From Clostridiales bacterium (GTDB lineage Bacteria; Bacillota; Clostridia; Oscillospirales; Acutalibacteraceae): a DNA stretch of 64,000 bases. The DNA is taken from NCBI GenBank assembly GCA_022799115.1, contig JAAWNT010000013.1, forward strand, positions 1 through 64,000, written 5' to 3'. Each line of letters starts with the position of its first letter. The stretch's first letter is position 1. This document shows, in pieces, positions 1 through 64,000 of the stretch. The notes beneath the pieces are model-generated. The model saw only the letters and a program-made list of their open reading frames with translations, had not been told where the DNA came from and ran no database searches. Made by a program: the position numbers and the translations under genes.

Positions 1-4
1 TGTT

Positions 5-33
5 ATCATATCACATTCGGTTTTGTCTGTCAA
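5..33 (-). promoter_or_regulatory. Strong sigma-A promoter firing off the left edge (distal copy)
   Basis: On the minus strand the sequence shows TTGACA (28-33), a 17-base spacer and TATGAT (5-10). Its transcript leaves the window to the left, so the gene it serves is not visible. Confidence 0.7.
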
Positions 34-76
34 GACTTTTTTCCGTTTTTTCCCCGCCTCTCTCGACGGCTTGACT

Positions 77-105
77 ATAATATCATACCCTTTTTCATTT
101 GTCAA
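77..105 (-). promoter_or_regulatory. Strong sigma-A promoter firing off the left edge (upstream copy)
   Basis: On the minus strand the sequence shows TTGACA (100-105), a 17-base spacer and TATTAT (77-82). It lies 72 bases upstream of a second promoter with the same perfect -35 box and spacing, making a tandem pair. Confidence 0.7.
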
Positions 106-188
106 CGCTTTTTTCACACTTTTTTTAAAAAATTGAAAATTCCCTCTGTTCATCCCGAAATCCGCTCTTTTCTATCCATTTCCTCCAG

Positions 189-217
189 TTGAAGTCTCGC
201 ATAGACTTTGCTATAAT
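189..217 (+). promoter_or_regulatory. metA promoter
   Basis: TTGAAG (189-194), a 17-base spacer and TATAAT (212-217), about 60 bases upstream of the metA start. The leader is too short for a SAM riboswitch and none is visible. Confidence 0.7.
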
Positions 218-276
218 AGGTTTATTCTACATATAAAAAGACTTTCATTCTTCTTTTTATCGATACGGAGGACGCT

Positions 277-1203
277 ATGCCAATCAAGATTCAGAATTCC
301 TTGCCTGCTGCAAAAATACTCGATTCTGAGAATATCTTTGTAATGACCGAGGACCGGGCCGTCACGCAAGATATCCGACCTCTGAAAATTATCATCCTTA
401 ACCTAATGCCCACTAAGATTGATACGGAAACTCAATTGCTCCGGCTTTTGGGAAATTCTCCTTTGCAAGTGGATATCGAGCTGCTGCAAACGGTTACCCA
501 TGTTTCAAAAAACACATCGCTTACTCATCTGACCACCTTCTATAAAACCTTTGACGAGATTAAAGATCAAAATTATGATGGTATGATTATCACGGGGGCG
601 CCTGTGGAACAGATGGACTTTGAAGAGGTGGACTATTGGCAGGAACTGTGTTCGATCATGGAATGGAGCAAACGAAACGTGTATTCCACTCTGCACATCT
701 GCTGGGGCGCGCAGGCCGCTCTGTATTATCATTATGGAATACCCAAATATCCGCTTCCGGAAAAGCTGTCCGGTATTTTCCGCCATCGTATTTTGGATGT
801 TTTCCATCCCTTGATGCGCGGTTTCGACGACCGGTTTCTCATCCCGCACTCCCGTTATACCGAAGTGCGGCGTGAGGATGTCCAGAAACATGACAATTTG
901 ATTGTACTGGCCACCTCCCGAATTGCCGGTGTGGCGATTGTCGCCAGCAAAAGCGGGCGTCAGTTTTTCGTCACCGGCCACGCCGAGTATGACCGCAATA
1001 CCTTAGCCAACGAATATTTCCGCGACGTCAACAAAGGCTTGCACCCTCATGTTCCCCAAAACTACTTTCCCGGAGACGACCCTGCGGCGCTGCCTCCGCT
1101 AACTTGGCGCAGCCATGCTAACCTGCTGTATACCAACTGGCTGAATTACTATGTTTATCAGCAGACCCCCTACGATTTAAAAACCTTACAGGATATCAAT
1201 TAA
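277..1203 (+). CDS. metA: Homoserine O-acetyltransferase (MetA family)
   Basis: Acylates the hydroxyl of L-homoserine, the first committed step of methionine synthesis, in the cytoplasm. The 308-residue length is typical of the MetA family. The nucleophile C142 lies in HICWGAQA, and H235 and E237 in FVTGHAEYD complete the known catalytic set. Residue 111 is Glu (GAPVEQ); in characterised MetA enzymes Glu at this position goes with acetyl-CoA and Gly with succinyl-CoA, so I infer acetyl-CoA use despite the common name homoserine O-succinyltransferase. The ATG start has GGAGG at 267-271. It is monocistronic between its own promoter and a shared terminator and converges on sigF. Confidence 0.96.
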
Positions 1204-1211
1204 AATTTGAG

Positions 1212-1250
1212 AAAAGGCCCTGGAAGTCGGATGTCTCCCAGGGCCTTTTT
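1212..1250. terminator. Bidirectional terminator between metA and sigF
   Basis: AAGGCCCTGG pairs with the complementary CCAGGGCCTT around a 15-base loop, with A and T tracts on the two sides, so it can end both converging transcripts. The sigF stop codon starts immediately beside it. Confidence 0.85.
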
Positions 1251-1904
1251 CTATGTAAGCTTTCCCCGCAGCTCCTGTAGGATCTTCTTTTCCCTGCGGG
1301 ATACCTGTACCTGGGTCATTCCCAAGGCTTCCGCGGTTTTTGTTTGGGTTAAACTTTTGAAAAAACGAAGCACGATCAACGAACGGTCTTTTGGGTCCAG
1401 CTCTCCCACCACCTGTTTGAGAGCCAATAGCTCGGATACCTTTTCTTCCGGCGCATCCACCGGTATGTCCAGCTGACCCCCTCCAGTTTCCTCATCGGAG
1501 GTGAGTGAGAGAGGCGCAACCGAAGCGCCCAACGCCTGCGCCGCCTCGGCGGTTTCCACGCCTAAGGCTTGGGCCAGCTCAACAATGGTGGGTTCTCTTC
1601 CCTCCCTGGCGGAAAAGGCGGCGCACTCCCGGGTGGCTCTCATGGAAAGCTCTTTCAGAGTTCTTCCTACTTTGACTGCGCCCCCATCACGGAATAAACG
1701 CCTCATCTCTCCCAGGATTACAGGCACTGCGTAGGTGGAGAACCGAACGCCCCGGCCCTCGTCAAACGCATCCACCGCTTTGACCAATCCCAGGCAGCCC
1801 GCCTGAAACAAATCGTCATACTCTATGCCCCGGCCCTTGAATCGCTTGGCGCAGGCATGAACCAGCCCTATATTGTCGTTGACCGCCTGATCCCGCTTAT
1901 CCAT
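1251..1904 (-). CDS. sigF: Forespore sigma factor SigF
   Basis: RNA polymerase sigma factor of the SigF/SigG type (217 aa), which starts forespore-specific transcription after the asymmetric division of sporulation. Region 2 is seen in FQAGCLGLVKAVDAFDEG and the following RFSTYAVPVILGEMRR; region 4 ends with a helix-turn-helix around SLTQTKTAEALGMTQVQVSR. It is the last gene of a three-gene operon and overlaps spoIIAB by 8 bases. The gene order and the overlap identify it as SigF rather than SigG or SigE. In known systems the protein is held inactive by SpoIIAB, which fits the neighbours. Confidence 0.95.
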   Translation of the reverse strand: MDKRDQAVNDNIGLVHACAKRFKGRGIEYDDLFQAGCLGLVKAVDAFDEGRGVRFSTYAVPVILGEMRRLFRDGGAVKVGRTLKELSMRATRECAAFSAREGREPTIVELAQALGVETAEAAQALGASVAPLSLTSDEETGGGQLDIPVDAPEEKVSELLALKQVVGELDPKDRSLIVLRFFKSLTQTKTAEALGMTQVQVSRREKKILQELRGKLT

Positions 1905-2340
1905 TGCGGAGAGGGCGGCGGATGATGGTTTTTTCCATGGTAACCGTCGTCCCGCTTCCCAGTCTGGACGTCACCTTGAGCTTGTCCATAAAGCTCTGCA
2001 TCACGGCAAATCCCAATCCCGCCCGTTCTCCGCCGGCGGTGGTATACAGCGGTTCCATCGCCTGAGGGATATCCGGAATGCCGCAGCCCTTGTCCCTCAC
2101 TTTGATAAAAATCCGTCCGTTCTCAAATATCTTGGCGGTTATGTAAATCATTCCGATGCCATCCTGATAAGCGTGTACAATGCAGTTAGTTACGGCTTCG
2201 GATACCGCCGTTTTGATGTCGGCCAACTCGTCGATGGTGGGATCCAGCTGGGAAACAAAGGCTGCCACCGTGGCCCGGGCAAAGCTCTCGTTGGAGGAAC
2301 GGCTTAGAAACGAGAGGGTCATTTCATTGCTGGGTTTCAT
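1897..2340 (-). CDS. spoIIAB: Anti-sigma F factor / serine kinase SpoIIAB
   Basis: A 147-residue GHKL-type ATPase. The N box is SEAVTNCIVHAY, the G1 box DKGCGIPD and the G2 region GERAGLGFAVM. In the studied family it binds SigF with ATP and phosphorylates SpoIIAA, so that SigF is released only in the forespore. It overlaps spoIIAA by 4 bases upstream and sigF by 8 bases downstream, implying coupled translation and fixed stoichiometry of the switch. Length and motifs are those of a complete protein. Confidence 0.95.
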   Translation of the reverse strand: MKPSNEMTLSFLSRSSNESFARATVAAFVSQLDPTIDELADIKTAVSEAVTNCIVHAYQDGIGMIYITAKIFENGRIFIKVRDKGCGIPDIPQAMEPLYTTAGGERAGLGFAVMQSFMDKLKVTSRLGSGTTVTMEKTIIRRPLRNG

Positions 2341-2660
2341 GCTCTTTTCACATCCTTTTCTAGTACTCCAAGTTTATCCAAACCGGAAAGCCGGATCACT
2401 CTGGCAATATAGCCCGGCACATTGACCACCCGCAGGGCGCCTCCCAGGGTTTGCATCAATTTATACCGTCCCATAATCAGCCCGATGCCGGAACTGTCCA
2501 TAAAATCCACCTGCCGAAAATCCAGCTTAAGCAGCTGAGGTTTGCATTCTTCGGCCCTTGCGTCAATTGTCTCTCGAATGTCCTTGGCTGTATGGTGATC
2601 AATATCCCCCGACAGCAGCGCGGTTATCTCAAGGCCTTCGGTGAGTAGCTCCACACCCAT
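2337..2660 (-). CDS. spoIIAA: Anti-anti-sigma factor SpoIIAA
   Basis: STAS-domain protein that, when unphosphorylated, strips SpoIIAB from SigF. The phosphorylatable serine is the first Ser of FMDSSGIGLIMGRYK (about residue 56), aligned with Ser58 of B. subtilis SpoIIAA; GDIDHHTA near the N terminus is also conserved. I place the start at the ATG at 2660. A TTG at 2672 is in frame, but AGGAG abuts it directly, whereas the same motif lies 12 bases from the ATG. It opens the spoIIA operon; no clear SigH promoter was recognised upstream. Confidence 0.92.
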   Translation of the reverse strand: MGVELLTEGLEITALLSGDIDHHTAKDIRETIDARAEECKPQLLKLDFRQVDFMDSSGIGLIMGRYKLMQTLGGALRVVNVPGYIARVIRLSGLDKLGVLEKDVKRA

Positions 2661-2762
2661 CTCGCAATACAACTCCTATCCTGATTGATTCATATTCAGA
2701 CGGCTGCGCGTCAACAGTATAGCTTGTCCAAATCATTGTCTTTTATTCGGAAAAAGAGCAAC

Positions 2763-2818
2763 AAAAAACAGGAACAATCCTTATCCAATAGGATAAAGGA
2801 TCGCTCCTGTTTTTTTTC
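2763..2818 (-). terminator. folC terminator
   Basis: A long hairpin: outer arms AAAACAGGA and TCCTGTTTT, inner arms around TTATCC and GGATAA, flanked by A and T runs. It separates folC from the spoIIA operon, which is on the same strand. Confidence 0.8.
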
Positions 2819-2842
2819 GGGAATCCTGTTGTCGGAACCCAA

Positions 2843-4138
2843 CTACTTTTGACGCTGTTTCAAAATCTTTTGAACGATTGGGCGCATCTCCCCGGCTAGG
2901 AAAAAGGATCCGCAGATGAGTACCGCTCCTTCCGTCCCCGCCTGCTTCAGCGCCTGTAAGAACGCCTGTTCCCTATTTTCCATCGCGGTGACTCGGGGGC
3001 AAAATTCCAAGGCGACCTGAGCCAGCTCTTGGCTGGACAGAGAGCGGGGATTCTCTGGACTTAGCGTTAGGATTTCTTCGCACAGCGGCGCGATTTCTGC
3101 CAAAGCCGCACGGCTGTCCTTGTCCGCCATCATCCCCATGATGGCCACAATCCGCTTTTCTTTTAAATAACTGCGGATCACCCCCGCCAGCGCGGCGGCT
3201 CCCTCCGGATTGTGCCCCCCGTCCAGCAACACGGCGGGGCAATCCGAAAGCAGCTCCATCCGGGCCGGAAGGACCGCTTTGGAAAATCCCATCTGCAAGG
3301 CCAGGTCCGTGACTGCGGCTCCCTGTTCTTTGAGCGCTTCGATAACAGTCAGAGCGGTGCAGGCGTTTATCACTTGATGTTCTCCAACAAAGGGAAGCGT
3401 CAGCTCCAGTCCCCGGTAGTCCAGCACAGAGCCAGTGATACCGGCGCGCTTGCATTGTACCGCATCTGTCTCTGCCCGGATCAGGCGGTTGTCCCTCTCC
3501 CGGGATACCTGCTCCAACACCCGCCACACCCCCGGCTGTTGATGGGGATATACCACGGTAACTCCTCCAGGCTTTAAAATCCCCGCTTTTTCAAAGGCGA
3601 TTTGCTCCACCGTATCCCCCAGCACAGCGGTATGATCCAATGAGATGGAGGCAATCACGCTAACCGCGGGACAGGCAATCACGTTGGTGGCGTCAAACCG
3701 CCCTCCCAGTCCCACCTCCAGCACCACAAAATCACAGCGTTGCCGGGCGAACCACTCCAGGGCCAGGGCGGTAATCAGCTCGAATTCGGTAATCACTTCC
3801 CCGTTGTCCGCCATTTCCTCCACCAGTGGAAAAATCTCGTCCAAAAGGGCTGCAAGAGTTTCTCTCTCAATCATCGTTCCGTTGATCTGGAACCGCTCCC
3901 GAAACTCAGTGACATAGGGGGAGGTAAACAGCCCTGTGCGGTATCCAGCCTGGGTCAGCACAGAGGAGATTAGAGTACAGGTGGTGCCCTTTCCGTTGGT
4001 ACCCGCCACATGGATAAAAGTGAGGCGGTCCTGCGGGTTTCCCATTTTCTCCAAAAGCGTTTGAACCCGTTCCAACCCCGGTTTCATTCCAAACCGAAGC
4101 AGTGAATTGATTTTTTTTACAGCTTGCTCATAAGTCAT
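2843..4138 (-). CDS. folC: Folylpolyglutamate synthase / dihydrofolate synthase
   Basis: Mur-ligase-fold enzyme (431 aa) that adds glutamate to folates and usually also makes dihydrofolate from dihydropteroate. The P-loop GTNGKGTT is at residues 46-53, followed by the folate-loop signature LFTSPYVTEFRERFQING, the SLDHTAVLGDTVEQIAFEKAGI block and the C-terminal DGGHNPEGA motif. Length and motif order are normal. It is transcribed alone, away from the glycosyltransferase gene that starts 154 bases upstream on the other strand. Confidence 0.95.
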   Translation of the reverse strand: MTYEQAVKKINSLLRFGMKPGLERVQTLLEKMGNPQDRLTFIHVAGTNGKGTTCTLISSVLTQAGYRTGLFTSPYVTEFRERFQINGTMIERETLAALLDEIFPLVEEMADNGEVITEFELITALALEWFARQRCDFVVLEVGLGGRFDATNVIACPAVSVIASISLDHTAVLGDTVEQIAFEKAGILKPGGVTVVYPHQQPGVWRVLEQVSRERDNRLIRAETDAVQCKRAGITGSVLDYRGLELTLPFVGEHQVINACTALTVIEALKEQGAAVTDLALQMGFSKAVLPARMELLSDCPAVLLDGGHNPEGAAALAGVIRSYLKEKRIVAIMGMMADKDSRAALAEIAPLCEEILTLSPENPRSLSSQELAQVALEFCPRVTAMENREQAFLQALKQAGTEGAVLICGSFFLAGEMRPIVQKILKQRQK

Positions 4139-4292
4139 GCGGCTTCCCCCTTGGCATTTGCTCCGCCGGACTCATCCGGCAGTTTTCTCATTGTATTGTG
4201 TATCTGTGTTTGGCTCCCCTTGCCATCGGAACTTTTTTCCTCTATACTGAAGGAAAGAATAGAAATCAAACGACAGAGCGAGGCGGTTATTT

Positions 4293-5420
4293 ATGAAACT
4301 ATTAATGTTGTACGCCTCCGCCGGCGGCGGTCATAAAAAAGCGGCGGAAGTGGTAAAGTCCTATTTACAGGAACAAGATCCCAGCCACCAGATACTTCTG
4401 GTAGACACATTGAAGGAAGTCAACTGGCTGGCGGACAAGTTTTGCTGTGACGGCTATCAACTGGTTGCCAAATATGCGCCGGGTATTTTTGGCGCGTTTT
4501 ATAAAACCGCGGATAAAGAGAGTTCTCTGGCTGATCTCGTTCCGACCCTCACCGCCAGAATGAGCCGCAAGCTACTGCCTTTGATCCGGCAGTTTCAGCC
4601 GGACGTCATCCTGACCACCTACCATTTTTCCGCACAGATGGTTTCCCACCTAAAAGGTACCGGACAAATCAGAACGCCTCTTGTCAGCATTATCACCGAT
4701 TACGGCCCTCACCGGGCGTGGATCTCTCCTCATGTAGACGCCTATGTGGTGTCTGATAGCGGTATGATAGAAAAGCTTATGGCCCGGGGCGTCCCGCAAG
4801 CGATCATCCATCCCTTTGGAATTCCCGTGGAAAGCAAGTTTTTTCGTAAGCAGGATACGCGCAATCTGCGGCTGCATATCGGGCTGGATCCCCAACTGCC
4901 CACCCTGCTCTTTATGGCGGGCAGCTTTGGCGTGCGCTCTGTTCGGAGGATCTATCAAGAGATCAGCGAACTTTCCGATCCGCTGCAGTGCATAGTAATT
5001 ACCGGAAGGAACAAAACATTGTACCAGCAGTTTCAGCAACTGGCCGCCCGAAGCCCCCATGACACCAAGCTGGTTTATTTCACCGCGCATGTGGACCGAT
5101 ATATGCACGCTTCCGACCTGCTGCTCACCAAGCCCGGCGGACTCACCTTATCGGAATCCTTGGCAAGCAACCTCCCTTTGGCGGTATTCGGCGCCATCCC
5201 GGGACAAGAGGAGGACAACGAGCAGTTTCTCCTTCAGCACAACATGGCGGTGTCCATTCAAGAGAACACATGCGCCGCCACGGTGTCCTCTCTGCTACGG
5301 AATCCCGGACGGCTTGCGGCCATGAAAAACGCCTGCAAAGCGTTCGATAAATCCGATTGCGCCAGCAATATTTGCTCTCTGTTAAAGAAGCTGGCGGAAT
5401 CATCCGGCAACAGCCGCTAG
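4293..5420 (+). CDS. UgtP/MGDG-synthase-like glycosyltransferase (GT28)
   Basis: A 375-residue protein with the MGDG-synthase N-terminal domain (MLYASAGGGHKKAAEVVKSY) and a GT28 C-terminal domain with the donor-binding KPGGLTLSESLA motif. Relatives glucosylate or galactosylate diacylglycerol to build membrane glycolipids and lipoteichoic-acid anchors at the inner face of the membrane. The ATG is preceded by GAGGCGG. It stands alone with its own terminator. Sugar and acceptor cannot be read from the sequence, so I do not give the ugtP symbol; a MurG-like role is less likely because the N-terminal domain is of the MGDG type. Confidence 0.85.
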   Translation: MKLLMLYASAGGGHKKAAEVVKSYLQEQDPSHQILLVDTLKEVNWLADKFCCDGYQLVAKYAPGIFGAFYKTADKESSLADLVPTLTARMSRKLLPLIRQFQPDVILTTYHFSAQMVSHLKGTGQIRTPLVSIITDYGPHRAWISPHVDAYVVSDSGMIEKLMARGVPQAIIHPFGIPVESKFFRKQDTRNLRLHIGLDPQLPTLLFMAGSFGVRSVRRIYQEISELSDPLQCIVITGRNKTLYQQFQQLAARSPHDTKLVYFTAHVDRYMHASDLLLTKPGGLTLSESLASNLPLAVFGAIPGQEEDNEQFLLQHNMAVSIQENTCAATVSSLLRNPGRLAAMKNACKAFDKSDCASNICSLLKKLAESSGNSR

Positions 5421-5552
5421 AAGCCAAAACGTCTCTCGTCGCAAGCAAACGACGTATGGGTACATCCATGGCGGAACGCCGCCATTCAAACGGCCAGTGT
5501 CCGAATTCATAATCGGACAAAAAACAATCCCAAGTCAATTTACAAACTTTTT

Positions 5553-5577
5553 CGCGGGCCTTGCGGCCCGCGTTTTT
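5553..5577 (+). terminator. Terminator of the glycosyltransferase gene
   Basis: Perfect stem CGCGGGCC / GGCCCGCG with a 4-base loop, followed by TTTTT on the plus strand, 132 bases after the stop codon. Confidence 0.8.
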
Positions 5578-5627
5578 CTTTGGACTGGGCTGGATGAATG
5601 CGCGCAGGCGCTGCTCACAGGAAAAAC

Positions 5628-5652
5628 AAAAGGCGCAAATCATGCGCCTTTT
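5628..5652 (-). terminator. valS terminator
   Basis: Perfect stem AAAAGGCGCA / TGCGCCTTTT with a 5-base loop. Read on the minus strand it is followed by TTTTGTTTTT, just after the valS stop. Confidence 0.8.
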
Positions 5653-5676
5653 GCCGATATTCTTTTACGCTGGGAT

Positions 5677-8298
5677 TTACTGAAGAGCTTCAATGGAAGA
5701 ACGGATCAAATTGATTTTTTCCTGTAGCTTTCCCGCCTGATTGCGGACGCCCTCGATGACGTTAGCGGGCGCTTTGGAGGTAAAGCCTGGATTGTTGAGC
5801 TTATTTTCCGCTTGGGCAAGCTGCTTGGCGGCGGCCTCCAACTCCTTATTCAGGCGCGCAATCTCGGCCTGCTTATCCACCAGCTCATCCATGGGAATGT
5901 AAATTCTGGCATCCGTGGTAACGATGGTCACCGCTCCGGGCAGATCGAAGCTTTCACCGATCTCCACCTGACTTGCATAGCCCAGACGGCTGATAAACGC
6001 CTGTCCTTTGCGGAAAGTCTCCTGAGCCGCAGAAGCGATAGATACCTTTGCCTTGCGGGACGGCGGCACGTTCATCTCGGAGCGGCGGTTACGGATGGCA
6101 CGGATGGCCTCCATAATCCGGCGCATTTCCTCCTCTTCCTGGGGGAAGTCATGATCGTCCTGATATGCGGGATACTGAGACACCATAATGGATTCGCCTT
6201 CATGGGGCAGGGTCTGCCAAATCTCCTCAGTGATGTAGGGCATAAACGGATGCATCAGCTTCAAGGTGTTGCTCATCACCCACACCAACACTTGCCGTGC
6301 GCTTTGAGTCGTGTCGTCTCCCGCCTGCAGGCGGGTCTTGGCCAGCTCGATATACCAATCGCAGAACTGATCCCAAATAAAGTCATACAGCTTCTGCACG
6401 GCGATACCAAGTTCAAATTTTTCCAGATTTTCAGTGACTTCCTTGGCCAAGCGGTTAAATGTGCTGACAATCCACTTATCCTCCAGGGTGAGCTGATCGG
6501 GCAGGCGGTTACTCACGTCATGCCCGTCAATGTTCATATGGATAAAGCGGGCCGCGTTCCACATTTTATTGGCAAAATTACGGCTCGATTCCAACTTTTC
6601 ATCGGTAAACCGCATATCGTTTCCGGGGCTGTTTCCGGTGGCCAAGGTAAAGCGCAGAGCGTCCGCGCCATACTTGTCGATGACCTCCAGCGGATCAATG
6701 CCGTTGCCCAGGGATTTGGACATTTTGCGCCCTTGCGCATCCCGCACCAGACCATGAATAAACACGGTGTGGAAGGGAACCTCCCCGGTGTGCTCCACCG
6801 CGGAAAAGATCATCCGGGCCACCCAGAAAAAGATGATGTCATAGCCGGTCACCAGGGTATCCGTGGGATAGAAATACTTGAGCTCCGGCGTCTCGTCCGG
6901 CCATCCCAACGTAGAGAACGGCCACAGCGCGGAGGAGAACCAGGTATCCAGGGTATCTTCGTCCTGCCTGAGATGGACGCCGCCACATTTGGGGCAGATC
7001 TCCGGTTGTTCTCTAGCTACAACCGTCTCGCCGCAGTCCTGGCAATACCAAGCGGGAATCCGATGTCCCCACCACAGCTGGCGGGAGATACACCAATCCT
7101 TGATGTTTTCCATCCAGTTGTAATAGATTTTATCAAACCTCTCCGGAACAAATTTCACTTCGCCCTTGCGCACCGCGTCAATGGCGGGCTCGGCCAGCGG
7201 CTTCATTTTGACAAACCACTGCTTGGAAATGCGGGGTTCCACCAGGGTGGAGCAGCGGTAGCAGGCGCCCACATTGTGCTTGATGGGCTCCACTTTTACC
7301 AGGAATCCGCCGTCCTCCAGATCCTTCACGATGGCCTTTCTGGCCTCTTCCCGGCTCATGCCCTGATATTTTCCGCCGTTTTCGTTGATTACCGCCCCGT
7401 CGTCCATCACATTAATCACCGGCAGATTGTGGCGCAGTCCCACCTCGAAGTCATTGGGATCATGGGCGGGAGTAATCTTCACCACGCCGGTTCCGAATTC
7501 CTGTTCCACATAGGTATCGGCCACGATGGGGATTTCTCTTCCCACCAGGGGTAGGGTAACCGTTTTGCCCACAAGCGCCTGATAGCGCTCATCATCGGGA
7601 TGCACCGCCACCGCTGTGTCGCCCAGCAGAGTTTCCGGCCGGGTGGTAGCCAGCTGCACATATCCGGAACCGTCGGTCAGGGGATAACGCAAATGCCAAA
7701 AGCTTCCGTCGTGCTCGTCAAATTCCACCTCCGCGTCGGAGATGGATGTGCGGCAGTGGGGACACCAGTTGATGATGCGTTCGCCCCGATAGATCAGCCC
7801 TTTTTCATACAACCGGACAAAGACTTCCTTCACCGCCTTGGAGCATCCTTCGTCCAAGGTAAAGCGTTCGCGATCCCAGTCGCAGGAAGAACCCAACTTT
7901 TTCAGCTGCTCAATGATCCGTCCGCCGAATTTTTTCTTCCAGTCCCAGGCCCGCTCCAAAAATTTCTCACGGCCCAAGTCCTCTTTGGTCAATCCCTCTT
8001 TGCGCATGGCTTCCACAATCTTAGCCTCTGTGGCGATGGAAGCGTGGTCGGTACCCGGCAGCCAAAGGGTTGAGTATCCCTGCATCCGGCGGAATCGAAT
8101 TATGATATCCTGTAACGTTTCATCCAGAGCGTGTCCCATATGAAGCTGTCCTGTAATGTTGGGCGGCGGAATAACAATGGTATAGGGTTCCTTTTCCGGA
8201 TCCACCTCTGCGTGAAAATATCCGCCGGAAAGCCAAAAATCATAGATGCGGTCTTCCACCTCTTTGGGCTCATAGGCTTTTGCAAGTTCCTTGCTCAT
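5677..8298 (-). CDS. valS: Valyl-tRNA synthetase
   Basis: Class I aminoacyl-tRNA synthetase (873 aa) that charges tRNA-Val and edits mischarged threonine. The HIGH-type motif appears as HMGHAL near residue 54 and the KMSKS motif in [14 protein letters not shown]; a zinc-binding C-x2-C pair (CQDCGE, CPKCGG) lies in the middle, and a C-terminal coiled coil ending in IRSSIEALQ is typical of ValS. The ATG has GGGGAGG upstream. I looked for a T-box leader and found none; a good sigma-A promoter lies only about 100 bases upstream. Confidence 0.97.
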
Positions 8299-8401
8299 CA
8301 GTGTTCCTCCCCGGTCGTGATCGACCTGCTTGATTTATAGTATCAGTACCTTTCGCCGGCGTCAGTGATCCAGCGCTTTTCCTCACTATAGTAACTGTTA
8401 T

Positions 8402-8430
8402 ATTATTACATCACGCACCCTTTTTGTCAA
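8402..8430 (-). promoter_or_regulatory. valS promoter
   Basis: TTGACA (8425-8430), a 17-base spacer and AATAAT (8402-8407) on the minus strand. The resulting leader is about 100 bases, too short for a T-box. Confidence 0.65.
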
Positions 8431-8659
8431 TATTCCGGCTCCCTCACAAGCACAATTCTTCATCCCCATGAAAAAAGACGCTTGGCTTTTGTCCCCGCGT
8501 AAAAACTGGATCAAAGCGCCCGCCTACCCGTTTGCGGTACCTCCACGGCTTGCAGCATTTATGACGATTACGCATACAAAGCATCCTTGAAAGAACGCGG
8601 GCGCTCTGGATGCTCTTGGGTGCGAAGGTACGTTGATGATAGAATACCGCAGCCCTTTG

Positions 8660-8668
8660 TGATATAAT
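8660..8668 (+). promoter_or_regulatory. Extended -10 promoter of the C39-like lipoprotein gene
   Basis: TGATATAAT, a TGn extended -10 element with a consensus hexamer. No good -35 box stands 16-18 bases upstream. It lies about 30 bases before the GTG start. Confidence 0.55.
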
Positions 8669-8700
8669 GGATGCAACAATCCAAAAGAAAGGAGTTAATC

Positions 8701-9570
8701 GTGTCAAACAATCAGAATTTGCGTTTCCGCTGCGCCGCTTTTATGCTGGCCTCGTCCATGATTCTCCCCATGCTGTCCGGCTGCCAGACGCCATCAGCTC
8801 CCGTCTCTATCCAAAACGAGACTTCCTCCTCAGAATCCCCGCTGGAGCCGCTTCCGGAGTCCTCGCAATCCGAGCTTGTCAGCGAGCCATTAGAGTCTCA
8901 AGACCCCGTACAGGAAAGTAGTTCTCCTTCGGACGAACCCAGCAGCAATAATGAGGCGCCCCCTGTAAGCCGTACCCTGGATGTGAAATCCATCTATCAA
9001 TTCCCGGAACTTCCCACCGGCTGTGAAATCACAGCGCTCACTATGGCTCTGCGGTATGCGGGATATCCGGTGAGCAAAACCACGATGGCCAAAGAGTACC
9101 TTCCCAAATCCAGCAACTGGTACTATGTGGGCACAAAAAAATACGGCCCTGATTCTCGAACGGTGTTCTCCGGCGATCCCTTCTCTGACGGCGGCTGCGT
9201 GTGCTTTGCCCCGGTGATTGTCACTGCGGCGAACGATTACCTGGCGGCAACCGGCGGGGCCCATCACGCTGTAGATCTGACAGGAAGCGAACCGAAGCAG
9301 TTGTACGACCTGGTTTTGCAGGGAACCCCTGTCGTCGTGTTTGTCACCATCGAAATGGTGGACCGCACAACGTCCGGCGGTTGGTATATCGCCGGAACCG
9401 AGGAATATCTGGAATGGTCCAGTGTGGATCACTGCGCTGTGCTGGTGGGAGTGGATGAAGAACGGGTCATTCTCAACGATCCCATCACCGGTCGGGTTAC
9501 TTATTCCAAAGCACGGTTTGAATCGGTTTATAAGCAGCGCGGAAAACAGGCTGTCATTCTTACCCAGTAA
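8701..9570 (+). CDS. Surface lipoprotein with a C39-like cysteine peptidase domain
   Basis: I use the GTG at 8701 because AAAGGAG sits 6 bases before it; an in-frame ATG at 8671 has no such signal. The protein (289 aa) has a lipoprotein signal ending in LSGC (C28), a Ser/Pro/Glu-rich linker to about residue 95, then a C39_2-type papain-fold domain with C109 in PTGCEITALTMAL, H245 in VDHCAVLVGVD and N260/D261 in LNDPITG as the likely catalytic set. Related proteins are anchored outside the membrane. The substrate is unknown; it could be a cell-wall or peptide hydrolase. It is a single-gene unit. Confidence 0.85.
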   Translation: MSNNQNLRFRCAAFMLASSMILPMLSGCQTPSAPVSIQNETSSSESPLEPLPESSQSELVSEPLESQDPVQESSSPSDEPSSNNEAPPVSRTLDVKSIYQFPELPTGCEITALTMALRYAGYPVSKTTMAKEYLPKSSNWYYVGTKKYGPDSRTVFSGDPFSDGGCVCFAPVIVTAANDYLAATGGAHHAVDLTGSEPKQLYDLVLQGTPVVVFVTIEMVDRTTSGGWYIAGTEEYLEWSSVDHCAVLVGVDEERVILNDPITGRVTYSKARFESVYKQRGKQAVILTQ

Positions 9571-9631
9571 TTTAATGGTAAGCCCCTTCTCTTCGTAAGC
9601 ATGCTTAAACGGAGAGTCAGCCGTACCTATG

Positions 9632-9670
9632 AAAAAGCGGCAGAGGAACGCATTCCTCTGCCGCTTTTTT
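9632..9670. terminator. Bidirectional terminator
   Basis: Perfect 17-base arms (AGCGGCAGAGGAA and complement plus A/T tails) around a 4-base loop, between the converging lipoprotein and putP genes. Confidence 0.9.
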
Positions 9671-9696
9671 CGTTCTAAACTATTCCAATTCCGCGT

Positions 9697-11256
9697 TTAC
9701 TTTGCAGAAATTGTTTCTTCCTCGCCTAAATGCTTCATATTTTTTACCTGATCGAATTCGTCCAAGATCCCCTGTTCCGGTTTCTTCGTGACAAGGCTCA
9801 CCGCAATCATAACCAGTAAACCCACTGCGAAGCCCACCACCAAGGAGTAAAATCCCGTGACGGTTCCCAAGGTCTGGCCGCTCACCAAAGGCAGATAATC
9901 CCAGATGATTACTGTCAGTCCTCCGCTAATCATACCTGCAATAGCGCCGGCGCCATTGCTCCTGCGCCAGAACAAAGACAGGATAATCACCGGCCCGAAG
10001 GCCGCGCCAAATCCAGCCCACGCGTTGGACACAAGTCCCATAACGCTGCTTTGCGGATCCAGGGCCACCAAAAAGGCGATGACCGCCACCACTGCCACCG
10101 TGATACGGCTGACCAGCAGACGGCTCTTTTCCGAAGCGTTTTTGGCAACGACCCCTTTATAAATATCCTCCGAAATCGAGGATGCGGTCACCAAAAGCTG
10201 AGAGTCTGCGGTGGACATCACAGCCGCCAGGATTCCACACAGGAAAATTCCGCCGATAAAGGGTAAGGCCAAATCTTTGGTAAACAGCTGTAAAATCATC
10301 TGAATAAAGACGTTCTCTGTGTCGGAGCCCTGCAAAACAGTAGGCAGATAGGCTCTTCCGATCACACCCACCATGCAGGCGGCGCCCAAGGACAGCGCTA
10401 CCCAAACCATGGCGATCACACGGGATTTTTTTACCTCGCTGTGAGAACGAATGGCCATGAAGCGCACCAGGATATGCGGCATTCCAAAATAGCCCAGCGC
10501 CCATCCCAACTGGGAGATGATGCTGACCGGTCCGATGGCGCCCGTACCGTCCACCATGGGATTCAAGAAGGAGGCTACGTTTACATTGCTGCCGCTCAGC
10601 GCATCTGTCATATTTCCCCAACCGCCTAAGAAGGAAAGGGCAAAAATAGGCACGGTGAGAAGGGCCAGAAGCATCATCATTCCCTGAATGAAGTCGGTGA
10701 CGCACACCGCCATGAATCCGCCCAAAAAGGTATAAGCCAGAATAACCAGTACGCCGATGGTGAGGGCCACGGTATAATCAATACCGAACACCGAGGAAAA
10801 CAGCTTGGCGCCGGCGGAAAAACCAGACGCGGTGTACACCAGGAAAAAGACCATGATGAAAATTGAGGACGCCACCCGCAGAATTTTGGTTTTGTCCCGG
10901 AACCTATTTTCAAAATAGGAGGGCAGGGTCAAAGAATTTCCCGCCTTCAACGTATATCTGCGCAAACGAGAGGATACAAACACCCAGTTGAGCAGGGTGC
11001 CTACCGCCAAGCCGACGGCGATCCAGATTTGTCCGGTACCAAAGGCATAAATTGCACCCGGCAGGCCCATCAACAGCCAGCCGCTCATATCGGAGGCCTG
11101 CGCGGAAAGGGCCGCTACCCAACCGCCCAGCTTACGTCCCCCTAAAAAATAGTCCTCTGTATTTTTTGTCCGCCTAAAATACAGAATTCCGATGGACAGC
11201 ATCACCAACAGATAAAATACAAACGCCGCTAAAATCCAAATTTGATCAGAACTCAC
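9697..11256 (-). CDS. putP: Sodium/proline symporter PutP
   Basis: Member of the sodium:solute symporter family (519 aa, about 13 membrane segments). The N terminus shows the characteristic TEDYFLGGRKLGGWVAALSA and SDMSGWLLMGLPGA blocks, which contribute to sodium and proline binding in studied PutP proteins. The start is GTG at 11256 with GAGGAAG upstream. It has its own sigma-A promoter and no putA nearby, so it more likely supplies proline as solute or nutrient than as part of a catabolic operon. Proline is the best substrate guess from overall similarity. Confidence 0.92.
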   Translation of the reverse strand: MSSDQIWILAAFVFYLLVMLSIGILYFRRTKNTEDYFLGGRKLGGWVAALSAQASDMSGWLLMGLPGAIYAFGTGQIWIAVGLAVGTLLNWVFVSSRLRRYTLKAGNSLTLPSYFENRFRDKTKILRVASSIFIMVFFLVYTASGFSAGAKLFSSVFGIDYTVALTIGVLVILAYTFLGGFMAVCVTDFIQGMMMLLALLTVPIFALSFLGGWGNMTDALSGSNVNVASFLNPMVDGTGAIGPVSIISQLGWALGYFGMPHILVRFMAIRSHSEVKKSRVIAMVWVALSLGAACMVGVIGRAYLPTVLQGSDTENVFIQMILQLFTKDLALPFIGGIFLCGILAAVMSTADSQLLVTASSISEDIYKGVVAKNASEKSRLLVSRITVAVVAVIAFLVALDPQSSVMGLVSNAWAGFGAAFGPVIILSLFWRRSNGAGAIAGMISGGLTVIIWDYLPLVSGQTLGTVTGFYSLVVGFAVGLLVMIAVSLVTKKPEQGILDEFDQVKNMKHLGEEETISAK

Positions 11257-11313
11257 GCTACCACTTCCTCTTCCTCAATTTATTGATATATCATGCTAAA
11301 GCACTATATGTAC

Positions 11314-11342
11314 ATTATAAAGAGAAATCGGAGAAGGTGCAA
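11314..11342 (-). promoter_or_regulatory. putP promoter
   Basis: TTGCAC (11337-11342), a 17-base spacer and TATAAT (11314-11319) on the minus strand, about 55 bases before the putP start. Confidence 0.7.
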
Positions 11343-11543
11343 GCATTTTTCTATATATTTTTCTTTTTTCTCCCACCATTGGACAAGTATCGCCGAACGA
11401 TTTCTATGGCGCGGCCATTTTTATTTCCGGTATAGAGGCTCATCCGCCTGTTCCGTCCGGATCTACGCCGCCATATTTCCCATTTTACGATCATATATTG
11501 ATAAGGCCTCTATGCAGCACAACATGAGAGGAGTGAACCTGCC

Positions 11544-12428
11544 ATGAAATACGGAATCGCATTGGCTGGCGGCGGAACCAGAGGGGCCGCCCATGTGGGA
11601 GTCCTGCTGGCATTGGAAGAGAATCATTTGCTCCCCACCGCTATCGCAGGCGCCAGCGCGGGGGGCATTGTCGCCGGACTGTATGCCTCTGGAATGAACG
11701 CCGTTCATTTAAAAGAAGTGGTCACCGATCTTTCCATCCATTGGAGAAAGCTGATTGATCCCAATCTATCCGGACTGTTGAAAGCCATAGGGAATCTGGC
11801 TTGCCATTGTTCCATCGGCTTGTCCGGGTTAATCAAAGGCAACCGGCTGGAGCGTTATTTTCTTGAGTTGATCGGAGAGCGTCCCCTTTCGTCCCTGTGT
11901 ATGCCCACCATCATTCCAGCTGTGGATTTAAACACAGGCCATACCATCGCCTATGTGGACCATTTGTCAAAGCGTCTTCCCCTTCCCGACGTTCATTGGA
12001 CCCAGAACGCTCTGGTTCATGAAGCTATGCGTGCCAGTTCGGCCTTTCCTGTCGTGTTCCGCCCCAAAAAGCATGGGGAGCTTTATTTGGTGGACGGAGG
12101 GGTTGCCGATAACCTGCCAGTCAACCTTCTGCTGGCTTCCGGAGTGGAACGGGTTTTGGCGGTGGATATCTCCTCTCACTATGAAATGCCCAAGCGAAGG
12201 GATATTGTGGAAATCGCCTCCCATTCCCTATCCATCATGCAGGAGAGACTCAAGAACTGTACGGCGCGTGGGGAGGCTTATTGCCTCAAACCCTCTCTTC
12301 CAGAGGATGCCGGACTGCTCACATTTGATCAGATGATCGCCTGTATGGAAGCCGGATATCAGGCCACCATAAAAAAACTTCCCTTGATCCGATCTGCTTT
12401 GGCTGGTTCCCCACCTCGCAAAAGATAA
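11544..12428 (+). CDS. Patatin-like phospholipase
   Basis: A 294-residue cytosolic serine acyl hydrolase of the patatin/RssA type. The oxyanion-hole loop is GGGTRGAAHVG, the nucleophile elbow GASAGG and the catalytic Asp is in VDGGVADNLPVN, giving the Ser-Asp dyad of this family. The ATG follows GAGGAGTGAACCTGCC. It is alone on the plus strand. The acyl substrate is not predictable; bacterial relatives act on phospholipids or lysophospholipids. Confidence 0.9.
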   Translation: MKYGIALAGGGTRGAAHVGVLLALEENHLLPTAIAGASAGGIVAGLYASGMNAVHLKEVVTDLSIHWRKLIDPNLSGLLKAIGNLACHCSIGLSGLIKGNRLERYFLELIGERPLSSLCMPTIIPAVDLNTGHTIAYVDHLSKRLPLPDVHWTQNALVHEAMRASSAFPVVFRPKKHGELYLVDGGVADNLPVNLLLASGVERVLAVDISSHYEMPKRRDIVEIASHSLSIMQERLKNCTARGEAYCLKPSLPEDAGLLTFDQMIACMEAGYQATIKKLPLIRSALAGSPPRKR

Positions 12429-12648
12429 AAACGCAAGGCAATACGGGGCCAGCTTTTAGAACCCGTTTATTTTCTTATATTGATCCCGATTGCCGTCCCG
12501 CTTTTAACGCTCCGGCGAGTCGATCTCCCGGGGGTTACAGGTTCCGTCGAATCAAAATTCGGAACGTCCCTCCGTGAATTCGCGGCGGGATAAATGTTAC
12601 GCCATGGATCAGAAAGGCGAGCGAATAAGAACGCCTAATAATGACAAA

Positions 12649-12680
12649 GCCGGAGGATTGATCCCCCGGCCCTTTTCTTT
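12649..12680 (+). terminator. Terminator-like hairpin
   Basis: GCCGG-A-GGA pairs with TCC-C-CCGGC (one mismatch), followed by CCTTTTCTTT on the plus strand. It is far from the patatin stop (about 220 bases), so it may belong to a separate short transcript. Confidence 0.5.
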
Positions 12681-12742
12681 ATCACTACTTATAACAGCAT
12701 TGTTGTACTAAGTGACGAATAAAATCGACAAGAACCGGATTC

Positions 12743-12965
12743 GTGTAACCGGTGTGTAACAAGAAATGTCCAAAAAACCAGCGTTCATGCGGGCGTGTAA
12801 CAGCGTAACTTGTGTAACATTTTTTACATAGGTCCTATTAATACGACACATACCCACGAACAGCGGAGGAACTCCCAGTCTCTGTATAGAGATATCTGAA
12901 AAAAGTTACACAACACCTAAAGAGTCCCGCTCACATGCGGTTTTTTGCACGTAACTTTCCGTAAC
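12743..12965. repeat. Iteron-like GTAAC / GTGTAAC repeats
   Basis: GTGTAAC occurs at 12743, 12754, 12795 and 12812, CGTAAC at 12804, 12950 and 12960, and the inverse GTTACAC at 12905. Several spacings are near one or four helical turns (11, 41, 8-9, 10). They could be protein-binding iterons from a decayed plasmid or phage, or chance codon repetition in a dead gene on the minus strand. Confidence 0.4.
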
Positions 12966-13104
12966 ACAATGTGATATAAATTACGCACAGGAAGGATGGG
13001 GGGGGATGAGCTTTGAAGAACCGGAGATTATACAGAATACACACGCCGATACAGTCATAGAATAAACAATTGTTCCGCGGTATAGCGGAAACGCTCCTGC
13101 TCCC

Positions 13105-13152
13105 AAAAAGCGGTCATTCTCTCATGAAAGAGGAAGTGACCGCCACTTTTTT
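13105..13152. terminator. Long hairpin with flanking A and T runs
   Basis: GCGGTCA (13110-13116) pairs with TGACCGC (13137-13143); the inner part also pairs partly (TTCTCT with AGAGGAA). AAAAA precedes it and TTTTTT follows, so it can act as a terminator, but there is no gene next to it. Confidence 0.55.
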
Positions 13153-13204
13153 GAATCCAATGAAACTAACGTTGGACACTTTTTATTCGTACGATACGAC
13201 CAAA

Positions 13205-13243
13205 ACAACAGAAAACCCACAAGACTTAACGTCATGTGGGTTT
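13205..13243 (-). terminator. Terminator of the tRNA cluster
   Basis: AAACCCACA pairs with TGTGGGTTT around a 13-base loop; on the minus strand it is followed by TTCTGTTGTTTT. It lies 4 bases after the encoded CCA of tRNA-Lys. Confidence 0.75.
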
Positions 13244-13247
13244 GTTC

Positions 13248-13323
13248 TGGTGATCCATCGGGGATTCGAACCCCGGACACCCTGATTAAAAGTCAGGTGC
13301 TCTGCCAGCTGAGCTAATGAATC
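13248..13323 (-). tRNA. tRNA-Lys (anticodon UUU)
   Basis: The acceptor stem GATTCAT/ATGGATC, the T-loop GGTTCGAATCC and the anticodon arm CCTGA-CTTTTAA-TCAGG give a full cloverleaf of 76 bases with encoded CCA. It is the last gene of the cluster. Confidence 0.96.
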
Positions 13324-13379
13324 ATATCAAATTATATATAATAAGATTCATACAATTGACGAATCCTCATTATTAAAAA

Positions 13380-13455
13380 TGGCTGGGATGGCTGGATTCG
13401 AACCAGCGAGATGACGGAGTCAAAGTCCGTTGCCTTACCGCTTGGCGACACCCCA
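13380..13455 (-). tRNA. tRNA-Gln (anticodon UUG)
   Basis: Acceptor stem TGGGGTG/CATCCCA with the U1-A72 pair typical of tRNA-Gln, anticodon arm ACGGA-CTTTGAC-TCCGT, discriminator G and encoded CCA (76 bases). Confidence 0.96.
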
Positions 13456-13511
13456 ATATATTTTATAAATGACACGCGAAGCTTGTCCAGCCTCGCGTGC
13501 GATTTTTAAAA

Positions 13512-13588
13512 TGGGGTGGATAGTCGGATTCGAACCGACGGTCTCCAGTGCCACAAACTGGCGCTTTAACCAACTAAGCTATACCCAC
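13512..13588 (-). tRNA. tRNA-His (anticodon GUG)
   Basis: Acceptor stem GTGGGTA/TATCCAC, anticodon loop TTGTGGC, discriminator C73 and encoded CCA. A G directly before position 1 (13589) can serve as the G-1 required by histidyl-tRNA synthetase. Confidence 0.96.
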
Positions 13589-13592
13589 CATA

Positions 13593-13669
13593 TGGCGCGC
13601 CAAAAGGGACTCGAACCCCTGACCTACTGCTTAGAAGGCAGTTGCTCTATCCAGCTGAGCTATTGGCGC
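13593..13669 (-). tRNA. tRNA-Arg (anticodon UCU)
   Basis: Acceptor stem GCGCCAA/TTGGCGC, anticodon arm ACTGC-CTTCTAA-GCAGT, discriminator G and encoded CCA (77 bases). It starts only 4 bases after the tRNA-His G-1 position. Confidence 0.96.
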
Positions 13670-13702
13670 AAAGTCAACTACCCTCTCGCTTCGAGGGGTT
13701 AA

Positions 13703-13776
13703 TGGAGCGGGTGATGGGAATCGAACCCACACGACCAGCTTGGAAGGCTGGGATTCTACCATTGAACTACACCCGC
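13703..13776 (-). tRNA. tRNA-Gly (anticodon UCC)
   Basis: Acceptor stem GCGGGTG/CACCCGC as read in the cloverleaf, anticodon arm CCAGC-CTTCCAA-GCTGG, discriminator U and encoded CCA (74 bases). It is the promoter-proximal tRNA of the cluster. Confidence 0.96.
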
Positions 13777-13794
13777 ATTTCAGCGACGGGTTAT

Positions 13795-13824
13795 ATTCTA
13801 GCATACAAACCGCCGCTATGTCAA
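13795..13824 (-). promoter_or_regulatory. Promoter of the tRNA cluster
   Basis: TTGACA (13819-13824), an 18-base spacer and TAGAAT (13795-13800) with a TGC extension, 18 bases before tRNA-Gly. It sits between the clpE stop and the tRNAs, so the tRNAs need not depend on clpE transcription. Confidence 0.75.
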
Positions 13825-13853
13825 TACCTATCTCAAAATTTTTCTAATTTTTT

Positions 13854-16142
13854 TTACAAAAGCTGTAATGAAAGCTGATCCCCCGCCGTAAGTGCGATTC
13901 CCTGAATCGGAGTGTCCGCCTTTTCTACCAACGCGGAGGTAATCTTATCTTCCACTTGCCTCCGAATCAGGTTGCGCAAATCTCTGGCCCCGCTTTTCCC
14001 GTCTATGGCGTGCTTCGCCAGCCATGCAAGGGCGCTGTCGTCAAAGGTAAACGCAATGCCGCGTTCTTTTAAAGAGTCCACATATTCCTGTAGCATCAGC
14101 TTGGCAATGGAGCGGAAATCCTCCTCCGTAAGCGGGCGGAACACCACCACCTCATCAATTCTGCTCAGGAATTCCGGGCGCAGAAAATCTGCCAGGGCCT
14201 TCATGGCTTTTTCCTTGGAAAGCTCGGTAACGCTTTTTGCAAATCCCATGGCTCCGTCTTTTTTGTCGCTGCCCGCGTTGGAGGTCATGACAATGACGGT
14301 ATTCTCAAAATTGACAGCCCTGCCGTGGGCGTCGGTAATTTTCCCCTCGTCCAGAATTTGCAGCAAAATATTGAGCACATCCGGATGGGCCTTCTCTATT
14401 TCGTCAAACAGAAGCACAGAGTATGGACGGCGGCGTACCTTTTCAGTCACCTGTCCTGATTCATCATAACCCACGTAGCCTGGGGGCGATCCTATGATCC
14501 TGGATACCGAATGCTTCTCCATAAATTCCGACATATCCAGACGAATCAGGGTCTCCGGGGTATCGAACAGCTCCTGAGAAAGCACCTTGACCAGCTCGGT
14601 CTTTCCCACGCCGGTGGGGCCCACAAAGATAAAGGACGCCGGACGGCGGCGGGGACTGATCTGCACCCGGCTTCTGCGGATGGCGGCAGATACCGCCTCA
14701 ACCGCCTCATCCTGTCCAATGATGCGGGTTTTTAAATGCGTTTCCAGATCCTTTAGCTTTTTCAGTTCATTTTCCTGCACTTTTGAGGCGGGGATTCCCG
14801 TCCAAAGCTCAATGACATGGGCCAGATCTTCCTCAGTCACGGCCGTTCCCAACGCCTCGGGCGCAATTTCCTCGGCCCTATTTTCCAATCGGGCGATCTC
14901 GTATCGCATCTCCGCCAATTTCTCATAATCAATTTGCGCCCCTTCGGCGGTCATAGCGTCCTCCTGCGTCTTAAGCGCATCCCTCTTGGCGGTGACGGTA
15001 TCATACTCCTCCATCGCCCGATTGCGCAGCGCGGCGCAGGCGCAGGATTCATCCAACAGGTCGATGGCCTTATCCGGAAGAAACCGGTCGGTAATATAAC
15101 GTTCTGAAAGAACCACTGTACGGCGCACCATTTCATCAGAAATATGCACCCGATGGTATAGTTCATAATAGGATTTGATTCCCTTGAGGACATCCACTGT
15201 ATCCTCTATGGAGGGTTCCGCGATGGTCACTGGCTGGAACCGGCGTTCCAAGGCTGCATCCTTTTCAATATATTTGCGGTATTCGTTAAAGGTTGTGGCC
15301 CCAATCACTTGAATTTCTCCACGGGAAAGGGCCGGCTTGAGGATATTGGCCGCGTTCATGGAGCCTTCGGCGTCTCCAGTACCAACAAGGTTGTGTACCT
15401 CGTCGATGAACAGGATGACATTCCCGTCCTCCTTAACCTCATCCACCAGTCCCTTAATCCGGCTTTCAAACTGCCCGCGGAACTGGGTGCCCGCAACCAG
15501 CGCCGTGAGATCCAGAAGATGTACCTCTTTGACCTTTAAACGCGCGGGAACATTGCCTTCCGCAATGCGAAGGGCAAGCCCCTCGGCAATGGCAGTTTTT
15601 CCCACGCCGGGTTCTCCAATCAGGCAGGGGTTGTTCTTGGTGCGTCGGCTTAATATCTGCACGACCCGGCCGATTTCCTTATCCCGGCCAATAATACGAT
15701 CCAGCTTGCCCTCTTTGGCCCTCTGGGTCAGGTTGTAGCAATAGGTGTCCAAGTGCTTGCGTTTGGACTTTTTCTCCTTCTTTTTCTTTTGGGGATTGGC
15801 GGATTCGGTTTGGGCCTGCTCTTCCTCCGGCTTCTTGAAAGCGTCGCCAAAAATATTCTGTAAAAAAGGGAACGTGGCGGCTCCGCCTGCGGAAAAATCT
15901 CCCTCCTCATCGTCGGACAGCAGTCCGCCCTGTTCTTGATCCAGGGCCATCAGCCCGTCAAACTGCTCCTGCATCGCTTCCAGTTGCTCCTCGCTGATCC
16001 CCATCTTATCCATCAGGTCGGTCATGGGTTTCATCCCCAGTTCCTTGGCGCAAACCAAGCAATAGCCCTGGGGCTCGGAGTCCGGGACGTTGGAGGCGAC
16101 AAACACCACGGCCGGTCTTTTATGGCATCTTGAACAAATCAT
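13854..16142 (-). CDS. clpE: ClpE-like Clp protease ATPase with N-terminal zinc finger
   Basis: AAA+ unfoldase (762 aa) of the Clp/Hsp100 class. I use the ATG at 16142, which has AAAGGAG 6 bases upstream. Instead of the double Clp_N domain it starts with a C4 zinc finger (C3, C6, C28, C31), as in ClpE, then an acidic and a Lys-rich linker, AAA-1 with Walker A GEPGVGKT (176-183) and Walker B VILFIDEVH, a short middle coiled coil (about 375-430) and AAA-2 with GPTGVGKT (508-515). A [LIV]GF-like ClpP-docking loop is present as MGF in GAMGFAKSV. It follows pgsA by 62 bases. No ctsR or mcsAB is nearby. Confidence 0.9.
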   Translation of the reverse strand: MICSRCHKRPAVVFVASNVPDSEPQGYCLVCAKELGMKPMTDLMDKMGISEEQLEAMQEQFDGLMALDQEQGGLLSDDEEGDFSAGGAATFPFLQNIFGDAFKKPEEEQAQTESANPQKKKKEKKSKRKHLDTYCYNLTQRAKEGKLDRIIGRDKEIGRVVQILSRRTKNNPCLIGEPGVGKTAIAEGLALRIAEGNVPARLKVKEVHLLDLTALVAGTQFRGQFESRIKGLVDEVKEDGNVILFIDEVHNLVGTGDAEGSMNAANILKPALSRGEIQVIGATTFNEYRKYIEKDAALERRFQPVTIAEPSIEDTVDVLKGIKSYYELYHRVHISDEMVRRTVVLSERYITDRFLPDKAIDLLDESCACAALRNRAMEEYDTVTAKRDALKTQEDAMTAEGAQIDYEKLAEMRYEIARLENRAEEIAPEALGTAVTEEDLAHVIELWTGIPASKVQENELKKLKDLETHLKTRIIGQDEAVEAVSAAIRRSRVQISPRRRPASFIFVGPTGVGKTELVKVLSQELFDTPETLIRLDMSEFMEKHSVSRIIGSPPGYVGYDESGQVTEKVRRRPYSVLLFDEIEKAHPDVLNILLQILDEGKITDAHGRAVNFENTVIVMTSNAGSDKKDGAMGFAKSVTELSKEKAMKALADFLRPEFLSRIDEVVVFRPLTEEDFRSIAKLMLQEYVDSLKERGIAFTFDDSALAWLAKHAIDGKSGARDLRNLIRRQVEDKITSALVEKADTPIQGIALTAGDQLSLQLL

Positions 16143-16204
16143 AGTAATCTCCTTTATAAATAGACAAGCGGAGGCTCTCGGTCCGAAAGCCCCGCGCCTA
16201 TGTA

Positions 16205-16822
16205 TCATTTATTATTATCGCACTCTATGGGCGCTGTTTTCGTCGGTTGCTGTTTGGGGTCTTCTTTAAAAATACTAAGAAAAACCACAAAATAGTTGAC
16301 AAAAGCAAAAATCATAAAAGCGGCGGTCAGACAAAGCAGGGTAACCGTTACGATGTTGTTGTCAATCTCCCAAATTGCTTTTAGAGATACAATTACCGTC
16401 ACCGATACATAGAATACCGCAGTTCCCACCTTGCCATACCATTTGGCGGCGGGCGGACGCTTATGCATTTTAAGCAGCACGCCGCCGGCGGCCAGCATAG
16501 CCAGTTCCTTGATAATGAGCAGAACCACCACTGGGATCACCACAGGGAATTTGATACCCATACAGATGACTACCGCGCCCAGAGTGAGCTTATCCGCCAC
16601 CGGGTCCAGCATGGCGCCCAGAGGGGTATACTGATTAAATTTTCGGGCTATCATTCCATCAAGCATGTCGCTCAGTCCGGAGACAATCAGCATGACTGCC
16701 GCATAAAAATACTGGTCGTGCAGAAAGAAATAGACACAGGGGGCGATCACCAACAGTCTCAGCAGAGATAATGCGTTTGGAACGTTAATGTTTCGTTTCC
16801 AATCTTTTTTTAGTTCATTCAT
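16205..16822 (-). CDS. pgsA: CDP-diacylglycerol-glycerol-3-phosphate 3-phosphatidyltransferase
   Basis: Integral membrane enzyme (205 aa) making phosphatidylglycerol phosphate from CDP-diacylglycerol. The CDP-alcohol phosphatidyltransferase signature is complete: D-G-x2-A-R, eight residues, G-x3-D-x3-D in DGMIARKFNQYTPLGAMLD and the following PVAD. Several hydrophobic helices follow. It lies between cvpA (40 bases upstream) and clpE (62 bases downstream) and is probably co-transcribed. Phosphatidylserine synthase or cardiolipin synthase of the same fold is a less likely alternative, judged from length. Confidence 0.92.
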   Translation of the reverse strand: MNELKKDWKRNINVPNALSLLRLLVIAPCVYFFLHDQYFYAAVMLIVSGLSDMLDGMIARKFNQYTPLGAMLDPVADKLTLGAVVICMGIKFPVVIPVVVLLIIKELAMLAAGGVLLKMHKRPPAAKWYGKVGTAVFYVSVTVIVSLKAIWEIDNNIVTVTLLCLTAAFMIFAFVNYFVVFLSIFKEDPKQQPTKTAPIECDNNK

Positions 16823-16862
16823 GTTTTACCTCACGATATTAAAGCCAAATCCTTCGCCTGCA

Positions 16863-17570
16863 TTACAACCAAAACTGTAACAGCCCATATATGGGATTGC
16901 TGTCATAGATATGCTGAAAAAGCAACGTCGATTCCAACGTTTCCTTGGAAAAGAGCGCGGGGGAAGAGGACAACATGGGCAATACAATGCGAAGCCCCGC
17001 GCACGCGAGCATGACAAACAGGGCGCATTTGAGCAATCCAAATACTGCTCCCAGCACCGCGTTTAGCTGGCGGAGTACCGGCAGGCGGAACACCTTGTCG
17101 ATCCCCCGGGCGGCCAATCTTACAAAAATCATCAAAATCAGGAACAGTACCAGCATAAGGACGGTCTTGATTAAATCGGTTACAATAGGAGCAATCAGGT
17201 CCACCACCGCCGAGGCCGCTCGGTCGCCGGCGCTGGAAAGAGCGCCGCTGAATTCATTTGCAGTCAATCCGTAGCCCGAAAGCGAATTGGAAATGAACTT
17301 GGGCAACGCCTCCATCACCGACTGGACCCGTGCAGCGGCATCCTGTCCAATGGTGCTGGTAATAGAAGTCTGAATACTTTCAGCCAGGGGCGGTCGTACA
17401 AACGCGGTAAAAATAACAGGGGCTATCGCTGAGGCAAGCACTACCGCCGCCACCACGGAAGCCAGGGTTCCTGCCAGTTCCACCAGAGATTTAACCACAC
17501 CTCGATAAAATCCGATGACCACAAAAAGAATTGCCAGGACAACGAGACTTGCGTCCAACCAAAAAGCCAA
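16863..17570 (-). CDS. CvpA family membrane protein
   Basis: A 235-residue integral membrane protein. The first helix (about 5-25), the FYRGVVKSLVELAG motif and a second long helix are typical of CvpA; two further hydrophobic helices lie near residues 135-155 and 175-200 with an extracytoplasmic segment between. The start is TTG at 17570 with AAAGGGAG 8 bases upstream. CvpA relatives are linked to colicin V export and envelope homeostasis, but the biochemical role is unknown. It opens the cvpA-pgsA-clpE unit. Confidence 0.85.
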   Translation of the reverse strand: MAFWLDASLVVLAILFVVIGFYRGVVKSLVELAGTLASVVAAVVLASAIAPVIFTAFVRPPLAESIQTSITSTIGQDAAARVQSVMEALPKFISNSLSGYGLTANEFSGALSSAGDRAASAVVDLIAPIVTDLIKTVLMLVLFLILMIFVRLAARGIDKVFRLPVLRQLNAVLGAVFGLLKCALFVMLACAGLRIVLPMLSSSPALFSKETLESTLLFQHIYDSNPIYGLLQFWL

Positions 17571-17689
17571 TCAAAAAACTCCCTTTCAAAAGTCTTGTCC
17601 TCTATGGGGGCCTCTAAACCCCGCCAACCTATTTTTTTAAAAAGGAACTTACGTTAGATTATGGTAAAAAATCACACACTGTAGAAATC

Positions 17690-17718
17690 AATATAACACA
17701 TATTCCCTGAAACTACAA
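17690..17718 (-). promoter_or_regulatory. Promoter of cvpA-pgsA-clpE
   Basis: TTGTAG (17713-17718), a 17-base spacer and TATATT (17690-17695) on the minus strand; the leader is about 110 bases. Confidence 0.6.
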
Positions 17719-17850
17719 TATTCCTCTTCTGAAAAGCTCCTAAAAACCCAAAAAGACGGCTTAATTTTTTCGATTTTTATCGTTTTCAGCCAGACTTTTC
17801 CCGTCATCCAAAACCGTCCCCGCCGCTTCTGTTCCAGTTCCCCTGCATGT

Positions 17851-17889
17851 AAAAAAGCAGTGCGCTCCCTTAAGATACAGGGAACGCAC
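17851..17889 (-). terminator. Terminator of the DUF5711-like gene
   Basis: GTGCGCTCCCT pairs with AGGGAACGCAC (one mismatch) around 8 bases, followed on the minus strand by TGCTTTTTT, 23 bases after the stop codon. The remaining 130 bases up to the cvpA promoter show no gene. Confidence 0.75.
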
Positions 17890-17911
17890 GATCGGAACGA
17901 CTTTTTATCAA

Positions 17912-19207
17912 TCAGCCGCGCAGGGAAACCTGCCTGATCTCGCTGATGCCCAGCACATAGGCGCTGTTGCTGGTATACATTAGGATCTTTCTGGCGTCTG
18001 ATCCAGCGTCATAGTCGCCGGTCTCCTCCCCGCTTGACGAATATGTATAGATCACGCCCGAATCCAGCAGAGCCACCGTTCCTCCACGATAAGACATCGA
18101 CGTCGCTTTATGGCTGGTAGAGAACTCTCCGGACACAGTTCCGTTGTGGTCCAGCAGCGCGATATCGCAGGCCCTTCCGTCGTTGGATTTGGAAAGCGCC
18201 AGCAGCAAAGTATCGCTGGTAATCTCAAAATTCGCCAGGGACCTCTGTTGATACGGGTAGCTTAACGTTTCCTTTGTAGCGGGGTTGACAACGTAGGATT
18301 CCCTATCTCCCACCACCGCAATGTTGCCGTTATCGAGATATCGCACCGCCAGAATGAGGTTATCCTCAAAGATATAATCCGGACTTTCTTTGGCGTCGGG
18401 GCTTTTATAGTCGTCAAAGACGTAAAGCGCAGCGCGCAGCGCCCCCTCAAAGGCAGTCACCCCTACCGCGGCCACCGAGTTTCCCTCCTGATTGATGGTC
18501 ACATCGGTGATATAATAGTCAGAAAAATAATAACGGTACAGATAATCGTCCTGATCCGTGGCCTGGCTGTTTTTTCCATACACCGTGAGCTTGCTGAAAT
18601 ATCCCTTGGATTCGGTGGCAATGACAAAGTTTCCGCTTTGGGAGATATCCCCCGCCAGGATGTTGTTGGTAAGCTCGTCTTTTTTCAATATGGTTTTGGA
18701 GCGGCTTTCAATCTGGAACGCATTGCCTCCCAGATTATAAATAAGGGCCCGGCTGCCAGCCACCCGTAAAATCGGGTTGCTGAAGCTGTGCTGCCGGTTA
18801 GAAAGCTCCTTGGCTGTCTTGTTGAGCACGACAAAAGAGGTATCGCTCACCATCGCCGCATCCTGGTCCATCAACAGAAGATTTTCCTTCGCGATGTCGC
18901 TGCCTGTGATGGGCGTGGGAAAGCCCGGACCAACGCCCATGCCAAGCAGAGAATCCTGAATCCAATCCCCTACTCGGTCCGGGGCCAAATTCCCCCGATT
19001 GATCCACAAAAAAACCGCCAGCCCGCATACCAGCAGGATCAGGAGAACCTTAAAGAGCGGTTTGGGCAGGCTGATCCGCGGGGGATCTTCCTCTTCTTCA
19101 TACGCTTCCAGAGGCTCGTCCTCCAAGCTGAGCGCCCCTCGCTTTTCCAGCGCCTTTTTCCGGGATTTCTTCTCTCTCTCCCAGAATCCCGCTTTTTTCG
19201 GTCCCAT
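17912..19207 (-). CDS. DUF5711-like membrane-anchored beta-propeller protein
   Basis: No enzymatic function is recognised. The 431-residue protein has a charged cytoplasmic N terminus (about 1-48), one membrane helix (LFKVLLILLVCGLAVFLWI, about 51-69) and a large outer domain made of repeating beta-strand blocks such as SQSGNFVIATESKGYFSKLT, suggesting a WD40-like propeller. This matches my memory of the clostridial DUF5711 family. It stands between truA and cvpA as a single gene. A sensor or scaffold role at the envelope is possible but not shown. Confidence 0.75.
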   Translation of the reverse strand: MGPKKAGFWEREKKSRKKALEKRGALSLEDEPLEAYEEEEDPPRISLPKPLFKVLLILLVCGLAVFLWINRGNLAPDRVGDWIQDSLLGMGVGPGFPTPITGSDIAKENLLLMDQDAAMVSDTSFVVLNKTAKELSNRQHSFSNPILRVAGSRALIYNLGGNAFQIESRSKTILKKDELTNNILAGDISQSGNFVIATESKGYFSKLTVYGKNSQATDQDDYLYRYYFSDYYITDVTINQEGNSVAAVGVTAFEGALRAALYVFDDYKSPDAKESPDYIFEDNLILAVRYLDNGNIAVVGDRESYVVNPATKETLSYPYQQRSLANFEITSDTLLLALSKSNDGRACDIALLDHNGTVSGEFSTSHKATSMSYRGGTVALLDSGVIYTYSSSGEETGDYDAGSDARKILMYTSNSAYVLGISEIRQVSLRG

Positions 19208-19346
19208 TGTATCATTCCTTTCTCACTGACCGGGAGTAACCCATGCCATCCGTTTCCTGCCGGTTGCAGGTATCCATCTTCCTGTCCAATTCTTTGGGGT
19301 ATAAAAGGCCGTACCGCCTTTGTGTATAAACGCCGTGTTCTTTCGT

Positions 19347-20171
19347 TTAAACGGACGCGTCCGCTTCACGGGTAAGCGATGCAGGGACGCTCAGGATAGC
19401 GGCCCCTTCGCTTTCAGGCGTTCCCAACGGCTCCTGATAAAACACTTTGTTTAAATATAAGCCGCAGGCCTGTGCGGTTGGCCCCGCTTTGGCCCGGTCT
19501 TTGGCCTCCAGAATGGCCGGAATGGCGTCGGGCAAAAATTTCCCCTGAGCAATACGCAACAGGGTCCCCACCATAATCCGGACCATATTGTACAAAAAGC
19601 CGTCCGCCTCTACAGTCATAGTAACCAATGCACCCTCCCGCTGAACGGCAAACCGCTTGACGGTACGCGTCAGATCACCCCGCTCCCTTCGGTCAAGGGT
19701 GCAAAACGAGGTAAAATCATGCCGGCCCACATAGTCCTGGGCGCTTTGGTGGAGCAGCTCCACCGGAAGCGGATACCAATAATGAAAGGCATACCCATCC
19801 AAAAAGGGATTTCGCACAGGATGGTTCCAGATCTTATAGATATATTCCTTTCCCACACAGGAATAGCGGGCGTGAAAGTCCATAGGCGCCTCCCGGCAGC
19901 CCAACACCGCCATATCCTTTGGTAAAAATCGGTTGAGAGCCGCCAGCAGACGTTCACAGGGGATGGTGCGCCGGGTTTTTACACTGATGCAGTACATGTT
20001 GGCATGCACCCCGGAATCAGTGCGGCTGCATCCCTTGATATCCGCCGTTTCTCCAATCACCTGATAAAGCGCTTCCTGAAAGACCTGCTGTACCGCCAAG
20101 GCATTTTCCTGGATCTGCCAGCCGTGGTAGCGGCGGCCGTCATAGGATATGGTAATAAGGAGATTTCTCAT
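19347..20171 (-). CDS. truA: tRNA pseudouridine synthase A
   Basis: Converts uridines 38-40 of the tRNA anticodon stem to pseudouridine. The catalytic Asp is D52 in CSRTDSGVHA. I start at the ATG at 20171, which overlaps the ecfT stop as ATGA and begins the family's usual RNLLITISYDGRRYHGWQ; longer in-frame starts lie inside ecfT. About 274 residues, normal length. It ends the ecfA1-ecfA2-ecfT-truA operon, an arrangement common in Bacillota. Confidence 0.95.
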   Translation of the reverse strand: MRNLLITISYDGRRYHGWQIQENALAVQQVFQEALYQVIGETADIKGCSRTDSGVHANMYCISVKTRRTIPCERLLAALNRFLPKDMAVLGCREAPMDFHARYSCVGKEYIYKIWNHPVRNPFLDGYAFHYWYPLPVELLHQSAQDYVGRHDFTSFCTLDRRERGDLTRTVKRFAVQREGALVTMTVEADGFLYNMVRIMVGTLLRIAQGKFLPDAIPAILEAKDRAKAGPTAQACGLYLNKVFYQEPLGTPESEGAAILSVPASLTREADASV

Positions 20172-20986
20172 CGGATGGTCGCTGGTAACAATAGATTGCA
20201 TACAATCACTCCTGCCAAGATCAATGCGGAAAAGCCGATCACCCAAGCGTCCAGCGTTCCCATATGCATGCTGGACATACGGGTTCTTCCCTCGCCGCCC
20301 CGGTAACAGCGGCATTCCATGGCCATAGCCAGATCTCCGGCCCTCCGGAAGGAGGACACAAACAGCGGGATCAAAATAGGAAGCAACGCCTTCACCCGCT
20401 GCATCAGACCGCCGCTTTCCATATCGGCGCCACGGGCCTTTTGCGCGCTCATGATCTTATCCGTCTCCTCCAAAAGAGTGGGCACAAAACGCAGGGCGAT
20501 GGTCATCATCATGGCGATCTCATGAACTTTAATGTGAAAGATTGTCAACGGCTTCATCAGCCGCTCCAGCGCGTCGGTAAGATCGGTGGGCGAGGTGGTA
20601 AAGGTGAGCACCGAGCTTGCCAAAATCAAAGTGGCGATCCGCACCGCCACAAAAATGCAGTTGTTGATGCCGGCCTGCGTGATATTCATAAAGCCGAATA
20701 GGGTAACCAACGGCTCTCCCTGTCCGTAAAAGAGATTAAGCAAAGAGGTAAACAGCACGATAAATAAAATCATCTTCAGGCTTTTGAGGTACATTTTGAC
20801 GGGCACCCCGGAGATCCCCATAATGAAAAGCACCGAGGCGGTGGTGAGCAGCAAAGCCGCAAAGTTTGCGCCCACAAAGATGAGTACGATATACAGCAGC
20901 AACAGCACGATCTTTACCCGGGCGTCCATCCGGTGAAGTACGGAGCGTCCTGGAAAATATTGTCCCAAAGCAATGTCTCTAACCAC
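20168..20986 (-). CDS. ecfT: ECF transporter transmembrane subunit EcfT
   Basis: Shared membrane subunit (272 aa) of group-II energy-coupling factor vitamin transporters. Several hydrophobic helices (about 25-60, 70-90, 105-125, 245-265) surround the coupling helices, whose signatures are seen in SAQKARGADMESGG and the related ECRCYRGGEGRTRM. It overlaps ecfA2 by 8 bases and truA by 4. It would serve any S component in the genome, including RibU at 51 kb. Confidence 0.94.
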   Translation of the reverse strand: MVRDIALGQYFPGRSVLHRMDARVKIVLLLLYIVLIFVGANFAALLLTTASVLFIMGISGVPVKMYLKSLKMILFIVLFTSLLNLFYGQGEPLVTLFGFMNITQAGINNCIFVAVRIATLILASSVLTFTTSPTDLTDALERLMKPLTIFHIKVHEIAMMMTIALRFVPTLLEETDKIMSAQKARGADMESGGLMQRVKALLPILIPLFVSSFRRAGDLAMAMECRCYRGGEGRTRMSSMHMGTLDAWVIGFSALILAGVIVCNLLLPATIR

Positions 20987-21848
20987 GGTTTCCCTCCTCT
21001 TTTCCCATCAATTTCATCAATTCCCGCAGTCCCTGTTCCACGGTCAGCACACCGGAGGCCACGGGGAATCCCTTTTCTTGCAGGCGCTGCATAATCTCGG
21101 TGATCTGAGGAACTCTGAGGCCCATTTCCTGAAGCTCCCGCCCTCTGGCGAACACCGCGTGAGTCGGTTCCATCATGGAAACCTGAGCGTCGTTCATCAC
21201 CAGCACCCGGTCGGCAATCCGGGCGATATCCTCCATGCTGTGAGAGACAAGCAATACGGTGTTTTTTCTCTGCTTGTGATAGTTCATAATTTGGGACAAC
21301 AGCACATCACGGCCACGGGGATCGAGGCCCGCAGTGGGCTCGTCAAGGATCAACACGTCGGGATCCATGGCGATCACTCCCGCAATCGCGACCCTACGTT
21401 TCTCTCCGCCGGACAGCTCAAAGGGAGATTTATCCAACAGTTCTTTCTTCAGTCCCGCAAAGGCAGCGGCCGATTCCACCCTTTGCTTCACTTCCTCCTC
21501 GCCGAGTCCCATGTTTTTGGGACCAAACGCAATGTCGCGGGCCACGGTTTCTTCAAAAAGCTGATGCTCCGGATACTGAAACACCATTCCCACCTGAAAG
21601 CGGACGTCTCGGATTTTTTTGGGTTCCTTCCAAATATCCCTGCCGTGCAGAAGCACCTGCCCGGAGGTAGGCCGCAGCAGGCCGTTGAGCATTTGAACCA
21701 GGGTGGATTTTCCAGAGCCGGTATGCCCAATTACCCCGATGAATTCCCCCTTCTCAATGGAAAGATCAATATGGTTCACCGCCGTTTTCTCAAAAGGCGT
21801 GCCCAAGCCGTAAATATAGCTGAGTTGTTTTACTTCTATGATCGGCAT
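20979..21848 (-). CDS. ecfA2: ECF transporter ATPase EcfA2
   Basis: ABC ATPase (289 aa) with Walker A GHTGSGKST (41-49), Q-loop VFQYPEHQLFEETV, signature SPFELSGGEKRRVAIAG, Walker B VLILDEPTAGLD and switch His in LVSHSME. The PEHQLFEE form of the Q-loop and the long C-terminal domain are typical of EcfA subunits. As second gene after ecfA1 it is EcfA2 (older name CbiO). It pairs with EcfA1 to power vitamin uptake. Confidence 0.94.
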   Translation of the reverse strand: MPIIEVKQLSYIYGLGTPFEKTAVNHIDLSIEKGEFIGVIGHTGSGKSTLVQMLNGLLRPTSGQVLLHGRDIWKEPKKIRDVRFQVGMVFQYPEHQLFEETVARDIAFGPKNMGLGEEEVKQRVESAAAFAGLKKELLDKSPFELSGGEKRRVAIAGVIAMDPDVLILDEPTAGLDPRGRDVLLSQIMNYHKQRKNTVLLVSHSMEDIARIADRVLVMNDAQVSMMEPTHAVFARGRELQEMGLRVPQITEIMQRLQEKGFPVASGVLTVEQGLRELMKLMGKEEGNRG

Positions 21849-21983
21849 GTTTCTGAGATCATCCTTTCTCTGTAGCTGGGACTTTTATCCGGTCAAACGC
21901 TGTTTTCAAAGAACGCAGCCAATCGTGCCGGAGGCACTCCTAAAAATAAAAATCCCGTTTGAAAGAAAGAGCGCGTGCTTCTT

Positions 21984-22838
21984 TCATATTTCCGCCTTTA
22001 AAAGCTGCTCCAGCGCGGCGACGCATTCATCTTCATCCAAAATCCCATCGGGAAGCTGGTAGCCGCAGGATTTGAGGCGGTAGATCAATTCCGTGGCCTG
22101 GGGCACATCCAGTTGGTGGGTCTTAAGCAGCTCCACCTGGGAAAAGACCTCCCGGGGATTGCCCTCGGTAAGAATTCGTCCATTGTCCATCACCACTACC
22201 CGGTCGGCGCCTACCGCCTCGTCCATATAGTGGGTAATCAGCACGATGGTGATCCCCTTTTCCCGATTGAGCTTGTGGATGGTGGATAACACCTCGGTGC
22301 GTCCTCTAGGATCCAGCATGGCGGTGGGCTCGTCCAGCACAATGCATTTCGGCTGCATGGCGATGATGCCCGCGATGGCAATGCGCTGCTTCTGCCCTCC
22401 CGACAGCTTGTACGGAGCGTGGCGGCGGTATTCGTACATCTCCACCGCTTTTAACGCGTCGTCCACCCGGCGGCGGATCTCCTCGGGGGGCACTCCCAGA
22501 TTTTCCGGGCCAAAGGCAACGTCTTCTTCAACAATGCTGGCCACCAGCTGATTATCGGGATTCTGTAGCACAAGTCCCACCCGACGGCGAATCTCATATT
22601 TGGCCTTTTCATCCAGGGTGTCCATCCCATCCACCAGCACATGGCCTCCCGAGGGCAGCAGCATGGTGTTGAAATGCTTGGCCAGGGTAGATTTTCCCGA
22701 TCCATTGTGACCCAGCAGGGCTAAAAACTCCCCCTGCCTGACCTGTAAGTCTACCTGGGACAGCACTTCTTTGCTCTGCTCCTCCTCATCCGTTTGGTAT
22801 TGAAAACTGACATGATCCGCATGGATAAACAGGCTCAT
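21984..22838 (-). CDS. ecfA1: ECF transporter ATPase EcfA1
   Basis: ABC ATPase (284 aa) with Walker [10 protein letters not shown] (43-51), Q-loop [20 protein letters not shown], signature [15 protein letters not shown], Walker [13 protein letters not shown] and switch His in LITHYMDE. The PDNQ Q-loop is the usual EcfA1 form. A 135-base spacer separates it from ecfA2, longer than the other junctions of the operon, with no gene visible in it. Confidence 0.94.
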
Positions 22839-23370
22839 GGCGACTCTCCTTTCACTATGAATTACAACGTCCTTGAACGACGGTTAATAAACGAAACGCA
22901 GCTTCCAGCTGTACTACGCCCTTTTTCCGCAGATTTCGCGGACAAGACAAAGAGTCTTTGCCACGATGAATAAGACGGCATTCCTCGTAGGTTTCAATAC
23001 TCCCTATTGTTAGAACCAGCAAGGACGCCGCAGCATGATTCCAAAAATCAAGCCAAACCCATTGCAATGAGCAATAAGATAACAATACATGCTAGGGCGA
23101 TTAGAACCCATACCCTCTGGTAAAACGTTTTTTCTGCATAGTCCCAACGCTCCCGCCAGCGCTTCTACAACAATTTTATCCAACCCGGCGGGTATATCCA
23201 TAATACATTCGATAATCATAGCGTATCCCCTGAAAACGGATTGGCGTTTTTCTCCCACAGATAAACCGGCGGGCGGATATCCGCTGTTCCATTCTGGGCC
23301 GTTGTTTGATTCGTATGCTGTTGATGGGAACGTACATGGCTATGAAATTTTTTACGCTTCTGGATTTCGT
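22839..23370. other. Intergenic stretch upstream of ecfA1
   Basis: About 530 bases without a gene I can support. On the minus strand around 23040-23140 one frame encodes a very hydrophobic run (VWVLIALACIVILLLIAMGLA) that has no start codon of its own; a short MQKKRFTRG start lies in another frame just before it. This could be a small membrane-protein gene broken by a frameshift, or chance. No clear promoter or riboswitch was recognised. Confidence 0.4.
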
Positions 23371-23586
23371 TTAATCAAACCGCACCACGTCCAGCAGACC
23401 GGAAAACAAATGCTCAAGCAGGGCAAGAATTCCTAGAATCGCCGCAAACAGCAACAGAATCAACAGCACAATCAGAATCCATTTGAACACCTTTCCAATT
23501 CGTCTGGAAACGTGCAGCTTTTCAACCAAAAACTCCGCGAAAAGCTCCAGCACGGTTTCAATGAAAAATTCAACCAGACATCCCAT
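23371..23586 (-). CDS. Small membrane protein of unknown function
   Basis: A 71-residue protein with an amphipathic N-terminal helix (CLVEFFIETVLELFAEFLVE), a basic stretch (KLHVSRRIGKVFK) and one strong membrane helix (WILIVLLILLLFAAILGILAL). An AAGGGG motif lies 9 bases before the ATG. I do not recognise a family. The amphipathic helix plus single helix is a layout seen in small membrane regulators, but no function can be assigned. It lies 73 bases after the RlmI-like gene on the same strand. Confidence 0.55.
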   Translation of the reverse strand: MGCLVEFFIETVLELFAEFLVEKLHVSRRIGKVFKWILIVLLILLLFAAILGILALLEHLFSGLLDVVRFD

Positions 23587-23659
23587 CGGATTCAGCCCCT
23601 TCTATCCGTTGTTAGGCCACAGGACCCTTGCTTTTGCCTCTCGCTTTGAACGCTGTTTT

Positions 23660-24526
23660 TTAAGGGGTCTGTTGCCAGATGGCCGTGCTCCCGCAGGGCA
23701 GCACCAGCCCGGTGGAGGTCACCGGCAAACCGATTTCGTCGGCGGATACGCTGCCTCCCCGTCTGGTTTGCAGCACAGTCCCCAGCAGATATTGCATCAC
23801 CGAGGGAGACAATCCCGTGGTGTAGGAATTGAGAAGGAAAAACAACGCGTTGTCGGAAAGAATGGCGGCGCACTGCTGCACCAGCGAAAAAAGCTGCTCC
23901 TCCAACTTCCAAACCTCGCCTCCCGGCCCTCTTCCATAGGAGGGAGGATCCATGATAATGCCGTCGTAGGTGTTTCCCCTGCGCTGTTCTCTTTGCACAA
24001 ACTTAATGCAGTCGTCCACCAGCCAGCGGATAGGCTTGTCCTTCACCCCGGAGGCAACAGCGTTTTCTCGCGCCCAAGCCACCATGCCCTTGGAGGCGTC
24101 CACATGACACACCTGCGCTCCGGCTTTGGCGCAAGCCAGAGTAGCTCCCCCGGTATAAGCAAACAGGTTGAGCACCTTGACGGGCCGGCCGGCATTTCTG
24201 ATTAATTCCATGGTAAAATCCCAATTGACCGCCTGCTCGGGAAAAACGCCGGTATGTTTAAATCCCATAGTCTTTAGCTGAAAGGAGAGGTCCTGATAGC
24301 GTATGTTCCAAAACGGGGGAACCTTCTTCCATTCCTCCCATGCGCCCCCTCCGGTGCTGGAGCGGCGGTAACGGGCGTGCGCCTTTCGCCACAAAGGATG
24401 TTGCTTGGGGGTATTCCATATAATCTGTGGATCAGGGCGGATCAAAATGAGATCGCCCCACCGCTCCAGACGCTCTCCCGAGGAGGTGTCCAGCAATTCA
24501 TAGTCCTTCCAATTCGCCGTTCTCAA
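23660..24526 (-). CDS. RlmI-like class I SAM-dependent methyltransferase
   Basis: A 288-residue Rossmann-fold methyltransferase of the COG1092 type. Motif I is NLFAYTGGATLACAKAGA, the acidic ribose-binding region CHVDASKGMVAWARENA and motif IV DPPSYGRGPGG, as in RlmI/RlmK enzymes that methylate 23S rRNA cytosine or guanine. It lacks the N-terminal PUA domain of E. coli RlmI and is shorter, so the target base is uncertain. It has its own promoter. Confidence 0.85.
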   Translation of the reverse strand: MRTANWKDYELLDTSSGERLERWGDLILIRPDPQIIWNTPKQHPLWRKAHARYRRSSTGGGAWEEWKKVPPFWNIRYQDLSFQLKTMGFKHTGVFPEQAVNWDFTMELIRNAGRPVKVLNLFAYTGGATLACAKAGAQVCHVDASKGMVAWARENAVASGVKDKPIRWLVDDCIKFVQREQRRGNTYDGIIMDPPSYGRGPGGEVWKLEEQLFSLVQQCAAILSDNALFFLLNSYTTGLSPSVMQYLLGTVLQTRRGGSVSADEIGLPVTSTGLVLPCGSTAIWQQTP

Positions 24527-24549
24527 ACCGATTCCTCAATCCTTTATCT

Positions 24550-24579
24550 ATTATAGTACCCAGCGGGTAATCTGGGGAA
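24550..24579 (-). promoter_or_regulatory. Promoter of the RlmI-like gene
   Basis: TTCCCC (24574-24579), an 18-base spacer and TATAAT (24550-24555) on the minus strand, 24 bases before the coding start. Confidence 0.5.
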
Positions 24580-24605
24580 GAAACAGGGCGGAAGGGATTC
24601 CGCCC
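24580..24605 (-). terminator. glmM terminator
   Basis: GGGCGGAA / TTCCGCCC with a 4-base loop, followed on the minus strand by TGTTTCTTCC, shortly after the glmM stop. Confidence 0.65.
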
Positions 24606-24621
24606 CGCGTTTTCCAATACG

Positions 24622-25974
24622 TCAGCCCAAACGTTCCTTGACCAGATCCGCCAGACTGTTTGCAATGACGTTGATTTGCTCTTGATTCTCGCCTTCTACC
24701 ATCACCCGAATCAGCGGTTCCGTGCCCGACACCCGGACAATCACCCGACCCGTTTTGCCCAATTGCTCTTTTGCCTTTTCTACCGCCGTCTTTACAGCGC
24801 CGTCGGTGTAAAAGCGAAGTTTGCCTTCATTGCTCACCGTAACATTGACCATCACCTGGGGATAACGGGTCATCAGAGTGGCCAGGCTGGAAAGCTTCGC
24901 CTGTCTGCGTTTCAATATGGAAAGCAGCTGCGCCGCCGTCAGTTGGCCGTCGCCGGTGGTTGCAAAGTCCAGAAAGATGATGTGTCCCGATTGCTCTCCG
25001 CCGAAGTTGTATTCCTCCAGCAGCATTTCTTCCAGAACATAGCGGTCCCCCACCTTGGTGGATACAAACCGCATGCCGTTTTCCTCACAAAACCGATTGA
25101 ATCCCATATTGGTCATAATGGTTCCCACCGCTGTATTTTTAGAGAGCTTGCCTCGGGATTTCATATCCGCCGCGATAATGGCCATAATGTAGTCGCCATC
25201 TACAAAATTTCCCTTGTCGTCTACGGCGAGAAAACGGTCGGCATCCCCGTCAAAGGCTACGCCCGCATCAATATCGTCGTGTTCCTTCACATATTCCATC
25301 AAAGACTCCATATGGGTGGAGCCGCAGCCGTCGTTGATATTCACACCGTCCGGCTGGTCGGCCATCATGTGAACGATGGCGCCCAGTTCGGTAAACAGCT
25401 TTTCTGCGGTGCGGGAAGCGGAACCGTTTGCGCAGTCAACGGCAATGTTCATCCCATCAAGAGCAAACGGCACCGTGCGCTTGATGTGGTCCACATAGTC
25501 CTTCACCGCGCTGTCCGCCACGCTCACCCGGCCCACGCCGCTGCCGGTGGGCCATTCGGGGGTTTGGGCATGATCCAGAACAATGGCTTCAATCTGTTCC
25601 TCCAGCGCGTCGGGCAGCTTATATCCATCTCCGCTGAAAATCTTGATTCCGTTGAACTCGCAGGGATTATGGGAAGCTGAAATCATGATGCCCGCATCGG
25701 CCTTATACTTTCCAACCAGAAACGCCACTGCTGGGGTGGGAACCACACCCAAGCTTATCACGTCCGCTCCCACCGAGCACAGACCCGCGGTAAGCGCGCC
25801 GTCCAGCATATCGGAGGAAATTCGGGTATCCTTCCCGATCAAAATGCGGGGATGGCGGTGCGCGTTATCCGTAAGCACCATGGCGGCCGCCCGCCCAATG
25901 TTCATCGCCAGCTCGCAGGTAAGCTCGGTATTCGCTATTCCCCGGGCACCGTCTGTTCCAAAAAGTCTTCCCAT
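24622..25974 (-). CDS. glmM: Phosphoglucosamine mutase
   Basis: Interconverts glucosamine-6-phosphate and glucosamine-1-phosphate for peptidoglycan precursor synthesis. The start is the ATG at 25974 (AGGAG 8 bases upstream), which begins the family's GRLFGTDGARGIAN. The phosphoserine loop is ISASHNP (S101), the magnesium loop DGDADR and the sugar loop GGEQSGH. About 450 residues, normal. A longer frame extends upstream but has no matching ribosome site. Confidence 0.96.
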   Translation of the reverse strand: MGRLFGTDGARGIANTELTCELAMNIGRAAAMVLTDNAHRHPRILIGKDTRISSDMLDGALTAGLCSVGADVISLGVVPTPAVAFLVGKYKADAGIMISASHNPCEFNGIKIFSGDGYKLPDALEEQIEAIVLDHAQTPEWPTGSGVGRVSVADSAVKDYVDHIKRTVPFALDGMNIAVDCANGSASRTAEKLFTELGAIVHMMADQPDGVNINDGCGSTHMESLMEYVKEHDDIDAGVAFDGDADRFLAVDDKGNFVDGDYIMAIIAADMKSRGKLSKNTAVGTIMTNMGFNRFCEENGMRFVSTKVGDRYVLEEMLLEEYNFGGEQSGHIIFLDFATTGDGQLTAAQLLSILKRRQAKLSSLATLMTRYPQVMVNVTVSNEGKLRFYTDGAVKTAVEKAKEQLGKTGRVIVRVSGTEPLIRVMVEGENQEQINVIANSLADLVKERLG

Positions 25975-26149
25975 CACGATCACTCCTGTATCATATTTCC
26001 CAGCGAAAACGCCGGGTTTGAAACCGGTCGACATTGGTAGGTCTTTGATTCGGATATGCAACGATCCTTTGCTGTATGCGTTCCACCGGTTATGTATACC
26101 AAATCGTTTTCCACCAAATCCCAATGTATTGTGGAAAAACAGTTCACTC

Positions 26150-27193
26150 TCAAAACAACTTTTGCTGGGCCGCCTCCATCCCAGGCGGGGTCAGCCCTAA
26201 ATGCAGATAAGCCGCGTGAGTGGCGCAGCGTCCCCGGGGCGTCCGGTTAAGAAATCCAATCTGCATCAAATAAGGCTCATAAACATCCTCAATGGTGACG
26301 GCCTCCTCCCCAATGGCGGCAGCCAGGGTTTCCAAACCAACCGGACCGCCTTTGTAATAGCGGATCAGGGTATCCAGCATGCGCCGGTCGTTGGCGTCCA
26401 GCCCCAACTCGTCGATTTCCAACCGGTCCAACGCGGTTTTGGCCGTCTCATAGGTGATTAGCCCGTCGCTGATTACCTGAGCAAAATCTCTCACCCGCTT
26501 GAGCAGACGGTTGGCGATACGCGGCGTTCCCCGGGATCGGGAGGCGATTTCCAGCGCCCCCTCCTGGTCCACGGGAATATTCAAGATAGAGGCGCTGCGC
26601 CGCACGATGGTGGCGAGCTCCTCCGGCGTATACATTTCCAGACGCAGCACTACGCCAAACCGATCCCTCAGCGGCGCGGTAAGCTGTCCGGCCCTGGTGG
26701 TAGCGCCCACAAGGGTAAACCGAGGCAGCGGAAGATGGTAAGAAGCCGCCATCTGTCCCTTGCCCGTGATAATGTCAATGGCAAAATCCTCCATAGCCGG
26801 GTATAAAATTTCCTCCACGCTCCGGGAGAGGCGGTGGATTTCATCAATAAACAGTACGTCGCCGGTATTCAGATTGGTAAGCAATGCAGCCAAATCTCCC
26901 GGCTTTTCAATGGCAGGACCGGAGGTAATGCGGATATTCACGTTCAGCTCATTGGCGATAATACCCGCCAACGTGGTTTTGCCCAGTCCCGGCGGGCCAT
27001 ACAGCAGCACATGGTCCAGCGACTCCTTGCGCAGTTTGGCCGCTTCAATGAATACCGACAGGTTTTCTTTTACCTTCTCCTGACCGATGTATTCCGAAAG
27101 CACTTTGGGACGAAGAGGATTTTCCAGTTCGGTGTCCTCGGGAATTCCCTCCGGGTCTACGATTCGGTTTTCCAGGTCAAACTCAAAATCCAC
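26150..27193 (-). CDS. ruvB: Holliday junction branch migration ATPase RuvB
   Basis: AAA+ motor (347 aa) that drives branch migration with RuvA. Walker A GPPGLGKT is at 66-73, Walker B is [11 protein letters not shown], sensor 1 GATTRAG and the C-terminal winged helix carries [10 protein letters not shown]. It ends the ruvC-ruvA-ruvB unit, starting 3 bases after the ruvA stop. Complete. Confidence 0.97.
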
Positions 27194-27196
27194 CGC

Positions 27197-27799
27197 TTAA
27201 AACCTCCCTGCCATAGCCTTGAGGGACAGACGGATAAGCTCCTCCACCGGCAGCGAGCTATCCAGCTTTGCCACAACCGGCGCCACGTCGGAGGGGGTGT
27301 ATCCCAATACCGACAAGGCGTTGATGGCCTCCGACACATTGCCCGCGGCGGACGCCACCCCCACAACCTGAGAAACCGCGGCGCCGTTGCCGGACATCCC
27401 TTTTAATTTATCCTTTAACTCCAATATGATTCTCTGGGCCAATTTATTCCCCACACCGGCCGCCCGAGTGAGTGTTTTGCTGTCGCCCGATGCGATGGCC
27501 AGGGCCACCTGCTCGCTTTGAAGTTCGGACAGAATGGCCAATCCCACCTTGGGTCCCACCCCGGTTACCGAAGTGAGCATCTTAAAACAGTTCAACTCCC
27601 CCTGGGTGGCGAAGCCAAACAGATCCACAGCGTCTTCCCGCACGTTCATGTGGGTATAAAGCAAGGTCTGGGATCCCAACGGGGGCAGCGCGCGCTGGGT
27701 GCTCATGGTGGTCAGGCACTTAAACCCCATCCCCGCGCACTCGATCACGGCAACGCCGGGTTCCGTATGGATCAAATTCCCTTTCAGGCTATAAAACAT
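27197..27799 (-). CDS. ruvA: Holliday junction DNA-binding protein RuvA
   Basis: A 200-residue protein with the N-terminal OB fold (MFYSLKGNLIHTEPGVAVIE), two helix-hairpin-helix motifs (around TSVTGVGPKVGLAILS and RAAGVGNKLAQRIILELKDK) and a C-terminal RuvB-binding domain (YTPSDVAPVVAKLD). It forms the tetramer that holds the four-way junction. It sits 6 bases after ruvC. Confidence 0.96.
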   Translation of the reverse strand: MFYSLKGNLIHTEPGVAVIECAGMGFKCLTTMSTQRALPPLGSQTLLYTHMNVREDAVDLFGFATQGELNCFKMLTSVTGVGPKVGLAILSELQSEQVALAIASGDSKTLTRAAGVGNKLAQRIILELKDKLKGMSGNGAAVSQVVGVASAAGNVSEAINALSVLGYTPSDVAPVVAKLDSSLPVEELIRLSLKAMAGRF

Positions 27800-27805
27800 A
27801 TATCG

Positions 27806-28312
27806 TCAGTACCTTCCTTGTATCATATTCAACCGCAGCGCGGAACCCGCCGCATGGGCATGACAAATGGCAATGGCCAGCGCGTCCGCCGTGTCGTCAG
27901 GCTTTGGAACCTCGCTGAGCTTTAACAGCCGGCGCGTCATCTCCATCACCTGAGGTTTGCGCGCCTGTCCGTAACCGGTGACCGCAGTTTTCACTTGAAG
28001 CGGCGTATACTCATACACCGGTACTCCCGCCTTCTGCGCCGCCAGCAGAATCACCCCTCTGGCCTCGGCCACCCCAATGGCAGTCTTCTGATTATTCTGA
28101 AAATAGAGCTTTTCTACCGACATAGCATCCGGCCTGCATTGCTTAAGCATTTGCTCCATGCTGTCATAAATCTTTTCCAACCGGCGGTTAAATCTCTCTT
28201 CCGCCGCGGTGGTCACCGCCCCGTAGCCCACTGGGGAAAACCTCCCCCTCTCAAAGCGGATGGCTCCGTATCCTACGATGGCGTATCCAGGATCAATTCC
28301 AAGTATTATCAT
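27806..28312 (-). CDS. ruvC: Holliday junction resolvase RuvC
   Basis: RNase H-fold endonuclease (168 aa) that cuts Holliday junctions. The catalytic acids are all present: D7, E67, D140 and D143, matching D7, E66, D138 and D141 of E. coli RuvC. It is the first gene of ruvC-ruvA-ruvB and has a good promoter just upstream. Confidence 0.97.
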   Translation of the reverse strand: MIILGIDPGYAIVGYGAIRFERGRFSPVGYGAVTTAAEERFNRRLEKIYDSMEQMLKQCRPDAMSVEKLYFQNNQKTAIGVAEARGVILLAAQKAGVPVYEYTPLQVKTAVTGYGQARKPQVMEMTRRLLKLSEVPKPDDTADALAIAICHAHAAGSALRLNMIQGRY

Positions 28313-28361
28313 TGCTTACCGCCTATCTTTACTGGAAAAAGTGGATTACTGCGAATAATTT

Positions 28362-28390
28362 ATTATAGCACACACGCCCCTGCTGGGCAA
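28362..28390 (-). promoter_or_regulatory. Promoter of ruvCAB
   Basis: TTGCCC (28385-28390), a 17-base spacer and TATAAT (28362-28367) with a TGC extension on the minus strand. No LexA-type box was recognised. Confidence 0.7.
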
Positions 28391-28822
28391 CAAAAAATCC
28401 GTCGCGGCCCATTCCTTCACCCATGTGATATTCCGCAGGCATTTTCGGCTTTTTTTCTAATTGCGGCCTGATTCCCAAGGTCCAGAAAACATAATCTTGG
28501 AAGATCTCATAAAAAAGAAGCCTATCCCGCCAGGCGCCATTCGATTTGGGCTCTTGTAATCATTATCCCAGTCCTGCGGCGCAATTATCCGCCTCCTCTT
28601 GCCTTTCTATCCGACGTCCCCCTTCCTCCCATTTTTCATTCGCAAAGCTCCTCAAACGAAAAGAAGCTGCCATCTGTCAGCTCTACAGATGGCCAGCCTC
28701 CTATTTTTTCTTTTATTTCTCATAAGAAAGCCATAGCTACCAAGATTGACACAGCGTCATAAAACAAACCGTTTGATTTGGATCCACAACGCCCATGACT
28801 TCTCAACCAACCTGCATGGCAA
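28391..28822. other. Intergenic stretch between the ruv and TPM operons
   Basis: About 430 bases with no gene seen. It contains the hairpin at 28655-28697; the rest is T/C-rich on the plus strand without a recognisable RNA or repeat. Confidence 0.5.
28655..28697 (-). terminator. Terminator of the SPFH/zinc-ribbon/TPM operon
   Basis: GCTGCCATCTGT pairs with ACAGATGGCCAGC (one bulged G) around 8 bases; on the minus strand TTCTTTTCGTTT follows. A T-rich run also follows on the plus strand after 7 bases, so it may work both ways. Confidence 0.6.
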
Positions 28823-29659
28823 TTAAAATCCTCGTCCTCCGCCTCCGTGGGTGGAGCCGCTGCTGGAGGAGTGGGTGGAACTTCCGCCGGACGATCCTCC
28901 TCCGCCGGAATGAGTCTCGATCCTATGAGATGTGATGTAACGCCTCACAAAGATATCCTCCCGATCGGTCATGCGCACCCGACTTTTTTCCCGATAGGGA
29001 TAGGCGCTCTCTTTGTATTTCAGCTTATATTTTACCGCTACAATTCCGGCGGTAATCAGTCCCGCCGTCAAACCCATCCCCAAACAGAGCAGCACTTCCC
29101 CTCCGGTGAGGGCCCGGCTACGCTGTGTGGACGTGACTTTTCCTGTATCTTCGTCATACCGGTATTGATTGTCCGGCACGCCGCTTTTCACATACCCTTT
29201 GGTTTTGGATAGAAACACCTGCGCAGCCCCATAATAATCCTCCGCCTTCAACTTTGCCACCACGCCGTCCAAAATCCGGTCGATGCGGGCGTCGGTGAGA
29301 TAATCAATCCCCTTCCCGCAGGTGGAGAGATAGGCCTGCCGGTTATCCATATCAATGAGAAACAGTACGCCCCGCTTGTCGCTTCCCACGCCGAACCCGC
29401 CGTTATCATAAAAATCGTCCGCATAGGCGCGGGAAGTCTTGCCACCCGTATCGTCGGTGGTGACTACCACCAGATCCAAATCCAGCTGGGAGATCAGCGC
29501 GTTCATCTGTTCCTCCAGCGAAGCGATCTGGCTTTCGGTCAGTAAATCCGCCTCGTCGAACACCTTCTGGGGAACCGCCGAGACAAAGGGCGCCACAGCC
29601 GCCAATACCAACAGCAAAAGGAACAGGCTGCATAAAAACTTCCGCGTTCGTTTGGTCAC
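28823..29659 (-). CDS. TPM-domain secreted/membrane protein (YdjH/YgcG-like)
   Basis: Start at GTG 29659, which overlaps the preceding stop as GTGA and has AGGGGG 9 bases upstream. The protein (278 aa) has a signal sequence (TRKFLCSLFLLLLVLAAVAP, ending FVSA), a TPM domain (about 30-165, including VFDEADLLTESQIASLE and GGFGVGSDKRGVLFLIDM), a membrane helix (LLCLGMGLTAGLITAGIVAV) and a Ser/Gly/His-rich tail ending GGGGRGF. TPM proteins occur in photosystem repair and membrane stress contexts. It is the last gene of the SPFH/zinc-ribbon/TPM operon. Confidence 0.85.
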   Translation of the reverse strand: MTKRTRKFLCSLFLLLLVLAAVAPFVSAVPQKVFDEADLLTESQIASLEEQMNALISQLDLDLVVVTTDDTGGKTSRAYADDFYDNGGFGVGSDKRGVLFLIDMDNRQAYLSTCGKGIDYLTDARIDRILDGVVAKLKAEDYYGAAQVFLSKTKGYVKSGVPDNQYRYDEDTGKVTSTQRSRALTGGEVLLCLGMGLTAGLITAGIVAVKYKLKYKESAYPYREKSRVRMTDREDIFVRRYITSHRIETHSGGGGSSGGSSTHSSSSGSTHGGGGRGF

Positions 29660-30717
29660 AGCAGCCATCCCCCTATCAAAAAGATTCCAAATGCAACGGC
29701 GGATACAACGGCGGCCAATACCGCCAGCCGCCCCCAACTGAGGGGAACCTCCCCGCACACCTTGCCGGTCTGTCCGTTCATCGCGAAATAATAGCTCTTT
29801 TCCTTATAGCGATATGTCAAAGCCCATACCGGAAGCAGGGTATATTTCCACTCATCCGCAAGGATGCTATGCCGCATCTCCCGCACCGAAACCCCTGTAT
29901 ATCCGGAGATGGTTTCTTGCAGCAGCTTGCGGGAATACTCCCCCACTTGGCTTTGGGCCTGGGGCTTTAGATCGCTGCTCTCCAGATTCCGTTTTTCCGC
30001 CTGAAATCCGGACAGATAAGCCATAGTAAAGTCCTCCGCCTCCTGGAAGCGATAGGGCGCGATTCCCCTGGTAAGCTCCATTTCTTTCCGATTCAGCGCG
30101 GCAAAGGGAAGTTCAGAAAATTGAATCTCCCCTTCCCGGATCAGGTCATATTCCTCAGTTTCCGTATACTGCATATCCCCGCTGCGCCAGGTGCGCACCC
30201 TATTGCCCTTGGCGCGCAGCCGGGCAATGGTTCTGCAATTCACCAACCAAAAGGGAAGATATACCCCGGTGAGTTTCTCCTGTTGGGACTGGGAAAAGAA
30301 ATCCTTTTTCATAAATTTTTTCTTTTTGCACCAGGAAACAAATTTCTCTTCCACTTCCTTGCGGGTAATCTGAAAGGGGATCACCCGTTCCGGCCGGAAT
30401 TTGCCCGACATGCGTCCGGACAGCACCACCGGATTGTGGCAATAGAAGCAATAAGTCGCCGCCGTGGTTTCATCCACCACCACTTCCGCGCCGCAGCTGG
30501 GACAAACGTATTCCGCCGTGTGGGAAAACTCCTCTTCCTGTCCTTTGTCGTTGTTTTTTGGGGTATCCTCTTCTCCCACATTTTGATCCCCCGGCTGACT
30601 CTCCAGCTGTTCCCTGGTAAACAGGCTGTTGCAGTATTCGCATTCAAACCGCTGCGTTTCGGGATCAAAAATCAGACCGCCGTCGCAATTGGGGCATTTA
30701 TAGGTGAATGTCGGCAT
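29656..30717 (-). CDS. Zinc-ribbon protein with C-terminal membrane helix (YdjG-like)
   Basis: A 353-residue protein with two N-terminal zinc ribbons (CPNCDGG...CEYCNS near 8-30 and CPSCGAE...CFYCHN near 72-95), a long mixed domain and a C-terminal membrane helix (LAVLAAVVSAVAFGIFLIG). GGAGGAGGG precedes the ATG. It resembles B. subtilis YdjG in layout and neighbours. It would tether zinc-ribbon modules to the inner face of the membrane; no catalytic motif was seen. Confidence 0.75.
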   Translation of the reverse strand: MPTFTYKCPNCDGGLIFDPETQRFECEYCNSLFTREQLESQPGDQNVGEEDTPKNNDKGQEEEFSHTAEYVCPSCGAEVVVDETTAATYCFYCHNPVVLSGRMSGKFRPERVIPFQITRKEVEEKFVSWCKKKKFMKKDFFSQSQQEKLTGVYLPFWLVNCRTIARLRAKGNRVRTWRSGDMQYTETEEYDLIREGEIQFSELPFAALNRKEMELTRGIAPYRFQEAEDFTMAYLSGFQAEKRNLESSDLKPQAQSQVGEYSRKLLQETISGYTGVSVREMRHSILADEWKYTLLPVWALTYRYKEKSYYFAMNGQTGKVCGEVPLSWGRLAVLAAVVSAVAFGIFLIGGWLL

Positions 30718-30738
30718 CGTTATGCCCTCCTCCGCCTG

Positions 30739-32046
30739 TTATTTCCAGTCCTTTTCGTCAATGCGATCTCCGCATTCCGGACAAAACTTCATATTGCCTG
30801 CCGCTTGGGACTCATAGCCGCACTTGTCGCAGTGAAAGCGGCGGCTCTCCGGCTTTTTCGCTCCGCATTCCGGACAGAATTTTCCTTGGTTTTCCGTTTT
30901 GCATTGCGGGCAGATCCATTTTTCCGGGGCATCGGGACGTTTAGCCCCACACTCGGGGCAGAACGCGTTCTTACTCTGATTTTCGGCCCCGCATGCACAG
31001 CGCCAACCCGGCTGCGCCGCCGGAGCCGCGCTTTGCTGGGCCTTCATTTGCATTTGCTGTTGGTTGGCCTGAGAAAAGGCGCCTGCCACACCAGAGCCGG
31101 ACTGCATGCCCATTCCCATCCCCATAAAGCCGGACATGGCGCCGTTTGCATTGGATCCGGCCGCCTCCAGTCCACGGGCGACCGCGCCTTGAACATAGCC
31201 CTCCCGCACACTGGGATCCCCCAGCATGGCGCCTTGATTGCGCATATTAATCAGCTTAGTGGACTGCTCATCATAGGATATGCTGGCAATGCCCACCGAC
31301 TGGATTTCCATTCCCCGCAGCTGCCGCCAATCGTCGTCCAGAATGGTGCTCATGTATTTGCTCAGCTCTCGGCCCTTGGACGCTACAAAAGAGATCCGCA
31401 CGCCGTCTGCCGACATTTGATTAATGGCGGCCTGAAGCGCCTCTAAAAACTCAGACAGATATTGGTCGTTGATGTCGTCGATCGCCACCCGATCCCTATT
31501 CCGGGGAACCGCTTCCCAATAAAACCGCAGCGGATCGGTAATTTTGATGGAATAGGTACCGTGGGCCCGCAGGAACAACTCGGCATTGTAGGCGTTGTCA
31601 AAATAGTTAATGGGATTTCGCGTTCCAAACTTAATCCCCTTAATCTCCTGGAGGTTGATGTAATAGGCCTTCTGCATTCCCGGAGTCACCCCGCCGAAAC
31701 GGACCCGGTCGAAGGTCTCACGGACGGAATTCCCCAGCGAACCGCTGAACATTGAGGGAGACGAGGCGTTATTGACCGTGTAATAGCCCTCTTCAGCCGT
31801 GTAGTCCACCACCTTGCCCCCATCCACCAGCAGCATAAACTGGTTGGGGTATACGTGGATTACCGAACCGTTGCTGATTACGTCCTGAGTACCCTTGCGG
31901 TTGCTGTTTCTGCGGTCGTTTTTGCGCACCGTCACCCCTTTGGTAAATACGGTGGTATCTCCCATATTGTCCGGCTCAATGACCTCCAGCCACTGGTCTG
32001 CCAGAGAACCGCCCACCGCACTGGCGATGGCTTTGATAATTCCCAT
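30739..32046 (-). CDS. SPFH-domain protein with C-terminal zinc ribbons (YdjI-like)
   Basis: A 435-residue protein. The first 300 residues form an SPFH/band-7-like domain of the YdjI type (DQWLEVIEPDNMGDTTVFTKG; ELFLRAHGTYSIKITDP). A Gly/Met/Gln-rich linker follows (about 300-345), then four CxxC pairs or more: CACGAEN, CPECGAKRPD, CPQCKTENQGKFCPECGAK, CDKCGYE, CPECGDR, that is a chain of zinc ribbons. In B. subtilis the homologue works with YdjG, YdjH and the PspA protein YdjF at the membrane. First gene of the operon with its own promoter. Confidence 0.85.
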   Translation of the reverse strand: MGIIKAIASAVGGSLADQWLEVIEPDNMGDTTVFTKGVTVRKNDRRNSNRKGTQDVISNGSVIHVYPNQFMLLVDGGKVVDYTAEEGYYTVNNASSPSMFSGSLGNSVRETFDRVRFGGVTPGMQKAYYINLQEIKGIKFGTRNPINYFDNAYNAELFLRAHGTYSIKITDPLRFYWEAVPRNRDRVAIDDINDQYLSEFLEALQAAINQMSADGVRISFVASKGRELSKYMSTILDDDWRQLRGMEIQSVGIASISYDEQSTKLINMRNQGAMLGDPSVREGYVQGAVARGLEAAGSNANGAMSGFMGMGMGMQSGSGVAGAFSQANQQQMQMKAQQSAAPAAQPGWRCACGAENQSKNAFCPECGAKRPDAPEKWICPQCKTENQGKFCPECGAKKPESRRFHCDKCGYESQAAGNMKFCPECGDRIDEKDWK

Positions 32047-32151
32047 AGAATCCCGTCTCCTTACTTATATTCTTCGTCCTTCCGACGATTTGGGTTCGGA
32101 TATCGATATGGTACGCACCTTCCCGGCAAAACATTCTGCCGGTCTGTTTTT

Positions 32152-32180
32152 ATTTTACCATACTACAAATCATCTGTCGA
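32152..32180 (-). promoter_or_regulatory. Promoter of the SPFH/zinc-ribbon/TPM operon
   Basis: TCGACA (32175-32180), a 17-base spacer and TAAAAT (32152-32157) with a TGG extension on the minus strand. The leader has a small CCGGCA/TGCCGG hairpin at about 32122-32141. The remaining intergenic sequence up to galM shows only the galM terminator. Confidence 0.65.
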
Positions 32181-32437
32181 ACCGGTTTTGCCGCCGCCAA
32201 CCGGTAAATAACGGCGTTTTTTCCCTTTCCAACCAAAGAGAATCCAACAGCGTTTCGCCGCTTGCCCGCAATATCCGGCGCTCCTTCGCGGAAGAAAATC
32301 AATCCTTATAAGGCCCCGTTTCTTTTTCTGATCGTTCCAGCAAATTCCTGACCGCCGGTCCGTTCTTCTCCCAAAGAAATTTTTTGTGTTTCGCCGTTTC
32401 AACGTCACCGGCTTCCGCGTCTGACGCGGGGATGATA

Positions 32438-32476
32438 TAAAAAAGACACGGCGTTGGTTTTTGCCAACCCGTGTCT
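32438..32476 (-). terminator. glk-galM terminator
   Basis: GACACGG-GTTGG pairs with CCAAC-G-CCGTGTC around 6 bases and is followed on the minus strand by TTTTTT. Confidence 0.85.
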
Positions 32477-32494
32477 GAACTCTTTGCTTTTGTC

Positions 32495-33553
32495 TTATTT
32501 GCAAGAGAAGCAATACCGCGTGGTAAACCGGTAAGGTTCTCCCGCCCGGTAAAAAGGCGAGGGAAATTGGGGCTGATGAACCGAGTCCGGGAAATACTGC
32601 GTCTCCAGGCATAACGCACTGTACTGCCCCAACCGTATTCCGCCTTTCCCGATATCAGAGCCGTCCAGGTAGTTCGCCGTGTAAAGCTGCATCCCGGGTT
32701 TATCGGTGAACACCTCCATCACCCGTCCGGAGCAAGGCTCGTACACCCTAGCGGCGCGCCGGATTCCAGTCCCAGAAGAAAGCACAAAATTGTGGTCATA
32801 GCCCTTAGACTGAACGATCTGAGGGTCATGACTTCCGATATCCTGTCCAATGGACTTCCCGCAGGTGAAATCCAGCGGCGTTCCCGCCACTGCAAGCAAC
32901 TCTCCGGTGGGAATGCCGTCCGCATCAACCGGGGTATACAACGCCCCGTCAATTTGAAGTTCATGAGACAGAACGGATCGCGACGGATCCCCAGTGAGGT
33001 TAAAGTAGGAATGATTGGTCAGATTGACAGGGGTTTCCTGATTCGATTGCGCGCGGTAACAAATCTCCAGCGCGCCGTCGTTTTTGAGGGTATAGGTCAC
33101 CTCTGCGTCCAGAGCGCCGGGAAATCCCTCCTCGCCGTCTTTGCTGTGGTAGCTCAGGCACAGGGAGGGTTGGTCTCCCTCCGTGCCGCCTACCACTGTC
33201 CAAAGCTTACGGTCGAATCCGTTTCCTCCGTGGAGGGTGGCCCCGCTGGGTTCATTTGGCGGCAGTCGGAAGCTTTTTCCATTGCGGGAAAAACCGGCTC
33301 CCGCAATGCGGTTTGCATATCGGCCGATCACCGCTCCAAAAAACTTATTCCCGTTTACATAGTCCTGCAGCGTATCATAGCCCAATACCACATCGGCCAA
33401 ATTTCCCTGACGGTCCGGGGTCAGAAGGCGAACCACCGCCGCTCCATAGGTTATGATTTCCACCTGCATCCCCGCAGCGCTGGTCATACGGTATTTTTCC
33501 ACCAATTGACCGTTGTTCAAGCGGCCAAAGGGTTCTTTTTGCAATCCCATCAT
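32495..33553 (-). CDS. galM: Aldose 1-epimerase (mutarotase)
   Basis: Interconverts alpha and beta anomers of glucose and galactose. A 352-residue galactose-mutarotase fold with the conserved GRYANRIAGAGFSRNG, the catalytic His region NLTNHSYFNLTGDP and the KGYDHNFVL motif; the C-terminal acid lies in GIRLGQYSALCLETQYFPDS. It starts 6 bases after glk, so the two are co-transcribed, fitting hexose use. Two adjacent ATG codons make the start uncertain by one residue. Confidence 0.94.
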   Translation of the reverse strand: MMGLQKEPFGRLNNGQLVEKYRMTSAAGMQVEIITYGAAVVRLLTPDRQGNLADVVLGYDTLQDYVNGNKFFGAVIGRYANRIAGAGFSRNGKSFRLPPNEPSGATLHGGNGFDRKLWTVVGGTEGDQPSLCLSYHSKDGEEGFPGALDAEVTYTLKNDGALEICYRAQSNQETPVNLTNHSYFNLTGDPSRSVLSHELQIDGALYTPVDADGIPTGELLAVAGTPLDFTCGKSIGQDIGSHDPQIVQSKGYDHNFVLSSGTGIRRAARVYEPCSGRVMEVFTDKPGMQLYTANYLDGSDIGKGGIRLGQYSALCLETQYFPDSVHQPQFPSPFYRAGEPYRFTTRYCFSCK

Positions 33554-33559
33554 CCTGCA

Positions 33560-34528
33560 TTATAATCCGATGGCCCGGCCAAGAAATGCGGCGCCGATGA
33601 TTCCGGCATCGTTGCCCAGTTGGGCCGTACACAGCTGGGTCTGTTTCTTTGCATGCTTGCTGTAGCGCTCCCGTTCAACATAGGCGCGCAGAGGACGAAG
33701 CAGATTCTCTCCTTCCTTGCTGATTCCTCCGCCCAGACAGATCACGTCGGGCTGGAAAATATTGATGGCGTTGACCAGTCCGCAGCCCAAATAGGAAATG
33801 TACCGATCCACCACGGCCTTTCCCAGAGAATCCCCCTGTCGCATGGCGTCAAAAGCAGTGCGTCCGCTCACCTTATCGATGTCGCCGCCCACCATCTTCC
33901 ACATGACGGAATCCGGGTCGGCCTGGCTTTCCAGCATGGCCTCCTTTGTCAAGGCGATCAGACCTGTGGCGGAGGCGTAGGCTTCCCAGCAGCCCTCACG
34001 CCCGCAGGTGCAGGGCCGTCCGTCCTTAACGATCACCATATGCCCCATCTCTGCGCCGGCATAGTTGCAGCCGCTGTAAATCTTACCATCAATAATGATT
34101 CCGGTGCCCACACCGGTCCCCAGGGTAACGGCCACGGCGTCCTTGGCGTCCTTCGCCGCGCCGGCTACATATTCCCCATAAGCCGCGGCATTGGCGTCAT
34201 TTTCCAGAATAATTTTCTTCTTCATGCGATCGGTCATCATCTTCTCCAAGGGCCAATTGTGGAAGCCCAGATTGTTGGAGTATTCAATGATTCCGGTGCC
34301 CTGATTTACAGAACCGGGGCATCCGATGCCCACCCACGGCACATCGTCCATGGTCAGCCCCGCCTTTTTAAGAGCCTCTCTGGCCACCATGGCCATATCG
34401 TCACAAATCGCCTCCTCAGGTCTGGGAATATTGGTTTTGCAACTGGCTTTTGCAAGAATCTGATTGTCTTCATTGACCACGCCTGCTACAATATTGGTTC
34501 CGCCTAAATCAATTCCTAGATAATTCAT
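33560..34528 (-). CDS. glk: ROK-family glucokinase
   Basis: ATP-dependent glucokinase of the ROK family (322 aa). The phosphate loop is GIDLGGTN, the catalytic Asp region LENDANAAAYGEY, the second phosphate motif LGTGVGTGIIIDG and the ROK zinc site has GHMVI followed by CTCGREGCWEAYAS (His plus three Cys). AGGAGGAG precedes the ATG. First gene of glk-galM. A repressor role is unlikely because there is no N-terminal helix-turn-helix. Confidence 0.94.
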   Translation of the reverse strand: MNYLGIDLGGTNIVAGVVNEDNQILAKASCKTNIPRPEEAICDDMAMVAREALKKAGLTMDDVPWVGIGCPGSVNQGTGIIEYSNNLGFHNWPLEKMMTDRMKKKIILENDANAAAYGEYVAGAAKDAKDAVAVTLGTGVGTGIIIDGKIYSGCNYAGAEMGHMVIVKDGRPCTCGREGCWEAYASATGLIALTKEAMLESQADPDSVMWKMVGGDIDKVSGRTAFDAMRQGDSLGKAVVDRYISYLGCGLVNAINIFQPDVICLGGGISKEGENLLRPLRAYVERERYSKHAKKQTQLCTAQLGNDAGIIGAAFLGRAIGL

Positions 34529-34625
34529 TTTACTCCTCCTGCCTTCCGGCCGAAAAATTCACTGTGATAATTTTCCCGCATGATGTCGGATAAAGGGTTT
34601 TCACCAGCTGTAAACAACTGATCCT

Positions 34626-34653
34626 TTGTCATCGGGAAAATGTATGTTATAAT
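34626..34653 (+). promoter_or_regulatory. tcdA promoter
   Basis: TTGTCA (34626-34631), a 16-base spacer and TATAAT (34648-34653) with a TGT extension. Its -10 box overlaps that of the opposing glk promoter. Confidence 0.65.
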
Positions 34654-34660
34654 TATACCA
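34652..34660 (-). promoter_or_regulatory. glk promoter (extended -10)
   Basis: On the minus strand TGGTATAAT, an extended -10 with a consensus hexamer; the -35 region is poor. It overlaps the tcdA -10 box by two bases, so the two promoters probably exclude each other. Confidence 0.5.
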
Positions 34661-34724
34661 TAAATTCCACCGCTTCACTATCTTTTCCTCATGGGAAATA
34701 CAAATTTTTTAAAAGGAGCCGTTT

Positions 34725-35438
34725 ATGATTCCGGAAGAATTTTCACGTTCCGCCCTACTTTTGGGCGAGAACTCCATAAAAACATTGCAAAACAGTCGGG
34801 TCGCCGTCTTCGGGATTGGCGGCGTGGGATCATATGCCGTCGAGGCGTTGGCCCGGTCCGGCGTTGGCGGTTTGGTATTGGTGGATCACGACGTGGTGTC
34901 CGCCTCCAATATCAACCGGCAGCTTATTGCCACTGGGGACACTGTGGGGCAGCGCAAAGTCGATGTGATGGCCCGGCGGATCCGCTCCATCAACCCGCTT
35001 GCCGAAGTGACCGTCCACCCGGTTTTTTATCTGCCGGATCAGCATCAAGGCTTAGTGGACGGCTGCGACTACATCGTAGATGCCATTGATACCGTAGCCG
35101 GCAAGCTTTCTCTGGTGAAGGAGGCTTATGACAAGGGAATCCCCATCATAAGCAGTATGGGAGCTGGCAACAAGCTGGATCCTACCCGCTTTGAAGTCAC
35201 CGACCTCTTCCGCACTTCGGTCTGCCCGCTGTGCCGGATTATGCGTCGGGAAGTACGCAGAATAGGGATCCCGCATCTCAAAGTGGTCTATTCCACAGAA
35301 CCCCCTATTTCCCCATCAAATTCCGCGTTCAAGCCCGTGGACGGCAAACGGCAGGTGCCGGGAAGCGTGGCTTTTGTTCCCTCAGTAGCCGGACTGATCC
35401 TGGCGGGCGAGGTGGTGAAGGATTTGTGTTCCTTATAA
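34725..35438 (+). CDS. tcdA: tRNA threonylcarbamoyladenosine dehydratase (TcdA, E1-like)
   Basis: ThiF/MoeB/HesA-type adenylating enzyme (237 aa) that cyclises t6A37 in tRNA to ct6A. The nucleotide-binding loop is FGIGGVGSYAVEALARSG with the conserved acid and Arg in VDHDVVSASNINRQL; DAIDTVAGKL follows. In this subfamily the N-terminal motif FSRSALLLGE and the C-terminal PGSVAFVPSVAGL are typical. AAAAGGAG precedes the ATG. MoeB or ThiF are less likely because there are no partner genes and the sequence has the TcdA termini. Confidence 0.9.
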   Translation: MIPEEFSRSALLLGENSIKTLQNSRVAVFGIGGVGSYAVEALARSGVGGLVLVDHDVVSASNINRQLIATGDTVGQRKVDVMARRIRSINPLAEVTVHPVFYLPDQHQGLVDGCDYIVDAIDTVAGKLSLVKEAYDKGIPIISSMGAGNKLDPTRFEVTDLFRTSVCPLCRIMRREVRRIGIPHLKVVYSTEPPISPSNSAFKPVDGKRQVPGSVAFVPSVAGLILAGEVVKDLCSL

Positions 35439-35495
35439 GTAGACTATAAGAAACTCTATACTATTGTGTTTATCTGGATTTTAAAGTAACAATCA

Positions 35496-35527
35496 AAAAG
35501 GGCGGAAGAGTTTTCTTCCGCCCTTTT
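35496..35527. terminator. Bidirectional terminator after tcdA
   Basis: AAAGGGCGGAAGA pairs with TCTTCCGCCCTTT around a 3-4 base loop with A and T tails. It also ends the transporter/peptide transcript from the minus strand. Confidence 0.88.
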
Positions 35528-35574
35528 CCATATTTATATCATACGTTTTGATTATCAATACCAAGCGCCGTCCG

Positions 35575-35715
35575 CTATTCTTTACGAATCAAAGACGCAC
35601 TTTGTTCTTGACTTGCCATCACATGATGGACAGTCAGACCGGCGATGGCCAAAAGAACGACAGCCACCGCGCCAACGACCAAAACGATAGGGTTCCCGGA
35701 ACGATTTTTTCTCAA
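35575..35715 (-). CDS. 46-residue signal-peptide-like small protein
   Basis: Not a known family. The TTG start at 35715 has AGAGGTG 6 bases upstream. The product has a basic start (RKNR), a hydrophobic core (PIVLVVGAVAVVLLAIAGL) and a V-M-A site that fits signal peptidase I, leaving SQEQSASLIRKE as a possible mature peptide; otherwise it is a one-helix membrane protein. A longer frame to an ATG at 35793 overlaps the permease gene by 26 bases. It lies 52 bases after the FtsX-like permease, on the same strand and before a terminator, so it is probably the last gene of the two-component/ABC locus. Confidence 0.5.
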   Translation of the reverse strand: MRKNRSGNPIVLVVGAVAVVLLAIAGLTVHHVMASQEQSASLIRKE

Positions 35716-35767
35716 ATCGAACACCTCTTTTTCTAAATCTGACTTCTGACCACTCTGCCATTCCTTT

Positions 35768-38353
35768 TTATTCCTGAGAGCGGATTTCTTCAACGATTGG
35801 CCGTTTGATCTGTCTGCGGATCGGACCGATTCCCGCCAGCAGACATACAGCTACAGAGGTCATGAGACTTCCCAAGACATAGGCTACCGGCGATATGAGC
35901 GGAACCTCCATAGCTCCCGATAAAGCCGTTATGAGGGATTTTTGCAGCAGCAACCCCGTGATGCTTCCCCAAAACGTACCGATGATTCCATATAACACGC
36001 ATTCCAGCAGCAGCATGCTCCACAGCTGGCGGTTCTCCATTCCCACTGCCCTTGTCATAGCCAGTTCCCGCTTACGCGCCTGAAGATTGGCGTTGATGGT
36101 ATTGACTATATTCAGGCTACCGATCACTGCGATAACCCCCAGGAAACCATAGATAAAAATACTCATCACAATAGCGGTGTTATGTTCCTCTTTGGTATCG
36201 TGATACCTATTATAAAGCTCCATCTGGTCCATGGAGGATATTTGCTCCTGAACATATTGGCTCATTTGTTCCTGGAAGCCCTCCTTGGCTTTCAAGCAGA
36301 TCCGGGCGTAGACGTTGTCCAGCTTCAACCCCTGATATTCGAGCGCCAGTTGGGCGTTTTCCTCAGGGATATAGAGGGACATCTGACTTTTGGTGGTGCA
36401 GAACCAGGGTGTTTCTTCCACCAAAGCCGCCACCGAAAAAGACAAGCCGATGTCGTGGCTGTACACCCCATCTCCACTCGAAACGTCTGCTGGATAATAA
36501 AGATCCATGCTGACTTTATCTCCAATCCGGTAATCGGCCAGCCGTTTCTTTTTCAAACCGGTATCCAACGAGGTAATATCCGCCTCCTGGCACACCACCA
36601 TTGATTTCGAGGCAATCAGCTCGTCATAGCTGGGCGCGCCGGACTGCATCTGCATCTGCTCATAGGCCTGCCGGTTAATCACATAAACATATCCCGACCG
36701 GTACAGTCCCGTCGTCGCCTCCTGGGGTACATTTTCCAACTCATTGCGGACGTCCATCCCGCTCTTTTCCTCTTCGCTTAACCAGTCGTTGTCCAGCTTC
36801 TCTTGGGGAACAAAGATATTGGTGTAAAACTGGAGATACTGGGCGCCTTTCTCCATCTCGGGCCGGCTCGTCAGCAACTCGTACAGGGACTGCATCCGCT
36901 GAATCCGCTCTTCCTGGTCCGGCCCCTCGTCAGTAATCCGAAAGTCAAAGAAGTCGTTGCCGCTGTATTGAATGATCCCTCCGATCACGCTCTGGCCGAA
37001 TCCGCCCATGCACACCACAAGCGCGATGCTCAAAGTAACCGATAAGATGGTTGTGCGGTATCTCTTTTTGTTACGGCGGATATTTTTTCCCGCCAACTGC
37101 CCGGAAATGCCGAATAATTTTCCCAGAATTGCGCCGCCCTTTCCTTTTCCCGAACGGCTATCCACAAAGATATTGGCGCCGCGCACCGCTTCTACCGGCG
37201 AGATTTTTGCCGCCTTAGCGGCCGGAGAACGGGCGGACAGCATAACGGCGGCAAAGCTAAAGAGCATGGTCAAAAGAAACGGCCACGGAGAAACCATCAG
37301 GCGAAAATAGCGCAGCGCGTTTAACTCAATCTTACTCACAACAGAAAAAACCACTGTCATCGCGCCCAGACCCAAAAGCAACCCCAGCGGCAAAGCGATG
37401 ATCCAGACCAAAAACGCCTCCTGAAATACCATTTTGCGGATCTGCGCGGGAGACGCCCCCACGCAGCGCAGCGCGCCAAACTGGGACATTTTTTCCGATA
37501 CCGACATAGCAAAGGAATTACGAATTACAGTGGCCATGGTAAAGAGAATAATGACGCACAACAGGATAAAAGTTCCCCCAATTGCTATTTGCACCCCGTT
37601 TGTGCCCCGTTTTCCCTGCCATTGCAAATAGTTCTGGTTGATGCTGCTGTAAATCTGAACCTCACTGTCCTCCAAAATGGTGTCCATAGCCTCCATTTTG
37701 TTCATTCCATCTTTGATTGTCAGCAAAAGCATATAGTCCCTATGTTCTATCTGATCGGAGATTCCCCCGGACACAAAACCGTATCCGCTTTCGGCGCCAT
37801 ATACCCCTACAACAAGATATTCCATCGCGCCTATTTGCACGGGTTCATCGGGCTGCATACCGTCCGGCGTTTTGAGATATTGATAACAATATACCCCGCC
37901 GGCGACGGTGTCTCCCACCCGAAGTCCGCTCCTTCCTTCGGAACTGACCATAATCTCGTTCTCTGTTTGAGGAAGCCTTCCTTCTACCATCTGGTAGTCC
38001 TTCATTTTTAAGGCGTCCGCTTCCCGCTCTTCTAAATTTTCCTGCTTTTTTTGACCGTCTTTTTCAAACTGAAAAAACTGGTTTCGGGTGGCTAAGGCGC
38101 TGTCCTTAACCAAATAGTTTTCCGCAATTTTTCGAGCGTCTTGTAGAGAAAGCGTTTCTCCCGCGTTAAACCCGAACAGAGAAAAATCCTGGGTTCCCGC
38201 GCTTACCGCCGCATCCTTCACCATCATTCCCTGAAAACTGGAAAAGAAAATCCCGACGGAAGCTACCAACGCGCAGGCCAACACAATCCCCAGAATGGTG
38301 AGTACCGTGCGTTTTTTCTGCTGTTTGAGATATTTCCAAACCAGGGAAATCAT
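35768..38353 (-). CDS. MacB/FtsX-type ABC transporter permease
   Basis: An 861-residue permease with two FtsX domains. A first helix (about 17-37) is followed by an outer domain (about 40-255), three helices (about 260-385), a further helix near residue 430-450, a second outer domain (about 460-735) and three C-terminal helices (about 745-855). The duplicated FtsX layout is that of type VII (mechanotransmission) ABC systems, which act on lipoproteins, peptides or antibiotics in the envelope rather than pumping across the membrane. It overlaps its ATPase gene by 4 bases. The substrate is unknown. Confidence 0.9.
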   Translation of the reverse strand: MISLVWKYLKQQKKRTVLTILGIVLACALVASVGIFFSSFQGMMVKDAAVSAGTQDFSLFGFNAGETLSLQDARKIAENYLVKDSALATRNQFFQFEKDGQKKQENLEEREADALKMKDYQMVEGRLPQTENEIMVSSEGRSGLRVGDTVAGGVYCYQYLKTPDGMQPDEPVQIGAMEYLVVGVYGAESGYGFVSGGISDQIEHRDYMLLLTIKDGMNKMEAMDTILEDSEVQIYSSINQNYLQWQGKRGTNGVQIAIGGTFILLCVIILFTMATVIRNSFAMSVSEKMSQFGALRCVGASPAQIRKMVFQEAFLVWIIALPLGLLLGLGAMTVVFSVVSKIELNALRYFRLMVSPWPFLLTMLFSFAAVMLSARSPAAKAAKISPVEAVRGANIFVDSRSGKGKGGAILGKLFGISGQLAGKNIRRNKKRYRTTILSVTLSIALVVCMGGFGQSVIGGIIQYSGNDFFDFRITDEGPDQEERIQRMQSLYELLTSRPEMEKGAQYLQFYTNIFVPQEKLDNDWLSEEEKSGMDVRNELENVPQEATTGLYRSGYVYVINRQAYEQMQMQSGAPSYDELIASKSMVVCQEADITSLDTGLKKKRLADYRIGDKVSMDLYYPADVSSGDGVYSHDIGLSFSVAALVEETPWFCTTKSQMSLYIPEENAQLALEYQGLKLDNVYARICLKAKEGFQEQMSQYVQEQISSMDQMELYNRYHDTKEEHNTAIVMSIFIYGFLGVIAVIGSLNIVNTINANLQARKRELAMTRAVGMENRQLWSMLLLECVLYGIIGTFWGSITGLLLQKSLITALSGAMEVPLISPVAYVLGSLMTSVAVCLLAGIGPIRRQIKRPIVEEIRSQE

Positions 38354-39027
38354 TGCGCTCCCTCCCCGCTTACTCTGCCGTCTTCCATTCGGATTACCCG
38401 GTCGGCCTGGGCGGCAATGGAGGGGTCGTGAGTAATCAAAATCAAGGTTTGCCCATATTTGCGCACCGACGATTTCAGCAAAGCCATGATTTCCCGGCTG
38501 TTTTGCGTGTCCAGATTTCCGGTGGGTTCGTCCGCCAGCACAAGGGTGGGTTTATGGATCAGCGCGCGGCCCACAGCCACCCGCTGCTGCTGCCCGCCGG
38601 ACAGCTGGTTTGGCAGATGATTTCTACGCCGCTTAAGATCCAGCGTGTCAAGAATATCCTCCATATACTCCCGATCCGCCTTTTGACCATCCAGACGCAA
38701 AGGCAGCATAATATTCTCCTCCGCAGTAAGGACGGGAATCAGATTGTAAAACTGAAATACGAAACCAATCTTCCTCCGGCGAAATACCGCCAGATCCTTT
38801 TCCCGCTGATCGAATACGCTGGTTCCCTCTAAAATCACCTTCCCGGAGGTGGGCCGGTCCACCGCGCCCAGCATGTGCAGCAGGGTGGATTTACCGCTTC
38901 CTGACGCGCCGGAGATGGCTACGAATTCCCCCTTCTCCACCTTGATGTTAACGCCTCGCAGGGCGTTCACCGCCGTCTCTCCCTGGCCGTACTGTTTGCA
39001 TAGTTCGTGGGTCTCCACAATAGTCAT
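38350..39027 (-). CDS. ABC transporter ATP-binding protein (MacB/LolD type)
   Basis: A 225-residue ATPase with Walker [10 protein letters not shown] (40-48), Q-loop [17 protein letters not shown], signature [17 protein letters not shown], Walker [13 protein letters not shown] and switch His in LITHDPS. The FYNLIP and ADEPTGNLD forms are typical of the LolD/MacB/FtsE branch. GAAAGGAAGG lies upstream. It pairs with the downstream permease and follows the two-component genes by 239 bases. Confidence 0.94.
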
Positions 39028-39266
39028 GGCTCTAACCTTCCTTTCATGCCTGACGGGGATTTATTCCGCCCGATCCATACCCGTCCGTCGCATTCCCCTG
39101 TTTATAAAAAATCCGGAACAGCAAGGCGTTTCCCCTCTTGTCTTTGATTTGAAGCCGCAAACGTTCTCCTTATTCGATGAATGCCATCTAGAAGGTTTCC
39201 TCTGGGCTACTGGTTCCATTATCCTCCAGGAAGCTTTATTTTGAGTGAACGGCGTCTTGTGATTTC
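39028..39266. other. Spacer between kinase and ABC genes
   Basis: 239 bases without a gene. I saw no convincing terminator or sigma-A promoter; it could hold a binding site for the response regulator encoded upstream. Confidence 0.35.
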
Positions 39267-40541
39267 TTAAGAATGGCAGAATGATTGAGTCTCTCCTGTT
39301 GGAGTTGCATGCTTCAGAAAGGTAATCACAAAGGTACTTCCCTCCGAAACCACGCTTTTTACATAGATATCGGCGCCATTTAGTTCTAAAATCTGACGTG
39401 CAAGAGACAACCCGATTCCCACATTCGTGGGAGAGACTTCGCCGCCTCTTCGGTAAAAGCGTTCAAAAATCAAGGGAATCTCTGTGGATTCCATTCCGCA
39501 TCCGTTGTCTGAAACAGAAATCACCACCGTCATGGGCGTTTCCTGCGCCTCCACCTGAACCCTTCCTCCGTTCCGCGTGTGCTCCAAGGCATTTTTGACG
39601 ATATTGCCCAAAGCCTCTGTAACCCACCGGGAATCATGACGCAGCAGGATCCCGCTGTCCACCTGATAGGCAAGCCGGATCCCCCTCTGTTTGGCCTCTT
39701 CCTCAAAGGGCGATATCGCGTTCTGAACCGTATCAATCAGGTAGCTGTCCGTTAAGTCCATCCGCACCGCGCCTGCATCCATCCGGGCGCTTTTCAGCAG
39801 CCCCTGAATCAGCCAGTCGGTACGGTCAATCTGCTCTTTGCTTTGCTCCAGGAATTCTCTCTGCTTTTCCGGAGCGATTTCCCGCTTGGAGAGCAGAATT
39901 TCATTGTACATCCGCAGCGCCGCCAAAGGAGTTTTTAATTGATGAGAGACGTCGGAGAGAAAATCCTTTAAATACTCTTTGTCCTTTTTTAAGGAATCCG
40001 CGTGAAATTGCAAACGCTGAGCCATGGAGGTAAAGGCATATTGCATCGCCGCCTCGTCCCCTTCCGCCCCCGGCTCTAGTTTGGGAACTTGCCCCTGCGC
40101 AATCCATTGGGCTGTTCGGGTCAGCTGTCCGATGGTACGGTATACCATGGAAAATGAGAGCAGCAATAAGAAGCAGCTTAACAGAAAAAACAATCCCACC
40201 CATCCCACAAACGCACGGATTCTGCTGCCCACCAACCACTCGTAATATGGATAATTTTCCGGATTGGCTTTGGGATAGCTGTAGCTTTTCAGATGGTCCA
40301 GCCCCGCCCTATAATCCCTAGGATCGTTTTCCCCTGTTAAAATGCACAGCTGGGAAGCCGGCCTGTTAAGAAGCACTCCGCCCACCAAAGCGATATCCTT
40401 TTCCACCATTTTTTGCACCGTTTCTTCCGTTTTCCCGCGGATCCACAGAATACCTATCGTCAAAACAATTGTCGTTAATACAATCAGGATAGCAAAAACC
40501 CGGCGAACCGGTCGATTTCGGAATAATTTTACAAGATTCAT
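39267..40541 (-). CDS. Sensor histidine kinase
   Basis: Start at the ATG at 40541, which overlaps the response-regulator stop as ATGA. The 424-residue protein has two membrane helices (about 14-34 and 110-133) around an outer sensor domain of about 75 residues, a HAMP-like linker, the phosphoacceptor H200 in SDVSHQLKTPLAALR, and an ATPase domain with N box NIVKNALEHT, G1 SDNGCG and G2 NVGIGLSLARQI. It phosphorylates the cognate OmpR-type regulator. The sensor domain is larger than in BceS-type intramembrane sensors, so it may detect an outside ligand directly. Confidence 0.93.
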   Translation of the reverse strand: MNLVKLFRNRPVRRVFAILIVLTTIVLTIGILWIRGKTEETVQKMVEKDIALVGGVLLNRPASQLCILTGENDPRDYRAGLDHLKSYSYPKANPENYPYYEWLVGSRIRAFVGWVGLFFLLSCFLLLLSFSMVYRTIGQLTRTAQWIAQGQVPKLEPGAEGDEAAMQYAFTSMAQRLQFHADSLKKDKEYLKDFLSDVSHQLKTPLAALRMYNEILLSKREIAPEKQREFLEQSKEQIDRTDWLIQGLLKSARMDAGAVRMDLTDSYLIDTVQNAISPFEEEAKQRGIRLAYQVDSGILLRHDSRWVTEALGNIVKNALEHTRNGGRVQVEAQETPMTVVISVSDNGCGMESTEIPLIFERFYRRGGEVSPTNVGIGLSLARQILELNGADIYVKSVVSEGSTFVITFLKHATPTGETQSFCHS

Positions 40542-41215
40542 TCCATAACCTCCATCCGATATCCCACACCGCGCACCGTTACAATACAAGCGTTGCTGAC
40601 GGCAGCGTCCAACTTCTCGCGCAGGTGACGGATGTGTACCGATAGGGTATTGTCATCCACAAACTCCCCCTTGCTGTCCCACAGCCGATCCAGAAGACTG
40701 GTGCGGGTCAAGGTTTGCCCCGCATGGCGGACCAAAGTAGCAAGCAGCCGCAACTCGGTTGCTGTCAAGGAAATTTCCTTTTCACCACAGAACGCCTTAC
40801 TCTGCTCCAAATCCACCGCCAGATTGCCGAAATGAATCTGAGCGCTCGTTTCCTTGTTGCTTCTCCGTAGTTGAGCTTTGATCCGGGAGATCAACACTTT
40901 TAAAAGAAAGGGCTTGGTAACATAGTCGTCGCCTCCGCCATCCAACCCCATAACGATGTTGAGTTCATCGTCGCAGGAGGTAAGAAATACAATTGGTATA
41001 TCAGATGTTTGTTTAAACTCTTTGCAAAGATCATATCCGTTTCCGTCAGGAAGCATCACATCCAGTAAAATCAGGTCGAATCCCCCCTGCGCGTAAATCT
41101 CCCGCGCCTGTCGGGCGGAGCTGGCCCGCACAGTTTGATAGCCCTCCTGTTCCAAAGTAAATAGCAATCCCATCGCCAACGCTTCATCATCTTCGATTAA
41201 AAATATCTTAGCCAT
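40538..41215 (-). CDS. OmpR/PhoB-family response regulator
   Basis: Start at the ATG at 41215 with GGAGG 7 bases upstream; a longer frame has no such site. The 225-residue protein has a receiver domain (acid triad E8/D9/D10 region, phosphoacceptor D52, K101) and a C-terminal winged helix (LTATELRLLATLVRHAGQ; HIRHLREKLD; VRGVGYRME). It is first in the locus regulator-kinase-ABC-peptide and probably controls the transporter genes, by analogy with similar loci. Confidence 0.94.
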   Translation of the reverse strand: MAKIFLIEDDEALAMGLLFTLEQEGYQTVRASSARQAREIYAQGGFDLILLDVMLPDGNGYDLCKEFKQTSDIPIVFLTSCDDELNIVMGLDGGGDDYVTKPFLLKVLISRIKAQLRRSNKETSAQIHFGNLAVDLEQSKAFCGEKEISLTATELRLLATLVRHAGQTLTRTSLLDRLWDSKGEFVDDNTLSVHIRHLREKLDAAVSNACIVTVRGVGYRMEVME

Positions 41216-41240
41216 ACGGCAACCTCCGAAATTTTTTTTA

Positions 41241-41249
41241 ATTGTACCA
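41241..41249 (-). promoter_or_regulatory. Possible promoter of the two-component operon
   Basis: TGGTACAAT on the minus strand, an extended -10 element 26 bases before the regulator start. The -35 region is poor, which would suit an activator-dependent promoter. Confidence 0.4.
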
Positions 41250-41739
41250 CAATCCCGCCTGTAAAACCCCAAAATGAAAAAAACTTAAGATATATAATTA
41301 CGACTGAAAAAAACGCAACTCCGGCGATTGAATTTTTTCTTTTCTAACCTTAAAAATCAGGCGGGTCACTGTTTCTCCAAAATGTCCGCCTATCTGATCC
41401 ATGTACCGTATCGTCTATTTGATCTTGCAAATCATCGATTGCTGCGCGGTTTTTCTCACACTCCAAGCGTGGTCTTTCAATTGCTCTTATACACAAAAAA
41501 ACAGAGGGGGCCTGGCTTTTCAGCCCGCCGCTCTCTGCCGCTTTGCATTCATTCTATTTTTAAACAGAGGCAATGCCCCTCAGAGGACCGCGCATCCCGC
41601 GGGCGCTTCCAACCATAAGGCGGCCGTCCGCTCTTGACCCTTCCTCACCGTCCTTCAACGGGAATTTCCGGATGCTTCCTCAACCGTATCTACCAGGTCT
41701 TTCAGAATAAAAAGTACAACCATTGCCAAACCGTGATTT
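41250..41739. other. Intergenic stretch between the VOC gene and the two-component operon
   Basis: About 490 bases. I see no gene, repeat or structured RNA that I can support; short frames here lack ribosome sites and sensible composition. Confidence 0.5.
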
Positions 41740-42165
41740 CTATAGCAGCGCAAAGTGAGCGCTTTCCATCAATGATTTCATTTGGCATAAGCAAAACGAA
41801 TGGCCGGAGGGGTCAAGCATCACTCTCCAATCGTCCGAAAATTGCTTCTCTGCGATTGTCGCCCCACAACGCACGGCATGTTCCACCGCTTTTTCCAGAT
41901 CATTCACGGCGAAGTCTAAGTGAGCCATTTGCTGCTGCGCGTGTGGTTCTTCCGGCCATATAGGAGGCACATACTCCGGATTTCGTTGAAACATGATCCC
42001 AGGATCCCCTCCTTGCTCCGTTCCCGGGGCTGCTGCACACGCCCAGTTTTCATCATGAAATGGTATTTCCCACCGGAGCAGCGCCGCATAGAACTTGGCC
42101 AACTCATAAGGTTCTCTGCAATTCACCGTAAATGCGTACATTTTGATTTTCAGATTATCATCCAT
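41740..42165 (-). CDS. VOC-superfamily (glyoxalase-like) protein
   Basis: A 141-residue single-domain VOC protein with two beta-alpha-beta-beta-beta modules: KMYAFTVNCREPYELAKFYA at the start and MAHLDFAVNDLEKAVEHA in the middle, ending MLDPSGHSFCL. It resembles the glyoxalase-like subgroup often of unknown role. The typical metal ligands of glyoxalase I are not all obvious, so no activity is assigned. It is transcribed alone. Confidence 0.8.
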   Translation of the reverse strand: MDDNLKIKMYAFTVNCREPYELAKFYAALLRWEIPFHDENWACAAAPGTEQGGDPGIMFQRNPEYVPPIWPEEPHAQQQMAHLDFAVNDLEKAVEHAVRCGATIAEKQFSDDWRVMLDPSGHSFCLCQMKSLMESAHFALL

Positions 42166-42403
42166 CGCACGGACACCTCGAAAGAATGAGGGTATTCCTC
42201 TTATGTGGAAATGAACAAATCGGATGGCGTCGGTCTATGAAAAGGCGGACCGACCCGTCTCGTATCACAACTTTACGTTTACTGTTAGAAAGCGTCTTGG
42301 TTCAGTGAGCGCCTGTTTCCCCTATGCAGCTTGAAACTCTCGCAGGAGAAACCGGACATTTCCGGCTTAACCCTCCGCAAAAGAACACCATCCTGCTGTT
42401 ACA

Positions 42404-43435
42404 TCAATACTCCGCGCTTAACGGGTTCATGGCGCCCAATCCCTGGTCATCCAAATCGTCCACAAATTTCAGAGCCTTGCCCGCTCCCAAAACCACACAG
42501 GTGTCCGGTTCCTCCGCCACTCGGACGGGCAGGCGGGTTTTTTTGGAGATCAGGGTATCGAACCCGTATAATTGGGCGCTTCCCCCAGTGAGAACGATCC
42601 CATCGGTGTAGATATCGCCCACCAGCTCCGGGGGAGTCTCCTCCAGCATCTCCTGGATCTCCCTGGCGATCTGCATCGCCTGATCAATCAGGGCTTCCAG
42701 CATTTCGTCCGAAGTAAAGTCGATGCCCTGGGGCAATCCGGTCAAAGCGTTGCGCCCCTTGATTCGGAAGGTCATGAGCTCCTCCTGGGGATAAACGCAT
42801 CCAATGGCCAGCTTCGCCGCTTCCGCCATCCGTTTTCCGATAATCAGATTGTATTTCTTTTTGACGTATTTAATGATCGATTCGTCAAAATTGTTGCCAG
42901 CCACCTTCAGGGACCGCATGGTAGCAACGCCGCTTAAGGACACCACCGCCATGTCGGTAGTACCTCCCCCGATATCCACCACAAGGCTTCCATGGGGACT
43001 TGAAATGTCAATACCCGCGCCAATTGCCGCCGCCACCGGCTCCTCAATCAGGCAAATCTTTCGAACGCCGGTGGTGCTGATGGCGTTGACCACCGCTTTT
43101 TTCTCCACTTCGGTAACCTCTCCGGGAATGCAGGCCACCACCCGTGACATAAACAACATGCTGGAACTCACCTTTTTCATAAAGGTACCCACCAATTGCT
43201 CCACCAGCAGATAATCGGAAATCACACCGCTGCACAGAGGCGTGATTACCGAAACCTTATCGGAGGTCCGTCCAATCATCTCGTAGGCCTCTTTTCCCAC
43301 GGCAATCAGCTCGTCGGTCTCCCGGTTTACCGCCACAACGGAAGGTTCGTTTACCACAATCCCCTTCCCATGCACATATATCATAATCTTGGAAGTCCCA
43401 AGGTCAATCGCAGCATCTGTTCCCAACGCCAACAA
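42404..43435 (-). CDS. mreB: Rod-shape determining protein, MreB/Mbl family
   Basis: Actin-like ATPase (343 aa) that guides cell-wall synthesis under the membrane. Phosphate 1 motif AIDLGTSKIMIYV, connect 1, phosphate 2 VVDIGGGTTDMAVVS, adenosine motif GIVLTGGSAQLYGF are all present. Start codon TTG (43435 or 43432) with GGAGG upstream. No mreC/mreD follows, so it could be an Mbl or MreBH paralogue. It has its own promoter overlapping the end of comF and a leader of about 210 bases. The C-terminal tail after KALKFVDDLD is longer and polar. Confidence 0.92.
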   Translation of the reverse strand: MLALGTDAAIDLGTSKIMIYVHGKGIVVNEPSVVAVNRETDELIAVGKEAYEMIGRTSDKVSVITPLCSGVISDYLLVEQLVGTFMKKVSSSMLFMSRVVACIPGEVTEVEKKAVVNAISTTGVRKICLIEEPVAAAIGAGIDISSPHGSLVVDIGGGTTDMAVVSLSGVATMRSLKVAGNNFDESIIKYVKKKYNLIIGKRMAEAAKLAIGCVYPQEELMTFRIKGRNALTGLPQGIDFTSDEMLEALIDQAMQIAREIQEMLEETPPELVGDIYTDGIVLTGGSAQLYGFDTLISKKTRLPVRVAEEPDTCVVLGAGKALKFVDDLDDQGLGAMNPLSAEY

Positions 43436-43655
43436 AAACGCCTCCTATATCTCAATCAGTCGCCCTGGCGAATGCCCGGCGTGTATTATCCTTATTCTTA
43501 AACAGTCCATATAAAAAATAATGGAACCGGTGTCCCGTCTTCACTCTGGTGTTGATTTGGCTTGTATCCTTGATAAAAACCAACGGCTTTCGCGTCTCAG
43601 CCTCTTCGAAAACAAACTGGTTGGCATTCCAATATTCACAAAAGCTTGTCTTTTT

Positions 43656-43684
43656 ATTATAGTATAACCAGAAAAGAATTACAA
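43656..43684 (-). promoter_or_regulatory. mreB promoter
   Basis: TTGTAA (43679-43684), a 17-base spacer and TATAAT (43656-43661) on the minus strand. The -35 box overlaps the comF stop codon. It leaves a leader of about 210 bases in which I recognise no known RNA motif. Confidence 0.65.
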
Positions 43685-44356
43685 CTGTTCCGGACGGGTT
43701 TTTACCGCCGCCAGCGCCGCGCACTGCACAGAGGCCGCGCCGGACTGAATCAGCGTCCGGCAGCATTCCCGCAGGGTGGATCCCGTGGTAACAATGTCGT
43801 CGCATACCAGAATGCGGATGCCTTCCACCGACTTTTTCCCAGCAAGCTCAAAGGCGCCAATCAAATTTTGCTCCCGCTCTCTTCTGGTTAGAGTGTGCTG
43901 GTCGGGAGTTTCCTTGGGCTTACTCAAAAGTTCTGCATATGGAATACCCATATGCTCGGCCACTCTTCGCCCAAGCAGCTCCGCTTGGTTATAGCCCCGC
44001 CGCCTTTTTTTCGCTTTGGCGAGGGGTACTCCGGTGACTGCGTCAAACGTTTGCCCTGCAAAAACGATTTGCGCCTGCTCCGCCATGGCTTGCCCCAGGC
44101 TTCGGGCAAGCGCCGGACGATCCTGAAATTTAAACGCGGCAATGGCTTTCTTAACCGGATCCTGGTATACAAAAGGGGCGGCGCACAAAATCGTCTCCTG
44201 ATTTGTTTTATCAATTACAACCGGCATCCGCTGCCTTGGCAGTTGGTCCCGGCAGGTATCGCAAAACGCGGAATCCCTTTTCATCACCTGACGGCAATAA
44301 GGGCACCGAACGGGAAAAAACATCCCTGCAAGGGCTTCAATCCATCGGTTACTCAT
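43679..44356 (-). CDS. comF: ComF-family phosphoribosyltransferase-like protein
   Basis: A 225-residue ComF protein: N-terminal C4 zinc finger (C18, C21, C32, C35) followed by a PRTase fold with the PRPP loop ILVCDDIVTTGSTLRECC. ComFC homologues act in uptake of transforming DNA. I start at the ATG at 44356 (AGAGGG 7 bases upstream), which overlaps the recD2 stop; a TTG at 44362 is in frame too. Being behind recD2 links it to DNA processing. Confidence 0.9.
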   Translation of the reverse strand: MSNRWIEALAGMFFPVRCPYCRQVMKRDSAFCDTCRDQLPRQRMPVVIDKTNQETILCAAPFVYQDPVKKAIAAFKFQDRPALARSLGQAMAEQAQIVFAGQTFDAVTGVPLAKAKKRRRGYNQAELLGRRVAEHMGIPYAELLSKPKETPDQHTLTRREREQNLIGAFELAGKKSVEGIRILVCDDIVTTGSTLRECCRTLIQSGAASVQCAALAAVKTRPEQL

Positions 44357-46568
44357 CGTCAAGCCCTCTTATCAAAAAGGGATACAAGCCCGAATACCGC
44401 TTGGTACGCCGGTTGTTTTCCACCATAACCGCCACCGTGCGGCGCACTCCCACCATAACCAGCAAGGATTTGGCTCGGGTCACCCCAGTGTAAAGCAGGT
44501 TGCGGTAGCAGAGCTGGCGGGGGCCCGGATACATAGGCATCACCACCGCCTCAAATTCGCTTCCCTGGCTCTTATGTATGGTAACCGCGTAGGCCAACTC
44601 CAAGTCGTTGGCGCTCTCCAGTTCATACACCGCCGTCCGGTCGTCAAACTGCACCACCAGGGAAGATGCGGGCCGATCAATCTTTAACAGGATTCCCACA
44701 TCCCCGTTGAACACCCCTTCACCGGTGACGCCGTCCTCCCTCTCCCAGATCAGATCGTAGTTGTTGCGCACCTGCATCACCTTATCGCCTTCCCGAAGGG
44801 TAACGCCGTTTGTCTTCCACTCCTTTTTTTCCGGCGAGGGGGGATTGATCGCCTGCTGAAGCTGAAGATTCAGCTCTCTGCTGCCCAGCTCTCCCTTCCT
44901 TCCGGGAGAAAGCACCTGGATATCAAACAGCGGGGAATAGCCGTAGGTCTTAGGAAGTCTCCGCGTACAAAGATCCACGATGGTGGCGCTGATGGAGGCT
45001 GGATCCCCCTGGTTTAAAAAGAAAAAGTCGCTGTCATGGACAGAGAGCTCCGGCATTTCTCCTTTAACAATGCGGTGAGCGTTCTGCACAATTAGGCTGC
45101 GCATGGACTGCCGGAAGATTTCATTGAGCTGCACCACAGGCACCGCTCCCGAACGGATCAAATCCCCCAGCACATTGCCCGGCCCCACCGAGGGAAGCTG
45201 GTCGCAATCCCCCACCATGAGAAAGCGGCATCCCAGCGGCATCGCCCGAAGCACTCCTTCAAACACATAGGAATCCACCATGGACAGCTCGTCCAGAATC
45301 AACGCGTCGCATTCCAGCATGTTGCGCTCGTTGCGTGTAAAGGTGGGTTTATCCTCCTCGTCCCAGGCCACCTCCAGCAGCCGGTGAATGGTCTTGGCTT
45401 CCTTGCCGGTTACTTCAGACATGCGCTGGGCAGCCCTGCCAGTAGGCGCGGCCAAATATACCTTTTCCCCTTTGTTCTCCAAAATCGTGATGATGGCGTT
45501 TAAGGTGGTGGTTTTCCCCGTACCCGGGCCGCCGGTTAGAATAAGCAGTCCTTTTTCCAGGGCGTCCCGGATGGCCTGCCTTTGCAGCGCGGCATACTGA
45601 ATGCCCTCTTTCCGCTCAATGGCGGCAATTTCTTTTTCAATCCCGGTGATTCTTTGGGGCGGATATTGACGCATCATAAGCAGCCGCCCCGCGCTGTAGG
45701 TTTCACAGCGGTGCATCTTGGGAAGAAATACAAATTCCTGTTCCTCCACAAGCTCGGCCACCAAGCTTGCATCCAGTACCAGGCGGTCCATCTCCTCTTC
45801 CGCCTGTTCCTGCTCCACTCCTAAAAAGCTGGATACCGCTCCCAATAGCTTCTCCTTGGGAAGACAGGTGTGTCCGTTATTCATATTATGCTTAAGCACA
45901 TGCAGGATACCCGCGCGAACCCGGCAGCGGTCGTCCTGGGGCCGCTCCAGCGAGGCCGCGATTCCGTCCGCCCGGTCAAAAGACAAAGAAAGCGGCTCTT
46001 CGCACAAAGAATAGGGATCCTCATGGATGCGCTCCACCGCCTGGGATCCCCAAAGCTTCCAAATGCGCACCGCTTCCTCCGGAGTAATGCCGTAGGCGCC
46101 CAGGGAAACCATCACTTCCCGGATGCCGAAAACATTGCGGAATTCCTCTGCGATTTTCATCGCCCTGGCCCGGGTAATCCCCTTAATGGAGCAAAGACGC
46201 TCCGGCTCTTTTTCCATCACCTCCAGGGTACGCTCCCCAAAGGCGTCCACCAGCTTTGCCGCTGTGGAGGGGCCGATTCCCTTGACCGCCCTGGAGGAGA
46301 GATAGCGCAAAATCGCCTCGGCGCTGGCGGGCAGAGTTCGTTCGCAGGCCTCCGCCTGAAACTGGGTTCCAAAGTTGGGATGACTTTTCCATCCTCCCAG
46401 CAGCCGCACGCTTTCCCCTTCGTTCACCCAGGGCATGGAACCTACCGCCGTGACCAGTTCCTCTCCCACCGACAGTTCCAATACCGTATATCCATTCTTT
46501 TCATTGCGGAAGATGATTTGTTCCACTGCCCCGCACAATTCCAAAAGAGGTTGTTCCATCGTCTCCAT
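44349..46568 (-). CDS. recD2: ATP-dependent DNA helicase RecD2
   Basis: Superfamily 1B 5'-3' helicase (739 aa) lacking RecB/RecC partners, as usual in Bacillota. The N-terminal domain has helix-hairpin-helix elements (KGIGPSTAAKLVDAFG; SIKGITRARAMKIAEE); the motor has Walker A GGPGTGKTTT, motif II LILDELSMVD, motif III VGDCDQLPSVGPG and the C-terminal motifs YAVTIHKSQGSEF and NLLYTGVTRAK. It starts 16 bases after gatD and overlaps comF. The exact start (46568 or the ATG 9 bases later) is open. Confidence 0.95.
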   Translation of the reverse strand: METMEQPLLELCGAVEQIIFRNEKNGYTVLELSVGEELVTAVGSMPWVNEGESVRLLGGWKSHPNFGTQFQAEACERTLPASAEAILRYLSSRAVKGIGPSTAAKLVDAFGERTLEVMEKEPERLCSIKGITRARAMKIAEEFRNVFGIREVMVSLGAYGITPEEAVRIWKLWGSQAVERIHEDPYSLCEEPLSLSFDRADGIAASLERPQDDRCRVRAGILHVLKHNMNNGHTCLPKEKLLGAVSSFLGVEQEQAEEEMDRLVLDASLVAELVEEQEFVFLPKMHRCETYSAGRLLMMRQYPPQRITGIEKEIAAIERKEGIQYAALQRQAIRDALEKGLLILTGGPGTGKTTTLNAIITILENKGEKVYLAAPTGRAAQRMSEVTGKEAKTIHRLLEVAWDEEDKPTFTRNERNMLECDALILDELSMVDSYVFEGVLRAMPLGCRFLMVGDCDQLPSVGPGNVLGDLIRSGAVPVVQLNEIFRQSMRSLIVQNAHRIVKGEMPELSVHDSDFFFLNQGDPASISATIVDLCTRRLPKTYGYSPLFDIQVLSPGRKGELGSRELNLQLQQAINPPSPEKKEWKTNGVTLREGDKVMQVRNNYDLIWEREDGVTGEGVFNGDVGILLKIDRPASSLVVQFDDRTAVYELESANDLELAYAVTIHKSQGSEFEAVVMPMYPGPRQLCYRNLLYTGVTRAKSLLVMVGVRRTVAVMVENNRRTKRYSGLYPFLIRGLDDE

Positions 46569-46584
46569 TCGCCGCTTCCCGCTC

Positions 46585-47322
46585 CTAATTTACCGATTCC
46601 ACACGCTGCATCAATTCCGCCAGGGTGACCTGATAAGCTTTGGTTTCATAATCGTAATTTACCGTCTTCATTTGGAAATCATCCGCTGTTTGGCTGCCGA
46701 TCAACTTAATCATATAAGTCATAAAATGAGGATTTTTCACCAGCACCGGACCGATGAGATGGGTGCCGAATACATTCCGAAAACGATACCCTTCTTTTTT
46801 GTCGCCGGGGGCGTTGCCCTCCCCCAGTTTCATCTCAAACAGAGGATGTTCCACCCCGGTGATGTGGCTGCATTTGTTGATAAACCCCACCATAGGTTTT
46901 GCGTACCACTCCGAGTTGCACACCGCGTCGCCGGTATATCGTTTATCGGACAGCTCGGTCACTTCAAACTGCGCCAGCTCCAACCCAGGATACACCGTGC
47001 CGTCGGCGGCGGTGATGCTTTTTCCCAGCATTTCAAAGGCGTTGCCGGTAAGAAAAAAAACGGCGTCCTCATTGGCGCGCTCCGCAATCACGTCCCGATA
47101 GCGAAGCAAATCGTGCAGCGCCACCTTTTGATTGCGCTCTGTCCCACAGCCGATGTACACAAAGTCGTACCGGGAAAAATCCACGTCCTCCCCCACGCTT
47201 TTTTTGTCCACCGACACCGTAAACCCTTGATCGGAAAGATGGCGGCTCAGCGCCCGCACGTTGCCGCTCTCACCATATAAATTCATCAAATCATGATACA
47301 GATGTAAGATGCGATATTCCAT
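46585..47322 (-). CDS. GatD-like protein lacking the glutaminase catalytic residues
   Basis: A 245-residue class I glutamine-amidotransferase fold homologous along its length to GatD of the MurT-GatD lipid II isoglutaminyl synthase (YHDLMNLYGESGNVRAL; YIGCGTERNQ; NPHFMTYMIKLIG). From my memory of S. aureus GatD, its nucleophile motif TICGGYQFLGKK aligns here with FLTGNAFEMLGKS (Cys to Gly93) and GTYLHGP aligns with GTHLIGP (His to Ile190). The GFENHGGRT block is replaced by GFINKCSHIT. The fold looks intact and the gene is open, so it is not decay. It sits 50 bases after murT. Glutamine hydrolysis is unlikely. Confidence 0.8.
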   Translation of the reverse strand: MEYRILHLYHDLMNLYGESGNVRALSRHLSDQGFTVSVDKKSVGEDVDFSRYDFVYIGCGTERNQKVALHDLLRYRDVIAERANEDAVFFLTGNAFEMLGKSITAADGTVYPGLELAQFEVTELSDKRYTGDAVCNSEWYAKPMVGFINKCSHITGVEHPLFEMKLGEGNAPGDKKEGYRFRNVFGTHLIGPVLVKNPHFMTYMIKLIGSQTADDFQMKTVNYDYETKAYQVTLAELMQRVESVN

Positions 47323-47372
47323 AACAATCCTTTCTTCCGGTTCATCCTCCCGGATAGTTCCATCCTCGATTT

Positions 47373-48713
47373 TTACTCCTTCTCCTGGGTGATCTCCACC
47401 TTAGATAGAAACTTTTCCTTGTCGGAAAAACAGGTGATGACAAAAATATCCCCCTGGGCGTTGTCTTTCAGATATTCAACCGCTTGTCCGATATCCTCGA
47501 TCACCCGAATACGGTCCTTTTGCACGCCGGCGTAGTCAAAACGCACCATCAAATCGTTGCAGTAACGCCCCGCCAGCACCACCTGCTTGATAGAACCGCC
47601 CGCCAGTTTTTCAAAGTCGATATCCCATAACCAGGAAACCTCGCTGGTAAAGTATTTGCGGCTCACCGCATCCACAATCACCACCACGGTACAGTCCGAG
47701 GGATGATTGACCGCAAGCTGAATGGACTGGTCGTAGGAGATGGAATTTTCATGTTTGGAGGCAAGCAGGGTTCCCTCATGTTGTCCCACACGGAAGGTGA
47801 CAACCCTGCCGTTTTTGAGCATGTAATTCCCCATATCCCGGGCAATGGCGTCACCCGGCACCCCAATCAGGCTCGCCACCGTGTAGGCAGCTAGAAGATT
47901 GTATACATGATACATGCTGCGCAAGGCGAGGGGAATCCGATTCTCTCCGTTGATTGTCAGATATCCCTGCTCCAAATTCGCTTCGGTCACGGTAAATTGA
48001 GTCTCATGCTTGTGATGCCCGCAGCCGCTACAGCGATAACCGCCGATGTGGTTATAGTGATAATACTCGTATTCCATGGGCGCTTTGCAATGGGGACAAT
48101 AAGCCCCGTCGTTATAAAGGCTGTCGCAGCTCTCGGTATCCTGAGGAAGTCTGTCCACGCCAAACCACACCACCTCGTCCTCCCGACCGATGCCAAAACA
48201 GGACACAAGCGGATCATCCGCGTTTAAAATCAGCTTGGTATTGGGTGAAACGCTCTCTTTCAGAATATCAAATACCCATTCCGGATGCCCGTTACGCGTG
48301 AGCTGATCCCGATATAAATTGGTAATGACATAGTGCGTAGGCGTAAAATGCCGGAAGGTGTGGCGGGCAAACCGTTCGTCGGACTCCAACAATATCAAGT
48401 CGCTGCGCACGGCGCCGCTCCAATCGCAGTCGTTTAAAATAAAGGTCGTCACACCCTCAATTTGATTGGAACCCTCCCGGTTATACGCAACGGTAAACCC
48501 GTTTTTCTGTAAGATATGAGCCATCATCTCCACGGTAGAGGTTTTTCCGTTGCTCCCTGTCACCGCCAGCACATAGTCCGGCAGCTTAACCCTTTGCAGA
48601 ATATCGGGGCAAAGCTTGAGCGCAATCCTTCCGGGCATACTGCTCCCTTTCCCCAACAGCTTACCCGCCCAGCGCAGCCACTTACAAACAAGTATGGTAA
48701 TAAACGTCCTCAT
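47373..48713 (-). CDS. Divergent MurT-like Mur ligase with zinc ribbon
   Basis: A 446-residue Mur-ligase family protein with N-terminal hydrophobic segment, P-loop GSNGKTS (53-59), the MurT zinc ribbon (C206, C209, C228, C231) and a DUF1727 C-terminal domain. MurT amidates the D-Glu of lipid II using ammonia from GatD. Here the usual N-x2-ADG-x-D-x-SW-x-WD stretch reads SRKYFTSEVSWLWD, and the usual KNPAG reads KHENS (320-324), so the C-terminal reaction site differs from standard MurT. Paired with the altered GatD it looks like a distinct subfamily. It opens the murT-gatD-recD2-comF transcript. Confidence 0.85.
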   Translation of the reverse strand: MRTFITILVCKWLRWAGKLLGKGSSMPGRIALKLCPDILQRVKLPDYVLAVTGSNGKTSTVEMMAHILQKNGFTVAYNREGSNQIEGVTTFILNDCDWSGAVRSDLILLESDERFARHTFRHFTPTHYVITNLYRDQLTRNGHPEWVFDILKESVSPNTKLILNADDPLVSCFGIGREDEVVWFGVDRLPQDTESCDSLYNDGAYCPHCKAPMEYEYYHYNHIGGYRCSGCGHHKHETQFTVTEANLEQGYLTINGENRIPLALRSMYHVYNLLAAYTVASLIGVPGDAIARDMGNYMLKNGRVVTFRVGQHEGTLLASKHENSISYDQSIQLAVNHPSDCTVVVIVDAVSRKYFTSEVSWLWDIDFEKLAGGSIKQVVLAGRYCNDLMVRFDYAGVQKDRIRVIEDIGQAVEYLKDNAQGDIFVITCFSDKEKFLSKVEITQEKE

Positions 48714-48878
48714 TGATATAACCTCATTTCTCTATCGCCCGCTTGTACAAAAAAATACAGCTCAGCCGTTCGGGCGTCCAGCGGAAAAGAAGCGTCCGCC
48801 GACCAGACCGAATCAACCGCTTATCTCAGCAATCTCCTGTTTCACCACGTAGTGAATAAACGCCATATCCGGCCTTTT

Positions 48879-48887
48879 ATTATAACA
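48879..48887 (-). promoter_or_regulatory. Promoter of murT-gatD-recD2-comF (extended -10)
   Basis: TGTTATAAT on the minus strand; no good -35 box. It gives a leader of about 160 bases before murT. Confidence 0.5.
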
Positions 48888-48960
48888 TAATATCACGAAA
48901 AGAAACAGGAATCTTCCCTTTGTGCAGGGAATTTACAAAATTTTGATAAATTGCAGCAAA

Positions 48961-49028
48961 AAGAACCGGGATCTGATTCGTCCGCTCCCACTCCATTGTA
49001 ATCAGGGGGCGAAGAATTCCCGGTTCTT
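48961..49028 (-). terminator. Terminator of the small membrane-protein gene
   Basis: Outer arms AAGAACCGGGA and TCCCGGTTCTT enclose a partly paired inner region; on the minus strand the T-rich TTCTTTTTGC closes the outer arm. It begins just after the stop at 49038. Confidence 0.7.
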
Positions 49029-49037
49029 ATCTTCCGG

Positions 49038-49397
49038 CTACTCCTGAACGCGCGGCGTCTGACGGCCAAAGAGGCTCTCAAATTCTGTAAGGCCGCGCAC
49101 CTCCATAAAACTGTAATCCTGGCTGATGGTATCGCATACCTCTTTGGTTTCCTCGTCCATCCCGCAGTCCAGACAAACCACCCTTTGCTGGCTCATGCCA
49201 CCGGTCCATTTCACTCGGGCCGCCGCACTGCGCAAAAGCAGCTCCGCTTCCTCATTGTGACCGCTTACCGGTACGATAATCATGATGTCGTTTTCTCCTT
49301 TCGTCCGGAGGAATAGGAAGGAAATCATCCGAAATACTTCCACCAACCCTATTATGACCAGAAAAACGCCTATCATGATACTGATGGATTCCATCAT
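49038..49397 (-). CDS. Small membrane-anchored protein of unknown function
   Basis: About 119 residues: one N-terminal membrane helix (ISIMIGVFLVIIGLVEVFRM) and a soluble cytoplasmic domain (DIMIIVPVSGHNEEAELLLRSA; VCLDCGMDEETKEVCDTIS). The start is chosen at the ATG at 49397, 6 bases after GAGGTG; longer in-frame starts exist to 49427. The IIVPVSGHNEEAE segment recalls the first strand of GT2 glycosyltransferases, but the rest of that fold is missing. It lies between metK and murT with terminators on both sides, so it is a single-gene unit. Confidence 0.7.
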   Translation of the reverse strand: MMESISIMIGVFLVIIGLVEVFRMISFLFLRTKGENDIMIIVPVSGHNEEAELLLRSAAARVKWTGGMSQQRVVCLDCGMDEETKEVCDTISQDYSFMEVRGLTEFESLFGRQTPRVQE

Positions 49398-49444
49398 CGT
49401 CATCACCTCAATCCATCCTATGCGCAAACAAGGGTTTTGCTATT

Positions 49445-49476
49445 AAAAAAGACCGGTTTTTCACCGGTCTTTTTTC
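49445..49476. terminator. Terminator after metK
   Basis: AAAAAAGACCGG / CCGGTCTTTTTT with a 7-8 base loop, usable in both directions, between metK and the next gene on the same strand. Confidence 0.88.
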
Positions 49477-49568
49477 AAAAACGTCCATTTGTCTGTAAAA
49501 ACCTACCCGCGCTTTTTCGTTCCAATCGAGACGGTTTCTAACTCTTTGCCCCAAATACCGCGCGCGGA

Positions 49569-50753
49569 TTATCTGCCTACGCAGGCTTTCAGCTGCTCCA
49601 CAGCGTCCAATTTTTCCCAGGCCACGCCCAGTTCCTCTCGCCCCATATGGCCATAAGCCGCCAGCGGACGATAAATAGGAGTTTGCAGGTTGAGCCGACG
49701 GATAATGGCGGCCGGACGCAGGTCAAACACCTGGTTGACCGCCTGGGCCAGCACATCGTCCCCGATCTCCGAGGTGCCAAAGGTATCCACCATCACGGAT
49801 ACCGGCTTCGCCACGCCAATGGCATAAGCCAATTGAACCTCGCATTTTCTCGCCAATCCCGCTCCTACAATATTCTTTGCCACATGGCGGGCGGCATATG
49901 CGGCGGAACGGTCCACCTTCGTGGGATCCTTGCCCGAGAAGGCCCCGCCGCCATGACGGGAATATCCGCCATAGGTATCTACAATGATCTTACGTCCAGT
50001 CAGGCCGCTGTCTCCCACCGGTCCGCCCACCACGAACCGTCCGGTTGGGTTAATATAAATCTTCGTCTTGGCGTCCAGAAACTTCTCCGGAATCACCGGA
50101 AGGATCACCGTTTTGTAAATGTCCTCACGGATCTGTTCCAACGTTACATCGGGATCGTGCTGAGTGGATACCACCACCGCTTCCACCCGTACAGGCTGGT
50201 CGCCGTCATACTCAATGGTCACCTGGGTTTTGCCGTCGGGCCGCAGATAACCTAACGTTTTGTCCTTTCTCACCTGGGTCAGCCGATGAGCCAGCCGATG
50301 GGCCAAAGAAATGGAAAGGGGCATCAGCTCCGGGGTTTCATCGCAGGCGTATCCAAACATCATGCCCTGGTCGCCCGCGCCAATGCGTCCGTCCTCGTCC
50401 ATCTCCCCGTTTTTTTGCTCATAGGACTGGTTAACGCCCATGGCGATGTCGGGGGACTGCGCGTCAATGGAGGTCATCACCGCACAGGTGTTGCCGTCAA
50501 AGCCGCAGGCCGGGTCGTCATACCCGATATCACGGATCACGTCGCGGGCAATCGCCGCAATGTCCACATAACAGTTGGTGGAGATCTCTCCCATCACATG
50601 CACCAAGCCGGTGGTGGTAGTCACTTCACAGGCCACATGAGCCTGGGGATCCTGTTGTAAAATGGAATCCAGCACCGCGTCAGAAATTTGGTCGCACACC
50701 TTATCGGGATGCCCCTCGGTTACGGATTCAGATGTAAAATAATGTCTTGCCAC
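49569..50753 (-). CDS. metK: S-adenosylmethionine synthase
   Basis: Makes SAM from methionine and ATP (394 aa). The signature motifs are seen: [18 protein letters not shown] near the N terminus, [28 protein letters not shown] and the C-terminal [22 protein letters not shown] lies before the ATG. It is controlled by a SAM-I riboswitch in its leader, so SAM should shut off its own synthesis. Confidence 0.97.
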
Positions 50754-50814
50754 TAAAGTTTCCTCCTTGTAAAGCGCTCCGGTCCATGGAACTTTTTTGT
50801 TTCCTTCATTTGCA

Positions 50815-50850
50815 TCAAAATACGCCGTCCGGTAACAAACCGGACGGCGT
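50815..50850 (-). terminator. Riboswitch-controlled terminator of metK
   Basis: Perfect stem ACGCCGTCCGG / CCGGACGGCGT around 7 bases, followed on the minus strand by TATTTTG, between the SAM riboswitch and the metK start. Confidence 0.8.
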
Positions 50851-50857
50851 TATTCAT

Positions 50858-50954
50858 CTCATCTTTCGGTCATTACCGCAGGAATTAGCACCTTACTCAC
50901 GAAAGCAGGTTGCCGGACATCATAGGGCCTGATCCCTCCGTCACTCTTGATAAG
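50858..50954 (-). promoter_or_regulatory. SAM-I (S-box) riboswitch
   Basis: Read on the minus strand, the S-box core is intact: P1 from CTTATC with GATGAG, the kink-turn and SAM-binding side CAAGAGTGACGGAGGGA, CTGGCCC-type loop as CAGGCCCTATGATG, CCGGCAACCTGC, and GGTGCTAATTCCTGC. It precedes metK and a terminator, so SAM binding should stop transcription. Confidence 0.95.
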
Positions 50955-50977
50955 GGCATATTCACTTGGTCGGTATT

Positions 50978-51006
50978 ACTTTATCACAAACAAAGCCGTT
51001 CGTAAA
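50978..51006 (-). promoter_or_regulatory. Possible metK promoter
   Basis: TTTACG (51001-51006), a 17-base spacer and TAAAGT (50978-50983) with a TGA extension, just upstream of the SAM riboswitch. Confidence 0.5.
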
Positions 51007-51050
51007 TATTCAAAACGCTGGAAATCATGGTCATATCTTATCATTTTCTG

Positions 51051-51614
51051 TCATACCGGATGAACTGTTTGCCGGGTTTTCTTCAAGATGGGGGTAATCG
51101 CCTGGAACAGCAGCCCGGCAATCAGGCAGTTCAGCCCGCCGATAATCAGGTTGAAGGGAATAATGGCGGGAAGCAACATATCCATTACCACCTGCCGAGG
51201 CTGGTTCAGGAATTCCACGGTGAGAATCAGGTTCATAGGAATCATAACAGCGGTCCTGGCAATGGTCCCCAGCGCCATACCGATTACAGCGTCCCGCATT
51301 TTCTGGCGGCGCTTATAGAACAGGCCCACCAAGACCACCATCACGCCGGAGGCCACAAAATGCATCACCAGCCCGATCCAGCCGTCGGTACTGAACACCA
51401 GCATCTGAATGACCGACACCACCAGCAGAATCATCAGCCCAGGCACGGTTCCCAGCAGAAAGGTTCCAATCAGAATGGGCACATCCGCCATATCATAGAC
51501 TAAAAACGGCGCGATTGGAATGATGGGAATTCTCACCAGGGCCACCAGCACCACGGAGATCGCCGCCAGCACGCCCATCTGGGTCAACCGTAGGATTTCG
51601 TTGCTTTTTTTCAT
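51051..51614 (-). CDS. ribU: Riboflavin ECF transporter S component RibU
   Basis: A 187-residue membrane protein with six predicted helices and the group-II ECF S-component start (RLTQMGVLAAISVVLVALVRIP). The FLVYDMADVPILIG block matches RibU, and the FMN riboswitch in its leader supports riboflavin as substrate. No ATPase or EcfT gene is adjacent, so it should share the EcfA1A2T module at 20-23 kb. The start is ATG at 51614. Confidence 0.93.
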   Translation of the reverse strand: MKKSNEILRLTQMGVLAAISVVLVALVRIPIIPIAPFLVYDMADVPILIGTFLLGTVPGLMILLVVSVIQMLVFSTDGWIGLVMHFVASGVMVVLVGLFYKRRQKMRDAVIGMALGTIARTAVMIPMNLILTVEFLNQPRQVVMDMLLPAIIPFNLIIGGLNCLIAGLLFQAITPILKKTRQTVHPV

Positions 51615-51660
51615 AAGAAAGACTCCTTTTCCGCCGTCTTACCAATGCTTCTTGTCAACG

Positions 51661-51690
51661 AAAAAGCCCTGTGGTTAAAAACCACAGGGC
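51661..51690 (-). terminator. Riboswitch-controlled terminator of ribU
   Basis: Perfect stem GCCCTGTGGTT / AACCACAGGGC with a 4-base loop followed on the minus strand by TTTTT, between the FMN riboswitch and ribU. Confidence 0.9.
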
Positions 51691-51712
51691 ATAAAGACGC
51701 TGTTGCGCGCAC

Positions 51713-51833
51713 TTCTTCTTCCATCCGGACTATACCGTCGGCTCTGGAATCTCACCAGATCAGCTTTCGCTCGCGGGCTACCGGTTCAAAGACCGGATTA
51801 CCGCCGGTGGGGAATTTCACCCCGCCCTGAAGA
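51713..51833 (-). promoter_or_regulatory. FMN (RFN) riboswitch
   Basis: On the minus strand the RFN core is intact: TCTTCAGGGCGGGGTGAAAT, TCCCCACCGGCGGTA, AGCCCGCGAGC, GATCTGGTGAGATTCCAG and AGCCGACGGTATAGTC, closing with GGATGGAAGAAG. With the terminator below it forms a transcriptional off-switch for ribU. Confidence 0.97.
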
Positions 51834-51855
51834 CAGCTTTATTTTATTTTTTATT

Positions 51856-51884
51856 ATTATATCACCAGAGAAACCTCCTGTCAA
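51856..51884 (-). promoter_or_regulatory. ribU promoter
   Basis: TTGACA (51879-51884), a 17-base spacer and TATAAT (51856-51861) with a TGA extension: a near-perfect sigma-A promoter directly upstream of the FMN riboswitch. Confidence 0.85.
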
Positions 51885-52033
51885 CGGGAGTCCTCTCCTT
51901 TTCCCCTCTCTTTCAAGCCTGTTTTGACAACGTATTTTTTCTTCCAGTATGGGACCGACCGGCCACACCTTTGTTTCTATGAATCTCCCGCGATTTCTCC
52001 ACCGCTCAGACGCAATCCTCTGCATCTATCCCC

Positions 52034-54091
52034 TTACCCGAAGAGATGTCCACACAACGTCCCTATCTGGAATACAAAAGCGGAAACAAACCAGGCGGCC
52101 GTCAGCTGATAAAAAATGGTGACGACGGTCCATTTGGCGCTCCCCATCTCCCTGCGGATGGCGGACAACGCCGCAACGCACGGGGTATACAACAGCACAA
52201 ACACCAAAAACGAGTAGGCGCTTAATGGACGGAACACCTCACTCAGCGTCATTCCTGTTCCGCTGAACAACACGGCCATGGTGCTCACCACCGACTCTTT
52301 GGCCACAAGGCCGCTGAGAAGGGAAACCGAAGCCCGCCAATCCCCAAACCCGCAAAGGGTAAACAGCGGCGCGATGACGGTTCCAATTGCAGCCAGTATG
52401 CTGTCCTCCGGACTTCCCGTTAATGAAAAGCGGACGTCAAAGCTTTGCAGGAACCAGATTATCAGGGTGGCTCCCAGGATCAGGGTACCCGCGCGCACAA
52501 AAAAATCCTTTAACCTCTCCCATACATGCAGCCACAGGCTTTTTACGGTAGGCATCCGATAGGGCGGCATCTCCATGACAAAAGGGGCGGGTTCTCCCTT
52601 TAATATGGTATTTTTAAACAGAAGCGCGGTAAGCGCCGCCATAAGAATCCCCATCAGATAAATAGAGAAAATCACCAGCGGTCGGTGGGCCGGAAAAAAG
52701 GCTGCCGCAAACAGAGCGTAAACCGGCATTTTCGCACTACAGGATAAAAACGGAGTAATCAGGATGACGAGCTGTTTGTCCTTGCGGTTTTCCAGGGTCC
52801 GGGTTCCCAGCACCGCTGGCACTGTGCATCCAAATCCCATCAGCATCGGAACAAAAGCCCTTCCGGAAAGCCCTATTTTGCGCAGTGGCCGATCCATCAC
52901 AAACGCGGCCCGGGCCATATATCCGCTGTCTTCCAACAGGGAAAGCAGTGTGAACAGCAGCATAATCTGCGGCGCGAAGGACACCACAGAGCCCACCCCC
53001 TGAACAACCCCATCCACCAACAGGCTGTGCATCCAACCGGAAGCCCCCGCAAAATCCAGCGCCAAGGAGAGCGTTTCCCCAAACCGGTCCTGGATCATCC
53101 ACGCCACCAAATCCCGCAAAAAATTGCCCGGCGGCCCAAAGGTAATAAAAAAGATTGCCAGCAAAAATGCAAGAAACAGCGGGATGGCAAGTATTCGATG
53201 GGTCACCACCCGGTCGATCCGATCGGATGGCGAGGGCTTCCATTGTTTTTCAGAGCGCTGCACAACACGTCCACACAAGGCGCAGATATACCGATAACGC
53301 TGGTCGGCGATAATCATGGAAGCGTCCATCAATCGGGTGATGGGCAACTTTCCGCGGATTTCCTGGATTTTTCTTCGTTGGGACGAGGATAACGCAAGCC
53401 CCGAAAGGGTCAGCCGGTCCTCTTCCAACAGCTTAACCGCCGTCCATCGCGCCCCTCCCATATGTTGTTCCGGCAGCAGCTCCCTGGAAACCGACTGCAC
53501 CAACGCTTCCACCCCGCGGGAATAAATGGCAGGCCGGCCGGTCTTGCCCCCACTCTCCGCCGCTTGACTGCAAACAGTCAGCAGACGCTCTAGCCCTACC
53601 CCTTTGCTGGCTGAAACCGGCACTACCGGAACCCCCAGCTCCTGTTCTAGCCGTTGTATATGAATGCGGTCCCCACGTTTGTTTAAAAGGTCCATCATAT
53701 TGAGCGCCACAACCATCGGACGCTCCAGTTCCATAAGCTGTGTGGTCAGATAAAGATTGCGTTCCAAATTAGTGGCGTCCACGATATTGACGATCAGATC
53801 AACCGACTCCTTGAGCAAGCAGTTGCGTGTGACCACTTCCTCCGGCGAATAGGGGGACAGCGAATAAATGCCCGGCAGATCCAGCAAACGGGCGGATCCG
53901 TTCTTAATCCGTCCTTCCTTGCGTTCTACCGTAACCCCTGGCCAGTTTCCCACATACTCCCGGCTTCCGGTTAATTGGTTAAACAGGGTGGTTTTTCCGC
54001 AGTTGGGATTACCCGCCAGCGCAAAACGGTGAAAAGACTCCGATTGATGCGTGAACGGTTTGCCGGTTGAAAGCAAAGCGCCGCCGCTCAT
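52034..54091 (-). CDS. feoB: Ferrous iron transporter FeoB
   Basis: A 685-residue Fe(II) permease: N-terminal G domain with G1 GNPNCGKTT (27-35), G2 VGNWPGVTVE, G3 LDLPGIYSL, G4 NMMD, then a GDI-like helical domain and a membrane part with two Gate motifs around VSFAPQIMLLFTLLSLLEDSGYM and the related CSAKMPVYALFAAAF. It overlaps feoA as ATGA with AAGGAGG upstream. No feoC is visible. Confidence 0.95.
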   Translation of the reverse strand: MSGGALLSTGKPFTHQSESFHRFALAGNPNCGKTTLFNQLTGSREYVGNWPGVTVERKEGRIKNGSARLLDLPGIYSLSPYSPEEVVTRNCLLKESVDLIVNIVDATNLERNLYLTTQLMELERPMVVALNMMDLLNKRGDRIHIQRLEQELGVPVVPVSASKGVGLERLLTVCSQAAESGGKTGRPAIYSRGVEALVQSVSRELLPEQHMGGARWTAVKLLEEDRLTLSGLALSSSQRRKIQEIRGKLPITRLMDASMIIADQRYRYICALCGRVVQRSEKQWKPSPSDRIDRVVTHRILAIPLFLAFLLAIFFITFGPPGNFLRDLVAWMIQDRFGETLSLALDFAGASGWMHSLLVDGVVQGVGSVVSFAPQIMLLFTLLSLLEDSGYMARAAFVMDRPLRKIGLSGRAFVPMLMGFGCTVPAVLGTRTLENRKDKQLVILITPFLSCSAKMPVYALFAAAFFPAHRPLVIFSIYLMGILMAALTALLFKNTILKGEPAPFVMEMPPYRMPTVKSLWLHVWERLKDFFVRAGTLILGATLIIWFLQSFDVRFSLTGSPEDSILAAIGTVIAPLFTLCGFGDWRASVSLLSGLVAKESVVSTMAVLFSGTGMTLSEVFRPLSAYSFLVFVLLYTPCVAALSAIRREMGSAKWTVVTIFYQLTAAWFVSAFVFQIGTLCGHLFG

Positions 54092-54345
54092 AGGCGTCCT
54101 CCTTCCAACCGCTCAACGATGATCTCCCGCGCTTCTGATTTACGGATGCTCAGTTCATATCCCCGCACATTGATTTCCAGGGGATCCCCCAGCGGCGCGG
54201 CTTTACGCATAACGATAACGGCTCCCGGAGTGATTCCCATATCTATAATGCGCCGGCGAAGCGCTCCGGAACTCCCGATTCGGACCACCCGTCCCGCTTG
54301 TCCTGGCCTAAGTCCGCAAACATCGCTTTGCTTTGACTGGTTCAT
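54088..54345 (-). CDS. feoA: Ferrous iron transport protein FeoA
   Basis: An SH3-like cytoplasmic partner of FeoB (85 aa from the ATG at 54345, which has AAAGGGG 8 bases upstream). The family motifs are GQAGRVVRIG, RRRIIDMGITPGAVI and APLGDPLEINVRGYELSIRKSEA. It is the first gene of feoAB and is preceded by two dyad elements that may bind an iron regulator. Confidence 0.93.
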   Translation of the reverse strand: MNQSKQSDVCGLRPGQAGRVVRIGSSGALRRRIIDMGITPGAVIVMRKAAPLGDPLEINVRGYELSIRKSEAREIIVERLEGGRL

Positions 54346-54372
54346 CGGTCTATCCCCTTTCTGCATTTTTTC

Positions 54373-54386
54373 TCAATAATAATTGA
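54373..54386. promoter_or_regulatory. Dyad element in the feoAB leader (proximal)
   Basis: TCAATAATAATTGA: 5-base perfect dyad with a 4-base centre, AT-rich like metalloregulator boxes, 28 bases before the feoA start. Confidence 0.4.
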
Positions 54387-54390
54387 TCGG

Positions 54391-54408
54391 TATACGCTTG
54401 TTCGTATA
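54391..54408. promoter_or_regulatory. Dyad element in the feoAB leader (distal)
   Basis: TATACGCTTGTTCGTATA: perfect 6-base arms with a 6-base centre, lying just downstream of the putative -10 box, in a good place for repression. Confidence 0.45.
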
Positions 54409-54422
54409 GACAGACACGAGAA

Positions 54423-54451
54423 AATATCTTATTTTAGAAGTAAAACGTCAA
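54423..54451 (-). promoter_or_regulatory. Possible feoAB promoter
   Basis: TTGACG (54446-54451), a 17-base spacer and GATATT (54423-54428) on the minus strand. Confidence 0.5.
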
Positions 54452-54495
54452 ACCCGCGCCGTCTATCGGCAACCTCATCCATAAATCGTCCCTAA

Positions 54496-54524
54496 GCGAT
54501 CTTGGGACAATCAGCCAAGATCGC
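54496..54524. other. Perfect stem-loop downstream of spmB
   Basis: GCGATCTTGG pairs perfectly with CCAAGATCGC around a 9-base loop. There is no clear T run on the minus strand, so it is a weak terminator candidate for spmAB or a regulatory hairpin. Confidence 0.45.
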
Positions 54525-54645
54525 CTTCCAAAATTTTCCCAAGAGAAACGGGGGCATATACCGGCTTTTTTACACTGATGCGGCTTATCCAATCTCAGGA
54601 TTTCCCCGGTATCTGTTTCTTTCACCGACTGGTTTTTGGGGAGCG

Positions 54646-55173
54646 TTATGCCGCCGGAAAGAACAGCCGCACCGCCAAGGCGGAAATTAAAAAACTGGCC
54701 ATGTCGGCGGTCACCGCCGCAGGGATGGTATGCCTGGTCTTCTTGATTCCCACCGCTCCAAAATAGACGGCCACGGCATAAAAGGTGGTTTCTGTAGAAC
54801 CCATCATCACAGACGCCACCCGGCCCGCAAAGCTATCCGGTCCGCAGGTTGAAAATATGTGATCCAGAATCGCAATGGATCCGCTGCCTGACACCGGACG
54901 AAGCAGCGTAAGCGGCATCACTTCCGGAGGCAGCCCCAAAAACGCGGCCACCGGACGGATCGCTGCTGTGAAAATATCCAACGCGCCGGAGGCCTTCAAC
55001 ATACTTACCGCAGTGATTAACCCGATCAGGGCGGGAGCAATGGACACTGTGGACTTAAGTCCTTCCTTCGCTCCATCCAAAAAGGTATCGAACAAGGGAA
55101 CTTTTTTCACAAAGCCAAAGAGCAGAATCAGGGAGATGAGAACAGGCACCAGGTAACTACCGAATTTTTCCAT
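54646..55173 (-). CDS. spmB: Spore maturation protein B
   Basis: An integral membrane protein (175 aa) of the nucleoside-recognition/SpmB family, with helices near 5-22, 45-65, 75-95 and 150-172 and the family block LRPVSGSGSIAILDHIF and GSTETTFYAVAVYFGA. In B. subtilis SpmA and SpmB are needed for full dehydration of the spore core. It overlaps spmA by 17 bases and is translationally coupled to it. Confidence 0.93.
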   Translation of the reverse strand: MEKFGSYLVPVLISLILLFGFVKKVPLFDTFLDGAKEGLKSTVSIAPALIGLITAVSMLKASGALDIFTAAIRPVAAFLGLPPEVMPLTLLRPVSGSGSIAILDHIFSTCGPDSFAGRVASVMMGSTETTFYAVAVYFGAVGIKKTRHTIPAAVTADMASFLISALAVRLFFPAA

Positions 55174-55756
55174 GACCTCTCCCCCACCCTTCCAAAACTT
55201 TTGCCATTACAATTCCCACCAACAACGCGGCCACCGAGGTCACCCACACGGCGGGCACCACGTCAAAAGGGGTAGCGCTGCCGTAGCGCGCCCGCTGAAT
55301 TCCCAGCATGGTGGGCAATAGCTGGATGGAAGCCGTGTTAATCACCACAAACATCGCCATACTGTTGTTTGCGGTTCCTGTCGTCCGATTGGTTTTCACC
55401 ATTTCCTTCATAGCGGCGATCCCCATAGGAGTGGCCGCGTTTCCCAGCCCCAAAAGATTTGCGGTGACATTCATACAAATTGCGCGCACCGCAGGGCCTT
55501 CCGGTTCATAGTCGGGAAACAGCTTCCTCATTACCGGCGCAAACAGGCGGGACAAAATGCGCGTGATTCCTCCCGCGTCGGCAATTTTCATCAAGCCGGT
55601 CCAAAGACACATCATTCCCAGCATGGAAATCACCAACTGTACCGCGTCCCCGGCTCCGGATAATACCGCGTCGGACAGCTGCTGCATGCGTCCCGTCATC
55701 AAAGCGCAGGCCACGCTGATTAGCATCAGTACGCCCCAAATTATGTTCATCATCAC
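55157..55756 (-). CDS. spmA: Spore maturation protein A
   Basis: A 199-residue membrane protein with the SpmA Gate-type blocks (SMLGMMCLWTGLMKIADAGG; TANLLGLGNAATPMGIAAMK; NTASIQLLPTMLGIQRARYG). It works with SpmB in spore core dehydration and probably acts in the mother cell. Three Met codons at the start (ATGATGATG) leave a small start uncertainty. A SigE-like promoter lies upstream. Confidence 0.93.
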   Translation of the reverse strand: MMMNIIWGVLMLISVACALMTGRMQQLSDAVLSGAGDAVQLVISMLGMMCLWTGLMKIADAGGITRILSRLFAPVMRKLFPDYEPEGPAVRAICMNVTANLLGLGNAATPMGIAAMKEMVKTNRTTGTANNSMAMFVVINTASIQLLPTMLGIQRARYGSATPFDVVPAVWVTSVAALLVGIVMAKVLEGWGRGHGKIR

Positions 55757-55772
55757 ACATCACCACACCATC

Positions 55773-55802
55773 ACTATATTCGCAAAATCTGCACAATATT
55801 AA
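55773..55802 (-). promoter_or_regulatory. Possible SigE-type promoter of spmAB
   Basis: On the minus strand TTAATATT (55795-55802), 14 bases, AATATAGT (55773-55780). This partly fits the sporulation SigE pattern (ATA-rich -35, CATACANT -10). Weak evidence. Confidence 0.3.
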
Positions 55803-55928
55803 CGATTATAAAATACTCTATCAGTAAGTGCTATATACGAATTTGGTATACTTTCCTATAGAGAACGACAAAAAGATTGCTTTCCTTATCAAAAACCGAA
55901 AAATTCCCATTATTTCCCTGGTAACTAA

Positions 55929-55957
55929 TTGACAATAATCGGAATTAACTGTATAAT
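55929..55957 (+). promoter_or_regulatory. Promoter of the AbrB-like gene
   Basis: TTGACA (55929-55934), a 17-base spacer and TATAAT (55952-55957): a consensus sigma-A promoter. Confidence 0.85.
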
Positions 55958-56028
55958 TATTTCAACAATTCCAAATTGTTACAAATAACATTGTATGAAA
56001 TGTGTGGAAATGGAAGGAAGTGCTGAGT

Positions 56029-56271
56029 ATGAAATCTACCGGTATTGTAAGAAAGTTGGACGAGCTAGGTCGAATCGTATTACCCATTGAATTAAGAAGG
56101 ACTCTTGATATTAACGATAGAGACCCCTTGGAAATCTTTGTAGAGGATTCCACCATCATCCTGAAGAAGTACGAACCCGCTTGCATCTTTTGTAACGACA
56201 CCAAAGATGTAGTTGTATACAAAGGACGTAACGTGTGTTCCAACTGTATCAAGGAGCTTTCCAACAAATAA
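56029..56271 (+). CDS. AbrB-type transition-state regulator with C-terminal zinc finger
   Basis: An 80-residue DNA-binding protein. The AbrB swapped-hairpin fold is KSTGIVRKLDELGRIVLPIE and RDPLEIFVEDSTIILKKY; the tail has C52, C55, C70 and C73, a likely zinc site instead of AbrB's usual multimerisation tail. Start ATG at 56029 with AAGGAAG upstream; an earlier in-frame ATG lacks one. AbrB proteins repress post-exponential genes and link growth to sporulation; SpoVT is longer. Monocistronic, strong promoter, two terminators. Confidence 0.9.
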   Translation: MKSTGIVRKLDELGRIVLPIELRRTLDINDRDPLEIFVEDSTIILKKYEPACIFCNDTKDVVVYKGRNVCSNCIKELSNK

Positions 56272-56282
56272 TTTACATAGGT

Positions 56283-56316
56283 GAAGACTGCCTGTTTTTA
56301 AACCAGGCGGTCTTTT
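56283..56316 (+). terminator. First terminator after the AbrB-like gene
   Basis: AAGACTGCCTG / CAGGCGGTCTT (one G-U pair), followed by TTCTG. Confidence 0.75.
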
Positions 56317-56354
56317 CTGCTTATCCAAGACACTTCCTTCCTAACTGAATCAAG

Positions 56355-56386
56355 AGGCCGGGGATTTTATTCCTCCGGCCTTTTTT
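56355..56386 (+). terminator. Second terminator after the AbrB-like gene
   Basis: AGGCCGGGGA / TCCTCCGGCCT followed by TTTTTT; backs up the first terminator. Confidence 0.8.
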
Positions 56387-56504
56387 GTATTGATTTTACC
56401 GGCGAACGGATGGAAAACTGGATTCCCCAATCGCGAGTGAAACTCCCTTATTTCATAAAAACAGGTTAAAAAATCCTAATTTCTTTTTAAAATTTACAAA
56501 TTAT

Positions 56505-56515
56505 ACTAAATTAGT
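56505..56515. promoter_or_regulatory. Possible operator of the arsR-pot operon
   Basis: ACTAAATTAGT, a perfect 5-base dyad around one A, 10 bases upstream of the -35 box. ArsR-family proteins bind short AT-rich dyads near their promoters. Confidence 0.35.
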
Positions 56516-56525
56516 CTAAGTAACA

Positions 56526-56553
56526 TTGACATTTCCTTTTATTGGATTATAAT
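56526..56553 (+). promoter_or_regulatory. Promoter of the arsR-pot operon
   Basis: TTGACA (56526-56531), a 16-base spacer and TATAAT (56548-56553), about 36 bases before the arsR start. Confidence 0.8.
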
Positions 56554-56589
56554 ATAGACAATTATCGATCAATTATAAAGGAGTTTGGG

Positions 56590-56913
56590 ATGAAAAAAGA
56601 GACCTATGGCCAATACGTCGCTCTGTTTAAAGCGCTTTCCGAGGAAACCCGGCTTCGCATTGTGGAGCTGCTCTGTGAAGGGGAACGATGCGGCTGTCAT
56701 CTGTTACAGGAAGTTAAAATCACCCAACCCACCCTGTCCTATCACATGAAAATTCTAACCGGGTGTTCCCTTGTCATCGGACGTCGGGATGGGGCATGGG
56801 TTTACTATCGCCTGAATCCGGATCAGCTCTCTGTGATCCGGGAATTTTGCCAGGATCTCTCCTCGGCCTGTCAGGAATCCGCCATTCAACACGAAAGGAG
56901 CGCCCTGCAATGA
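56590..56913 (+). CDS. ArsR-family metalloregulatory repressor
   Basis: A 107-residue winged-helix protein; start at the ATG at 56590 with AAAGGAG 6 bases before it. The wing and recognition helix read [33 protein letters not shown]. Just before the recognition helix are C34 and C36 (ERCGCHLL), with C29 nearby, the place where ArsR proteins bind As(III)/Sb(III) through C-x-C. It overlaps potA as ATGA, so it is translated together with the transporter and most likely controls it. Whether metalloid or another thiol-reactive signal is sensed is open. Confidence 0.9.
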
Positions 56914-57989
56914 CCAATTCCATCCTTACGCTCAATCAAGTCTCTAAGCGGTTCGGCGCGGTGGAAGCGCTCAAGGAGCTTTCCCTTGATGTCAAGCAAG
57001 GCGAATTCCTCACCTTATTGGGTCCATCCGGATGCGGCAAAACCACCACTCTTCGCATTATCGCCGGATTGGAGCTTCCCGACAGCGGGTCTGTCACGCT
57101 TCAGGGCAAAGACGTCACCAATTGGGAACCCAACAAACGTAACGTCAATACCGTGTTCCAGAATTACGCCCTATTCCCTCATATGGACGTGTTCCACAAT
57201 GTGGCCTACGGCCTGAAATTAAAGAAAGAGAAAAAGCCGGTTATCAAACAGAAGGTGGAGGAGATTCTGAATCTGGTGCAGCTCCCGGGATATGAAAAAC
57301 GGATGCCTTCCCAGCTCTCCGGAGGCCAGCGGCAGCGGGTGGCCATTGCCAGGGCGCTCGTCAACAATCCCAGCGTTTTGCTTTTGGACGAGCCGCTGGG
57401 CGCGCTAGACCTTCAGCTGCGCCGGCAGATGCAAACCGAGCTTAAGCGGTTGCAGCAGCACCTGGGCAACACCTTTATTTACATCACGCACGACCAGGAG
57501 GAAGCCCTCAACATGAGTGACCGGGTGGGTGTTATGAACGCCGGGGCGCTGGAGCAATTGGGCACGCCGGACGATATCTATGAACGCCCCGCCACTCCCT
57601 TTGCCGCACGCTTTATCGGTCAAAGCAATATCTTCGACGCTGTGGTCACCGGCAAAGACGGAGGAGGAACGCTTACGCTTTCCTACGCCGGAGGTACAAT
57701 CAAAGCCAAAGGGGAAGCCCAGCCCGGCGAGGTGCTCACTCTGTCTGTTCGCACCGAAAGGGTGCGCTATGAGCAGGAGGACCGCTACGGCTTTCAACTG
57801 AACGGCATTGTAAAATCCCATCATTATACCGGCGGTCTGCTGCGCACCTCGTTGTTGTTGTCCAACGGGGACGAGCTCACCGTCAGCGGTATGGGAGGCG
57901 GCGACAACCGCATCCCCACAGGCGCTACGGTTTCCATTCAGTGGGATCCCGCCTGTTCCATTATTGTGGAAAGGAGAGGTACCGCTTGA
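56910..57989 (+). CDS. potA: Polyamine-type ABC transporter ATPase PotA
   Basis: A 359-residue ATPase with Walker [12 protein letters not shown]-loop [17 protein letters not shown], signature [17 protein letters not shown], Walker [12 protein letters not shown] and switch His in ITHDQEEAL, then a C-terminal TOBE domain (about 240-355). These forms are those of the PotA/CysA/UgpC branch. The start at 56910 overlaps arsR; a longer frame runs through arsR and is not used. It powers the permeases PotB and PotC. Confidence 0.93.
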
Positions 57990-58858
57990 AACCGCGCGCC
58001 AAAATTCACGACCGCAGAAAAAGTCTCTCTCCCGCAGTGATCCCCATGTATCTTTGGACCATACTCTTTGTGGCGGTCCCCTTGTTCTATATCCTGGGCA
58101 TGAGCTTTCTAAAAAAAGCGGAAACCTGGGGCGTGGTGATGGAATTTTCCCTGGAAAGCTACCAGGGGATCTTCAATCCCGCCTATCTCAAGGTGTTTGG
58201 GCAAAGCCTGCTTATCGCGCTGCTTACCACCCTAATTACGTTGCTGCTGGGCTATCCTTTCGCCTATTTCACCGCAAGGCTTCCCAAAAAATGGCGTTCC
58301 ATTGTGTTGCTTTTACTCATTGTACCCTTTTGGACCAACTCCTTGGTGCGCATCTACGGGTGGATCATTCTGTTGCAGGGCAATGGGGTGGTCAACAGCG
58401 CGCTACTGGGCGCGGGCATTATCGATACGCCGCTGAAACTGCTGTATAACATTGGTTCGGTTCTCACCGGCATGGTATACGCTCTGATGCCATTTATGAT
58501 CCTGTCCATCTACAACTCGGTGGAAAAAATGGACTGGTCGGTGGTGGAAGCCTCCCGGGATCTGGGCGCCGGCAAATGGAAAGCTTTCCTCACTACCACC
58601 CTTCCTCTGACCATGCCGGGGATTATGGCCGGCTGCGTTCTAGTATTCGTTCCCTCGGTGGGCCTGTTCTTCATCAGCGATCTGCTGGGCGGCGGCAAAA
58701 TCATGCTGTTGGGAAATCTGATTAAAAACGAGCTGCTCAGCGCCCATAATTGGCCCATGGGAGCTGCCCTGAGCATTGTGATGATGGCGGTAACGTTATT
58801 GCTTATCTATCTGTACAAGCGCGTGTCCGGGGAAAAAAGCTTGGAGGGCCTGCTATGA
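57986..58858 (+). CDS. potB: Polyamine-type ABC transporter permease PotB
   Basis: Start at TTG 57986, which overlaps the potA stop (TTGA) and has GGAGAGG 6 bases upstream. The 290-residue protein has six membrane helices and the EAA coupling loop [16 protein letters not shown] followed by [12 protein letters not shown]. The first helix begins near residue 20 ([19 protein letters not shown]). It forms the channel with PotC. Confidence 0.92.
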
Positions 58859-59643
58859 AAACAAAAAAGAAAACGCGTTTCCCCCTGCCGGAACTCTATA
58901 TCATTCTGCTGCTCTTGCTGTTTTATCTGCCGATCCTGGTGGTGGTGGTGTTTTCGTTTAACGACAGCAAGCTGTTTCAGTGGTCCGGGTTCACCTTTTC
59001 CTGGTATGAAAAACTGATGCGCAATCAAACCATCTGGCAGTCCTTCGCCACTTCTCTGCAACTCGCCCTTCTCAGCTGCGGCGCCTCGGCGGTACTGGGC
59101 GCCCTGGGCGCAGTGGGTATGGCGGGCCGGCAATTCAAAACCAAGGGACTGTTGGAAAACGTCTCTCTCATCCCCATAATGGTGCCCGAGATCATCCTGG
59201 GCATGGCCTACTTGACCGTATTCACTCTCTTTCGGATCCCTTTCGGTATGGTCACCATGGTGATCGCTCACACCACCTTCTGTGTTCCCTATATCTTTAT
59301 CAACGTCAAGGCACGGCTCACCGGGCTGGATCCCTCCATTGGCGAGGCCGCTTTGGATTTGGGAGCAAGTTCCAGACGGATGTTCTTGGATATCACCCTG
59401 CCTTTGATCTTACCCGCCGTGGCTTCGGGCGCTTTGCTGGCCTTTGCCATGAGTATGGACGACGTGGTGATTTCCTTCTTTACCAACGGACCCAACACCA
59501 ACACGCTTCCCCTGCAAGTCTATTCCATGATGAAAATGGGCGTAACCCCGGAAATTAACGCCTTGTGCACGGTGATGCTGGGCGCAGTGTTTCTGATTGT
59601 GGCATTGTCCCGCCTGTTTCGGGTGCGCCGCAAGCGGTCCTGA
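58855..59643 (+). CDS. potC: Polyamine-type ABC transporter permease PotC
   Basis: A 262-residue permease with six helices; the EAA loop is IGEAALDLGASSRRMF followed by DITLPLILPAVASGALLA, and the DDVVISFF block is typical of PotC. It starts at an ATG overlapping the potB stop as ATGA with GGAGGG before it. Confidence 0.93.
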   Translation: MKTKKKTRFPLPELYIILLLLLFYLPILVVVVFSFNDSKLFQWSGFTFSWYEKLMRNQTIWQSFATSLQLALLSCGASAVLGALGAVGMAGRQFKTKGLLENVSLIPIMVPEIILGMAYLTVFTLFRIPFGMVTMVIAHTTFCVPYIFINVKARLTGLDPSIGEAALDLGASSRRMFLDITLPLILPAVASGALLAFAMSMDDVVISFFTNGPNTNTLPLQVYSMMKMGVTPEINALCTVMLGAVFLIVALSRLFRVRRKRS

Positions 59644-59795
59644 CTGCGAAAATCCATTCCCTTTTAGCCGGAACCAATCGTTCCGACAGTGAAAAAACGG
59701 CATTACGGATCGAATTCAAGTCAACATTTGGGATCGTTCAAATCCGTGGTCCGCTTATATAGAAACATCCCAACAAGAAAGGAAAGATGATTCCT

Positions 59796-60908
59796 ATGAA
59801 AAAACAAAAACCAGTCCTTTGCCTGATACTGGCGGCTCTGCTTGCCGTATTGATGCTGGCGGGCTGCGCCATCAACGGAGACAAAGATTCCTCCCGGCCT
59901 GCGGGAACCGGATCCTCCGGCAGCGAGGAAAAGGTACTGAATATTTTCACCTGGGCCACCTATTTCCCCGACGACATTCTCAAGGAGTTCACCCAGCAGA
60001 CCGGCATCAAGATTCAATACAGCAATTTTGACAGCAACGAGGAAATGCTGATGAAGCTGCAAGCTTCTCAGGGCGGCGATTATGACATTGTACTGGCCAG
60101 CGATTATATTATTGAAATGGCCCGCAGCCAAAACCTAATCGCCAAGCTGGACAGCAATCAAATTCCCAACTTTAAAAACATTGATCCCAGCTATCAGAGC
60201 AAATTTTACGATCCAAACAACGAATATACGGTTCCTTATTCCGCAGGCGTCCCGGTTCTCATTTATAACCCCGATTTGGTGGATTTTCCCATCAAGGGCT
60301 ATGAGGATCTGTGGAACCCCAAGCTAAAGGATTCCGTAGTACTGATGGACGATGCCCGCAACGTAGTGGGCCTCACCCTGAAAACCATGGGGGAAAGCCT
60401 CAATACCACCGATCCCGATAAACTTCAGCAGGCCAAAGAAAAGCTGCTGACCCTTAAACCCAATATCCTGGCCTTGGACTACAATACCTCCTACCAAAAG
60501 ATTATCAACGGAGAGGCCTCCATGGGATATATGTTCACCTCACAGGCAGCCACAGCCTTGCTGGCAAACGATAAGCTCCAGGTGGTTTACCCGGAAGAAG
60601 GGGTAGGCTTCGGCATCGACTCCTGTTTTATTCCCGCCAAGGCGCCCCATCCCGGTAACGCCCACCAATTTTTGGATTTCATTTTAGATCCCCAGCGCAG
60701 CGCCCATATCTCCGAGCAAACCCTTTACCTGAACTGCAACGCAGCCGCAGCCCCTTATGTAGAGCAATCCAGCCTTCCGGATGCGGTAAAGCGTCAGGTG
60801 CTCACCATACCGGACGACAAGCTGCGCAGCGCCGAGTTCATACAGGATATCGGCGCCAACTCCAGCGAGCTGTATCAAAACATCTGGACGGAATTCAAAC
60901 AAAGCTGA
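59796..60908 (+). CDS. PotD-like substrate-binding lipoprotein with altered binding pocket
   Basis: A 370-residue extracellular binding lipoprotein; signal peptide with lipobox LAGC (C24). It matches PotD along its length (FTWATYFPDDILKEF; FYDPNNEYTVPYS; DDARNV). Compared with E. coli PotD, which I recall, W34 and Y37 are kept, but E171 is Asn (DDARNV), W229 is Phe (YMFTSQA) and W255 is Gly (GFGIDS), while D168 and D257 remain. So the ligand is probably a cation but may not be spermidine or putrescine. The ATG at 59796 is spaced better from AAAGGA than the one at 59787. Confidence 0.85.
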   Translation: MKKQKPVLCLILAALLAVLMLAGCAINGDKDSSRPAGTGSSGSEEKVLNIFTWATYFPDDILKEFTQQTGIKIQYSNFDSNEEMLMKLQASQGGDYDIVLASDYIIEMARSQNLIAKLDSNQIPNFKNIDPSYQSKFYDPNNEYTVPYSAGVPVLIYNPDLVDFPIKGYEDLWNPKLKDSVVLMDDARNVVGLTLKTMGESLNTTDPDKLQQAKEKLLTLKPNILALDYNTSYQKIINGEASMGYMFTSQAATALLANDKLQVVYPEEGVGFGIDSCFIPAKAPHPGNAHQFLDFILDPQRSAHISEQTLYLNCNAAAAPYVEQSSLPDAVKRQVLTIPDDKLRSAEFIQDIGANSSELYQNIWTEFKQS

Positions 60909-60930
60909 GTAAACAACGCCGATTATTCCC

Positions 60931-60976
60931 GGGCCGGCCTCGCGGCGCAAACCGCGTTGGCCGACCCGGATTTTCT
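60931..60976 (+). terminator. Terminator of the arsR-pot operon
   Basis: CGGCCTCGCGG pairs imperfectly with CCGCGTTGGCCG around 6 bases, with outer CGGG/CCCG, followed by ATTTTCTT. Confidence 0.6.
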
Positions 60977-61087
60977 TAACCGGATTTTTTCGGGCTTCCC
61001 GGCCTGATGAAGTCTCATAAAAAATCACATAGCAGCGTTAAAATCAGGAAAAATAACATTCAATACGGCAAGGAAAAGAGGCCTCAT

Positions 61088-62182
61088 ATGCAACAAAACA
61101 GCTCCAAGAATTTACTTTCACGCATGGTACAGCCGCTCTTAGCATGGTATGAAGAGCAGGCGCGCGTTCTCCCCTGGCGAGAAGATCCCCACCCCTATCG
61201 AGTATGGATCTCTGAAATCATGTTACAGCAAACCCGGGTGGAAGCAGCAAAGCCCTACTTCGAACGATTTCTTAACGCCCTGCCCAATGTCGAAGCCCTC
61301 GCCTCAGCCGACGAACAATCCCTGCTGAAGCTATGGGAAGGCCTTGGATACTACAGCCGTGTGCGCAATCTGCAAAAGGCCGCCCGCCTTGTGATGGAGC
61401 AGTACGGAGGAACGCTTCCCTCCGACGTGGCTTCGCTGCAAAAGCTGCCGGGAATCGGCCCTTATACCGCAGGGGCCATTGCTTCCATCGCATACGGTAC
61501 GCCGGCCCCTGCGGTGGACGGCAACGTGCTGCGGGTGATCTCCCGTCTCACGGCCAGCCGCGAAGATATCTCCTCCTTAACAGTAAAACGGCAAATGGAA
61601 GCCGCCATCACGGAAATTCTCCCCAAGGGGCGAGTGGGAGACTTTAATCAGGCGCTGATGGAATTGGGAGCAATGGTCTGCCTTCCCAACGGGGTGGCAA
61701 AATGCCAGGAGTGTCCGATACGCGCCATTTGCAAGGCGTTTGAACAGGGCGTTGTCATGGAGCTTCCGGTCAAATCCCCTAAAAAGCCCCGCACCATCGA
61801 GCCCCGCACAGTATTGATCCTCTTCAGCGGATCGACCGTAGCTCTGCATCGCCGCCCAGATACCGGTTTGCTGGCCGGGATGTGGGAGCTGCCCAATCTC
61901 CCCGGCGCCCTATCCAGAGAAGAGGTGTGCGCGCTTTTTCAGCAAGAAGAGACCAATCTCGTCTCTCTGCACACCTTAAAGGGCGCAAAACACATTTTCT
62001 CCCATATTGAATGGCATATGTCCGGTTTTTCCGCTACCCTCAGGGAGCCAATCGGTCAGGGAGATCTCATCTGGGCAACCCTTTCGCAGTTAAAGCAGCA
62101 ATATCCGCTGCCCAGCGCCTTTCAATCGTATCTTCCACTCATCCACGACTATTTGCAGAAAACCGATGAAAATGCCCCGTAA
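61088..62182 (+). CDS. mutY: A/G-specific adenine DNA glycosylase MutY
   Basis: Removes adenine mispaired with 8-oxoguanine (364 aa). Start at the ATG at 61088, with AGAGG 6 bases upstream. The catalytic E43 lies in SEIMLQQTR, the helix-hairpin-helix is LQKLPGIGPYTAGA, the catalytic Asp is in AVDGNVLRV, and the [4Fe-4S] cluster ligands are CLPNGVAKCQECPIRAIC (C-x7-C-x2-C-x5-C). A NUDIX-like C-terminal domain (about 235-355) reads the 8-oxoG. It converges on prsA. Confidence 0.95.
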   Translation: MQQNSSKNLLSRMVQPLLAWYEEQARVLPWREDPHPYRVWISEIMLQQTRVEAAKPYFERFLNALPNVEALASADEQSLLKLWEGLGYYSRVRNLQKAARLVMEQYGGTLPSDVASLQKLPGIGPYTAGAIASIAYGTPAPAVDGNVLRVISRLTASREDISSLTVKRQMEAAITEILPKGRVGDFNQALMELGAMVCLPNGVAKCQECPIRAICKAFEQGVVMELPVKSPKKPRTIEPRTVLILFSGSTVALHRRPDTGLLAGMWELPNLPGALSREEVCALFQQEETNLVSLHTLKGAKHIFSHIEWHMSGFSATLREPIGQGDLIWATLSQLKQQYPLPSAFQSYLPLIHDYLQKTDENAP

Positions 62183-62230
62183 GCGCCCGATCAACATATA
62201 TTGAAAAAGCCGGCATCTGTAAATACAAAA

Positions 62231-62272
62231 AAAGAGACGCTCCTCCAAGCGAAGGGCGTCTCTCTTTCTTTG
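62231..62272. terminator. Bidirectional terminator between mutY and the PrsA-like gene
   Basis: GAGACGC (62234-62240) pairs with GCGTCTC (62256-62262); T-rich tails follow on both strands. Confidence 0.8.
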
Positions 62273-62278
62273 CGTTGC

Positions 62279-63304
62279 TTATTTCAGGCTGTCCACAGTG
62301 ATCAAATCGTATTGATCGCCATATTCCACCTTCATGCTGTTTTGAATCTCCTCATACTCCTGTTGCAGCCGCACCTGACGATATTGGGTAATCAAATCAT
62401 CAATATTGTCGTCGATATATTTTTCCTCCATAGGCAGCCGCTTGATGATGTGATATCCGTACTCAGACTCCACCAGTCCGCTGATCTCATTTTCCTTTAA
62501 GCTGACGGCTCCCTTATAAAACGGCTCTACCATCATGCCTTCCATAAAATAATACCCGTCGGTATTGTCCTTCATGCCGTCGTCCTCTCCATATTTCTTC
62601 ACCAGCTTGTCAAAATCCTCGCCGTCTTGGGCTTTCCGCAGCGCTTCCTCTGCTGTTTTCTTTTGGGCGGCGTCGTTGTCGGTGCCGGTCTTAATCAAAA
62701 TATGGCTGGCCCGCAGGAAATCCTTATCAATGATTTCTTTCATCTCGTCTTCGGTGACCAGATATTTTCCGGTTTTCTGATTGAGCATTTCACTGCCCAC
62801 CTTCTCCCGGAACAGGCTGTTCTCCAAAATACGGTGATACAGATCCTCGGTCATAAAGGAGGAGCTCAACGCTTTATTAAACTCATCTCTGCTGCCTTTA
62901 AAATTCTGTTCAACCAGAGAATCCACCCTGGCGGGCACCTGCTCTTTATCGGAATCGGTCAGAGATACCCCGTTCTTTGCGGCGATCTCATCCACCGCGA
63001 AAAATCCCTTGATGGCTTTAAGCGCCTGCTCTTTAATAGTATCCGTCTCTCCAGGATGGGACTCCCAATAGCTGTCGTCGCCCTGATCCATGGAATTCTT
63101 TACCGATAAATAGAAATAGCGGTATAAATCCAGCGGCACCTCATGACTGTTCACCTTGAGCACATATGGCACCTGTACCTCCTTTCCCTCCACCATAATG
63201 GCAGTGGGGGCGGTGGCCACATAGCTTTGCTGACAGCCGGTAAACAGCGACGCCGTCATAGCCGCCGCTAAGATCAAACCGGTAATTTTTCTAAAATGTC
63301 TCAT
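62279..63304 (-). CDS. PrsA-like peptidyl-prolyl isomerase lipoprotein
   Basis: A 341-residue extracytoplasmic foldase. Lipobox LFTGC (C24); a SurA/PrsA-type N-terminal chaperone region with repeated helices (about 45-200); a parvulin domain (about 205-295) with LRASHILIKTGTDNDAAQKKTAEEALRKA split by short charged stretches, FDKLVKKYGEDDG and GLVESEYGYHIIKRL. It probably helps secreted proteins fold outside the membrane. GGAGAATATAAGATT precedes the ATG. Confidence 0.88.
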   Translation of the reverse strand: MRHFRKITGLILAAAMTASLFTGCQQSYVATAPTAIMVEGKEVQVPYVLKVNSHEVPLDLYRYFYLSVKNSMDQGDDSYWESHPGETDTIKEQALKAIKGFFAVDEIAAKNGVSLTDSDKEQVPARVDSLVEQNFKGSRDEFNKALSSSFMTEDLYHRILENSLFREKVGSEMLNQKTGKYLVTEDEMKEIIDKDFLRASHILIKTGTDNDAAQKKTAEEALRKAQDGEDFDKLVKKYGEDDGMKDNTDGYYFMEGMMVEPFYKGAVSLKENEISGLVESEYGYHIIKRLPMEEKYIDDNIDDLITQYRQVRLQQEYEEIQNSMKVEYGDQYDLITVDSLK

Positions 63305-63409
63305 AATCTTATATTCTCCTAGCTAAACAATTAATAGCAGCTTGCAATGGTTTGGAATGCTCTCAATCCATGCTTTGAACATCCGGCTTTGCAGCTGCCC
63401 TATTGTTGT

Positions 63410-63418
63410 ATCATACCA
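63410..63418 (-). promoter_or_regulatory. Possible promoter of the PrsA-like gene (extended -10)
   Basis: TGGTATGAT on the minus strand, about 105 bases before the start; -35 poor. The other sequence between 63305 and 63645 shows no gene. Confidence 0.4.
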
Positions 63419-63645
63419 CATTCTTATCAGGAAGAAAAGCGTTTCATCAGAAATATTGAACCGAACGCTCGCTATTTATGTCAAAACATACGGAAGCGAT
63501 GACGCAGCCACCTCTGATCTTACGTCAACGCTTCCTTGAGTTCAGTCGGGATCTTATTGGCTTCCATGGAAATCCATTCAATACAAAAAGATCCTTCTTA
63601 TTGATTTTTTATCACATTATTTTTTATAAGTATGTGATATCTGGT

Positions 63646-64000
63646 TCAGCAGCTTGGATCTTCATCATCCGATTTCAGGATCTTAATGACTTCAAAGAAG
63701 AAGAAAACCAATTTGGTCAAAATCTTGTATTCTTTATCCGTACAACGTCTGAACAAATCTTCCATTAAGCTAATGTCCCGATTCATTCTTCCCGTCAAGA
63801 TGAAATCCGTAGACACGTCCAGCGCTTGCGCCAATCGGTAAAGCGTGTCCATTCCCATCCCTTTGGAACCATTTTCGATATCCGCCATAAACGTGGTGGA
63901 TATCTCAATTTTGCCTGCCAACTCCTCTCGTTTGAAACCAAGCGCTTCTCTCTGTTTTCGAACCCGTTCCCCAATGAGCAATCGGTTTAACTTTTTAATA
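63646..64000 (-). CDS. XRE-family DNA-binding regulator, 5' end beyond the window
   Basis: A helix-turn-helix protein with the Cro/CI fold (IGERVRKQREALGFKREELAGKI; STTFMADIENGSKGMGMDTL; LAQALDVSTDFILTG) followed by about 40 residues of helical tail. The frame stays open to the window edge; the only start inside is a TTG at 63981 without a ribosome site, so the real start is probably a few codons outside. Target and signal are unknown. Confidence 0.8.
   Translation of the reverse strand, partial: IKKLNRLLIGERVRKQREALGFKREELAGKIEISTTFMADIENGSKGMGMDTLYRLAQALDVSTDFILTGRMNRDISLMEDLFRRCTDKEYKILTKLVFFFFEVIKILKSDDEDPSC

Follow-up and report, generated by a model that had tools for sequence, protein, structure and literature searches.

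A murT-gatD pair lacking the glutaminase residues in a Clostridiales bacterium: a possible glutamine-independent ligase acting on a peptidoglycan precursor

MurT/GatD is an essential enzyme and a drug target in several Gram-positive pathogens. In the MurT structures of Staphylococcus aureus (7q8e, 6gs2) and Streptococcus pneumoniae (6fqb), the two aligned stretches that concern this study are of the KNPAG and DNAADGRDTSWIYD type, and MurT of relatives whose GatD has the catalytic cysteine (Cys-type) has KNPxG and (A)DGxDxSWxWD at the same two places. The roles of the MurT interface loop and of the residues serving ATP, Mg, and the acceptor have been described (PMC6085368). The C94G form of the S. 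aureus enzyme does not use glutamine, and its MurT still needs GatD (PMC3266927). Assignment of new sequences to this enzyme can be judged by the NCBIfam equivalog cut-offs, which are 800 bits for MurT and 400-450 bits for GatD.

The window considered here, a 64,000-nucleotide stretch of a Clostridiales genome, has adjacent murT and gatD homologues on the reverse strand. The murT-like gene (47373-48713) starts with ATG and encodes 446 amino acids with matches to Mur_ligase_M and MurT_C (E 1.6e-22 for the latter); the gatD-like gene (46585-47322) lies 50 bp downstream and encodes 245 amino acids with a GATase_3 match and a dead glutaminase site. The bit scores of the window MurT (219 and 195) and GatD (117 and 106) are all below the equivalog cut-offs. 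The P-loop GSNGKT (residues 53-58; 48540-48557, reverse strand) is intact, as are all four cysteines of the zinc ribbon (206, 209, 228, and 231; 48021-48098, reverse strand). In place of KNPAG, the window MurT has KHENS (residues 320-324; 47742-47756, reverse strand), with two extra residues separating K from N, and in place of the (A)DGxDxSWxWD motif it has SRKYFTSEVSWLWD (residues 351-364; 47622-47663, reverse strand), with E358 at the position of S. aureus D349 and FTSE instead of the (A)DGxD context. The interface or active-site loop, RDQLTRNGH (residues 135-143; 48285-48311, reverse strand), differs from that of S. aureus by D137 to T, F139 to N, and E141 to H; across the window group RDQxDRYGE has become RDQxTRNGH, so that in S. 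pneumoniae numbering D139 and E143 are lost and N141 and H143 are new. The original prediction had named the KHENS and SRKYFTSEVSWLWD replacements and the intact P-loop and zinc ribbon; alignment with the S. aureus and S. pneumoniae proteins agrees on every point, and the motif changes prove more general than that prediction stated. Sharing of the window motifs by confirmed synthases would have spoken against it, but the usual motifs are present in S. aureus, S. pneumoniae, and every Cys-type relative. The window motifs recur without variation in 52 MurTs of the subclade to which the window belongs (subclade I, the KHENS type), and since murT and gatD also change together in 277 distinct pairs, the altered motifs are not due to chance. 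An attempt to interpret the inserted loop as a restored MurF/MurE loop was set aside after profile alignments.

The partner GatD lacks the Cys-His of class I glutaminases, the Cys being replaced by Gly and the His by Ile. Residues 92-100 (47023-47049, reverse strand) read TGNAFEMLG for CGGYQxLG, with Gly93 at the catalytic Cys position and Glu97 at the position of Gln98; residues 187-192 (46747-46764, reverse strand) read THLIGP, in the context GTHLIGP for GTYLHGP, with Ile190 at the catalytic His position; and residues 146-152 (46867-46887, reverse strand) read GFINKCS for the glutamine-site sequence GFENHxG, INK taking the place of ENH. Among 53 such dead GatDs, the Cys is Gly and the oxyanion middle Gly is lost in every case, and the His is lost in 51; Gln98 is Glu in 44 of 49 Bacillota dead pairs and in all four from Actinomycetales. 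Retention of Arg128, which captures glutamine in S. aureus, in 49 of the 53 dead pairs could be taken to mean that glutamine is still hydrolysed through another GatD residue; this is very improbable, because the nucleophile, the general base, the oxyanion middle Gly, and the ENH site are lost together in the Bacillota clade and because C94S and C94G are both dead in S. aureus. With Cys and His gone, glutamine is predicted not to be the nitrogen donor. Judged by the defining features of the enzyme (glutaminase residues, D349 context, and equivalog cut-offs), the window pair is not a lipid II isoglutaminyl synthase, but the MurT side would be expected to function as in one. D349 by itself is rejected as a discriminator of live and dead pairs because the D is kept in 13 of the 49 Bacillota dead pairs. 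A small group of GatDs (L372, L373, L381, and L383) from Clostridia genomes of 1.4-1.8 Mb has Asn rather than Gly at the catalytic Cys position (NNALDILG).

The changes in the two subunits go together across genomes. The 277 distinct murT-gatD pairs compared are from Oscillospiraceae-like Clostridia, Clostridia at large, Erysipelotrichales, Actinomycetales, a named genome collection, and plasmids. Cys, His, and an uninterrupted KNPxx loop occur together in 138 pairs, and every Cys-bearing GatD has such a MurT partner. The MurT loop is lengthened in 134 pairs, and in all 134 of these GatD has neither Cys nor His. Five more pairs have no Cys and no lengthened loop, three of them retaining His, which brings the Cys-less GatDs to 139 of 277. 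In this non-random sample of 277 pairs, there are no exceptions in either direction to the association of the lengthened loop with loss of the Cys. On a Leifsonia shinshuensis plasmid (NZ_CP043642.1, from a Microbacteriaceae strain; L236), a live Cys-type pair is followed by a VanY-like M15 peptidase and adjoins metal-resistance genes.

On MurT trees (the first with 121 rows, the second with 98 and with subclade III added), two changes suffice to account for the dead-GatD state: one at the origin of a Bacillota clade and one at the origin of an Actinomycetales clade, each with SH-aLRT 99. The window MurT is inside the Bacillota clade. Both origins show Cys to Gly in GatD, loss of Gly319 and of the DG pair of the ADG motif in MurT, and, in most members, Gln98 to Glu. 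With perfect co-segregation in the 277 pairs and only two origins, the sequence comparison strongly supports the co-evolution of MurT with an altered GatD that had been proposed. Decay or mis-assembly of the locus, which would explain loss of the catalytic site in one subunit, is hardly credible here and can be rejected for the whole family, since 139 distinct pairs with open frames share the state and dN/dS is low, the values between close genome pairs (0.04-0.2) indicating purifying selection on both murT and gatD.

The ligase half has kept its residues. MurT K59, N85, E110, D112, E113, and N132 (S. pneumoniae numbering; the last four are also given as E108, D110, E111, and N130) are invariant in dead pairs and nearly invariant in live ones, and the window MurT has these ATP, Mg, and acceptor-carboxylate residues. 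The aromatic residue of MurT that holds GatD (W360 in S. pneumoniae) is always W or Y. Because both sets are kept, MurT looks active as a ligase and probably still binds its partner, with the glutaminase half predicted to be dead. The reading we prefer, with a probability of about 0.5, is a glutamine-independent MurT ligase with a non-catalytic GatD partner, which would join an amine nucleophile to a precursor carboxylate; it draws on the S. aureus C94G mutant and on conservation. MurT would activate a carboxylate of a peptidoglycan precursor with ATP. By homology with its relatives, this is most likely the D-Glu alpha-carboxyl in lipid I/II. The acyl phosphate would then react with an amine. 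GatD, which is retained and without which S. aureus MurT is inactive, would cut no glutamine and serve as a bound scaffold. An amino acid or amine, not ammonia, is the suggested nucleophile, and it would differ by subclade, one example being a bridging amino acid in B-type peptidoglycan. That this change is shared across a large family of bacteria suggests that something other than glutamine's nitrogen is probably attached. Of the changed reaction in the original prediction, the part that stands is that glutamine would not donate the nitrogen, Cys and His being gone; what replaces it is left between the amino acid or amine, which we favour, and ammonia, which is the main rival and the simplest reading. 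For the window group itself, the claim goes no further than that a precursor carboxyl would receive some amine that is not glutamine's nitrogen.

Amidation of lipid II driven by free ammonia, giving D-isoglutamine with GatD as scaffold only, has a close precedent: the S. aureus C94G complex amidates with NH3 at pH 8.5, and MurT alone is inactive; at pH 7.5, however, the C94G enzyme is inactive with ammonia (PMC3266927). The natural change is mostly the identical Cys to Gly, and Gln98 to Glu in both origins could hold an ammonium ion. The gut and rumen are ammonia-rich places, and many dead pairs belong to MAGs from there. A genome with one kind of pair, dead or live, almost never has the other; that only one genome in the sample (G738, whose dead pair is of subclade III) has both also fits one doing the other's job. 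Ammonia leaves unexplained that the Bacillota subclades differ in nearly invariant pocket motifs (KHENS and SRxYxT in subclade I, with the window; KGQNP and SEN in II; KQENPxT and NTFY in III) and that dead pairs coexist in one genome: G494 and G459 have a pair each of subclades I and II, G469 has two of II, and G705 and G760 have II and III. The live pair beside the subclade III pair in G738 likewise favours another nucleophile. Contamination of single MAGs may be the source of such coexistence, but G705 and G760 are two genomes of one genus, 95-98% complete and 1% contaminated, which argues against it there. On balance, ammonia is possible but somewhat unlikely. Since several paralogues have their own pockets, different amines or different acceptors are an easier explanation. 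Retention of the same chemistry with another acceptor, such as a DAP carboxyl, a polymer, or a UDP-precursor, is consistent with genomes that hold two dead pairs or, in one case, a dead and a live pair, and with replacement of the DNAAD/ADG region, for which a contact with the stem peptide was at one time suggested (PMC6113224); yet the acceptor-carboxylate contact (N85 in S. pneumoniae) and the Mg ligands are invariant and no conserved neighbour gene indicates another pathway, making this distinctly unlikely.

The neighbours of the pair are of little help in naming the nucleophile. Gene order around the window gatD is not conserved among relatives, and no conserved neighbour hinting at a nucleophile was found in the relatives' loci compared, where only murT and gatD themselves recur. 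Close after gatD on the same strand are a recD2-like helicase gene, a comF-like gene, and an mreB/mbl-like gene (42404-46585, reverse strand), while the next genes at the Eubacterium limosum and (probable) Acetobacterium woodii pairs are an mnmA-like gene and glmM. A SAM riboswitch (50856-50956, reverse strand) is upstream of metK (49569-50753), an FMN riboswitch (51709-51838, reverse strand) is upstream of an ECF transporter S component (51051-51614) that is probably a riboflavin transporter, and five tRNA genes (Lys, Gln, His, Arg, and Gly) are clustered at 13248-13776 on the reverse strand. A standard pair elsewhere in the genome, also suggested by the original prediction, did not materialise: the 2.42 Mb genome is 99.99% complete and has a single MurT_C match and a single GatD match, with no second murT-gatD pair.

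In B-type peptidoglycan, the bridge amino acid sits on the D-Glu alpha-carboxyl. Members of subclade III include E. limosum ATCC 8486 (G771) and probably A. woodii (G569), and subclade II includes an Erysipelothrix MAG, from a genus whose wall we take to be B-type. If the pair produced plain isoglutamine in such cells, the bridge would have no place to attach, so that a ligase for an amino acid is the reading that suggests itself there, and ammonia does not explain the E. limosum pair, where the D-Glu alpha-carboxyl presumably carries the bridge. Type B2alpha is listed for Eubacterium (PMC11382707). Dead pairs occur in E. limosum, probably A. woodii, the Erysipelothrix MAG, and five Actinomycetales genomes, and also in many genomes with DNPR, the mDAP-type MurE motif; the correlation of dead pairs with non-DAP MurE is mixed. 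The 16S sequences of four of the Actinomycetales dead-pair genomes have signature pairs that we take to be those of Microbacteriaceae. Because only five of 149 Actinomycetales genomes have one, a dead pair cannot account for B-type bridges in general. In the window genome (L134, G000:C22) and its close relatives, MurE reads DNSR or DNCR instead of the usual mDAP-binding DNPR. With dapF present and DNSR in its MurE, the window genome is unlikely to make a B-type cross-link. We found no description of a Cys-less GatD or of an enzyme for the B-type bridge, and no report on the peptidoglycan of Vescimonas, whose species V. fastidiosa is a cultured member of subclade II, in the open-licence literature. 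A wider proposal, which we hold tentatively from these comparisons, is that the dead-GatD MurTs may together form a ligase family that attaches amino acids or amines to the D-Glu alpha-carboxyl, each subclade with its own nucleophile, including the enzyme that starts the B-type cross-bridge in Eubacterium and Acetobacterium, with GatD as scaffold or nucleophile-binding subunit.

A glutaminase-less version that is widespread means that many genomes that seem able to make D-isoglutamine from glutamine cannot, and the natural variant marks the location of the residues that couple MurT and GatD. Should an amino acid or amine prove to be the nucleophile, these pairs are also candidates for placing the bridging amino acid on D-Glu, as in E. 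limosum and A. woodii. Like the S. aureus and S. pneumoniae enzymes, the window pair is a two-gene unit with Mur ligase middle and MurT_C domains, a zinc ribbon, ATP, Mg, and acceptor residues, a GatD homologous by sequence, and a MurT Trp/Tyr that contacts GatD; unlike them, it has a GatD without Cys, His, and ENH, a MurT with a lengthened loop, no ADG motif, and a rewritten interface loop, and scores of 106-219 bits against cut-offs of 400-800. We know of no gene for the enzyme behind the polyamine substitution of Negativicutes. That substitution resembles the proposed ligase reaction in putting an amine other than ammonia on the D-Glu alpha-carboxyl (PMC10628300). The MurT-like proteins of pseudomurein archaea resemble the window pair in being related to MurT and in needing no functional glutaminase (PMC11915815), but they have no GatD at all, whereas dead pairs always retain it. 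The S. aureus C94G laboratory mutant shares with the window pair the Cys to Gly change and the retention of GatD as a non-catalytic partner (PMC3266927); in the mutant, however, MurT is unchanged, whereas in the window the changes extend to MurT and to the remainder of the GatD site.
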